34,331 nucleotides of DNA, taken from a virus. The stretch covers positions 1 to 34,331 of IMG/VR virus record IMGVR_UViG_3300046355_000163; one strand, 5' to 3'. The notes under the pieces were generated by a model that was not told the origin of the DNA, searched no databases, and saw only the letters and a list, made by a program, of their open reading frames with translations. The position numbers and the translations under genes are program-made. This document shows, in pieces, positions 1 through 34,331 of the stretch. Numbering within the stretch: position 1 is the first letter of the stretch; each line of letters begins with the position of its first letter.

Positions 1-127
1 TGCACTGAGACAAAGGGTCTGTTGCGTAGGTCATCGGGTGATCTTTTCGATGTAGATTGTTCGGTCAAAGAGTTGCTCAAGGCAAACAACAAAAAGAGCT
101 TTGGTGGCTGCTTCAACATCGCCAGGA
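1..127. repeat. Exact 127-bp terminal direct repeat (left copy)
   Basis: Bases 1-127 are identical to 34205-34331. The repeat cuts through two small minus-strand genes that become continuous only when the ends are joined, so the molecule is circular or circularly permuted. A length of 127 is a common assembler k-mer size, which makes this overlap most likely an assembly signature and not a physical terminal repeat. Confidence 0.95.
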
Positions 128-210
128 TGGTCGGTGTATTGAATCACCAGTGAGGTGGCGTAATCAAGCATTGCTTGACTAGCTTCGTATTCGGCTTGTT
201 CAGGTGTCAT
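31..210 (-). CDS. Small conserved-type hypothetical protein (59 aa)
   Basis: Starts with ATG at 210 and ends TGA at 31. Its stop overlaps the next start as ATGA at 31-34, which is the same point as 34235-34238 at the other end of the circle. The product begins MTPEQAEYEASQAML and is acidic and probably helical, with a hydrophobic middle (ALFVVCLEQL). No family was recognised. It is the first gene after the divergent region 211-316, so it may be the promoter-proximal gene of the replication-type unit that runs leftwards through the junction into 34038-34238. The function is unknown. It is supported by the ATGA coupling and by coding density, and it lacks a convincing Shine-Dalgarno sequence. 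Confidence 0.7.
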   Translation of the reverse strand: MTPEQAEYEASQAMLDYATSLVIQYTDHPGDVEAATKALFVVCLEQLFDRTIYIEKITR

Positions 211-245
211 AGCTAGAAGTTAAGTGAAGCAGAAAAGCTTGTATA

Positions 246-290
246 TAGGGGTTTTTCCTAATATACGCGCTCTTTTTTTCAATTCAGAAT
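246..290 (+). promoter_or_regulatory. Candidate early promoter with palindromic element, copy A
   Basis: Bases 246-261 are a degenerate copy of the palindrome TTAGGGTTTRTCCTAA, here reading TAGGGGTTTTTCCTAA. CAGAAT follows at 285-290, 23 bp downstream, the same spacing of a NANAAT hexamer as at the three other copies. No -35 consensus is seen at the standard distance. The element lies in the divergent gap 211-316 and would drive the plus-strand recombination genes. In the opposite direction only a weak TAACTT (217-222) is present. Confidence 0.5.
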
Positions 291-316
291 CAAGGCTCCT
301 CAACTAAGGAAAGCAA

Positions 317-475
317 ATGCAAACACACTATCTAACACGTGTCCGTCGATTGTTCTACGTTGACGGTGTACCATCAAGCACCCAGCGTCACAATTGTCGG
401 CAGTGGGTAAAATCCATCCGGTTTTTAGGCAACAAGTGGCTTTTAGCCGAACAAGTAACCAAGGTAACGAAATGA
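317..475 (+). CDS. Small basic phage protein (52 aa) translationally coupled to ERF
   Basis: ATG at 317 follows AAGGAAA with suitable spacing. The stop TGA overlaps the ATG of the ERF gene (ATGA at 472-475). The product starts MQTHYLTRVRRLFYVDGV and contains RQWVKSIRFLGNKWLLA near residues 29-45. It is rich in Arg, Lys and aromatic residues and may bind nucleic acid. I recall similar short proteins in phage recombination modules but cannot name a family. It is the first gene of the plus-strand early operon. The coupling to ERF supports both this gene and the choice of the ERF start. Confidence 0.75.
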   Translation: MQTHYLTRVRRLFYVDGVPSSTQRHNCRQWVKSIRFLGNKWLLAEQVTKVTK

Positions 476-1002
476 AAAACATCGCATCTGCACTCGTCAA
501 GGCTCAAAAAGCCTTTGGCCCTGCTCTCAAGACTTCTACCAATCCGCACTTCAAATCGCGCTACGCTGATCTAGCGGCCTGCGTTGAGGCGGTCATTGAC
601 GCGCTTAACGATAACGGGATTGCGTTGATTCAGCAGAATCACCCGAACCCAGATGGTGTGGTCGTTGAGACTGTCTTTATCCACGAATCAGGCGAAATCC
701 TGAATTGCGGTCAAATCTACGTACCAGCCAGCAAGCACGACCCACAAGGTTACGGCTCTGCGCTGACATACGCTCGACGCTACAGCCTGATGGCGGCTTG
801 CGGTATCGCCCCTGAAGACGATGATGGCAATGCGGCAAGCAAACCCAAAGCGCCTAAGAAAGAAACTCTGACCGATGCGCGGCTCTTGCAAGCTATCGCA
901 AAGATCAAAGCAGGCGAATACACCACTGACAAGCTGCGTCAGACATTCCAGCTAACAGAGGCTCAAGAAGTTAAGTTGGTGGAGGCGCTTGCAAATGATT
1001 AA
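472..1002 (+). CDS. erf: ERF-family single-strand annealing recombinase
   Basis: This 176-aa protein belongs to the ERF (essential recombination function) superfamily, which anneals single-stranded DNA and helps circularise or recombine phage genomes. The ERF core covers roughly residues 1-120, with the signatures NPHFKSRYADLAAC near the start and GSALTYARRYSLMAACGIA at about 97-115, followed by an acidic EDDDGNA stretch. A Lys-rich linker and a short helical C-terminus follow. The start at 472 is preferred over an upstream in-frame ATG at 394 because the family core begins here, AAGG lies 7 nt upstream, and the ATG overlaps the preceding stop. Its partners are the exonuclease and SSB genes immediately downstream. 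Confidence 0.93.
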   Translation: MKNIASALVKAQKAFGPALKTSTNPHFKSRYADLAACVEAVIDALNDNGIALIQQNHPNPDGVVVETVFIHESGEILNCGQIYVPASKHDPQGYGSALTYARRYSLMAACGIAPEDDDGNAASKPKAPKKETLTDARLLQAIAKIKAGEYTTDKLRQTFQLTEAQEVKLVEALAND

Positions 1003-1630
1003 GTTCCGCGCATCATCCCTCGCTGAGATCATGACCGACCCCAAGGGTAAAGATGAGGTGCTTTCTGTTGGGGCTAAGACAGCCGTTATCAAGCTCGCTA
1101 AAGAGTTTGTCTACGGTTACGACGATCGAATCAGCAACAAATACATGGAAAAGGGCATCTTGGTAGAGGACAAATCTATCGAGCTTCTCAATTCTGTTTT
1201 GTTCACTGACTTCAAAAAGAACACCGAGCGCAAAACAAACGACTGGATTACAGGCGAATGTGACATATCAGCGCCTGGCAGAATCCATGACATTAAATCC
1301 TCATGGTCGCTGGCTACATTCCCCGTCTTGTCGTTTCAGGGTGAAGACAAAACCTACGAATGGCAGGGTCGCGCTTATATGATGTTATGGGATGTAGACC
1401 AATTCGAGATTGACTACTGCCTTGTGTCTACGCCTGAGCACCTGATCGGATACGAGAATCAAGAGCTTCACAAGGTAGACCACATCAACCCAGAGCTTAG
1501 AGTAACCCGAGTTCAATACAACCGTGATAAATCTTTGGAGGACAAAATCAAGGTAAAAGTGGAAGCAGCACGTAAGTTTTACGACCAAATCATCAATCAA
1601 ATCGCTGAAGAGCACGAAGGTAAACTATGA
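995..1630 (+). CDS. YqaJ/lambda-exonuclease-type recombination nuclease
   Basis: This 211-aa protein has a PD-(D/E)XK nuclease core of the YqaJ viral recombinase type. The key motif GECDISAPGRIHDIKSSW covers about residues 87-104, with likely metal ligands D90 and D99, K101, and a downstream glutamine in YEWQGRAYMM (Q124). Such 5'-3' exonucleases resect double-stranded DNA to feed the annealing protein, here the overlapping ERF gene. The ATG at 995 is preceded by GGAGG at 981-985, which is better than a TTG at 989. Its end overlaps SSB as ATGA (1627-1630). It has no partner helicase, so it fits a two-component Red-like system. Confidence 0.9.
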   Translation: MIKFRASSLAEIMTDPKGKDEVLSVGAKTAVIKLAKEFVYGYDDRISNKYMEKGILVEDKSIELLNSVLFTDFKKNTERKTNDWITGECDISAPGRIHDIKSSWSLATFPVLSFQGEDKTYEWQGRAYMMLWDVDQFEIDYCLVSTPEHLIGYENQELHKVDHINPELRVTRVQYNRDKSLEDKIKVKVEAARKFYDQIINQIAEEHEGKL

Positions 1631-1983
1631 ACTCAATCACCATTGCAGGCCAGTTAGGTAAAGACGCTGAAGTGCGCTTTCTACCTGATGGCGAGCCAGT
1701 CTCTAATTTCTCCATTGCTGATAGCCAAGGCAAAGACCGCATGACCATCTGGTGGAATTGCTCACTGTTTGGTAAACGCGCTCAGTCCTTGTCACCTTAC
1801 CTTGTTAAAGGCCAGGCAGTCACGGTTAGCGGGAATGTGTCCCAGCGTGAATATACCGATAAAAACGGTCAGAAACGCATTAGCACCGACATTCGCGTTA
1901 TTGAGGTTGCCTTGCAGGGTGGCCGCAAAGAATCGCGTGAGGAAAGCCAGCCAGCGCCTGCTGAATCTGATATCCCATTTTGA
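1627..1983 (+). CDS. ssb: Single-stranded DNA-binding protein
   Basis: This 118-aa OB-fold SSB begins MNSITIAGQLGKDAEVRFLP and contains the usual WWNCSLFGKRAQSL segment at about 39-52. It ends in a short acidic tail, AESDIPF, which matches the C-terminal tip used by bacterial SSBs to recruit partner proteins. It coats single-stranded DNA during replication and recombination and is translationally coupled to the exonuclease through an ATGA overlap. At 118 residues it is shorter than host SSBs because the linker is reduced, as is common in phages. Confidence 0.95.
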   Translation: MNSITIAGQLGKDAEVRFLPDGEPVSNFSIADSQGKDRMTIWWNCSLFGKRAQSLSPYLVKGQAVTVSGNVSQREYTDKNGQKRISTDIRVIEVALQGGRKESREESQPAPAESDIPF

Positions 1984-1988
1984 TTAAC

Positions 1989-2064
1989 TGGGCTGAAAGC
2001 AGATTCTGGCTGTTGGGGGTTCCCGATAGAGCGCACCAGTGCAGCGAGTAAGCCCAACATTTTT
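1989..2064 (+). other. Structured intergenic RNA, possible attenuator or weak terminator
   Basis: The 90-bp gap after SSB can fold in alternative ways. GTTGGG (2012-2017) pairs with CCCAAC (2053-2058), which is followed by ATTTTT. TGGGCT (1989-1994) can instead pair with AGCCCA (2051-2056), using the same 3' arm. The first fold resembles a terminator with a large loop. The competing pairings would suit attenuation between the recombination genes and the nucleotide genes. This is inference from inspection only. Confidence 0.35.
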
Positions 2065-2073
2065 AGGAAGCCT

Positions 2074-2379
2074 ATGAGTTACGCTGACGTTGAAATAAAA
2101 GTTATCCAGTGGGCTGAGGCTCGCAGAATCATCCCAAACGCAAAGCCTTACACCCAGCTTATGAAAGCAGGCTCTGAAATGGGTGAGTTATTCGATGCTG
2201 AGCTAAAGAACGACTTGCCGATGATTAAAGATGGTGTAGGGGATGTTTTGGTGTGCCTCATCAACTACTGCGCCCTGAAGGATATCAACATGGTTGATTG
2301 CCTAAAAGATGCGTATAACGAGATCAAAGACCGCAAGGGTACTTTGATGCCTGACGGGACTTTTGTTAAGGACGTGTAA
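2074..2379 (+). CDS. MazG-like nucleotide pyrophosphohydrolase
   Basis: This 101-aa all-helical protein has the MazG-type metal-binding pattern: SEMGELFDAELKND (E35, E38) followed by KDGVGDVLVCLINYC (D53, D57). These enzymes hydrolyse nucleoside triphosphates to monophosphate plus pyrophosphate and are common in phages, where they may adjust nucleotide pools or lower alarmone levels. Its length suits a single-domain phage MazG. AGGAAG lies 5 nt before the ATG. The stop overlaps the next start by one base (TAATG), so it forms a tight unit with the DUF3310 gene. Confidence 0.8.
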   Translation: MSYADVEIKVIQWAEARRIIPNAKPYTQLMKAGSEMGELFDAELKNDLPMIKDGVGDVLVCLINYCALKDINMVDCLKDAYNEIKDRKGTLMPDGTFVKDV

Positions 2380-2603
2380 TGTCAGCCCTTGATAAGCAAG
2401 TGTCAGGCAGTCATTACAAGGACAAAGGTATCCAGCCGATTGTTTACATTTACACCAACGGCTTAGGGTTTTGTGAGGGCAACGTCATCAAATACGTTAC
2501 TCGCCACAAAGAAAAGAATGGTGCAGCCGATATTAAGAAGGCTATTCACTATCTTGAGTTGCTTTTGGAGTTGGAATACAAAGATGATGCCACCAGCCGT
2601 TAG
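2379..2603 (+). CDS. DUF3310 family protein
   Basis: This 74-aa protein carries the hallmark pieces of DUF3310, VSGSHYKDKGIQPIVYI at about 8-24 and GNVIKYVTRHKEKNG at about 34-48, and ends in a helical AIHYLELLLELE. The family is widespread in phages, is sometimes annotated as a nucleotide kinase without proof, and often sits near nucleotide-metabolism genes, as here behind a MazG-like gene. Start and stop are tightly coupled to neighbours. The molecular role is unknown. Confidence 0.85.
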   Translation: MSALDKQVSGSHYKDKGIQPIVYIYTNGLGFCEGNVIKYVTRHKEKNGAADIKKAIHYLELLLELEYKDDATSR

Positions 2604-2778
2604 CAAGTGCATCCCAGAGTTTGCAGATTCTTTTTGCAAGAACTGTAAACGCTGGGCGCGTCATCCGTCTCAAATTTTTGATGAGCAAGTGTCTATTATT
2701 GTCTCAATCGAATCTAGCTTGTCAGAGGGCTGTATGTACCAGCCTATCAAGCCTCTAGAACATCTAATGCGTGATTGA
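2584..2778 (+). CDS. Cys-containing small hypothetical protein (64 aa)
   Basis: The ATG at 2584 lies inside the end of the DUF3310 gene in another frame, with GGA 8-9 nt upstream. The product has C9, then CKNCKRW (C18, C21), and C50, a layout consistent with a single small zinc site. It is the last gene of the plus-strand early operon, and its 3' end overlaps the convergent endolysin gene by 32 bp. No family was recognised. The start is the main uncertainty, because an in-frame ATG further upstream would overlap the previous gene far more. Confidence 0.65.
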   Translation: MMPPAVSKCIPEFADSFCKNCKRWARHPSQIFDEQVSIIVSIESSLSEGCMYQPIKPLEHLMRD

Positions 2779-3346
2779 TGTGTTTAACCCGATCTTCTAG
2801 GCCAATCACGCCACCGTTGATTTTCTTGGTCATGCCGGTGTAGTCCTTTGCATCGGCTTCTTTATTTAGACCGCGCTTGTTCCAAAACCATGCCGCGCTC
2901 AGTGCAGCGTACTTAGGCGTTAGAAGTAACTCAGGCTCGCGTAGAAGCCCTACAGACAGCGAATCACCGCAAAGGGTGTAGTTGTCCTTGCCAGTCAATT
3001 GAATCAAGCCACGGCCCTTGTAGAGGCTTCCTTCACCCGTTTCCTCAGTGCCGTTACCCATACGACCGCCATAAACCTTGTTAGCGATCTTTTCAGGGTT
3101 TCGGTGGTAGGGTTGCGCTGCTTCCAGGTTAGGGAAACGCGATGGCCAGACGCGACAAAGAGCCTCAGCCGAGTAATTCAGATTCTCTTGCAGGGTCTTG
3201 AAGTTGCCGGATTCATGCGAGCACTGGCCAATGAAAGCCGCCATGCGTAAAGGCGTGTTGATTTCATAGCGGTGCATTGCCTCATTCAGCGGCTCAAGCC
3301 ATTCTGCGCCAATGTTCAACGCTTTGAGTTGCTCAGCGGTAATCAC
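2747..3346 (-). CDS. Endolysin, glycoside hydrolase family 19 (chitinase-like)
   Basis: This 199-aa GH19 enzyme cleaves the peptidoglycan glycan backbone at the end of infection. Its features are FIGQCSHESGNFKTLQENLNYSAE at about 38-61, containing the likely catalytic acid E45 and second glutamate E54, the segment YKGRGLIQLTGKDNY at about 109-123, and WFWNKRGLN towards the C-terminus. No signal peptide or separate binding domain is visible, so it would need the holin for release. The start is GTG, overlapping the stop of the HNH gene (GTGA at 3343-3346). It converges on the early operon. Confidence 0.92.
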   Translation of the reverse strand: MITAEQLKALNIGAEWLEPLNEAMHRYEINTPLRMAAFIGQCSHESGNFKTLQENLNYSAEALCRVWPSRFPNLEAAQPYHRNPEKIANKVYGGRMGNGTEETGEGSLYKGRGLIQLTGKDNYTLCGDSLSVGLLREPELLLTPKYAALSAAWFWNKRGLNKEADAKDYTGMTKKINGGVIGLEDRVKHINHALDVLEA

Positions 3347-3948
3347 TTCTTGCCCTTCATGTCCATGATTTTTGCGCCTTTTACTCTGTTTTCAAACCAA
3401 GGCAAAATTTGCAAATTGTTTTGGTGGTGCAAACCACCTTTGCTAACGGGGATAATATGGTCAACCTCGTGTTTAACGCCTGTAATCTGCGTCAATCGTT
3501 TTGCTTCTTCATAAAACCAAGTTAGTTTTGCTTTGTCTGCGTCTGGAGGTGTTAGACATTTAATTTTGTGATGACGCGCGTAAGCTCTTGCCACGTAACC
3601 TTGTTTGTTTCTTTGGTACTCTGCCCTTCGTAACTCGGGGCGCTCCGCGTAGTATGCTTGCTTTCTAGCCTTAACTGCGGCAGCGTTTTGTTCACGATAT
3701 TTTTTGTCTGACGCAGATTTCATCAGCTTGTACTCGGGCGTCAATCGACGAACGGCATCTTTTGCCGCCAACCTTTCTTTGTTAAGTTCAGCCCATTGTC
3801 GTTGGGCTATCGAGTATTTAGCACGATTTTCTTTGCGATGAACGTTAACACAATTGCGGCACCAGCTATGCAGCCCATCTTTTGCCTTGCCGTTAGTTGA
3901 AAAGCTAGTATGCGGTTTTAGTTCGCAGCATTTTGAGCATAATTTCAC
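3343..3948 (-). CDS. HNH endonuclease with N-terminal zinc finger
   Basis: This 201-aa protein has a C-terminal HNH nuclease, KHEVDHIIPVSKGGLHHQNN at about 159-178, with H160, H164 and N178 as likely active-site residues. An N-terminal CxxC...CxxC pair (C4, C7 and C30, C33) probably binds zinc. The middle is Lys/Arg-rich and helical, as in free-standing phage HNH enzymes. It sits between holin and endolysin, coupled to both (overlaps at 3343-3346 and 3945-3948). That position suggests a homing-type insertion that now travels as part of the lysis operon. A packaging-associated role is less likely because the terminase is 19 kb away. Confidence 0.85.
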   Translation of the reverse strand: MKLCSKCCELKPHTSFSTNGKAKDGLHSWCRNCVNVHRKENRAKYSIAQRQWAELNKERLAAKDAVRRLTPEYKLMKSASDKKYREQNAAAVKARKQAYYAERPELRRAEYQRNKQGYVARAYARHHKIKCLTPPDADKAKLTWFYEEAKRLTQITGVKHEVDHIIPVSKGGLHHQNNLQILPWFENRVKGAKIMDMKGKK

Positions 3949-4349
3949 TTTTTGCCTCGTATTTCAGCAATCTTTTCGAGACTGCGCGAACCAAAATACG
4001 CACCGAAAACCAGCATGCCCCAATTCCCCAAAAGTTGGACATATGACTCGTTAGCGTTATACCCAAACGCGGACATCATAGCGAAAGTAAAATAACCCGT
4101 AAATATCGCAATCAAACTCATTGGCCGAATGTTCTTAGACAGCCATGAATCCGAGGCCATATCAGCCTTCCAACGGTCTGTAAGGTTGTTTTGCTCTACC
4201 TCAAACAATTTGGCTTCGTTAGCCAGCTTTGCTAACTCGCCCTCTTGCGCCATCTTTGCTAGCTCAAACTGGGCTTTGGCTTTCGTTTCTGGGTCGGGTA
4301 TGAGCCGATCAACGATTTTTGTGCCAACAGATAAAAGAGCGTCTAGCAT
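3945..4349 (-). CDS. Holin of the 3-TM superfamily
   Basis: This 134-aa protein matches the 3-TM holin superfamily of gene-transfer-agent and phage holins. It has an amphipathic charged N-terminal half rich in Ala, Lys and Glu, then the characteristic DRWKADMASDSWLSKNIRP at about 58-76. Two hydrophobic segments follow, at about 77-97 and 103-121, and it ends in a basic tail. It would form inner-membrane lesions that release the endolysin. AAGGA precedes the ATG by 7 nt. It lies directly upstream of the HNH and endolysin genes. Confidence 0.88.
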   Translation of the reverse strand: MLDALLSVGTKIVDRLIPDPETKAKAQFELAKMAQEGELAKLANEAKLFEVEQNNLTDRWKADMASDSWLSKNIRPMSLIAIFTGYFTFAMMSAFGYNANESYVQLLGNWGMLVFGAYFGSRSLEKIAEIRGKK

Positions 4350-4357
4350 GGTGTTCC

Positions 4358-4582
4358 TTAGTGCTTGTCGGCTTTACCGTCTAGCTTGTCGAAAATCTGC
4401 TTCAGGATGGCCTTGACTTCAGCAATGTCGGCTCTGTAATCGTCTTTGGCTAGATATGTATGCGGCAACTCGTTTACTTTGTCTTCTAGCTTTTGGACTT
4501 GTCGCGTCATGCTGTTAATCAAATAAACCGCTAGGAAACCAGCAATTGAAACGACTACGTTAAAAAGTTGTTGGTTATCCAT
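4358..4582 (-). CDS. Small membrane protein with coiled coil, lysis-associated
   Basis: This 74-aa protein has one N-terminal transmembrane segment (about residues 6-24) and then a charged coiled coil, RQVQKLEDKVNELPHTYLAK and EVKAILKQIFDKLDGK. The architecture recalls small XhlA-like or spanin-like accessory proteins found beside phage holins, but no specific family signature is certain. It lies 8 bp upstream of the holin and probably helps lysis timing or envelope disruption (inference from position). Confidence 0.6.
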   Translation of the reverse strand: MDNQQLFNVVVSIAGFLAVYLINSMTRQVQKLEDKVNELPHTYLAKDDYRADIAEVKAILKQIFDKLDGKADKH

Positions 4583-4616
4583 GTCAAGCTCTGCGGTTAA
4601 AGATGATTGATTTTAT

Positions 4617-4880
4617 CTAGACTTTTACGTCAACGCGATAGATTGTTTCATTGTGTCCGAGCTTTTGCAATTCATTTCCTAAATATGCTTCTCTTGCTTG
4701 GCGCACACGGTCAAACTTTGCATTTTCCATTCTGTCTGTCTCTCGCTTTGATTCAGCAGATTGAATGGTTTCACGGTTCATTTTTTCTAGGTTCTTGATA
4801 TTTTGCTGATTGCGAATGGTCGCCTGCTCAATGTTTCTCAGGGTGTTAATGAATCCGTAGTTTTGTGGTGCTACTCTCAT
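4617..4880 (-). CDS. Coiled-coil hypothetical protein (87 aa)
   Basis: The protein is highly charged and almost wholly helical, with long Glu/Arg/Asn-rich stretches (IRNQQNIKNLEKMNRETIQ, SKRETDRMENAKFDRVRQA). It has no membrane segment or signal peptide and no recognised family. Its start overlaps the preceding gene as ATGA (4877-4880), so it is translated with the small secreted protein upstream. It may be structural or a lysis partner, but the sequence does not say which. Confidence 0.6.
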   Translation of the reverse strand: MRVAPQNYGFINTLRNIEQATIRNQQNIKNLEKMNRETIQSAESKRETDRMENAKFDRVRQAREAYLGNELQKLGHNETIYRVDVKV

Positions 4881-5143
4881 TTTTTCTCACTTGCTAAAGA
4901 TAATAAATATCTCCATTGAGGCGTATCAGCGGTTCCCATCAAATCAGGGCTGTTATTCCACAGCCAGGTCAGTTGTTCTACAGAGCACTGAGCACCGTAT
5001 CCTGTAATCCACCAGACAGCAAAATCATGCCTTTCGCTGGGATTGTGGATGGTTCTTACCCGATACTCAAACTCTGACAAGTTGCATTGTCTAGGCGCTG
5101 CTATCGCTATTCCGATAAATGCAAACACCCAGAGCCATCTCAC
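4877..5143 (-). CDS. Small secreted or membrane-anchored protein (88 aa)
   Basis: The first 16 or so residues (MRWLWVFAFIGIAIAA) form a hydrophobic signal or anchor, followed by a soluble part with two cysteines (C20, C53) and many tryptophans. The start is GTG and overlaps the stop of the upstream gene (GTGA at 5140-5143). It could be an outer-membrane-facing or periplasmic lysis component, but it has no lipobox and no proline-rich stretch typical of an o-spanin. The family is not recognised. Confidence 0.6.
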   Translation of the reverse strand: MRWLWVFAFIGIAIAAPRQCNLSEFEYRVRTIHNPSERHDFAVWWITGYGAQCSVEQLTWLWNNSPDLMGTADTPQWRYLLSLASEKK

Positions 5144-5814
5144 TTTGCCATCTCTGTTGCTGCTAGGTTGCTACGTGTCTTGACCACGGTTAGGTCAGAC
5201 GGTTCGGAGTTAAACCCAACGGATATATAACCGCCAAACTCACCAATCTCAGGCGGGATAGAAGCCCAGCAAGAAAACCTCACGCCTTGCTTTTGTTCCC
5301 ACTCAGAGGTTTTGCCTGTAGTCTCGTGCTTACCGCAGTAAACCTCGCCATTGAGCATAGAGATCATGGCAGAGTTACGCACTGGGTCTTTGTTAAACAA
5401 GGTGGAGTTATACCCGTCTAACGAGTTATCACGACCCTTAGAACCATACGCTAAAAGCGTAGTCCTGCCGTTGACCATCAGGTTAGCCTTGTGCACTACA
5501 ACCGTAGTTGCCTCTAAGTCTTTCATCAAACTTACAGCAACCTTCTCTAAAGCCGGAATCTCTCGCAGCGTAGACTTTGAGCTTGAGTTGGTAATTGCGT
5601 TAAGAATCACCACCCGAGAATCCCAGATCAAAGCCGCCAAGCCAAACACGATGGTTATGACAATGACAGAAACCAGCTTGAATGGGCTATCCACCCACTT
5701 GATAAGCTCTACAGCGGTTCCTACAAGGTTTGTAGATGGCTTGGCCACCGCCTTGCGCCTAACCGGAGTTTTGCGGGCTACGGTCTTCTTAGCTGGCGTT
5801 TTAGCGGTGGCCAT
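5140..5814 (-). CDS. Membrane protein with histone-like basic N-terminus (224 aa)
   Basis: Residues 1-27 are an Ala/Lys/Pro/Arg-rich histone-H1-like tail with AKTPAKKTVARKTPVRRKA. A transmembrane helix follows at about 46-64, and then a larger soluble, probably periplasmic, domain with a cysteine pair (CGKHETTGK and FSCWAS). The basic tail would face the cytoplasm, where it could bind DNA or phospholipid. It lies in the lysis-side gene block, coupled to the secreted 88-aa gene. The function is unknown, and the basic-tail-plus-membrane-anchor design is unusual. Confidence 0.65.
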   Translation of the reverse strand: MATAKTPAKKTVARKTPVRRKAVAKPSTNLVGTAVELIKWVDSPFKLVSVIVITIVFGLAALIWDSRVVILNAITNSSSKSTLREIPALEKVAVSLMKDLEATTVVVHKANLMVNGRTTLLAYGSKGRDNSLDGYNSTLFNKDPVRNSAMISMLNGEVYCGKHETTGKTSEWEQKQGVRFSCWASIPPEIGEFGGYISVGFNSEPSDLTVVKTRSNLAATEMAK

Positions 5815-5817
5815 GTC

Positions 5818-6033
5818 TTAAGCCTCTACAGGGGCTTGTGCTAAAGATGTTTTCAGCAAATTCAAGAACGAATCTTTGCCTACATTCAACTGGTCAAGCT
5901 GAAACTTACAAGAACCAATCTTACGCTCAAGGTCTAGACAATGCTCCAAAAGTACCTTTTGCTGATCGGTGAAGTTTTCCACGCTGTATTCAGTGCCATC
6001 AATAACGATCTGAGCGTTTTTGTTTTGACTCAT
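5818..6033 (-). CDS. Small coiled-coil protein, DUF6447-like
   Basis: This 71-aa protein starts MSQNKNAQIVIDGTEYSVEN, a short beta hairpin with the motif IDGTEY, and continues as a helix (QQKVLLEHCLDLERKIGSC). It resembles the small DUF6447-type proteins often encoded next to tail-fibre genes in phages. That assignment is from memory of the motif and is moderate. AAAGGA precedes the ATG. It lies three bases upstream of the membrane protein gene. Confidence 0.6.
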   Translation of the reverse strand: MSQNKNAQIVIDGTEYSVENFTDQQKVLLEHCLDLERKIGSCKFQLDQLNVGKDSFLNLLKTSLAQAPVEA

Positions 6034-6049
6034 TTCATTCCTTTAATGT

Positions 6050-6072
6050 GCCACCAAAGAGCGAGTGGTGGC
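6050..6072 (-). other. Intergenic hairpin
   Basis: GCCACCA (6050-6056) and TGGTGGC (6066-6072) form a perfect 7-bp stem with a 9-nt loop between two genes. Neither side carries a run of T, so it is not a standard terminator. It may stabilise mRNA ends or mark processing. Confidence 0.4.
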
Positions 6073-6080
6073 TTCCCGTT

Positions 6081-6371
6081 TTACCAAGGAACGCCAGCGG
6101 CTTGAACAGGGTTCTTTTGCAAAGAAATATTAGCAGCCAAAGCAGCTTCAGTAGCCGCCTTGTCCACGCCACCAGCCCAGCACCAGCTCAAAACTTCTTG
6201 CTCCGTAACTTGGTTGTAAGGAATTGTAGGAGTACCCTCACCAAATGAGCAGGTAGCGTAAATAGATGCTGTGTAGTCGCCATCTACTGCGGTTGCAGTC
6301 CAATGGGCGGTAGTGATGTAACCGTCAGCGGTCAGACGGTCGCACTGTGTGATTTTCCAAGTGGTGTTCAT
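6081..6371 (-). CDS. Hypothetical protein next to tail fibre (96 aa)
   Basis: The protein begins MNTTWKITQCDRLTADGYIT, with a beta-rich N-terminal half (HWTATAVDGDYTASIYATCSF) and a C-terminal Ala-rich helix. It is directly downstream of the S74 fibre gene (19 bp gap), and small proteins in this position often act as fibre assembly or decoration factors. I recall similar short phage proteins of unknown function with the W-x-I-x2-C opening. No enzymatic motif is visible. Confidence 0.6.
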   Translation of the reverse strand: MNTTWKITQCDRLTADGYITTAHWTATAVDGDYTASIYATCSFGEGTPTIPYNQVTEQEVLSWCWAGGVDKAATEAALAANISLQKNPVQAAGVPW

Positions 6372-6390
6372 TTCAGTTTCCTTTCAAAAA

Positions 6391-8016
6391 TTATTTAGAT
6401 TCCAGCGCAGCAATACGTGCAGCTTGTTGGTCAACAATGCCTTTAAGCTCTGCGATCATGGCTTGCTGCTCTTGCATGGCTTTGATGAGCATAGGAACAA
6501 ACACACTGTATTTCACAGACTTGGTGGTGGTTCCGAGATCAACAGATTCCTCAATCTCAACACCATTCTCATCAATCGTTTTGCGTACTTCGCGGTCGGG
6601 TGACTCTTCAACCATTGCTGGGAAGACTTGCTCCAACTCTTGCGCTATAACACCGATTTGCTTTTGTGTATCCCCAATCAGGTTGTATGTACGCACCTTG
6701 ACTTGCATCAGGTCTGCAAGTTTTGGTGTTGCATCGACAATGTTTTCTTTTAGCTTCGCATCAGAAATGCCAGCGTAGCTGTTGTTTCGGTTCTGCACGT
6801 TACCATTGCCAAAAACAATAAAGTCATCACGAGCAGCGTTTTCATTACGGTAAGTAATGATTGTGTACCCCGTACCCTCGGGCGTATTACAGGTGAGGTA
6901 AATCAACTGATTTGTAAACCCAGTATTCGCCATATCAAGCCGAAGTGCAATGTCATTCGCAGATTGGGCAGCTCGAAGTTTTCCGCCGGGTGTTGTAGTT
7001 CCAATAATTACATTACCACTAGCATCAAGCGTCATCGCCTGAGTAAAGCTAATAGCGTTACCTGCTGTGCCGGAGGGGGCTGTGAACCAAGAAAATCCTC
7101 CAGTACCTAAATCATTACCAGCAGTAAAACGACTTGCATAGTTTGAAGTTTTATATTTCCATGCAGGCCCTGAACCTAAATAAGCATTAGCTAAAAAATG
7201 CAAATTAGCAGCATTTGTTTGGCCCGCAATCCCTCCCATTGTGCCTATATCAAAGGCAGGCAAAGCAGGGGATACCCAAGCACTAGGAGTAACACCTAAT
7301 CCAAAGTTACCGCTGGAGTCTATACGGGCGCGTTCGTTTGAGCCAGTAACCACGCGAAAATCATTACCCACCGTACCTATGTAAAGCGTTCCTGCGGTTG
7401 TGTTACTGTCCGCCAAATACAGCGCGTTAATAGAACCGGATGTTTTGAACCTACCAGATTCATTTCCCGCTGCACTGACATCCAACTTATAACTAGGCGA
7501 ACTTGTACCAATACCCAGCCCTGTGCTGGTTAGGCGCATTTGTTCGGAGTTGCTTGCGTAAAAAGCAACATTGCCGCTTGCATTACCAAAGGCAGAAACA
7601 CCAGAGCCTAAATCTTGGCCAAGAATCATGTATGGCCCATCTGCACCAACCCTCAAATTGACTGTATCAGATGACCCCTCATACAAATAACTGTTTGTTC
7701 CGCCAAAAATAATTCCAGAAGAAGACCTAAATGAAGCCCCATCAAAAGTAAGCGCAGACCCCGTGGTCAGGACTTTGGAGCCGTTGAGGTAGGCAACTCC
7801 GTTTGCAGTGCCACCGCTGAGGGTAAGGCTACCAGACGAACCAATAACCAAAGGGTCGTTTGAAGTGCCGGATTGCCAGTCCTTCAGTTGAGACATCAAC
7901 TCGCGAATAGCATCGTTAATGCCGGAGGGAGCGCAGCCCTCAGCGATATTGATTCCGTCAATGTCTGTATTGTTTGCAGGGGTCGCAGAAAATTCGCTGA
8001 TCTTGGTACGTGCCAT
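6391..8016 (-). CDS. Tail fibre with S74 intramolecular chaperone
   Basis: This 541-aa protein is the probable receptor-binding fibre. The N-terminal part, with IAEGCAPSGINDAIRELMS at about 25-43, resembles the particle-attachment region of many phage fibres. The middle is Gly/Ser/Asn-rich beta repeats (GTGGFSWF, NVIIGTTTPGG). Residues from about 418 to 541 are a Peptidase_S74 chaperone starting SDAKLKENI (likely self-cleaving Ser418 with nearby Lys), then IGVIAQELEQVFPAMV, and ending in a trimeric coiled coil (QQAMIAELKGIVDQQAARI). This domain trimerises and then cuts itself off. It is one of the last genes of the late unit. Confidence 0.9.
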   Translation of the reverse strand: MARTKISEFSATPANNTDIDGINIAEGCAPSGINDAIRELMSQLKDWQSGTSNDPLVIGSSGSLTLSGGTANGVAYLNGSKVLTTGSALTFDGASFRSSSGIIFGGTNSYLYEGSSDTVNLRVGADGPYMILGQDLGSGVSAFGNASGNVAFYASNSEQMRLTSTGLGIGTSSPSYKLDVSAAGNESGRFKTSGSINALYLADSNTTAGTLYIGTVGNDFRVVTGSNERARIDSSGNFGLGVTPSAWVSPALPAFDIGTMGGIAGQTNAANLHFLANAYLGSGPAWKYKTSNYASRFTAGNDLGTGGFSWFTAPSGTAGNAISFTQAMTLDASGNVIIGTTTPGGKLRAAQSANDIALRLDMANTGFTNQLIYLTCNTPEGTGYTIITYRNENAARDDFIVFGNGNVQNRNNSYAGISDAKLKENIVDATPKLADLMQVKVRTYNLIGDTQKQIGVIAQELEQVFPAMVEESPDREVRKTIDENGVEIEESVDLGTTTKSVKYSVFVPMLIKAMQEQQAMIAELKGIVDQQAARIAALESK

Positions 8017-8047
8017 TTTTTACTCCGTTAATGAGGTAAAGCAATTA

Positions 8048-9871
8048 TTAGGGTTGAAACTTCAGGGACTCTTCAACCGTCTTTTTAAGTGCTTTTTGCT
8101 TTGCAGATTCTTCCATATATTTCATGCCGGGCACTTTTGATAGCGGTGTTTTATTGATATTTTGAAGCGCATTAAGCAAAGTGCTTGTAGTATTTGAGTA
8201 ATTAACTGTACCTTGAACTGGGCTATAAACATCCATGATTACATCACGCAAATTACGAATTTCTTCAGCACCTTTTTTGCCAAAGATATAGTCAAGTTTA
8301 CCGTCAGCATCTAGGTCTCTAATGGCTTTGTTAATTCCAGCAGCCGATGGTACTGGTCTGCCACTTGCATCTCGTTGAATATTTTTCGTGGCTTGGTCTC
8401 GGATATATTCAATTGTTTGGCCTTGAAGCTCTCGCCACGCTTGTTGGCCTTCACTGCCACCTTTTTTCAAGAGCAATGCAATATTGCGCGTGTCATCGAA
8501 GCTACCTTTCAAAATCGCGTGCTCAAAAACATCCTCAAAGGCCACAGCTCGATCAGTCGTGCCAGGCTTGTTTCTCAGCAACTTATCAACCGCAGCGGCA
8601 TTTTCAAACTGACGCGCGTACTCAACCCGCATTTGGCGAGCTTTCCTATACAAATCGCCACCAGCACCTTCAGTTGACTGATTAATGAGGTTCTTTAACG
8701 AGCGAGCTTGAACGGCATTTGGCGTACCTTCTTGAGCATTTTTACCAATGAACTGATAAATGTCTTCAAGTGAATCAATTGATATAACGCCCAAACCGTC
8801 TGGGTCATTTTTCTTAAGCTGATCTTCTACAGCACCAAGAATAGGAGCGAGCTTTTCCTTAACGGTTGGGCCTTGCTCATCAATGTAACCAAGAATGTTG
8901 TCGTAACGGACAAGCGCCTTTGTGTCGCCAGAAGCTCTTGCAGCCGCATAAGCCGAGTTGACATTTCTCATTGCTTCTTTAGCTTGCTTGACCAAAGCGG
9001 CATCAACGATCTGTCCAACAGGGCGCAATAAGCCAGACATTTCAGAGCCTGTTGCTAAGGTGTAAGCGTCAAAGTTATTAAGAATGTTTTGGTTTGTAGC
9101 AATTTGACGCTGAATCAATGGAGCGCCAACAGTCTCAGGATAAGTTTTTGCTGTTTCTGTTTCAAAACGCTGAACACCTGGTTCGCGTGTTGCTTGGCCT
9201 TTAGTCAACTCCACTGGAACGCGCAATGACTGCGCTCGTGTTTGGCGCTCTAATGCTTTTGCTGTCTCGGCTGCGCCCATGCCTACCATTGTTGATTGAG
9301 GCTCAGGTGCGCGAATTGCGTTGATAACGTCACCAATTTTTACGGGAGCTTGTGCCGCTTGTTTTGCAACCACGGCCCGCCCCTGCATTGCAGCATCTGC
9401 AAGCAGCGGTTGAAATGTCGTGGCTCCAGGCATAAATGGAGGGATTTTTGTAGCCTCAAATCCTTGACCAATAGCAGCCAACACATCTTGCGCCATTTGT
9501 GTGCGCGGTTGATATTGAATATTCCGCGCTACTTGCTGCTGAAATTCAGGTCCGCCAGCCCCAGACAAATACGTAATAGGCCCACTAACAAGATTTGCAG
9601 CGACTGCGGCAGGCGTTTCTACAATTCCACGAATAATGTCAGCTAACTTTTGATCTTGCTCAACTGTAGGTGTTGTATTTGCACCAGCCTCAACAGGAAT
9701 TTGAGAAACAAGAGATTTTTGTTTTTTCAGTGATCGGTCAAGATTTGTGATTTCTTTGCCAGTAAAGTCTTTTGACGCTCTAGCGATAACATCTTCTTGC
9801 GTTATGGAGTCAGGCGCATTTTTATAAATGTGCGATGTGCCATCAGAAAATTGAACGGTAATGTCAGCCAT
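8048..9871 (-). CDS. Probable internal virion / DNA ejection protein (607 aa)
   Basis: The short N-terminal beta domain (MADITVQFSDGTSHIYKN, then ITQEDVIARASKDFTGK) is one I recall from large phage internal proteins. The remaining 550 or so residues are mostly helical and Ala/Gln/Lys-rich, with a hydrophobic patch at about 85-105 (TPAAVAANLVSGPITYL). No lytic transglycosylase motif is visible. Its place between another helical giant and the tail fibre is where podoviruses keep ejection proteins. The start directly abuts the preceding stop. Function is inferred from composition and position. Confidence 0.6.
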   Translation of the reverse strand: MADITVQFSDGTSHIYKNAPDSITQEDVIARASKDFTGKEITNLDRSLKKQKSLVSQIPVEAGANTTPTVEQDQKLADIIRGIVETPAAVAANLVSGPITYLSGAGGPEFQQQVARNIQYQPRTQMAQDVLAAIGQGFEATKIPPFMPGATTFQPLLADAAMQGRAVVAKQAAQAPVKIGDVINAIRAPEPQSTMVGMGAAETAKALERQTRAQSLRVPVELTKGQATREPGVQRFETETAKTYPETVGAPLIQRQIATNQNILNNFDAYTLATGSEMSGLLRPVGQIVDAALVKQAKEAMRNVNSAYAAARASGDTKALVRYDNILGYIDEQGPTVKEKLAPILGAVEDQLKKNDPDGLGVISIDSLEDIYQFIGKNAQEGTPNAVQARSLKNLINQSTEGAGGDLYRKARQMRVEYARQFENAAAVDKLLRNKPGTTDRAVAFEDVFEHAILKGSFDDTRNIALLLKKGGSEGQQAWRELQGQTIEYIRDQATKNIQRDASGRPVPSAAGINKAIRDLDADGKLDYIFGKKGAEEIRNLRDVIMDVYSPVQGTVNYSNTTSTLLNALQNINKTPLSKVPGMKYMEESAKQKALKKTVEESLKFQP

Positions 9872-11215
9872 TTACCACCCCGATGATGTTGGCGTAGGAG
9901 TCACGCCTTGACCAATAAACTTAGCGCCTGGGCCAGCTTGATATTTCATTGAATTAATCACTGTCTCACGTGCTTTTTGCTTCTGCTTAACAACTTCTTG
10001 TGAGTCTCCAGGCGCAGCAAAATAAACTTTTTCCGCTGTTGCAAATTCAGAAGGAGAGATAGAAGCGCCAGACTCTTTACGCAATACAGCGGTAATGAAG
10101 TTTGTTCGAGCCTGAATCACTTTTTGCTGATCTTCACTTAGACCGCCAAGAATTGTTGGCAATGTATTGAAAATATTGTCAGAGCCTTTAGACAAAGCAT
10201 CGCCAATTAAAGGAACTGCACCAAGAGTTCCACTTACACCAGCGCGAATTTTGCCAGTATCCTTCAAGCCCTGATCTTCAAGAGGCGTAAGGATTTTGTT
10301 TGCATCTAGCATCCGTGTGCCGTATGCAACTGCATTACCTTGCGCCTCAGTAAGTTTGCCAGCATCTTTCCCCATTATTGGCTTGCCATCTTGTGACAAT
10401 GGAGAAACCGTACCAGTTCTTGGATTAAAAGCCACAATGCCTTGATCTGTTTCTATATGCTGCAAAGCAACTGGGCCTTCAGGCGCACGACCTTTTGGTA
10501 AGCGCATAACCTCTTTGCCATTTTGAACACCGATAACAACATTTCCCAAATCTTGAAACTGAATTGGCTCACGCTTAGGCGCACCAGAAGCAACCTCAAT
10601 CACTTCACCAGTAAACGGGTTACGCTGGAATTGTTTCGCACCTTCTGCAAGACTGAAAGTATCACCAGCCATTGCTTTTTGTGCAGCCGCCAACTCACCC
10701 AAGGTTTTACGACCTTCAGGGCTGGCCATCAATGCAGGCGCAAACGATTGAAAGTCAAGACCAGCCGCACGACCTTGAACGGGTTCGGTGGCGAATGGCA
10801 TCAAGTTGCCTTCTTCATCACGAATCGGCAATTGTGTTTCTTGGCCATAGAACATGGCGGGTTGAGCTTGCACAGCAGGCTGATATGCACCCGCTACAGC
10901 GCGATCAATCATGGCTTGACGGGCTAAGGCTTGCTCTTCTAGCTTGCGCTTACGCAACATATCCTGCACCTGAAAGCCTTGCAGTTGCTCTTGCATCTGG
11001 TTTTGCAGTGCAGATTTGTAGAGCTTTTGACCTTGCTGCAAGCCTTCAGCGATAGATTGACCTGTGTTGCCGCCTTGAAACAGTCGAGCCGCCAAACCGT
11101 AAAGGGCTTGTGCTTGAGCATCATCGCGAGCTTGCTGAATGTTTTCTGGCGACATTCCCAAAAGGCCAAGCGTATCGCCACCACCAGAGCCAAAAATATC
11201 AAGTAATCCAGCCAT
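9872..11215 (-). CDS. Probable internal virion protein (447 aa)
   Basis: The N-terminal region is glycine-rich and small-residue (MAGLLDIFGSGGGDTLGLLG). A long Gln/Arg-rich helical region follows, then a C-terminal domain with the segment LRKESGASISPSEFATAEK and YFAAPGDS, which I recall from conserved podovirus internal or structural proteins. No enzymatic motif is visible. It is sandwiched between two other virion-type proteins in the late unit, which supports a head-core or ejection role. The assignment is moderate. Confidence 0.6.
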   Translation of the reverse strand: MAGLLDIFGSGGGDTLGLLGMSPENIQQARDDAQAQALYGLAARLFQGGNTGQSIAEGLQQGQKLYKSALQNQMQEQLQGFQVQDMLRKRKLEEQALARQAMIDRAVAGAYQPAVQAQPAMFYGQETQLPIRDEEGNLMPFATEPVQGRAAGLDFQSFAPALMASPEGRKTLGELAAAQKAMAGDTFSLAEGAKQFQRNPFTGEVIEVASGAPKREPIQFQDLGNVVIGVQNGKEVMRLPKGRAPEGPVALQHIETDQGIVAFNPRTGTVSPLSQDGKPIMGKDAGKLTEAQGNAVAYGTRMLDANKILTPLEDQGLKDTGKIRAGVSGTLGAVPLIGDALSKGSDNIFNTLPTILGGLSEDQQKVIQARTNFITAVLRKESGASISPSEFATAEKVYFAAPGDSQEVVKQKQKARETVINSMKYQAGPGAKFIGQGVTPTPTSSGW

Positions 11216-11224
11216 AGCTATTCC

Positions 11225-12133
11225 TTAGAAATTGGCGTAGTCCAGCGGAATAGAAGCACCGCCATACACGTTTGGAACCGTTGCGGGTTGACTGCCAAAG
11301 CCGCTAAGCCAGTTGCCTGCGGTGTTATACAGATTGCTGATTCCAGAAGCGCCACCAAGATTCTTGTAAAGACCGCCAAATGTTGCAGCCGTACCCAGTA
11401 CGTTTTGCAGTGTAGAGGTATCGGCATAGCCTGTTTGCGTTTGGCTCCGCGCATTGTTGATCGGATTGCCGTAAACGCTAGACAAGAAGGTAGCCAGATT
11501 CTGCTGCGGTGCGTTTTGCTGGAAATTGAATCGAGCAATATCAGCGGCTGTCTGTTGGCCTGTGTAGCCCTCACGCGCCTGGCCAGCGGCTAACAAGTTT
11601 TGAATGTCTTGGTAGTCAGCTTGAGACATGGCGGGCGCAGCCATTGTTGCGGCTTGCTGTCGTGCGCGTTCGTCTGCGTAATTCTGATACGCCAGTTGAC
11701 CAGCGGTGTTGCTCAGTTGTTGAGCGAGTTGACCAGAAGCGCGTTCTTGAAGCGTACCCATTGCACCGGAGCCGTATCGACCAGCCTTAGAAGCAGCCGA
11801 GCCAATATCACCAATTGCTTTTTGGAATTGAGTAGTTGCGGCTTGTGCGGCAGGTGCAAATGCGCCCTGAAAGAACGGATTACCGCTTAGATATTGACCA
11901 CCAATTGTTCCCTGAATCTGTTGCTGCGCTGCACCAAGCAATGGATTGCCCATACGGGCGCGTTGCTCAAGAGCCTGAAGACCTGTTTGCGTGGTTTCAG
12001 AGGGGCCAACGTAAGTTTGGCCTGGGTAGTATTGAGGACCACCAGCTTGGTAAAGTCGCTGCGCCTCAGTCAATCCGTAGCTCAAAAACGGCTGGATTGT
12101 TGGGTCGATCTGAGTGGTGGTAGTAACCGCCAT
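11225..12133 (-). CDS. Probable internal/structural virion protein (302 aa)
   Basis: The protein is Ala/Gln/Gly-rich, with IDPTIQPFLSYGLTEAQRLYQ near the N-terminus and a central stretch GSAASKAGRYGSGAMGTLQERA. It ends in a glycine/asparagine-rich region (GGLYKNLGGASGISNLYNTAG). Such low-complexity helical proteins accompany ejection proteins in podoviruses. No catalytic motif and no secretion signal are seen. AAGGAG precedes the ATG by 7 nt. It is assigned as virion-associated from composition and neighbours only. Confidence 0.55.
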   Translation of the reverse strand: MAVTTTTQIDPTIQPFLSYGLTEAQRLYQAGGPQYYPGQTYVGPSETTQTGLQALEQRARMGNPLLGAAQQQIQGTIGGQYLSGNPFFQGAFAPAAQAATTQFQKAIGDIGSAASKAGRYGSGAMGTLQERASGQLAQQLSNTAGQLAYQNYADERARQQAATMAAPAMSQADYQDIQNLLAAGQAREGYTGQQTAADIARFNFQQNAPQQNLATFLSSVYGNPINNARSQTQTGYADTSTLQNVLGTAATFGGLYKNLGGASGISNLYNTAGNWLSGFGSQPATVPNVYGGASIPLDYANF

Positions 12134-12154
12134 GTTTAACTCCTTGAAGTTCTG

Positions 12155-12183
12155 GATTCCATGACGGTTAATCCGGTGGAATC
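12155..12183 (-). other. Intergenic two-tier hairpin
   Basis: GATTCCA (12155-12161) pairs with TGGAATC (12177-12183), and inside it CGG pairs with CCG around a TTAAT loop. It lies in the 63-bp gap between two virion genes. No T-run follows on the transcribed strand, so it is more likely an mRNA stability or processing element than a terminator. Confidence 0.4.
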
Positions 12184-12196
12184 AATTATATACACT

Positions 12197-12511
12197 TTAG
12201 CCAATAACAACATAGGCAAAAAGCATCTCGTGCGTATGGTTGCCATGCGTAATTGTTGCGGTTCCCCGCCCTCTTGAAGACACGTACATATGTCCATGAG
12301 CCAATTCAGCAGCGCCATTTTCGTTCAAAGGCATAAACAAAATAACACTGTCTTGGCTTATTCTGCGGTCTTGAATTACCGTATTTGTCGCGGACATATT
12401 CAGGGAAACAGTGCCTGTGTTGTTGGTCTTGCCATTCATGATGCCATTAACAACCTCTGCGATAACGCGAGGGTCTTGGCCGAATGTAGGTAAAACGCGA
12501 AATTGATTCAT
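12197..12511 (-). CDS. Small beta-rich virion-region protein (104 aa)
   Basis: The protein reads as a beta-sandwich-like small domain, with VIAEVVNGIMNGKTNNTGTV at about 16-35, a middle SVILFMPLNENGAAE, and a His-rich end (ITHGNHTHEMLF). I recall this NGIMNGKTNNTG segment from short proteins next to stabilisation/hub genes in marine and freshwater podoviruses, where function is unassigned. The start overlaps the stop of the hub gene (ATGA at 12508-12511), indicating joint expression and probably a shared tail location. Confidence 0.6.
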   Translation of the reverse strand: MNQFRVLPTFGQDPRVIAEVVNGIMNGKTNNTGTVSLNMSATNTVIQDRRISQDSVILFMPLNENGAAELAHGHMYVSSRGRGTATITHGNHTHEMLFAYVVIG

Positions 12512-13956
12512 CGCCCACCCTGACCAGACAATTCAACGTCCAAACCTACAGCAGTTGTCCAGTTAGTCCCAGTAGGAATAACCTTAAACCGATGGTAGTT
12601 GCCGTTAGACCGAAGCGAAACACGGTTCTCAGAATCAGCCGCTACAGACGTTCCGAAGCCCAACTCTTGGCTGAGAAGGGTTCTAGAAGCCACGGAAACG
12701 GTCGCAGAGCCGTTGTCCACTTGAGGACGAGCCAATGTAACGATTGACCTGCCGCCTGCGTTTAAATCGCCTGTAATCAGTTGTCCGGTGGCTGGCTGTC
12801 CGTTGTAGGTCACGACATAAGCGCCATTCGTCCCGCCCAAGAAGAACTTGCCGCCCATGTAAAGAATTGAATCAAGGCTCACAGCCAAAGCGTCAATGCT
12901 TGAAGAGATTGAATCTAAGCCTTCCAAACTTACCGCAGCGGTAGATGCGTCAGAAATGTAGTCTGCACCCGCATCGCCATACGTCCATTTCTGGGTTTTG
13001 AAGTTATAGATAATCAGTTGACGCTGAGCAAATGTGGTCTTGAAGTTCCAAATGATGAGTTTGCGGATGGGGTCTACAGCCGCGCTCATGGAATCAAATC
13101 CGGTTTCGTCGGCATTTGTGAAAAACCAGCGATCAACCTTTTCTGAGCCGATGCCCTGAATCTGTTGGCCATCGCACATATAAAAACCATCGTCAGACAA
13201 GAAAAAGCTGATGCCTTGAACCTGAGCGATTGAGCCCGCAGCGATGCAACCCTTGCCACGAGATATGTTGTCAAATTGGAAAATGAATGGCGTACCAGCG
13301 TAGCTCATTCGGCTGATGCCTTTTTCAAGGAAAACCAAACCAAACTCACCGCCTCGGATGCCGACAATCTGGCCACCGTCCGGAATGTCTTGGTAGTCGG
13401 CTTGCGTTACTTGGCTAGAACCCCATGTGGTTTCGTCGTTGATGCCTGACCAACGTACTCGCGCGGGATATTTAACGCTGCTTTCAGTGGTGAAGGCAGT
13501 AACAACAAAATCACGCACGACAGTCAAAAACTTGCAAATCGGAGCCGAGGCAGACAAGTCCGCAAAGGCTGAAGAAGTGCCCAGCGTGTAAGCCTGCATG
13601 GGGTCGTTGTTGTTTGTGCCAATGATGGTGTTGCCGAATTGCGTAAACCGGAAACGATCAGCGTTAGCGTTTGGCGTGTACCCACCAGACTTAGAAACAT
13701 TGGTCAATGCGCCTACGCCTGATACATCAAAAATCTTTGTTGTGCCAGCCGCAAATAGCTTTGTGGCGTTAGCTGGGGTCTTGCCAGCAACAAGGGTTGT
13801 CAGGTTTTCAGAGGCAGCGGCAGAAAATGTTGCAGCGGTAGGCAGAGGCCCATAACCAATGGCTTGAGAAACAACATTCTTAGCATCAGTCAAAGCGCCT
13901 GAGATGCCAGGCTGATCGGGCATCCATTCGCCAAATGTTAGTTTTGTTGTAGCCAT
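12508..13956 (-). CDS. DNA stabilisation / tail hub protein (P22 gp10-like)
   Basis: This 482-aa protein resembles the packaged-DNA stabilisation family that closes the portal and forms the tail hub in P22-type phages. Family-like features are the N-terminal MPDQPGISGALTDAKNVV at about 13-30, the central SGINDETTWGSSQVTQADYQ, and the beta-propeller-like blocks SFFLSDDGFYMCDGQQI and LIIYNFKTQKWTYG. The length fits the family. It overlaps the repeat-protein gene upstream by 19 bp and the 104-aa gene downstream by 4 bp. Confidence is good for the fold and location and lower for the exact role. Confidence 0.78.
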   Translation of the reverse strand: MATTKLTFGEWMPDQPGISGALTDAKNVVSQAIGYGPLPTAATFSAAASENLTTLVAGKTPANATKLFAAGTTKIFDVSGVGALTNVSKSGGYTPNANADRFRFTQFGNTIIGTNNNDPMQAYTLGTSSAFADLSASAPICKFLTVVRDFVVTAFTTESSVKYPARVRWSGINDETTWGSSQVTQADYQDIPDGGQIVGIRGGEFGLVFLEKGISRMSYAGTPFIFQFDNISRGKGCIAAGSIAQVQGISFFLSDDGFYMCDGQQIQGIGSEKVDRWFFTNADETGFDSMSAAVDPIRKLIIWNFKTTFAQRQLIIYNFKTQKWTYGDAGADYISDASTAAVSLEGLDSISSSIDALAVSLDSILYMGGKFFLGGTNGAYVVTYNGQPATGQLITGDLNAGGRSIVTLARPQVDNGSATVSVASRTLLSQELGFGTSVAADSENRVSLRSNGNYHRFKVIPTGTNWTTAVGLDVELSGQGGR

Positions 13957-14825
13957 GTGTTACTTCCGTTTGATTGTGCGGCCCACGTATTTTGATTGAA
14001 TGTCGCGTCTTCCCAAACATTCTCAGACGAGGCTACCACTTCCCATGTATTTTCATTGGCGGAAACTTGCGTCCATGTGTTGCCGTTAAACGCCTCATCT
14101 TGCCAGCTTCTGCCATTAGAAGCAGCGCACTGAATCAAGGCGGTAGCGACAAAGGCGGGGTAACTGCCGTAGATAACATTGGCGTTGGCCACAAAGTCAG
14201 CAGCCGCCTCAATGCTTGCGGCTCCGTCAGCAATAACGCCACCCAGCGCACTGAATGTAGCCTGGCCATTTATTGCCGCATCTGCCAGTCTCACCCTAAT
14301 TGCATCTGCGCTTACCGTTGCGTCAGCAGTGATAGAGGCAACACCGTTAGCAACAATCCCGCCTAAGCAGTCAACATCCGCAAAAGCATTTATCGAGCTT
14401 TGAGCGAATTGAACCCTCGTTCCTACACAAGATACCAAAGCACTGGCAAAAACATCACCAGAGGCGTTTTGAACGCGAATAGCGTCACAAGATACAGCCG
14501 CGCTCGCAGTGATTTGAGCATCAGAGTTTTGAACCCTGATTGCGCTTGCGGAAACAGTTGCATTTGCATCAACCGCTGCGTTTGCGTACTGAATCCGTGT
14601 TGCATCGCAAGAAACACTGGCAGAAACGTTAATGCTTGCCGAGGCGTTTTGCACCCGTATCGCCTGAGCATTAACAGAGGCAGATGCGCTGACAGAGCCG
14701 TAAGCGTCCCAAAGTGTTACTGATATTGTGTAAAGAGGGCTATCCAGCGTGAGCGTTAGATCATCTAGACTAGCTTTTAACTGGTCTAGAGAATCAATTG
14801 ACCACGGTGGCAGCAGGTCAGCCAT
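13938..14825 (-). CDS. Tandem-repeat virion/appendage protein (295 aa)
   Basis: After a 40-residue head (MADLLPPWSIDSLDQLKASL), residues 41-220 are nine tandem repeats of exactly 20 residues. They follow the pattern x-A-S-I-x-A-x-A-x-V-S-C-D-A-I-R-V-Q-N-A and alternate as short beta strands, which suggests a beta-solenoid or stacked-strand rod. From residue 241 a different repeat takes over: Trp occurs at 241, 251, 261, 271, 281 and 291, each preceded by N-x-N-T or a variant. Both repeats keep perfect register with no insertions. The gene lies between the hub gene and a fibre-like small protein, so it may be a tail spike, fibre shaft or capsid appendage. It has no known domain that I can name. 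Confidence 0.8.
   Translation of the reverse strand: MADLLPPWSIDSLDQLKASLDDLTLTLDSPLYTISVTLWDAYGSVSASASVNAQAIRVQNASASINVSASVSCDATRIQYANAAVDANATVSASAIRVQNSDAQITASAAVSCDAIRVQNASGDVFASALVSCVGTRVQFAQSSINAFADVDCLGGIVANGVASITADATVSADAIRVRLADAAINGQATFSALGGVIADGAASIEAAADFVANANVIYGSYPAFVATALIQCAASNGRSWQDEAFNGNTWTQVSANENTWEVVASSENVWEDATFNQNTWAAQSNGSNTWLQQN
13941..14117 (-). repeat. Six in-frame 30-bp Trp repeats
   Basis: These bases encode six 10-residue units with the pattern N-x-N-T-W-x5, with the Trp codon (CCA on the plus strand) every 30 bp. The units form the C-terminal end of the repeat protein and differ from the 20-residue repeats before them. Confidence 0.75.
14166..14705 (-). repeat. Nine in-frame 60-bp coding repeats
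   Basis: These bases encode the nine 20-residue repeats. At DNA level related blocks such as GAGGCGTTTTG followed by an Arg/Val/Gln-coding stretch recur every 60 bp, but with many substitutions. The protein pattern is therefore kept by selection after old duplications and not by recent expansion. Confidence 0.75.
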
Positions 14826-15211
14826 TACGCAAGCGTTACGCTAAGCGAGCCAGCGGCAACACGGAAAACGTCACCAGTGGCGATGGTTTTCGATGCGTCC
14901 AAAGCTGTGTGATACAACAGATTTCCGCCTGTAGATGCGTCACGAATACCCACGTAAGCAACCGTTCCCCATGAGCCTGTAGCTTGAGGGAACTCAATTG
15001 CCGCGCTGTTTGTAGACACACCGTTAGAAGGAGCGCCAAAGGTAATTGATTGACGAGCATAACCGTTACCAGTAACTTCAGTTCCTGCGTCTGCGTCAGT
15101 TGGGTCGGTGGTGTAGAGGCCCAAGTAAACGGTTGTTGGGCTTGTGTAAGCCGTGTTTCGCAGAGTTGCGTTGATTAGCGCATTTTCTAAGTAATTCGAC
15201 ATTTCAGCCAT
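14825..15211 (-). CDS. Small tail-fibre-type structural protein (128 aa)
   Basis: The protein belongs to a common phage structural type with the signature YLENALINATLRNTAYTSPT at about 6-25, then TVYLGLYTTDPTDADAGTEV and GNGYARQSITF, a compact beta domain. Members are often annotated as tail fibre or minor tail protein. It lies between the adaptor and the repeat protein, and its stop overlaps the next start (TAATG), so it may form the base to which the repeat protein attaches (inference). Confidence 0.72.
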   Translation of the reverse strand: MAEMSNYLENALINATLRNTAYTSPTTVYLGLYTTDPTDADAGTEVTGNGYARQSITFGAPSNGVSTNSAAIEFPQATGSWGTVAYVGIRDASTGGNLLYHTALDASKTIATGDVFRVAAGSLSVTLA

Positions 15212-15219
15212 GATTTACC

Positions 15220-15837
15220 TCACAAGGTTGTTTTGATTGCAAGCGGTACGCCTGAGTATTGGCCCTGCTCATCAGAGCGCGTAATTGACGAAATAGCACG
15301 ATCAAACATGGTTCCCCATGTGTTAATTCGAGCGTCATTCATCAAGTAAGGCTCAGCCTCAAGCAAAGCGCCATAAAGCAAAGCATCTGGGGTGTTGGCC
15401 AGAAACACGTTGCTTGTGTTTGCGTCACTCAGGAAAGCAGGCGCGGCAAAGTAAAAGAGCTTGACTGTATATACAGCGTCTGGAACCGGAGCCAATTGAA
15501 AATCATTGGCCAAGACTGTGTAGTCAAGTGGCTTGCCTGATTCCCAAGTGCGAGCGTTGCGGTTAAATGCCGATGGGCTGTAGTAGCTCAAAGGCTGGAC
15601 TGGGTTGCCCACAATGACAAAATCACGTACTTCAAGAAAATCGCTAGGTAGCTCAACCGTACTGTCAGCGGCTACCGTTGCGGTAGTCACCGACTTGAGC
15701 ATCTGACGAATACGCAAATCCCTACGCAAACGTGTTTCAGCAAGGCGAATGAAGTCAGGAATTTGGGTTGTCAGGTCAGATCGAGCCAAATAACCAGCGA
15801 TGGTCGTTTGCAAATCCGCATAACTGGTGAAGCTCAT
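15220..15837 (-). CDS. Head-tail adaptor protein (SU10-type)
   Basis: This 205-aa protein resembles the SU10-type phage adaptor that sits under the portal. The N-terminal helix contains YADLQTTIAGYLARSDLTTQ and IPDFIRLAETRLRRDLRIRQM (about 6-46). The middle beta domain has VELPSDFLEVRDFVIVG and VYTVKLFYFAAPAFL, and a C-terminal helical tail includes DALLYGALLEAEPYLMND. It follows the capsid gene and precedes tail genes, the expected place for a connector. The start abuts the stop of the preceding gene. Confidence 0.8.
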   Translation of the reverse strand: MSFTSYADLQTTIAGYLARSDLTTQIPDFIRLAETRLRRDLRIRQMLKSVTTATVAADSTVELPSDFLEVRDFVIVGNPVQPLSYYSPSAFNRNARTWESGKPLDYTVLANDFQLAPVPDAVYTVKLFYFAAPAFLSDANTSNVFLANTPDALLYGALLEAEPYLMNDARINTWGTMFDRAISSITRSDEQGQYSGVPLAIKTTL

Positions 15838-16149
15838 TTAGATCACTCCTGGGCGTGTACGCCAAGCCCGATTGTCAGGATTATTTAGCCACATTGCAAA
15901 CCGAGCGTTGTCAACCACGTGGAATCCACGCATGATGCCCTGCTTATTGAGTTCATCAATTACAGTCAATGGAACTGAGCCAATTTTGTTTCCATACAGC
16001 TCATTAGACCATTTGGCGCGTTCGTCGTAACTGTTGAATTCCTGCTTGTTTCTTTCAACAATTTCAGAAACATCCTGAACGGTTTGAATAACCAAACCAC
16101 CTTCACCGTCAGCGTGTGCTACAGATTTGCGAAATGTAGGGTTTTCCAT
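15838..16149 (-). CDS. Conserved-type protein between capsid and adaptor (103 aa)
   Basis: The product starts MENPTFRKSVAHADGEGGLV and includes VQDVSEIVERNKQEFNSYDE and VPLTVIDELNKQGIMRGF, ending near the tidy segment NPDNRAWRTRPGVI. I recall this type as a conserved protein of podoviruses found beside capsid or adaptor genes, but with no known function. The reading frame extends 18 codons upstream, through the terminator stem, so the ATG at 16149 behind the terminator is the reasonable start. A connector or head-completion role is plausible from position. Confidence 0.68.
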   Translation of the reverse strand: MENPTFRKSVAHADGEGGLVIQTVQDVSEIVERNKQEFNSYDERAKWSNELYGNKIGSVPLTVIDELNKQGIMRGFHVVDNARFAMWLNNPDNRAWRTRPGVI

Positions 16150-16173
16150 AATTGCAATTCTATCATTCGCATG

Positions 16174-16213
16174 AAAATAAAAAAGCCCCCCGAGGTTTCC
16201 CAAGGGAGGCTTT
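16174..16213 (-). terminator. Rho-independent terminator after the major capsid gene
   Basis: On the minus strand AAAGCCTCCC and GGGGGGCTTT form a 10-bp stem with one G-T pair around a 12-nt loop, followed by TTTTTTATTTT. It starts 18 bp after the capsid stop codon. Partial read-through would let the capsid be made in large excess over the connector and tail proteins downstream. Confidence 0.9.
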
Positions 16214-16231
16214 CATCTAACTTACGTCAGA

Positions 16232-17176
16232 TTAGCTCAGGTCAGCAATGATGCCGTGAGCGGCTTCGTTCTTGACCTCAAGGGTCAATTCAGCCAGCAA
16301 CTGGGTTTTCTCGCTGTCGCCAGTCTTAGCCAATTCAATGGTTTGGAATGGGCGCAGATAAGCCACGGCAGCCATGTCGGGGTCAACCACGAAAGCAGTT
16401 TCGTTGCCGCTGTTGGTGCTGTTCATGAAAATATTCGGGACAATCGAAATTACTCCGAAGTCACTCATGTAGAGATCAGCCGCCCCGACAATGGTGGTAG
16501 GCTCGTTTGCAGGAGCCATGTAACGCTGTGCAGCGATACCAGCAAAAGCAGAAACGGTTTGCTTGTGTGTGGGGTTAACCATCAAGACTTTAGGCGAGCC
16601 GCCAGAAGCGTACACCTCAGCCACCACGGTCTTCAACAGAGCTTCAGTGAAGGTGCGGTTAGTGCCGTTAGTGCGCGCGGTAGTGCCATTAGCACCAGCA
16701 ACACCGTCAGTACCGAAGTCACCGTTAGAAGCCAGCCAAGCCTGCAAGCCACCCAAGGTGCGGGCGGTGCTGGAGTTACCAGCGGACGAAACTTGGTTAG
16801 ACAGCAAGGTCAATTCGATGTTCCGCTTAAGTTCAGCCGACACTTTTGCAAGCTGGTAAGCTTTCTCAGATTTTCGACCTGCTTTGTCAACCGCTTCCAA
16901 AGTGCCAGCGACAGCAACAGACTTGGTGAAAATCTGGGTGCGGTTGCCGATACGGGTAGTGGGCGAGGCGGTGATGCTAGAGGCATCAGCGCCTTCAACT
17001 GCGCCACCCAAGGCAGCAGCGGCCAGGCTGTCAGTCTGCCACTCGTGGTAAGTAGCGGTGGCTTTGGTCTTGCCGATAGAAGACATGAAGGGGGTGGCAG
17101 TTGGCGAGATGTCATAGATCACATCGGCCAGGTCTTCACGTTGGCCAATGGCCGTATAGGTTTGATAGGTTGCCAT
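16232..17176 (-). CDS. Major capsid protein (DUF5309/SU10-type, HK97 fold)
   Basis: This 314-aa protein matches the SU10 major-capsid (DUF5309) type. The N-terminal AIGQREDLADVIYDISPTAT at about 10-29 leads to TPFMSSIGKTKATATYHEWQ. The centre has SVAVAGTLEAVDKAGRKSEKA and KRNIELTLLSNQVSSAGNSS, and the C-terminal part has FGVISIVPNIFMN and AAVAYLRPFQTIELAKTGDS. The length is normal for a capsid that relies on a separate scaffold. The scaffold gene lies just upstream and a strong terminator just downstream. Confidence 0.9.
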   Translation of the reverse strand: MATYQTYTAIGQREDLADVIYDISPTATPFMSSIGKTKATATYHEWQTDSLAAAALGGAVEGADASSITASPTTRIGNRTQIFTKSVAVAGTLEAVDKAGRKSEKAYQLAKVSAELKRNIELTLLSNQVSSAGNSSTARTLGGLQAWLASNGDFGTDGVAGANGTTARTNGTNRTFTEALLKTVVAEVYASGGSPKVLMVNPTHKQTVSAFAGIAAQRYMAPANEPTTIVGAADLYMSDFGVISIVPNIFMNSTNSGNETAFVVDPDMAAVAYLRPFQTIELAKTGDSEKTQLLAELTLEVKNEAAHGIIADLS

Positions 17177-17193
17177 GTTAAAAGCTCCAAAAA

Positions 17194-18144
17194 TTAAAGA
17201 AAACGCTCAAATGCTTTTGCTGCGTCAGTGACTTTTCCGGTTTGGCGCAACCGTTGCATTACCTGTTTGTCTTGTGCAGACTTGGTGTCAGGCGTAGAAG
17301 TTCCAGCTTTCAGCATCTTGGGAGCTTGCTGCACCTTTTTCAAGGTTTCAGGTTTGCCCTTTTGAAGCTGCTCAAACTTCATCGCTTTATACAAAGTCAG
17401 CACAGCGCGATGGTCATACACTGAGGCGAGTTCTTGATCTGTCCAGCCAACAGACTTCGCATATTCTCGGATTTCTTTCCGGATAGCGTCACCTTTTGGC
17501 GTGGCCAGTTCTGGGATAACAGACGTAAGCTTTTCAGCTTCAGACTTGAGGTGGTTTTGCAATTGCTGCTGCTGCTCCGCTTGTTGCTGTTGGGCAATGC
17601 GTTGCTGTTCGGCTCGTACAACTGCTAACTGCTTCTCTCTCTGACTCTGCTCAGCCACCTTCACGGCATAGCCGATGGGGTCTGTCTCTTTCAAAACTTC
17701 CAAATCCTCACCCTTGTTTTGCTGGCTCAAGAAGCTATCGAGGGCCTGCAATTTCTGGGCGTATGCTTGCCGCTCTTGTTTAACCTGCTCAAGATGTTGG
17801 CGCTCAGCTTCTACAGCTTTGCGTTGCTCAGCAAGAGCTTGAGATTTTTGCGTGTAATCCTTGCTACGTTGATAGCCGTTGATAAGCTCATCGAGTTCTA
17901 CCTCAACTTCCTCACCACCGACCTTGGCCTTGTAGCGGGGTTTTACTTCCTCTACAGGCTCATCTGATTCACCCGAATACTCAGTTTCATCAGTTTCATC
18001 AGATTCAGCACTGGTTTCAAGTTCTTCGGCTGGCTGTTCGGGTTGGCCTTCGGCTCCCTCGTCTCCACCCATCAAACCCAGAAACGCAGATGCGGCTTGA
18101 TTAACACTTAGGCTTTCACTCCCGTTAGGGTTGGTGTTTTCCAT
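17194..18144 (-). CDS. Scaffolding protein
   Basis: This 316-aa protein has a strongly acidic N-terminal third (EGAEGQPEQPAEELETSAES) and then VGGEEVEVELDELINGYQRS at about 77-96. A long Gln/Glu/Arg-rich coiled coil runs from about 100 to 215, and a basic helical C-terminus ends in KVTDAAKAFERFL. This is the normal plan for a capsid scaffold whose basic tail contacts the shell. Its location immediately upstream of the capsid gene supports the call. No protease gene is visible nearby, so the scaffold probably exits intact. Confidence 0.85.
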   Translation of the reverse strand: MENTNPNGSESLSVNQAASAFLGLMGGDEGAEGQPEQPAEELETSAESDETDETEYSGESDEPVEEVKPRYKAKVGGEEVEVELDELINGYQRSKDYTQKSQALAEQRKAVEAERQHLEQVKQERQAYAQKLQALDSFLSQQNKGEDLEVLKETDPIGYAVKVAEQSQREKQLAVVRAEQQRIAQQQQAEQQQQLQNHLKSEAEKLTSVIPELATPKGDAIRKEIREYAKSVGWTDQELASVYDHRAVLTLYKAMKFEQLQKGKPETLKKVQQAPKMLKAGTSTPDTKSAQDKQVMQRLRQTGKVTDAAKAFERFL

Positions 18145-18195
18145 TTCAATATCTCATCAATTGTCGGAAACCGTCCGAACTACGGGTGAGTTGCC

Positions 18196-18435
18196 TCACA
18201 GAATCTTCCATCTCTTTTTCTGAATCTCAGTCTCTGCGGCTATGCCTTGCAAATGACCGATAAACAAATCAAGAGTTTTAATGTGGCTGTAAGCGGCTTC
18301 ACGCTCATCAGCCTCATTACGATTTGAGTTAATTATCACACTAATCTGTTGATTTTTCAATTCGCTCATGACTTCCTTAAAAAAGTCATCAGCAAGTAAG
18401 TTACTAGCCCATTGCGCTTTAAGTTGTTTGTCCAT
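18196..18435 (-). CDS. Small helical protein near portal/scaffold (79 aa)
   Basis: The product MDKQLKAQWASNLLADDFFK continues to SELKNQQISVIINSNRNEAD and REAAYSHIKTLDLFIGHLQG, a helical protein of a kind I recall as a small conserved phage protein near head genes. The ATG at 18435 is preferred. An in-frame TTG at 18468 would overlap the upstream gene by 50 bp, whereas this start overlaps by 17. No clear Shine-Dalgarno is seen, which fits translational coupling. The function is unknown and it is probably head-associated. Confidence 0.6.
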   Translation of the reverse strand: MDKQLKAQWASNLLADDFFKEVMSELKNQQISVIINSNRNEADEREAAYSHIKTLDLFIGHLQGIAAETEIQKKRWKIL

Positions 18436-19432
18436 ATTGGCTTTGAATGTTGGCAATGATGCTATCAATAGAGGGGCTGGATTGACCTGTATAAGTCTTT
18501 CCTAGATTGGAAATAATGTCGTTGATTGACATTGGAACACCCTCAATACTTCCTATTGGCTCATTGTATTGAGACATATTAGGCGTATTTAGCGTGTTAA
18601 TCAAGTTTGATAGGCTTGGGTTTTCCCACTGCGTGCCTTTGAGCATTTCAGGCGAGCCAAAATCAATTGGCGCAGATGGCGTGAAAGCCATGTTGTATTC
18701 AGGCGTTCTAAATTGGCCAGGTGCAGATACAACATCAAACCCAGTTGGCTGGCTTGCAGGCTGCATAATTTGATTAGCCAATAAAGAGCCCACAGCCACT
18801 GGAACTAACGCCCTGCCCACGTCATACAACGCCGGATTGAAGTCGGCAGGCTGAGCAATGGTCTGAATAACATTGTTGATAGATGGCTCTGCGGCTAACA
18901 CATCGGCTTCAGTCGGGCCTTGCGCTGGGGCGTATGCGCTTTCAATGCTTTGCAGGTAGTCGGTTACTGCGTCTTGCTTGGCTTCATTGATTCCACTTGT
19001 TAAGCCGCTTGACAATGCGCCTTGGGTGAAGTCTCCGCCCCTAAGCTCTGACAGAGCACCACCAGTCAGCGCGGATGCACCCACATTACCAACAGTGCCG
19101 CCACCAAGCGCCTCGCTGATTGCTGGGTTGGCATAAGAACCCACCAAAGAACCTACACCACCAGCAAGAGCACCCTCACCAAAGTTACCGCCTGAAGCAC
19201 TTGAAAGCGCACCGCCAAGAACGGCATTGCCGACAACGGATGACGCAAGACCACTCGCACCCAAAGCAGAGCCAATTGCAGTACCTAGTCCAGGCGCAGC
19301 AACGGCTAAGGCTACTGTGGCCAATGCCTGCGGGTTTTGAACGACCTGCTCAACCGTCTGAACTACAGGCTCAATAATCTGGTCAGAGACAAAATTGCCA
19401 ACATCTTCAACGGCTTTAGATACAGCACCCAT
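18419..19432 (-). CDS. Glycine/alanine-rich hydrophobic virion protein (337 aa)
   Basis: Residues 30-130 are strikingly rich in Gly, Ala, Ser and Val (ALATVALAVAAPGLGTAIGS, SVVGNAVLGGALSSASGG). They read like repeated hydrophobic hairpins with a G-G-x-F-x-E/Q-G-A-L motif occurring at least twice. The rest is polar and proline-rich. Such proteins in podovirus head modules can insert in membranes during DNA ejection. It lies between the 123-aa gene and the scaffold, and its start overlaps the preceding stop by one base. Function is inferred from composition only. Confidence 0.6.
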   Translation of the reverse strand: MGAVSKAVEDVGNFVSDQIIEPVVQTVEQVVQNPQALATVALAVAAPGLGTAIGSALGASGLASSVVGNAVLGGALSSASGGNFGEGALAGGVGSLVGSYANPAISEALGGGTVGNVGASALTGGALSELRGGDFTQGALSSGLTSGINEAKQDAVTDYLQSIESAYAPAQGPTEADVLAAEPSINNVIQTIAQPADFNPALYDVGRALVPVAVGSLLANQIMQPASQPTGFDVVSAPGQFRTPEYNMAFTPSAPIDFGSPEMLKGTQWENPSLSNLINTLNTPNMSQYNEPIGSIEGVPMSINDIISNLGKTYTGQSSPSIDSIIANIQSQYGQTT

Positions 19433-19803
19433 TAGAGCCTCACTTCAGCTTGATAACCGTCTTCAGTTTGTGTCACGGTCGCATCAAATCCAGCGGCCTT
19501 AAACATAGAAGACAGTTTGGGGTTTTGGTAGGTTGTTACAGCGGTTTCAAATCCCATCTTTTTCAGCATATCGGCAAACATCGCCATATTTTTCAGATAA
19601 GCGGCGGGCTTGTCTGCGCTGAATGAATGAAATAGAACCGTGTTGTTACCAATGTTGCGAAACAACATAAGTGTGTCGCCTTGGCGCAGGATTTTCCCGC
19701 CTTCCTTGAGGGTTTTGTTGATAAACCCAATTGATTTCTGGAACGTCATGTAATCGGGTTGATTACGCTCCAGATCAATTGCAAGGATTTGCTCGGGTGT
19801 CAT
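19432..19803 (-). CDS. Hypothetical protein downstream of portal (123 aa)
   Basis: The product starts MTPEQILAIDLERNQPDYMT and ends in MLKKMGFETAVTTYQNPKLS, SMFKAAGFDATVTQTEDGYQ. The strand-helix-strand ending with repeated G-F-D/E-x-x-V-T recalls the tail of an acetyltransferase-like (GNAT) fold. The acetyl-CoA binding loop is not visible and the protein is shorter than a full GNAT domain, so no function is claimed. Its start overlaps the portal stop as ATGA (19800-19803), so it is coupled to the portal. Confidence 0.6.
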   Translation of the reverse strand: MTPEQILAIDLERNQPDYMTFQKSIGFINKTLKEGGKILRQGDTLMLFRNIGNNTVLFHSFSADKPAAYLKNMAMFADMLKKMGFETAVTTYQNPKLSSMFKAAGFDATVTQTEDGYQAEVRL

Positions 19804-21935
19804 CCTGGAATCTCCACGTTAGCGGTAATGCCTGCACCTACCTTCATAGCCTTCAATTGAGCTTCAGCCTCAAATTCTTGCTGCTTCATAACGAAGTGCA
19901 TATTCATCTTCTCGCGCTCTAATTGAAGTTTTGAGGCTTCTTTTTCACGCATGATTTGAAGCTCAGCTTGGGCTTTCTCGCGTTGCAACTGCAATTCAAG
20001 TGCGGCTTTTTGGCGCTCAAACTCAAGGTCAGCTTGCATCTTTTGCTGCTGCATCTGCATATCAGCTTGGAATTTGGCTTGCTGGGCTTGAATATCAGCT
20101 TGGGTCTTGGCCATCAATGCTTGCACCTCTGGAGGCATTTGAGGCTGTTGCTGAGGTGGGTTAGACAAGGCTTGATCTTGCTCGGGGCTAATCGGTTTGA
20201 AGAATTCAGCAGAATCCTTGAAGCCTGCCGCCTCGACCATACGGCCCAAAGAGCCGCGATACTGGCCAAACGAAACCAGCGGGTTAGACGGGCCAAACTG
20301 AGCCAACATCTGCTCTTGCTTAGAAAGAACCATTTGCAACATGGCCATTTGTTGGTCGCGGTTGCCGTTACCCAAACCAACATTCACCGTCAAATCGTAC
20401 TTGTTAGCCCATGTGCGAGGGTCAATTGCCACGTATTGGCCACGCAAACGAATGATGCGCTCTTTCTGTTGGTACTTGGTGACAAGGTGCAGGATGCCGT
20501 AAAAGAGGTCACGCACACCCGTGTCAGCAAAGATGCGAGCGATCATTTCAATCTTGCCTGCGCCAGCTTGCTGCATCGAGGCCACGGCTGCGGCTGTCAC
20601 ATTTTGCAGGATAGCGGCATCAAGGCCCTGGCTGGCTTCGGTTACACCGGTGCGTTTGGCTTGAACGCGATCAAGGTACTCCAGCATGGGGAATGACTGT
20701 GAAGCGACGTTCTGCACGTTCAATTGCTGCACCGCACCCTGAGACTTTGCGCGAATTACGCCACCAGCGGTAGATGTAAGCAAGTCATCAAAGTTAACCT
20801 GACCCTCTACAGCCACCACACGAGCATTGTTCGTCAGATAGAGGTTATCCAGCATCTGACGAGTAACGGTGGTCTTAATCAACTGCAAATCAACAGTGCG
20901 ATCAGCCAGCGAGTTACCAAAGAACTTGTGGGGGATTGGAATCGGGCAAACCGAGTAGAAGGGCACGTAATCGGCTTCTTCATTGCTCAGAATCTCGTTG
21001 CTTGCGTAGAAGACCTGACGTAACTCAGCGATTCCTTCCTCATCCTCATCAACGTAGATATAGCACTCAAAGACTTCAATCTCTTGCATTGCGAAGTCTT
21101 CAGCCTGAGTATCGCGGGGCTGCTCACCTGGGCTAAATCGAGCCACTCGCTCAGGCGTGTACGCAAGTGCATCACCAGTTGCCAAGCCGTTAACAACGTC
21201 TTTATCAAAGCCCATGGCGATCAGGTCGCTACGGCTAATTATTCGACGGTGCGCGACAAATGGCGATGTAGAGATTTTTACACCGCGCTTAGAGATCAAA
21301 AACTCTTCAGGCGGAACATTCTCAACGACAACCTTGCCGGTCTTGAGCTTCTTGCCGACCTTAACGTCATGGATGCCGTAAGTAACGGGGGTTCCGTCAG
21401 CGTTCATTACAGGCATACCCATCGGGTCAAGCATCGGGAATTCTTGCGTATCCTGCTCAACAATCTCTAGGTCTTTATCTTGCAGCAACAAAGCCAGTTC
21501 GTCATCAGACAAGCCTTGATAACTCTCTTTGGTAACGTCTTCTTTGTCTTCCCAGTACGCCTTAACAATGCCGTTTTTCTGCATCAAAGCGTCTTTGAAC
21601 CAGTCGTGCATGATTATCACGCCCTGGTTGTCTTGCAGGAAAATGTAGTTCAGGTAGTCAGTAACCTGTTTAGCGATGGCCTCATCACCTGGGCCTGTTG
21701 GGTTGGCTAATACGACCTCATCCGAGCTTGTGAAGATTCGCATCAAGGAAGGCATTGCGCCATCAATGGCTTCAGCGACTTCACCCGTAACGATAGAAGA
21801 TTTACCCTCGACCTCGTTCCCGTAAGGTTGGCGAAGGTAGGCTTGTAAGGCTTGCTTGCGCTGCTCTACCGTCTCACTCTCGATAAATCCGATTGAATTA
21901 ACGATTTCAGCTTGGAGTATCGCTTTTAAGTTCAT
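19800..21935 (-). CDS. Portal protein
   Basis: This 711-aa protein is the dodecameric portal through which DNA is packaged and ejected. It follows the P22/SU10-like podovirus portal plan. Examples are VTGEVAEAIDGAMPSLMRIF near residues 50-69, VENVPPEEFLISKRGVKIST, the central YVPFYSVCPIPIPHKFFGNS LADRTVDLQLIKTTVTRQ block, and AKRTGVTEASQGLDAAILQN. From about residue 590 a very long Gln/Lys/Glu coiled coil begins (KTQADIQAQQAKFQADMQMQ and so on), which would form a barrel reaching into the capsid. The gene follows the terminase after a 56-aa ORF. Confidence 0.92.
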   Translation of the reverse strand: MNLKAILQAEIVNSIGFIESETVEQRKQALQAYLRQPYGNEVEGKSSIVTGEVAEAIDGAMPSLMRIFTSSDEVVLANPTGPGDEAIAKQVTDYLNYIFLQDNQGVIIMHDWFKDALMQKNGIVKAYWEDKEDVTKESYQGLSDDELALLLQDKDLEIVEQDTQEFPMLDPMGMPVMNADGTPVTYGIHDVKVGKKLKTGKVVVENVPPEEFLISKRGVKISTSPFVAHRRIISRSDLIAMGFDKDVVNGLATGDALAYTPERVARFSPGEQPRDTQAEDFAMQEIEVFECYIYVDEDEEGIAELRQVFYASNEILSNEEADYVPFYSVCPIPIPHKFFGNSLADRTVDLQLIKTTVTRQMLDNLYLTNNARVVAVEGQVNFDDLLTSTAGGVIRAKSQGAVQQLNVQNVASQSFPMLEYLDRVQAKRTGVTEASQGLDAAILQNVTAAAVASMQQAGAGKIEMIARIFADTGVRDLFYGILHLVTKYQQKERIIRLRGQYVAIDPRTWANKYDLTVNVGLGNGNRDQQMAMLQMVLSKQEQMLAQFGPSNPLVSFGQYRGSLGRMVEAAGFKDSAEFFKPISPEQDQALSNPPQQQPQMPPEVQALMAKTQADIQAQQAKFQADMQMQQQKMQADLEFERQKAALELQLQREKAQAELQIMREKEASKLQLEREKMNMHFVMKQQEFEAEAQLKAMKVGAGITANVEIPG

Positions 21936-22077
21936 CTTTGACCTTTGCTGGTCGCCCGATCTTTGGGCGTTCTTGAGATTGTAAGGCTTTTAGCATATTT
22001 TCAAGCATTTCAACCCGCTTCTCAAGCGCATCAACTCGTTTGGCGTTAGTAATGTCGCCTTGCTTCATCATGAACAT
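21907..22077 (-). CDS. Small coiled-coil protein with AT-hook-like motif (56 aa)
   Basis: The ATG at 22077 directly abuts the terminase stop. The frame is open for 56 codons and ends inside the portal gene, overlapping it by 29 bp. Residues 15-32 form a heptad helix (VDALEKRVEMLENMLKAL), followed by PKIGRPAK, which matches the GRP core of AT-hook minor-groove binders. The position between large terminase and portal and the DNA-binding-like tail suggest a packaging accessory role (inference). It has no recognised family. Confidence 0.65.
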   Translation of the reverse strand: MFMMKQGDITNAKRVDALEKRVEMLENMLKALQSQERPKIGRPAKVKDELKSDTPS

Positions 22078-23328
22078 TTAGACCACCCATTTAGGAATGA
22101 CGTTGATTGATTTGCCCCATGAACCTGTATTCTCATCAAGGGCAACGGCTACATATCGCCAAGCATCGGCTGCGTGGCTATGTTGGTCGTGCAATGGTTT
22201 ATTGCTGAACATCTTTGTGTTGGGGTCTACGTCATACCGATAATGACGCAGATTCTGTAAACCGTCAGCACAGTTAGTTTCGTGGATAAATGCGCGATTT
22301 AATAAGGTGCGGGCTGCGTTAATACCGTCAGCAATGGATAACTTGGGCGTAATCCTGACTGGTTTACCCATGCCTTCAAGAATATCTTTCACGGATTTTC
22401 CGGTCATATTCTTGTTTTCAGCATCGTGCGGTAGCCACCAGTCTTTGTAGATATAGCCCTTGTCCTGTAAAACCTGAGCGTAGTGGTCGATTGTCTTTTG
22501 GCAGTTTTGATAGAAGTCAATGACCCGAACCTCACCACCCGCAATCGTCTGGACAAACCAAATTGAGGTCATGTCCGCCCAACCCAAATCAAAGAAAGTT
22601 TGAACCGGAATTGACTTATCAACAATCAATTCACGGATACGCCCTTCCTCTTGGGCTTTGCGTAGCTCGTTGGCGTAGACCGCGCCATCAAGCATTTGGC
22701 GGGTATGGCCTTCCCAGACATTCAGATAGGAATCCATATTCCTAGCCTTCAGGTCTTCTAGTTCCTCTTTAAGAACCTGCGGGAACCAAGGATTGTCTGA
22801 CCAGTTGGCTTTGCAAATTTTGGCGCTTGGCGGTGGATTGACCACAAACCGCTTATAAGTCTCGTCTGTGTCCAGATCGGGGTTGAATGTGACCCAAATC
22901 TCAGAGTTTGGCTTGCGAATGGTAGGAATCAGCGTTTCCCATGAAACCTTAGAGATAGCTTGGCCTTCCTCACACCAGCAAATGTCAACGCCCTCAAACG
23001 ACTTAATTGAGGTCACATTGTGCTTCAATCCCACAAAACTGAACTCAGAGCCGTTTAATCCATAGATCGCAGTACGTTGCACATCAAAGAAGGATTCCAG
23101 CCCCATAGCCTTGATTTGGTCGCCAAGCAAAGCAATGACCGAATCAGAGATTGAGTTCTGTAGCTCACGAGCGCACAGGATTCGCGTTGGCTTCTGTACC
23201 GCTATGGCAATCAATGCCCGAGCAACCGACCAAGACTTAGCGGAACCTCGACCACCGTACAGAATCTTGTATCGGTGCGGCTCAAACAAGAATCCCAGCT
23301 TCTCAGGGAAATCTAGTTCAAGCTCCAT
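22078..23328 (-). CDS. terL: Terminase large subunit
   Basis: This 416-aa packaging motor ATPase and nuclease is of the PBSX/Terminase_3-6 type. Walker A is GGRGSAKS at residues 25-32 and Walker B is VDICWCEE at 114-121. The RNase-H-like nuclease uses FFDLGWAD (D247, D252), HDAE (D302) and HAADAWRY (D388). The length is normal. The small-subunit gene overlaps its start by 11 bp and the portal follows. Grouping by terminase type (headful or cohesive-end) would need a tree and cannot be judged by eye. Confidence 0.95.
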   Translation of the reverse strand: MELELDFPEKLGFLFEPHRYKILYGGRGSAKSWSVARALIAIAVQKPTRILCARELQNSISDSVIALLGDQIKAMGLESFFDVQRTAIYGLNGSEFSFVGLKHNVTSIKSFEGVDICWCEEGQAISKVSWETLIPTIRKPNSEIWVTFNPDLDTDETYKRFVVNPPPSAKICKANWSDNPWFPQVLKEELEDLKARNMDSYLNVWEGHTRQMLDGAVYANELRKAQEEGRIRELIVDKSIPVQTFFDLGWADMTSIWFVQTIAGGEVRVIDFYQNCQKTIDHYAQVLQDKGYIYKDWWLPHDAENKNMTGKSVKDILEGMGKPVRITPKLSIADGINAARTLLNRAFIHETNCADGLQNLRHYRYDVDPNTKMFSNKPLHDQHSHAADAWRYVAVALDENTGSWGKSINVIPKWVV

Positions 23329-23656
23329 CGGGCTTTTTCAGATTGATTGTGATACCAGTCACCTCAACAGGCCCACCGTCTTGACCTGTAACCTCGGTGC
23401 GGTTGAGCTTTGGTGTGGCGTATTCAGCCATTTGAGCTAGAAGCGTCAAAGCGCCTTTAGGGTCTGCTTTGAGTTCTTTTTCGGGGTTTCCTTCAGCAAC
23501 CTCTGTAAGCCATTTAGAGACGTTTTCAGCGTTATCCTCTAGCAACCTACTAACCGTCTCTCTAAACGTCTTGGTGGCCTTATTAAGCGCCCCTGGTGGC
23601 CTTCCTCTACCACGATTGGTTAAATTTTCAGGTTTTCCAGCGTCTTTTTTATTCAT
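23318..23656 (-). CDS. terS: Terminase small subunit-like protein
   Basis: This 112-aa protein has the basic GRGRPPGALNKATK at about 15-28 typical of DUF5681-type and small-terminase N-termini. A helical part follows (FRETVSRLLEDNAENVSKWL) and then a beta-rich tail, VTGQDGGPVEVTGITINL. It recognises phage DNA and hands it to the motor. GGGAG stands 7 nt before the ATG at 23656. An upstream in-frame ATG at 23680 lacks a good site. It overlaps the large subunit start. Confidence 0.78.
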   Translation of the reverse strand: MNKKDAGKPENLTNRGRGRPPGALNKATKTFRETVSRLLEDNAENVSKWLTEVAEGNPEKELKADPKGALTLLAQMAEYATPKLNRTEVTGQDGGPVEVTGITINLKKPDGA

Positions 23657-23713
23657 GTTTGACTCCCGTAGGTTGGTCAAGGTTAGTGCAGACTTACATC
23701 AGCGGGTTAAAAA

Positions 23714-23881
23714 TTACTTCTTGTAACGACCCATTGCTTTAGCGGCTTCGCTTAGAGCAATAGCAATAGCTTGGTCACGGCTTTTGACAACCTTTCCACC
23801 CTTTCCAGAGTGCAATTCCTTGTCTTTGTATTCGCCCATGACTTTGCCCGTCTTGGCTTCGCCTTTTTTGTTCATCTTCAT
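23714..23881 (-). CDS. DUF6496-like small protein (55 aa)
   Basis: The product MKMNKKGEAKTGKVMGEYKD followed by LHSGKGGKVVKSRDQAIAIA LSEA matches the pattern of DUF6496-type small proteins (K-V-M-x-E-Y, SGKGGKVVKSRDQAIAIALSEA). These occur in phages and some bacteria without known function. The start overlaps the stop of the preceding gene (ATGA at 23878-23881). It is strongly basic. It lies just upstream of the terminase genes, in a run of five very small, basic, coupled genes. Confidence 0.75.
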   Translation of the reverse strand: MKMNKKGEAKTGKVMGEYKDKELHSGKGGKVVKSRDQAIAIALSEAAKAMGRYKK

Positions 23882-24333
23882 TTTTGGCCCTTTAAAAATT
23901 TAGCCGCATCTTCTGGCGTTTTTAAATTTAGCGCGTCTGGATTGATGCCAGTGCTTCTCATAAAGTATTCCTTCCACGCAGTTGGATGCTCTGCTGATTT
24001 AAGCATTTGCCCCTCTGGAAGAGATGAAGGCCAATGAAAACGGTTGCCATCATAAGGGTCGCGTTCAGGCTGTACGCCAGCCCTCCATGCAGCCCTGTAA
24101 TCATAGTCTTTCGTGTTTAAATCTGGCTCTTCATTGTATTGAGATTTAAACTCTTTAAACCAATCTGTGTTTCGAATCCAATTTTGAAATGCAGTCTCAT
24201 CATTTTGCGTTTGCTTGTCTTTCAAATTTCCAGACATTTGCTGTGCGCTCAATAGTGGATTCCCCAACAAATCGGTTAGTTCGCGCTTGGCTACATTACC
24301 AGAACCAAAGATTTCACCAAGCAATCCATCCAT
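23878..24333 (-). CDS. Conserved-type phage protein of unknown function (151 aa)
   Basis: The ATG at 24333 is preceded by GAGGTGG. An in-frame ATG 14 codons upstream lacks such a site. The protein starts MDGLLGEIFGSGNVAKRELT and contains DYDYRAAWRAGVQPE and NRFHWPSSLPEGQML, the Y-D-x-R-x-x-W...HWP pattern I recall in conserved phage proteins of unknown function found near terminase genes. It ends with a helical KTPEDAAKFLKGQK. It is probably virion or assembly related, but this rests on position alone. Confidence 0.65.
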   Translation of the reverse strand: MDGLLGEIFGSGNVAKRELTDLLGNPLLSAQQMSGNLKDKQTQNDETAFQNWIRNTDWFKEFKSQYNEEPDLNTKDYDYRAAWRAGVQPERDPYDGNRFHWPSSLPEGQMLKSAEHPTAWKEYFMRSTGINPDALNLKTPEDAAKFLKGQK

Positions 24334-24340
24334 ATCCACC

Positions 24341-24592
24341 TCACCATTTAACCTTGTTAGCCCAAAAAGCAGCACTCATTTTGCCTTTGGAGATGTTTTC
24401 AGCATGACGAGCCTTGAACGCTTCATTGCGCTTTGAGCCATCTGGTGAGCCTTTTACACCTTGCTGGCCAAAACGAATCAGCTTCACCTCGTCACCAGAC
24501 TTAGCCAATACAGCATGGCTTTTGGTCGGGTGGCTTGGCGTAGCTTTTGGCTTGTTGTAGCCAGAGAATTGTTCTTTGCCGCGCTTAATCAT
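24341..24592 (-). CDS. Conserved small basic phage protein (83 aa)
   Basis: The protein has KSGDEVKLIRFGQQGVKGSP at about 31-50 and NEAFKARHAENISKGKMSAA FWANKVKW at the end. I know this signature from many marine and freshwater phages, but its function is undescribed. It is strongly basic with conserved Trp and Lys residues. The start overlaps the stop of the preceding gene (ATGA at 24589-24592). Its constant place near terminase genes suggests packaging or head assembly. Confidence 0.75.
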   Translation of the reverse strand: MIKRGKEQFSGYNKPKATPSHPTKSHAVLAKSGDEVKLIRFGQQGVKGSPDGSKRNEAFKARHAENISKGKMSAAFWANKVKW

Positions 24593-24744
24593 TTTTTGGC
24601 AGTCTTAGCAGCGGCTTTGAAGGCGGCAGCGGTAGGTGCGCCCTTAGTGCCAGGCTTACGCATCTTTTCTGGTGTCTTGCCAGCGGCTTTTTGCTTTTCA
24701 ATGCGCTCGCGTTTAGCAGCAATGTTTGCGTACAAACCTTTCAT
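24589..24744 (-). CDS. Very small basic protein (51 aa)
   Basis: The product MKGLYANIAAKRERIEKQKA ends with GTKGAPTAAAFKAAAKTAKK. It is highly basic, Ala-rich and helical. Both ends are coupled: the start overlaps the preceding stop at 24741-24744 (ATGA) and its stop overlaps the next start at 24589-24592. I recall similar short proteins beside the 83-aa type above. The function is unknown, and such proteins could bind DNA or the capsid interior. Confidence 0.7.
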   Translation of the reverse strand: MKGLYANIAAKRERIEKQKAAGKTPEKMRKPGTKGAPTAAAFKAAAKTAKK

Positions 24745-24875
24745 TTCTTGCCTTTCGGTGCAGAAAACTTGTAGGCCATAGACTGCCAGCCCTTAGATTC
24801 AGCCTGTTTACGGACTTGTTCAGCGAGCTTTTTGGCTTCTTTGGCGGTTGGAGCTTTGGAATTAGTCGTTCCCAT
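24741..24875 (-). CDS. Very small basic protein (44 aa)
   Basis: Starting at the ATG at 24875 the product is MGTTNSKAPTAKEAKKLAEQ followed by VRKQAESKGWQSMAYKFSAP and KGKK. It is a Lys/Ala helix with one Trp and a basic end. An upstream in-frame ATG at 24998 would overlap the preceding gene by over 130 bp, so the short form is preferred (14-bp overlap). It is coupled to the next gene by ATGA. The function is unknown. Confidence 0.6.
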   Translation of the reverse strand: MGTTNSKAPTAKEAKKLAEQVRKQAESKGWQSMAYKFSAPKGKK

Positions 24876-25299
24876 TGTCTTCTCCGTTAGCGTAGTCTTC
24901 ACCTTCTTCTGTTGGTTGCTCGCCACGCTCCCAGGCTTGGCAAACGCGCAGATTGTGGCAAATGAAGTCGAATTTATTGCACCAGCCACGACCACCACCG
25001 TCTTTGTCGTATGCGTCTTCAGGAATCTGCTCCATCTGAGCCAGCATATCGGGGCTGTCGTTGAAGTATTCGCAGTTAGCGCAGAGGTTGCGCTTTGCTT
25101 GATCTGGGCTGATTCGCCAGACGGTTGCTAGTTTTCGCCAGTATTCAGAGTTTGGCTGCTGAGTTTTCTCAGGGCCAAGCATCCAATTTTGCTTGACGTG
25201 CTCACGGTTTTTCATCACCTCTTGAGGGTCAAGTTTGTCGGATTCTTCTTGAGCTTTAATCTCGATGGCGATTTCTGCACCAGTGTCTAGCAGTCCCAT
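24862..25299 (-). CDS. Cys-cluster protein, first gene of the late unit (145 aa)
   Basis: The C-terminal half has a five-cysteine cluster, CANCEYFND (C73, C76) and GWCNKFDFICHNLRVCQAW (C107, C114, C120), suited to zinc or an iron-sulphur cluster. The N-terminal part is acidic and helical, and the extreme C-terminus is a very acidic tail (EEGEDYANGEDNGND). I recall this cysteine pattern from conserved proteins near phage packaging genes, with no known function. It is the promoter-proximal gene of the 19-kb late unit, 56 bp behind the palindromic promoter element, and GGAG stands before the ATG. Confidence 0.7.
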   Translation of the reverse strand: MGLLDTGAEIAIEIKAQEESDKLDPQEVMKNREHVKQNWMLGPEKTQQPNSEYWRKLATVWRISPDQAKRNLCANCEYFNDSPDMLAQMEQIPEDAYDKDGGGRGWCNKFDFICHNLRVCQAWERGEQPTEEGEDYANGEDNGND

Positions 25300-25326
25300 A
25301 GGCTTCTCCAGTTGCTCACATTTTAC

Positions 25327-25399
25327 AACATATCATAATTTTTACTAGATGTGAATTAGGGTTTGTCCTAGTGTGAATTCCTGTTGATAACTTGATAAT
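25327..25399. promoter_or_regulatory. Candidate bidirectional promoter with palindromic element, copy B
   Basis: The palindrome TTAGGGTTTGTCCTAG is at 25356-25371. Rightwards, GATAAT at 25394-25399 lies 22 bp beyond it. Leftwards on the minus strand, TATGTT at 25332-25327 lies 23 bp beyond it, with a TTCACA box 17 bp before that hexamer. The start codons are 55-56 bp away on both sides (25427 plus, 25299 minus). One site may therefore control both the late virion unit and the 31-aa membrane gene. Confidence 0.55.
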
Positions 25400-25426
25400 A
25401 ACTACATCAACAACCGGAGCTAAGAA

Positions 25427-25522
25427 ATGAACGAAAAATTTGCTGACATTACCCTTGCCGTAGGAATCGCCTTTGTCCTGTGCTGCTTTGCGCTGGCTTA
25501 CTTTGATGTGCTTACCTACTAA
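25427..25522 (+). CDS. Single-pass membrane peptide (31 aa)
   Basis: The ATG at 25427 follows GGAG by 7 nt. The product is MNEKFADITLAVGIAFVLCC followed by FALAYFDVLTY, with one strongly hydrophobic helix at about 8-26 and an acidic end. It stands alone on the plus strand between two minus-strand blocks, with its own palindromic promoter element. Possible roles are superinfection exclusion, a pinholin-like or regulatory peptide, or toxicity to the host membrane. None can be chosen from sequence. The stop converges with the next minus-strand gene. Confidence 0.6.
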   Translation: MNEKFADITLAVGIAFVLCCFALAYFDVLTY

Positions 25523-25980
25523 GCGATCACCCTTGCGCGTTTGTTTTTGATCTCATCGCTAACAATCTTGACGCACTTTTCAAGCTCTTGAACGGTGCTT
25601 TGGTCAAGTTGTTGGCCATGAATCTCTACCGCCAAGGCAATGGCGTTCATTTCTTGTCCCGTAAACAAGAACCTTCCTTTGACTAAACCGCGCTTGGCCA
25701 TCGTGAATAAAGCGTCCTGAGCCGCGCGTATCTCGTCTCTCCAGTCTTCCCCCTTACCCGTCATTGCGTAAGCCTCTGCCATGTTCATGGCGGCAATAAT
25801 CACGTCTACGTGGTCTGTAGTTGCTCTGCCTGCCTTGATCTCATCCAAAGCCGCATAGGTCTTGATTTTCAGTGTTGTTAGTACGTTGCCGACTTCGGGC
25901 AGCTTCTTTAGTCCTGAGAGCACCCAGTTATGAGCATCTGGGTTAATCGGCTTCGGTTTGTATTTTGACTTTTTTCTCAT
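25519..25980 (-). CDS. Helical phage protein of unknown function (153 aa)
   Basis: After a basic head (MRKKSKYKPKPINPDAHNWV) the protein is all-helical, with LKIKTYAALDEIKAGRATTD HVDVIIAAMNMAEAY, DEIRAAQDALFTMAKRG and FLFTGQEMNAIALAVEIHGQ. I recall similar proteins in phages of Burkholderiales, where they are unassigned. It is the last gene of the accessory block and converges with the 31-aa plus-strand gene. No catalytic signature is visible. Confidence 0.65.
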   Translation of the reverse strand: MRKKSKYKPKPINPDAHNWVLSGLKKLPEVGNVLTTLKIKTYAALDEIKAGRATTDHVDVIIAAMNMAEAYAMTGKGEDWRDEIRAAQDALFTMAKRGLVKGRFLFTGQEMNAIALAVEIHGQQLDQSTVQELEKCVKIVSDEIKNKRARVIA

Positions 25981-26200
25981 TTGGATGAGGGCAATCGGGC
26001 GGAGGAATCTGTACGCACCAGACTGCGCTGTATTGCTTTCTAGGTGCGGGTTGCCATCTGTCGATGTAAGAATCTGGTAAGTCTTTAACTAACCTTCTCA
26101 GGTTATCCAAATGCATCTTTGGGAAATGAGCTTGGATTTCTAAAAGGGTTAGTCCATCTGGGTTGGCTCTCAATAATGCTCTGATTGCCTTAGTTTGCAT
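25943..26200 (-). CDS. Winged-helix-like small protein (85 aa)
   Basis: From the ATG at 26200 the product is MQTKAIRALLRANPDGLTLL EIQAHFPKMHLDNLRRLVKDL, which has the helix-turn-helix pattern of a small winged-helix DNA-binding protein (recognition helix about 29-41). A Trp-containing wing follows (YIDRWQPAPRKQYSAVW). A similar plan is seen in the 71-aa protein at 33826-34041. Longer in-frame starts overlap the upstream gene by 80 bp or more and are less likely. It may be a transcriptional regulator. Confidence 0.6.
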   Translation of the reverse strand: MQTKAIRALLRANPDGLTLLEIQAHFPKMHLDNLRRLVKDLPDSYIDRWQPAPRKQYSAVWCVQIPPPDCPHPNEKKVKIQTEAD

Positions 26201-26441
26201 TTTTGCTTGGTACGGCCTTGCTGTAAGTCGTGAAGTTCTTTTGATACGGTGTTTCTGTCGGGTTGGCATAGAAAGCCTCACCTCGTTTTACACCGATAGC
26301 AATGCGCTTTTTAGAGTTTATAGAGCCTGCATGGGACTGCTTTGCGTGTCTCAAATGGTCTTGCATGGCATCAGATGGTTTGCCCCAGTCAAATGCGTTG
26401 TTGCTACTTTTAGCGATGTTTGTGCCTGGCCAATATTTCAT
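26190..26441 (-). CDS. Hypothetical hydrophilic protein (83 aa)
   Basis: The product starts MKYWPGTNIAKSSNNAFDWG and includes RIAIGVKRGEAFYANPTETP. It is basic and polar, with no recognised domain. GGAG stands 6 nt before the ATG, inside the end of the preceding gene (two-base gap after its stop). Its length and site support a real gene. The function is unknown. Confidence 0.6.
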   Translation of the reverse strand: MKYWPGTNIAKSSNNAFDWGKPSDAMQDHLRHAKQSHAGSINSKKRIAIGVKRGEAFYANPTETPYQKNFTTYSKAVPSKNAN

Positions 26442-26443
26442 TT

Positions 26444-26629
26444 TTACTCCGGTGCTGAATCAAAACCTGCTGCGTATTCTTCACGTAGCTTGAAATCCAT
26501 GTTATCTAAACTGGCTTTTGCCATGCCAGTTTTGTATCCTAACTCGTAGGCGGCTTCAGCCACATCAATTGCAGCAGGTGGTGCGTTGCATAGACGTAGC
26601 AGCGCGATCAGTTCTTCTTTGGTGCTCAT
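26444..26629 (-). CDS. Small acidic helical protein (61 aa)
   Basis: The product MSTKEELIALLRLCNAPPAA continues IDVAEAAYELGYKTGMAKAS. It is a short helical acidic protein with no recognised family. The start overlaps the preceding stop as ATGA (26626-26629). The following Shine-Dalgarno lies within its last codons, so it is part of a tight string of accessory genes. Confidence 0.6.
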   Translation of the reverse strand: MSTKEELIALLRLCNAPPAAIDVAEAAYELGYKTGMAKASLDNMDFKLREEYAAGFDSAPE

Positions 26630-26853
26630 GTTGATTCCTTGGTTGTTTCTGTAATTGTCTGAACCGCTTGCGCGATCAGCGTGCTTACCTCAGCCCACTC
26701 CTCGGCACTGAACAGGCTCATGTGCAAGTCACCTATTTGCGCTTCGTCATGCGCCGCACCCAAGCCCTTGTCTGGTGCTGATACGGTTGTGATAAAAAAG
26801 TCGTCATCCATGTAGATGGAGACCTCGGTTACCTTGGCTTTGAATCTGCTCAT
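26626..26853 (-). CDS. Small acidic hypothetical protein (75 aa)
   Basis: The product has a beta-like N-terminus (MSRFKAKVTEVSIYMDDDFF ITTVSAP), then LHMSLFSAEEWAEVSTLIAQ AVQTITETTKEST. The alternation of strands and a final helix suggests a small alpha/beta domain. It is coupled to both neighbours by ATGA overlaps (26850-26853 and 26626-26629). No family or function was recognised. Confidence 0.6.
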   Translation of the reverse strand: MSRFKAKVTEVSIYMDDDFFITTVSAPDKGLGAAHDEAQIGDLHMSLFSAEEWAEVSTLIAQAVQTITETTKEST

Positions 26854-27125
26854 ACGCTATCTCCCAAAAACTGTTTGATCTGTTCGTACACGCCATTGCG
26901 GGCGGTATTGTCTGCCTCGTACTTATTCCAGCCTGCGTAGCGCATCTCGTTCTCGCAGCCAATCAGCAAGTCGTACATCTCGCGCAAGCAGTCCGCAGCT
27001 TTGCCATGTATCGGCCACTGCATAGTCTTTTCCAAACCTTCAGCCAGACGCAGGGGCTCTGGTAGTTTGCGGATGCGCAGCAATTCTGCGGTGTCTGGCT
27101 CGGTTGCGTATTGATTTTGGTTCAT
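26850..27125 (-). CDS. Hypothetical helical protein (91 aa)
   Basis: From the ATG at 27125 the product is MNQNQYATEPDTAELLRIRK followed by LPEPLRLAEGLEKTMQWPIH and a Cys/Tyr-containing helical end. The start overlaps the preceding stop (ATGA at 27122-27125). An in-frame start 11 codons upstream is unnecessary. The A-E-L-L-R-x-L...P-x-A-x-x-L-E plan resembles common small phage accessory proteins of unknown role. Confidence 0.6.
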   Translation of the reverse strand: MNQNQYATEPDTAELLRIRKLPEPLRLAEGLEKTMQWPIHGKAADCLREMYDLLIGCENEMRYAGWNKYEADNTARNGVYEQIKQFLGDSV

Positions 27126-27310
27126 TGGTTTCTCTCCTTTGGCAGTAAAAATCGGCAAGCCGTGTGGACAACCTCGCCTTGGCCGTAGTTGTAAAACTGT
27201 TGCCCTACTTCAAATCGGCCATTGCAAATTGCACAGCCATGCGGAGCAAGCGGCCCATTAGGCGGAAATAACTTGCTTGGTTCGCGTGGGTCTGAGAAGA
27301 CTGGTGTCAT
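27122..27310 (-). CDS. Small zinc-finger-like protein (62 aa)
   Basis: The protein has a C-x2-C...H-x2-C arrangement, CAICNGRF (C26, C29) and HTACRF (H49, C52), consistent with a small treble-clef or similar zinc fold. The N-terminal 25 residues are Pro-rich. The start overlaps the preceding stop (ATGA at 27307-27310). It is probably a nucleic-acid or protein-binding accessory factor, but no family is named. Confidence 0.65.
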   Translation of the reverse strand: MTPVFSDPREPSKLFPPNGPLAPHGCAICNGRFEVGQQFYNYGQGEVVHTACRFLLPKERNQ

Positions 27311-27882
27311 GTGTTTCTCTCCTTGAGTTTGGCTTCTATGGCTCGGGCAAATGAGATTTCCGGCCTTTGGTGTGGGTTGTAGTGATCTCGTGCCACTTTA
27401 AGAATTTCCTCATCCGTCAGCCCAACCCATTCACGCTTTGTGTTTAGCGCAGCTTGCCACCCTGCCCATGCCCAATATGCTGGGGATTCTTTATCAAAAG
27501 GGTTTGTGCTGTCATCGTAATCAGCATCCCACCAGTCGTTAAATGGTTGGTCGGTTGTGTCCCAAGCTACAGGCTCCTGCTTTTCTTGTCGGGCGGTCAG
27601 TCCTGAGGTCATGTTGTCAATCTGCGTGAGCACGCCCATCAAGTCATCAAACGGCTTCCAGTGTGGCGCAGTGGCTTTGTAGTGCTGCTTCCATATTGCG
27701 ACAGCAAGGCGTTTTGCATAGCCGTAGGCATCAGGCTCCTGCTTCTCTGCCTCTGCTATGGCTTGGCGTAGAGCAGCGATGGCTTCTGCAATGTGTTCGG
27801 GTGTTGGTTCTTTTTCATACCGACACGCCAAGGCTTCAAGTTCCAGCGCCTCAAGCGCCTGTTTCATTGCGGTGATGCTCAT
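27307..27882 (-). CDS. Mosaic helical accessory protein (191 aa)
   Basis: The N-terminal MKQALEALELEALACRYEKE PTPEHIAEAIAALRQAIAEA is a repetitive helix. The middle has YWAWAGWQAALNTKREWVGL T, and the end has FARAIEAKLKERNT. I recall this pattern (WQAAL...WVGLTDEEI...AIEAKLKE) from a variable family of phage accessory proteins that exchange blocks by recombination. The N-terminal and C-terminal segments look like separate modules. The function is unknown. Confidence 0.7.
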   Translation of the reverse strand: MSITAMKQALEALELEALACRYEKEPTPEHIAEAIAALRQAIAEAEKQEPDAYGYAKRLAVAIWKQHYKATAPHWKPFDDLMGVLTQIDNMTSGLTARQEKQEPVAWDTTDQPFNDWWDADYDDSTNPFDKESPAYWAWAGWQAALNTKREWVGLTDEEILKVARDHYNPHQRPEISFARAIEAKLKERNT

Positions 27883-28094
27883 CCTTTGTACCTGCCTTTC
27901 ATGATGTCATCTTGCAGTTGGGCAGCTTCCCAGTGCACCTCCATGTTGGTGATGTTTGCCATGTACTTGCAACGTGTTCCGTCAGCTTTACGGACTACGA
28001 CCATGACTTGCTCTTCCGGCAGCGTTTCTTCTAGCGCACTGTTAAGCGCGGCTGTTGCGTCCCATGTTGCGCCCAGTGGTACTACTTTGCTCAT
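27879..28094 (-). CDS. Small hypothetical protein (71 aa)
   Basis: The product MSKVVPLGATWDATAALNSA continues to PEEQVMVVVRKADGTRCKYM and a helical end, suggesting an alpha/beta fold with a strand pair around residues 29-47. No family was recognised. It follows the 59-aa gene by 5 bp and is coupled by ATGA to the 191-aa gene downstream. Confidence 0.6.
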   Translation of the reverse strand: MSKVVPLGATWDATAALNSALEETLPEEQVMVVVRKADGTRCKYMANITNMEVHWEAAQLQDDIMKGRYKG

Positions 28095-28099
28095 GGCTC

Positions 28100-28279
28100 T
28101 TACTTGTACGTCAGCATTTGAACCCGCCAGACTAAAAAGTCGTGTTTTTTACCTTGCTCATAAAACACTCTTGATAAGGCTTCTAGCAAATCTTTTCTGG
28201 CTTGCTCATTCAATTCATAAAAAGAAGCAACACGCGCTTCAAACTTGATATTTTCAGTTACCGCATTAGCGCTGCTCAT
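28100..28279 (-). CDS. Small hypothetical protein (59 aa)
   Basis: The ATG at 28279 opens a 59-codon frame that overlaps the end of the sigma-like gene by 14 bp and stops TAA at 28100. The product MSSANAVTENIKFEARVASF is followed by YELNEQARKDLLEALSRVFY and a basic, aromatic tail. It is probably helical. No family was recognised. It is supported by coding continuity across an otherwise empty 170-bp stretch. Confidence 0.6.
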   Translation of the reverse strand: MSSANAVTENIKFEARVASFYELNEQARKDLLEALSRVFYEQGKKHDFLVWRVQMLTYK

Positions 28280-28700
28280 GTCTAATCCTTTTCATTTCAT
28301 GTTGATACCAAAACCACGGCATAACTCGATCATCTATTTCTATGCTCGGCACGCCAGTTAGCTTTACTTGGTGATTTCTAAATCTTCTCAATGCTTTTAT
28401 AAGAATTTGCCTTATCCGCTCTTGAGATTTGTCTAGTTCTTTTCCAGCTTCTCTTAATGTTGCATTATCAAAAATAATAAGATAAATAACTTTTTCTTCT
28501 TGTTCGGTTAATGGCGTTATCTCAAGCAATCTCTTTGCAAAGTCTTTTTTTATTTCCAGATCACAATCTGTAGTTGTTGGCCAGTAAGAATCTATTGGTT
28601 CACATGGCTCTGGTTCTACGTCTTTGCTGTACCAAATCTTTTTTACTTCACTTGGTAAATTCACTACGTCTAGTTTTCCGTAGTGATTTACTCGTCCCAT
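28266..28700 (-). CDS. Sigma-70 region-4-like regulator
   Basis: This 144-aa protein has a domain at about 63-108 with the classic region-4 pattern, PLTEQEEKVIYLIIFDNATL then REAGKELDKSQERIRQILIKALRRF, containing a helix-turn-helix. The -35 recognition helix would be S92-L103. The N-terminal part (residues 1-60) carries no region 2, so it cannot be a full sigma factor. It could bind DNA as an activator or interact with host RNA polymerase to redirect it. It is the second gene behind palindromic promoter element C and a candidate link to those elements (inference). Confidence 0.75.
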   Translation of the reverse strand: MGRVNHYGKLDVVNLPSEVKKIWYSKDVEPEPCEPIDSYWPTTTDCDLEIKKDFAKRLLEITPLTEQEEKVIYLIIFDNATLREAGKELDKSQERIRQILIKALRRFRNHQVKLTGVPSIEIDDRVMPWFWYQHEMKRIRHEQR

Positions 28701-28888
28701 TTTTTTATTCTCGGCAGGTTTTGGTAAATGTCTTTTTTTACCTTCAATCCGTAAGGCTCTATCAATAGACTTGTAAGGTTGACGTCATTGAGCCAAAGCG
28801 TCAGGTCTTCTATCTCTCCATCAGTGATAAAGAACCTGGCGTCTATCCAGTTACCTTCTTGGCCTAGCAAAACTTCGTGTGAAAACAT
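28688..28888 (-). CDS. Small acidic hypothetical protein (66 aa)
   Basis: The product MFSHEVLLGQEGNWIDARFF continues with TDGEIEDLTLWLNDVNLTSL. It is acidic and alpha/beta, with no recognised family. A strong AGGAGG precedes the ATG but is partly buried in a hairpin (28897-28925). It is the first gene of the minus-strand accessory block behind promoter element C and overlaps the sigma-like gene by 13 bp. Confidence 0.65.
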   Translation of the reverse strand: MFSHEVLLGQEGNWIDARFFITDGEIEDLTLWLNDVNLTSLLIEPYGLKVKKDIYQNLPRIKKWDE

Positions 28889-28896
28889 GAGTACCT

Positions 28897-28925
28897 CCTA
28901 AGACTTGATTGTCATAGGTCTTAGG
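28897..28925 (-). promoter_or_regulatory. Leader hairpin overlapping the Shine-Dalgarno
   Basis: CCTAAGAC and GTCTTAGG form a perfect 8-bp inverted repeat (28897-28904 and 28918-28925) with a 13-nt loop. On the transcribed strand the 3' arm contains the AGG of the AGGAGG ribosome site of the 66-aa gene. The fold would partly hide the site, so it may regulate translation, or the inverted repeat may be a protein-binding operator. Confidence 0.5.
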
Positions 28926-28952
28926 TGTCTTGAGAATTAGGATAAACCCTAA
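28908..28952 (-). promoter_or_regulatory. Candidate promoter with palindromic element, copy C
   Basis: On the minus strand the palindrome TTAGGGTTTATCCTAA occupies 28952-28937, and GACAAT occupies 28913-28908, 23 bp further on. The start codon at 28888 is 48 bp from the palindrome. The arms TTAGG/CCTAA match perfectly. The palindrome also overlaps the last four bases of the PAPS-reductase-like gene, so the two transcription units touch here. Confidence 0.6.
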
Positions 28953-30172
28953 GTCTTAAGTTCGTCAGCAAAAATGTTCCATGCAAGTCTGCGACGCTTC
29001 ATCAGGTCTTCATATTTAGCGTACGCACTTGTTTTTGTTGGGGAGAATCCCAAGTATTTGCACCAATAGTCATTGCGTAAAAGCGTTTTGCAAACACGCC
29101 TCCAGCTTGGCGCTTTACCTGCGTTTTCAATCTTTAGATCAGCTTCGTCCGGTATACCATCAGGATAGCCGCGAGCTGTCCACCACTTGATGTAAACCGC
29201 GATTTTATTTTTGTAGTGTTGCGCTGTTTTTGGCGGCGTGCTGGACAAAAGACTTTTCGCAAAACTTTCCCATGTATGACCTTTTGGCAGCGTTATTGTG
29301 TGGTTTCCCATAACGTTACCGCGTTCATTGCTATACATCTTTCCGGTGTTAGCTCCATTCACACGCAACACCAACTTAGCCCACAAACTTGGCTCTACCA
29401 CTTGATACAGCCATAAGCCTTTTCTTGATTCGTCTCCCATTGGTTCGCAAATACGCATTTGGCTTAGCTTCATTCCTGCTTGATGCATACGGTCATACAG
29501 TTTGTTATGGCTCTTACCAGTCTTTGCGTGATATGTCCAAATGTCTTCAACTTTCCAATCGTAAATTGGGTAAACATTCCAAACGTTTTCAACTACATTT
29601 GTAGTAAACATCTTGCCTTCATAAGTTGGTTTTTTCCGGCTAATTGACCTGAATCGGTTAAGACTTTCTTGAGCTCGGATGCCAACAAAACAAGCGCATT
29701 TTTGACCTTGCGCGTACCACTGGCCAAATGTTGGGACAAATTCCTCAAACATGATGCCTTCATACCAAAATGGAAAATGCGAGCCATCTTTGATGCTAAT
29801 TTCTGGCTTTTGTCTTGCCCACAAGTTTTTTTTGCCTTCGTCCCAAGCCGTCCATTCTGGGTCGTGCGTTGAACAAGCGTTCCAAGTTTTAATAGGCACA
29901 GCAACCCAGTAAGGGTCTATGTTGCCAGCGTATTCAGCGTAAATCTGTTCTGCAAATTTAATAGTTAAGCTGAATTGGGCCTCCCAATCAAGAAAAAACA
30001 AACCAATCTTACGACCGCGTTTTTTTGCTTCTTGGCAAACCAAATGCACCATAACCCCGCTATCTTTGCCAGCGGAAAAGCTGCAATAAATTCGATCAAA
30101 GTTATCAAACGTCCACTCAATACGCTCTTGCGCTGCTTGCAACACATTGATTCCTAATCCACGTTTAGGCAT
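28949..30172 (-). CDS. PAPS-reductase-like protein (IbrA/YbdN type)
   Basis: This 407-aa protein is of the adenine-nucleotide alpha-hydrolase (PAPS reductase) superfamily in the DUF3440-like branch of E. coli YbdN and IbrA. The P-loop is SFSAGKDS at residues 31-38, followed by GLFFLDWEAQFSLTIKFAEQ. Further segments are IYDWKVEDIWTYHAKTG and RMHQAGMKLSQMRICEP, and the C-terminal part has CKTLLRNDYWCKYLGF. The ECGxH redox motif of true CysH is not seen. The ATG at 30172 follows GGAG and overlaps the preceding stop by 8 bp. DNA sulphur modification (as with DndC) is possible, but a regulatory role as proposed for IbrA is equally open. Confidence 0.85.
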   Translation of the reverse strand: MPKRGLGINVLQAAQERIEWTFDNFDRIYCSFSAGKDSGVMVHLVCQEAKKRGRKIGLFFLDWEAQFSLTIKFAEQIYAEYAGNIDPYWVAVPIKTWNACSTHDPEWTAWDEGKKNLWARQKPEISIKDGSHFPFWYEGIMFEEFVPTFGQWYAQGQKCACFVGIRAQESLNRFRSISRKKPTYEGKMFTTNVVENVWNVYPIYDWKVEDIWTYHAKTGKSHNKLYDRMHQAGMKLSQMRICEPMGDESRKGLWLYQVVEPSLWAKLVLRVNGANTGKMYSNERGNVMGNHTITLPKGHTWESFAKSLLSSTPPKTAQHYKNKIAVYIKWWTARGYPDGIPDEADLKIENAGKAPSWRRVCKTLLRNDYWCKYLGFSPTKTSAYAKYEDLMKRRRLAWNIFADELKT

Positions 30173-30551
30173 TTTTACTTCTCCAATATTCAATTGCTTC
30201 ACTTGCTTTTTGATTTGCAAGCTCTTGTTGTTCAGGTGTTAAGTGGCTCCACGCTGCTCTAACAATGTCCTCTGGGCATCCAATTGCCATTGCAACCGCT
30301 GCATGGCCTATCCAGGGTCTTTTATCGCCTGGCTTTGTTAGGTTGTGCTCGCATGAGTATTTCCATTTTTCAGCAACTTTTAGCATCCACTCACCATATA
30401 AATCGTGGTTTCCCGTAAACAATACGGCAATCTCAAGCCATGTTTTTCGGTTGCTTACGTTTCCCCACATATTGGCTTTTATTTCTTCCAAAAGCCACCA
30501 AGGATGCCAAATTTCACTTTCGCTCGGGGGCGAATCACTCACTAAGTTCAT
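30165..30551 (-). CDS. Middle gene of the ParB/PAPS-reductase cassette (128 aa)
   Basis: From the ATG at 30551, behind GGAGGG, the product starts MNLVSDSPPSESEIWHPWWL LEEIKANMWGNVSNRKTW and continues to GHAAVAMAIGCPEDIVRAAW and LTPEQQELANQKASEAIEYW. It is Trp-rich, with CPEDIVRAAWSHLT near 90-103. No domain is named. It overlaps the ParB-like gene by 17 bp and the PAPS-reductase-like gene by 8 bp, so all three are probably translated together. It is likely a partner protein of the pair. Confidence 0.7.
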   Translation of the reverse strand: MNLVSDSPPSESEIWHPWWLLEEIKANMWGNVSNRKTWLEIAVLFTGNHDLYGEWMLKVAEKWKYSCEHNLTKPGDKRPWIGHAAVAMAIGCPEDIVRAAWSHLTPEQQELANQKASEAIEYWRSKNA

Positions 30552-31224
30552 CAACACCCTCCACTTCTTCAAAAGTCTCTGCTTCCCACGCTTCTGAAAA
30601 TTCAGAATCAGCAAACAAGCCAGACAAACCTGTTACCTGTTGCAACCGCAAAACTTCATCGGCCTCCATGCCTAACTCTTTTGCGATTTTTTCATCCGAC
30701 CAAAACCTACGTTTTAGTTCAACAACAATTTCAGACATTGATTCAACCTTATGCTCTCCACGAGCGCGGTTGTGGCGAATCGTTGATGCCATACGATCGT
30801 TTTTGTTTTGGCGACTTCCATTGATAACCACGGCAGGCAAGTAGCCATGAACACGAGAGCAAACAACACCAGATTCCTTACCAACGCGATGTCGATGGAA
30901 TCCGTCAACAACCTCAAAAATACCGTCACGCGACCACGAGACAATTGGCTGCGTATATCCATCTTCTGAAATCGAATGTTCTAATAATTTCATTTCTGGC
31001 GGAGCAACACTGTTAGGGTTGTAATCATTCGCTTGAACCAAATCATTTTTAATCCAACGAACAAAATCTACTGGCTCAGTATTAAATGGACTATATTTAT
31101 GCAGCTCTTCACGAATATCGTTAATCAATTCAACTTTGGTTTGTATTGACTCATTTTCAAGTTGCTTAAAGAGTTCTTTGCATTGCTCAAGAATTGATTT
31201 ATTTCCAAAAATATCTATTTGCAT
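30535..31224 (-). CDS. ParB/Srx-like nuclease-fold protein (IbrB/YbdM type)
   Basis: This 229-aa protein has the ParB/sulfiredoxin-like core of E. coli YbdM and IbrB. VQANDYNPNSVAPPEMKLLE lies near 63-82, VVDGFHRHRVGK at about 105-116 (D107, H110, R111), and NDRMASTIRHNRARGEH at 142-158 (R150-R155). A helix-turn-helix region follows at about 170-198. These residues suit the phosphate or nucleotide binding of ParB-type CTPases and Srx kinases. It is the first gene of the cassette, 55 bp behind promoter element D. Confidence 0.85.
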   Translation of the reverse strand: MQIDIFGNKSILEQCKELFKQLENESIQTKVELINDIREELHKYSPFNTEPVDFVRWIKNDLVQANDYNPNSVAPPEMKLLEHSISEDGYTQPIVSWSRDGIFEVVDGFHRHRVGKESGVVCSRVHGYLPAVVINGSRQNKNDRMASTIRHNRARGEHKVESMSEIVVELKRRFWSDEKIAKELGMEADEVLRLQQVTGLSGLFADSEFSEAWEAETFEEVEGVDELSE

Positions 31225-31250
31225 ATTGCTTCCATAAAAGTTACAAAGCT

Positions 31251-31295
31251 ATTGTCAATCAATGCCTTATGCGTTGCTATTAGGACAAACCCTTA
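31251..31295 (-). promoter_or_regulatory. Candidate promoter with palindromic element, copy D
   Basis: On the minus strand the element TAAGGGTTTGTCCTAA lies at 31295-31280, and GACAAT at 31256-31251, 23 bp beyond, is preceded by TTGATTG. The ParB-like gene starts 55 bp from the element. The element sits inside the last codons of the HNH/Ref-like gene, so the cassette has its own promoter within the replication unit. Confidence 0.6.
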
Positions 31296-31560
31296 GAAGC
31301 GTCCAATCAAGTAGCTCTTGCTGTGTGATTCCATAGTGCTTGACGAATCCACGTGTACCCAAGCCATGCACACCAGTGTTTCCGCGATGGTGTTCAGCGC
31401 AAAGTGGTATCAAAGTTTTGTAATCACCTTTACCCCAGCCGCCTGCTCTCAGGTGGTGAAGCTCTACAGGTGCTGGGTCATGATCGCCATGCAAGTGGTA
31501 GCAAAGAGCGCAGCCAAGCTCTGCAACGGCCTGCTTGTGGGCTTTTTCATCCTTGGTCAT
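31267..31560 (-). CDS. HNH nuclease, Ref-like (97 aa)
   Basis: This small HNH protein has CALCYHLHGDH (C17, C20), VELHHLRAGGWGKGDY (H35, H36) and PLCAEHHRGNTGVHGLG (C54, H57, H58). It follows the layout of the P1 Ref-type HNH proteins that stimulate RecA-dependent recombination by cutting DNA. It is shorter than Ref because the DNA-binding N-terminal extension is absent. The gene is coupled to the 110-aa gene (ATGA at 31557-31560) and lies near RusA, so it probably has a recombination role. Confidence 0.8.
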   Translation of the reverse strand: MTKDEKAHKQAVAELGCALCYHLHGDHDPAPVELHHLRAGGWGKGDYKTLIPLCAEHHRGNTGVHGLGTRGFVKHYGITQQELLDWTLLRVCPNSNA

Positions 31561-31889
31561 TCTGTCGCCTTAACTTCCATCCTGGCGTTGGCTGATTCTG
31601 TACGCCAAATCTCAGTTCTCATCTTTGCCGCTTCCAGCTTCCATTTCAAAGATTCTTCAATCTCTATAGCCGCTGCTAAGCCTTCAAGAAGCTCGATGTA
31701 GTCAGGATGGCTATAGGCTTCGCGCTCTTGTGCGTTTGCTGCCTCGTAGCCTTTGACTAGCGCGTCTTTCATCAGCAAAGCCTTTTTGCTTTTTCTGAAT
31801 TCTTCTAGGTAGATTCGCTGGCTTTTGGCTTTGGCGTATTCAGGCGCGTTTTTGAGAATGAAGTCTACGGCTGCGTGAGGGGCGTTCAT
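31557..31889 (-). CDS. Helical phage protein near RusA (110 aa)
   Basis: The product MNAPHAAVDFILKNAPEYAK continues AKSQRIYLEEFRKSKKALLM and EREAYSHPDYIELLEGLAAA, ending in a long helix. I recall this pattern (KALLM...EREAYSHPDY) from phage recombination regions, where the function is unassigned. It is coupled on both sides (ATGA at 31886-31889 and 31557-31560) between RusA and the Ref-like nuclease, so it may help junction processing. Confidence 0.65.
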   Translation of the reverse strand: MNAPHAAVDFILKNAPEYAKAKSQRIYLEEFRKSKKALLMKDALVKGYEAANAQEREAYSHPDYIELLEGLAAAIEIEESLKWKLEAAKMRTEIWRTESANARMEVKATE

Positions 31890-32311
31890 AAAACTTCTTC
31901 TCGTATTAAAACGTCAACGCCTGGGCCTGACGAATAGACCTTTGTGATGTGCAAGGAGATCACTTGAATGTCATCTTTGTAGACGATTCCGTTCATAGCA
32001 TCTAAGAACGCTTTAGCGATATTGTCAACGTCCGGCTTCTTGGTTGGTCTGACCTCACCCGAAATGCAAGCCTCTAATCGTTTTTTTGAGTACGATGCGG
32101 GCACAGGCATCCTTGCGTATAAATAAACGCTTACAGGCGTTTCTAGGGGCTTGTTTGACCCCATTGCTTTGATGGCGCAAGCTCTGATGTGCGTTTCATA
32201 GTCAACGGTCTTGGAATCGGTGTAGGTCGTGACGTAGTTCCCGCGTCTTGCAAATCTAGCCCGACCCTTGCCTCTAGGGTTGCCTTCAACGTGGAATATC
32301 GTTTGAAACAT
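31886..32311 (-). CDS. rusA: RusA Holliday-junction resolvase
   Basis: This 141-aa RusA-family resolvase cuts four-way junctions. The N-terminal IFHVEGNPRGKGRARFARRG is typical, and the active-site block RPTKKPDVDNIAKAFLDAMN followed by GIVYKDDIQV contains D94, D96 and D113/D114, matching the three essential aspartates of the family. The length is normal for the family. AGGA precedes the ATG. It would clear recombination intermediates before packaging, working after ERF and the exonuclease. Confidence 0.92.
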   Translation of the reverse strand: MFQTIFHVEGNPRGKGRARFARRGNYVTTYTDSKTVDYETHIRACAIKAMGSNKPLETPVSVYLYARMPVPASYSKKRLEACISGEVRPTKKPDVDNIAKAFLDAMNGIVYKDDIQVISLHITKVYSSGPGVDVLIREEVL

Positions 32312-32480
32312 TTTGAATCCTGTTCATTCGGTCTCGTAGGTCTTGAGCCGCTTCTTTTCCGCGAATTCGCTCAATGTCAGTGATGGTCTTAATCCACCAT
32401 CTGCGGGCTTCGAGTTTCCCCACTGATTTGATTTTGGCTTTGTAGCGTTGCACCCATTCGAGGCTCTCCGCTTCTCTCAT
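32286..32480 (-). CDS. Small basic helical protein (64 aa)
   Basis: From the ATG at 32480 the product is MREAESLEWVQRYKAKIKSV followed by GKLEARRWWIKTITDIERIR and DLRDRMNRIQNVSNDIPR. I recall this REAESLEWVQRYKAK...DIERxRG...MNRI pattern as a conserved small protein of Burkholderiales phages beside RusA. It overlaps the upstream 66-aa gene by 92 bp in another frame. A longer start would overlap more. The function is unknown, and basic and Trp-rich composition suggests nucleic-acid contact. Confidence 0.65.
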   Translation of the reverse strand: MREAESLEWVQRYKAKIKSVGKLEARRWWIKTITDIERIRGKEAAQDLRDRMNRIQNVSNDIPR

Positions 32481-32589
32481 CAAATTCCAAATCTCCTGTG
32501 AGGTGTAGTGCTGTATCAATGACCCATTTGGGGTAGATGTCGCCATCCTTAATGCGATCAAGGATTCTTTTTGCGGTTTCATAGTTCAT
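32389..32589 (-). CDS. Small hypothetical protein (66 aa)
   Basis: The ATG at 32589 overlaps the preceding stop by one base (TGATG). The product MNYETAKRILDRIKDGDIYP is followed by WVIDTALHLTGDLEFDERSG and a polar tail. Its first 40 residues look like a compact helical domain (A-K-R-I-L-D-R-I-K-D-G...ALHLTGDLE) I recall from similar phages. The last 30 residues share DNA with the next gene. The function is unknown. Confidence 0.6.
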   Translation of the reverse strand: MNYETAKRILDRIKDGDIYPKWVIDTALHLTGDLEFDERSGEPRMGATLQSQNQISGETRSPQMVD

Positions 32590-32795
32590 CAAAATTTCTC
32601 ACTGTCATACCATTGTTTATCGTCGCGTTCTAGTTCTTTGCTTTTTGACGCTGAACCACCCCATTGGTGAAAGCTGCACATAGGCGCGTCAGCCCTCACC
32701 GACCAACGGCTTTTGCAGCCAGGATATGAACACATCAATTTTTTGTATTCATCATCATCATTGGCTTCGACTTTGGTAGGTTTGTTAAAACTCAT
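32589..32795 (-). CDS. Small zinc-binding protein (68 aa)
   Basis: The protein has the metal pattern MCSYPGCKSRWSVRADAPMC SFHQWG, with C22, C27, C40 and H43 as likely ligands. A flanking acidic, Lys-rich N-terminus and a charged C-terminus complete it. I recall such proteins next to the DUF1376 replication gene in related phages. The start overlaps the DUF1376 stop (ATGA at 32792-32795). It may assist replication initiation (inference from position). Confidence 0.7.
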   Translation of the reverse strand: MSFNKPTKVEANDDDEYKKLMCSYPGCKSRWSVRADAPMCSFHQWGGSASKSKELERDDKQWYDSEKF

Positions 32796-33550
32796 TTTGC
32801 GTACTTCCCATCAATGATTTTTTGAAAATTGGTAGCGTTGACCACCCACTCGAGATCAGGCAACCACGTTCGGCCTTGGCTTTGAAAACCGTTCGCAAGA
32901 GTTGTTTCCTTGGCAATGTAGGAAAAAAATGATTCCCACCAAGTCAATCCCTCAGATTGAGATTTGTAGCCTTCAGGTGAGTACGCAGATGGTTTGGCAG
33001 CCTGCAACCAGCGTTGACGCAAATTCGTTTTACGTGAACCCTCCCACGACCGAGGCTGAGTTAGGTGTGGCAAATGTTTTTTCCAAAGAATCAAAATTTG
33101 CTCATGTGGGCAAGTCGGAAGCCCCGCTTCAGACAAAGAACCTTTAGGTTCTATATCTTGGTTAATGGTTGTTGGTTCATGGTTATTGGTTAGGGTTTTT
33201 TTGGGTTCGCTGTCGGTTGCCAGTGGCAACCCACTGGGTTTTTTTGGTCTGCCGCCCTTCTTGCCGTTTTCACGGTTTTTCTCAGCCAAATGGTGGTAAT
33301 GCTCAATCTCTGCATCACAGCGAGAATGCGTCCATCCATCCTCTGTGAACACAAACATATCTCGTAAAACAGATGTAACCGTTTCGGATGCCAATCGCAA
33401 CCGCCTGGAAACCCATTGGGTATCGATTGGGATTGGTTTTTCGGTGTCGTAATACATATCCAACAACCGCCTATAGGCTAAGTCTTCATCGTTGGATAGA
33501 TGAGCGGTTGCGGCTCTGTAGTCGCCAATATGAAATTGGTAATAGTGCAA
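32792..33550 (-). CDS. DUF1376 replication-initiation-type protein
   Basis: This 252-aa protein begins with the DUF1376 signature, HYYQFHIGDYRAATAHLSND EDLAYRRLLDMYYDTEKPI. WVSRRLRLASETVTSVLRDM F follows, then the usual REKNRENGKKGGRPKKPS-type linker (here AEKNRENGKKGGRPKKP) and a Trp-rich C-terminal domain. DUF1376 (YdaU-like) proteins occupy the place of phage replication initiators such as lambda O and probably recruit the host replication machinery. The start chosen is TTG at 33550, 8 nt after GAGGAG, because the family begins with HYYQF. A TTG eight codons upstream lacks such a site. Confidence 0.83.
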   Translation of the reverse strand: MHYYQFHIGDYRAATAHLSNDEDLAYRRLLDMYYDTEKPIPIDTQWVSRRLRLASETVTSVLRDMFVFTEDGWTHSRCDAEIEHYHHLAEKNRENGKKGGRPKKPSGLPLATDSEPKKTLTNNHEPTTINQDIEPKGSLSEAGLPTCPHEQILILWKKHLPHLTQPRSWEGSRKTNLRQRWLQAAKPSAYSPEGYKSQSEGLTWWESFFSYIAKETTLANGFQSQGRTWLPDLEWVVNATNFQKIIDGKYAK

Positions 33551-33610
33551 AGCACTCTCCTCAAACGCCCCCAAGAAGAAACGTCCGGCAGGCGGGGAGG
33601 TTCGCTTTTC

Positions 33611-33632
33611 GGCAGGGTAGCTACTCCCTGCC
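33611..33632 (-). promoter_or_regulatory. Perfect leader hairpin before the replication gene
   Basis: GGCAGGG (33611-33617) pairs with CCCTGCC (33626-33632) around an 8-nt loop, 61 bp upstream of the DUF1376 start codon. A nearby GCCTGCCGG segment on the minus strand could pair alternatively. No T-run follows, so it is not a simple terminator. It may control the expression or processing of the replication mRNA. Confidence 0.45.
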
Positions 33633-33657
33633 TAGCCGGTGTTTCAATCAATTGTAA

Positions 33658-33810
33658 TCAGAAACAATTCGTTGTGCAACTAGCACCATAGCAACACGTC
33701 GTACATGTCACCATGCGGCCATTGCTTTGTGTAATGGTATGCGTGGTGCATGAAGCCCATACCATGCTGGCCAAGGTTGATAGATAGATTGCCAAAATTG
33801 CTTTTTTCAT
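33658..33810 (-). CDS. Secreted Cys-rich peptide (50 aa)
   Basis: The ATG at 33810 follows AAGGAGA. Residues 1-19 form a signal peptide (MKKAILAIYLSTLASMVWA), with cleavage likely after WA or at a lipobox-like WASC. The mature part, SCTTHTITQSNGRMVTCTTC CYGASCTTNCF, holds six cysteines (C21, C36, C39, C40, C45, C49), enough for three disulphides or a metal site in the periplasm. I recall similar TTHT...GRM.TCTTCCYG peptides in phages of Burkholderiales. It lies between an HTH gene and the DUF1376 gene. The function is unknown and may be envelope-directed. Confidence 0.75.
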   Translation of the reverse strand: MKKAILAIYLSTLASMVWASCTTHTITQSNGRMVTCTTCCYGASCTTNCF

Positions 33811-33825
33811 GATTTTCTCCTTTGG

Positions 33826-34041
33826 TTAAGTTAAGGTCTTTGGCGGCTTGCCAAAATATTGCTTCGTACCGTCTCCACGGTCTTTTTTCAGCACTGTCCA
33901 GCCGTACATACGGGTTAGCCTGGCCATCTTGCTGTGAGGGCTTGTGGTGGGCAGGAATCTAGCGATCTCGGCTGCTGTTGCTCCACCTTTGCGTGACAAG
34001 ATGATCTTGAGACGCTGCATCTGAGTTACGGGTTTTTTCAT
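33826..34041 (-). CDS. Small HTH/winged-helix protein (71 aa)
   Basis: The product MKKPVTQMQRLKIILSRKGG ATAAEIARFLPTTSPHSKMA RLTRMYGWTVLKKDRGDGTK is a typical small winged helix: helix-turn-helix at about 21-46 with a wing after it (GWTVLKKDRGDGTKQYF). It is basic and probably binds DNA. It sits upstream of the replication gene and could be an early regulator. The plan resembles the 85-aa protein at 25943-26200. The start overlaps the preceding stop (ATGA at 34038-34041). Confidence 0.7.
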   Translation of the reverse strand: MKKPVTQMQRLKIILSRKGGATAAEIARFLPTTSPHSKMARLTRMYGWTVLKKDRGDGTKQYFGKPPKTLT

Positions 34042-34238
34042 TTACTCTCCTTTGGTGCGCGGTTGAAAATTCTTACTTTGGGTGTCGCATGGCCAACGTG
34101 CCAAAACCCGCAGTGCGGACACTTGTAGGCATCCATTGGCCTTTCCCTGCGTCTGCCAACAATCAGCATGGCAACATCTTTTGTCGGCAGTTTGTCCTTG
34201 CCGATGCACTGAGACAAAGGGTCTGTTGCGTAGGTCAT
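34038..34238 (-). CDS. Small zinc-finger-like protein (66 aa)
   Basis: The protein has YKCPHCGFWHVGH at about 38-50, a C-x2-C-x3-H-x2-H arrangement (C40, C43, H47, H50) of a common small phage zinc protein. A basic N-terminal region precedes it (VGRRRERPMDAYKC). It begins in the terminal repeat: the same start appears at 34 in the left copy, where the 59-aa gene overlaps it as ATGA. It is coupled to the HTH gene downstream. Confidence 0.7.
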   Translation of the reverse strand: MTYATDPLSQCIGKDKLPTKDVAMLIVGRRRERPMDAYKCPHCGFWHVGHATPKVRIFNRAPKESK

Positions 34239-34331
34239 CGGGTGATCTTTTCGATGTAGATTGTTCGGTCAAAGAGTTGCTCAAGGCAAACAACAAAAAG
34301 AGCTTTGGTGGCTGCTTCAACATCGCCAGGA
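34205..34331. repeat. Exact 127-bp terminal direct repeat (right copy)
   Basis: Second copy of bases 1-127. Removing one copy leaves a circle of about 34,204 bp. Genes read smoothly across the junction: the 59-aa gene at 31-210 runs into the gene that starts at 34238. Confidence 0.95.

Follow-up and report, generated by a model that had tools for sequence, protein, structure and literature searches.

Gene pairs of the IbrA/IbrB type are widespread: many phages have them, and so do the E. coli chromosome and several hundred enterobacterial plasmids. They are routinely annotated as sulphur metabolism or partition proteins. In E. coli, IbrAB activates the eib genes of prophages (Sandt 2002, as cited in PMC8065619 and PMC7649339). 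Our searches of the literature on IbrA, IbrB, DUF3440, and PAPS reductase together with ParB returned annotations and this activation report, and no mechanism. The IbrB side of the pair belongs with the ParB-type proteins; the arginine box of ParB-type clamps is GERR. DpdB and DndB are ParB-superfamily proteins that work beside DNA-modifying enzymes (PMC12839542, PMC10853773).

Layout and recurrence of the three genes

The window analysed here is the IMG/VR virus record IMGVR_UViG_3300046355_000163 (34,331 bases, positions 1-34,331). It carries three genes, B, M and A, with intact open reading frames, all on the minus strand and overlapping head to tail by 17 nt (B/M) and 8 nt (M/A; Table 1). 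The original prediction had described three overlapping genes with a Trp-rich protein in the middle, and the reading frames agree with it. The start ATG of A sits in the stop region of M, within ATGCCTAA, and a GGAG-like site is present ahead of each of the three start codons. The cassette adjoins RusA, HNH and primosomal genes.

Table 1. Genes and dyad elements of the cassette (positions in the window)
Feature	Position	Strand	Description
Gene B	31224..30535	-	229 aa; ParB/Srx-superfamily NTP-binding domain + helix-turn-helix, IbrB/YbdM-like
Gene M	30551..30165	-	128 aa, 10 Trp; all-helical, undescribed phage family, third component
Gene A	30172..28949	-	407 aa; PP-loop ATP-pyrophosphatase domain (PF01507 relative) + DUF3440, IbrA/YbdN-like
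Imperfect dyad, TTAGGN6CCTAA-type	31280-31296	.	Pattern TTAGGRYAAACCCTWAG, 0 mismatches to the degenerate pattern
Second dyad copy	28937-28953	.	Pattern TTAGGRYAAACCCTWAG; overlaps the A stop codon, precedes the next gene

The cassette had also been described as AT-richer, from counts of 18 and 36 G+C in stretches of 60 bases. These counts are right, and the G+C content of the whole cassette (42.6% versus 47.4% for the window) is the 9th lowest among 321 windows of equal size. AT-richness is not peculiar to the cassette, however; it extends beyond it, since the 950 bases directly downstream are even poorer in G+C (39.6%). Just downstream of the cassette, a 144-aa protein encoded at 28266-28700 (minus strand) has weak similarity to a sigma-factor region (PHROG_351, 8.9e-11) and is, by this similarity, a possible phage sigma factor or regulator.

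The first dyad of Table 1 lies 56 nt upstream of B, within the 3' end of the HNH gene. We took it as the predicted promoter-element copy D, and the dyad at the end of A as copy C. Both are present, and the pattern exceeds chance expectation, with four matches in the window against 0.31 expected from shuffles; the weaker copies are at 25355 and 245. The four dyads (245, 25355, 28937 and 31280) are mostly ahead of gene starts, and TAGGGTTTnCCCTA-like sites similar to them were seen in the related loci L054, L055 and L134. The dyad upstream of B has only partial counterparts in relatives. A sigma-70 scan upstream of B returned no promoter. A TTGACA-like site is present at 31258, but the second hexamer that goes with it is poor and leaves only ~7 nt before the start codon. 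The dyads look like operator or phage-promoter elements and are candidates for such a role.

We searched for M independently of A and B and obtained 47 + 75 viral loci and 5 MAG contigs; the latter may be prophages or phage contigs. A was found beside M in all 127 loci and B in 125, the other two being truncated contigs. M was present in 62 of the 80 loci of an A-anchored search and in 62 of 69 new loci of a B-anchored one, the A-, B- and M-anchored searches all being biased toward relatives close to the window. Junctions were mostly tight, at most 30 nt for 85/87 B-M and 107/137 M-A pairs.

Gene order was compared in the 169 loci that were left after removing those with A at least 90% identical. 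The order B-M-A was the commonest (73 loci), followed by M-A-B (32) and by a fused B-M gene with A behind it (22); M was lacking from 19 loci, which had A-B only, 17 had the order A-B-M-A with a pair of A paralogues, and 6 had other arrangements. The three main arrangements need 11 changes on the A tree (FastTree, approximate), indicating that the genes were reordered repeatedly yet stayed together. The B-M fusion was observed in 26 ORFs of viral and MAG contigs, with a variable acidic linker. The association of B, M and A is obligate. The co-occurrence in other genomes, the changes of order and the fusions bear out the original prediction that these genes form a specific, undescribed system. 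This three-component system is real, and we found no description of it in the literature searched.

All three genes of the window cassette are also present in isolated phages, among them Gaia (Mycobacterium), XCL1123 (Pseudoalteromonas), Amjad_SA (Pseudomonas) and Mwe-JY13 (Microcystis), where they are annotated as hypothetical, PAPS reductase or ParB/sulfiredoxin, and not as one system. In Mwe-JY13 (L288, 3549-3974) it is the M homologue that was deposited as ParB/sulfiredoxin, a label probably transferred from its neighbour.

A few variants of the cassette were noted. The A-B-M-A class (L009, 229-1473 and 2876-4021; also L152, L153, L158 and others) has A paralogues that are ~35-38% identical with PP-loops intact in both, and the second A type is the sole A of phages Gaia and XCL1123. 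A small GNAT acetyltransferase-like gene sometimes stands among A, B and M (L061; L074, 3723-4136; L284, 5405-5866); a Rhodovastum plasmid that lacks M has it too. The annotations of Gaia, XCL1123 and some contigs (L049, 4736-5635; L050, 5069-5999; L151) show a cupin (ectoine-synthase-like) domain that is either joined to B or accompanies it.

The neighbours of the cassette are mostly replication and recombination genes, by resemblance primosomal, NinG-like, DnaB-like, Erf-like and YqaJ-like, a setting in keeping with an early function directed at DNA.

Protein families and predicted structures

In Pfam, A matched both PAPS_reduct (PF01507; 8e-17, 62.2 bits) and DUF3440 (1.7e-39, 135.9 bits) over the cut-offs, and it also matched PHROG_2302 (1e-91). 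Its assignment as an IbrA/YbdN-like protein of the PAPS-reductase superfamily is upheld. Among 202 sequences of both paralogue types, conservation is 97% or higher for the PP-loop motif SxSxGKDS, for D62 and E64, and for GIRxxES and YPxxDW, and with few exceptions these motifs are kept in relatives from E. coli, Klebsiella, Streptococcus and Flavobacterium. The family has no invariant cysteine, each one being replaced in some members: C242 by A, D or S, C361 by A or V, and the best-conserved C371 (94%) by A or S in L289 and L290. The most fitting description of A is that of a PP-loop ATP-pyrophosphatase, and obligate sulphur transfer by it is unlikely.

These features bear on two explanations that involve sulphur. 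In the first, A would be a DndC-like enzyme for DNA phosphorothioation, regulated by a DndB-like B; sulphur or phosphorothioate chemistry had been suggested in the original prediction. A and DndC do share the PP-loop superfamily (a weak PADLOC similarity to DndC, 1.6e-6, beside one to BrxP), and DndB is of the ParB superfamily. However, A scored only 21.4 bits with the DndC model TIGR03183, whose cut-off is 290.4, and it has no invariant cysteine. DndD (TIGR03185) and a cysteine desulfurase (PF00266) were found in none of 14 cassette phage records, some of which may be incomplete, while DUF3440 was present in all 14; the host could supply IscS. We therefore consider phosphorothioation very improbable.

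The second explanation treats A as an auxiliary metabolic gene whose product, a PAPS reductase, would contribute to sulphur assimilation by the host. It is hardly credible, although it accords with the annotation of A in databases and in several phage papers. A scored 36-40 bits with the CysH models, against cut-offs of 154-254, and its SxGKDS loop is of the ATP type as in CysD (SIGKDS), not the SSSFGIQ of the solved PAPS reductase. Neither the absence of an invariant cysteine nor the permanent linkage to a ParB-type protein fits such a role. The existence of a phage-linked third subunit likewise speaks against listing IbrA/IbrB-type genes among the sulphur auxiliary metabolic genes of viromes.

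B matched PHROG_2159 (E 3.6e-67), and with 24.8 bits it fell 1.5 bits short of the cut-off of Pfam ParB_N (26.3). Motifs around DGFHR and RHNRARG are strongly conserved in its family. For the fold, we used the model of a B-M fusion relative (L282), the B part of which is 58% identical to the window B. With this part, Foldseek retrieved Noc, ParB and KorB (Noc E 1.5e-6, KorB 7e-6), and the model has an NTP-binding N-domain followed by a helix-turn-helix domain, as in the ParB/Noc/KorB clamp family. The earlier assignment of B as an IbrB/YbdM-like ParB-Srx protein is upheld as well. A serine kinase (SerK/SbnI) was also considered for B; the fold is shared, but the helix-turn-helix domain and the better match to Noc/KorB oppose it.

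M matched no model of Pfam, PHROGs, NCBIfam or PADLOC, and 32 M relatives scanned singly gave isolated marginal matches only, none better than E 0.001. Its predicted structure (AF2; mean pLDDT 94.3) is all-helical with six main helices. Searches with this model found no relative in the PDB by Foldseek (best E 2.1) and one viral protein of 50% identity in a viral structure search; the VIA structure comparison reached at most Z 3.3, an uninformative level. Such a weak or missing structural match of a predicted model does not prove a new fold. In the prediction of the L282 fusion (pLDDT 89.6, pTM 0.60) the linker is disordered, so the model does not fix the arrangement of B and M. Ordinary ParB has its C-terminal dimerisation domain at the place that M holds in the fusions, which suggests that M may supply an assembly or partner contact.

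Mobility of the cassette and distribution of M

When the window was compared with six relatives (L001, L004, L055, L134, L135 and L137), the main DNA match was the cassette (~31,130-28,960). The cassette is mobile, the conserved DNA being the cassette alone between most of the related phages compared. The window and L054 share 95% protein identity in A, 79% in B and 36% in M, and their DNA similarity breaks off where B ends, to return only where A begins; L057 has the same break. Where A identity is 0.8-0.9, the mean identities of B and M are 0.81 and 0.67, and where it is 0.6-0.7 they are 0.65 and 0.38. M evolves the fastest of the three, and A genes that are nearly identical can be accompanied by exchanged versions of M.

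Distances of A and B are well correlated (Mantel r 0.76), whereas those of M correlate only weakly with A and B overall (0.20 and 0.19). When each gene order was taken by itself, M reached higher values of 0.57-0.81, except in unfused B-M-A. With 7 loci only, a control for co-evolution based on neighbour genes was left out of the comparison. On the A tree, 4 changes suffice to explain the 4 states of the common M types; the idea of a free swapping of M is weakened by this count, which indicates that M mostly travels with A and that block replacement is occasional.

Relatives of A are present on 654 plasmid records, mostly of Klebsiella, Escherichia, Shigella and Salmonella. M had no tblastn match in 72,556 plasmid records, and its profile found nothing in four plasmids carrying A or in 17 viral records with an M-less A-B pair (positive controls 16/16). 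An HMM search for M-like genes beside M-less A-B pairs also returned none. Plasmids, Streptococcus phages and E. coli commonly have the A-B pair but no M, and M is therefore not required for every function of the pair. IbrA/IbrB as a pair of two genes is thus the broader category, while the form with three genes is largely confined to viruses. In one Klebsiella plasmid record (L283, NZ_OP378648.1), the DUF3440-ParB pair has a LysR gene ahead of it and lies beside dsbG, ahpCF and methionine-salvage genes; despite the plasmid label, this region resembles a piece of chromosome.

The rapid evolution of M and its replacement as a block would fit counter-defence or superinfection control, in which a variable M meets a target of the host or of a rival phage and A and B act on nucleotides or defence complexes. 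That A-B pairs are common on plasmids too is in line with such a role. On the other hand, the commonest neighbours include no recognised defence gene, and in PADLOC M matched nothing, while A showed no more than a weak similarity to DndC/BrxP. We regard counter-defence as unlikely.

Possible mode of action and comparison with known systems

We tentatively propose that the three proteins act as one unit, in which B and M bring A to DNA for an ATP-dependent chemistry that leads to gene control, with a DNA mark as a possible product; this reading is the likeliest of those considered but falls short of probable. B, as a ParB/Noc/KorB-type protein, would sit on DNA under nucleotide control. M would serve as a helical adaptor on B, to which it is covalently joined in some phages, and might choose the partner or the site. 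Together they would bring A to a DNA site or a DNA-bound target, where A would split ATP to AMP and pyrophosphate and so activate (adenylate) a group on the DNA or on a DNA-bound protein. In this way the cassette may control the expression of phage or prophage genes, perhaps by marking DNA chemically. A regulatory outcome is proposed because E. coli IbrAB activates prophage eib genes, and by analogy with DpdB and DndB the cassette may also mark DNA.

The same eib data fit a pure transcriptional co-activator, with B on operators, A sensing nucleotides without forming a covalent product, M contacting RNA polymerase or a repressor, and the DNA left unmodified. IbrA and IbrB raise eib expression in E. 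coli (PMC8065619 and PMC7649339), the closest fold matches of B include the repressor KorB, and dyads flank the cassette. But the conservation of the catalytic residues of A, at least 97% in 202 sequences, goes beyond the need of a sensor, and the cassette lies mostly among replication and recombination genes, not repressors. A co-activator of this kind is conceivable but, in our judgement, rather unlikely.

The proposed recruitment of A to DNA by B and M could also be carried further. The cassette might represent a new class of phage-encoded DNA-marking or DNA-targeting enzyme, built from a ParB-type clamp that loads on DNA (B), a phage-specific, exchangeable specificity subunit that selects the site or the partner (M) and a cysteine-independent PP-loop enzyme (A), which would make an ATP-dependent modification other than sulphur; we think this improbable. 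The phage-linked M, which is fused to B and sometimes swapped, provides a first handle on the targeting of the pair and makes the function of the widespread IbrA/IbrB pair newly testable.

Among known systems, the phosphorothioation systems Dnd, Ssp and BREX-4 (DndC, SspD, and BrxP with DndB) combine a PP-loop enzyme with a ParB-superfamily partner, as the cassette does. The cassette differs from them in that A misses the DndC model and its cysteines are not conserved, that neither a desulfurase nor DndD was found with it in the 14 records, and that M matches no PADLOC model. The CTP-dependent DNA clamps ParB, Noc and KorB have an N-terminal nucleotide domain and a helix-turn-helix in common with the B model. 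Unlike their GERR, the arginine box of B is DGFHR, and a C-terminal dimerisation domain is not apparent in B, its place being taken by M in the fusions.

The E. coli IbrA/IbrB and chromosomal YbdN/YbdM pairs belong to the same two families as A and B of the cassette, and their genes likewise adjoin and overlap each other. IbrA of phage PhiR5_2 shares 46% identity with A. The pair occurs without M in PhiR5_2, in the four plasmids and in Streptococcus, Lactobacillus and Flavobacterium phages, unlike in the window cassette. Pairs of the E. coli type have the order A then B and no third gene, whereas in the window M stands between B and A.
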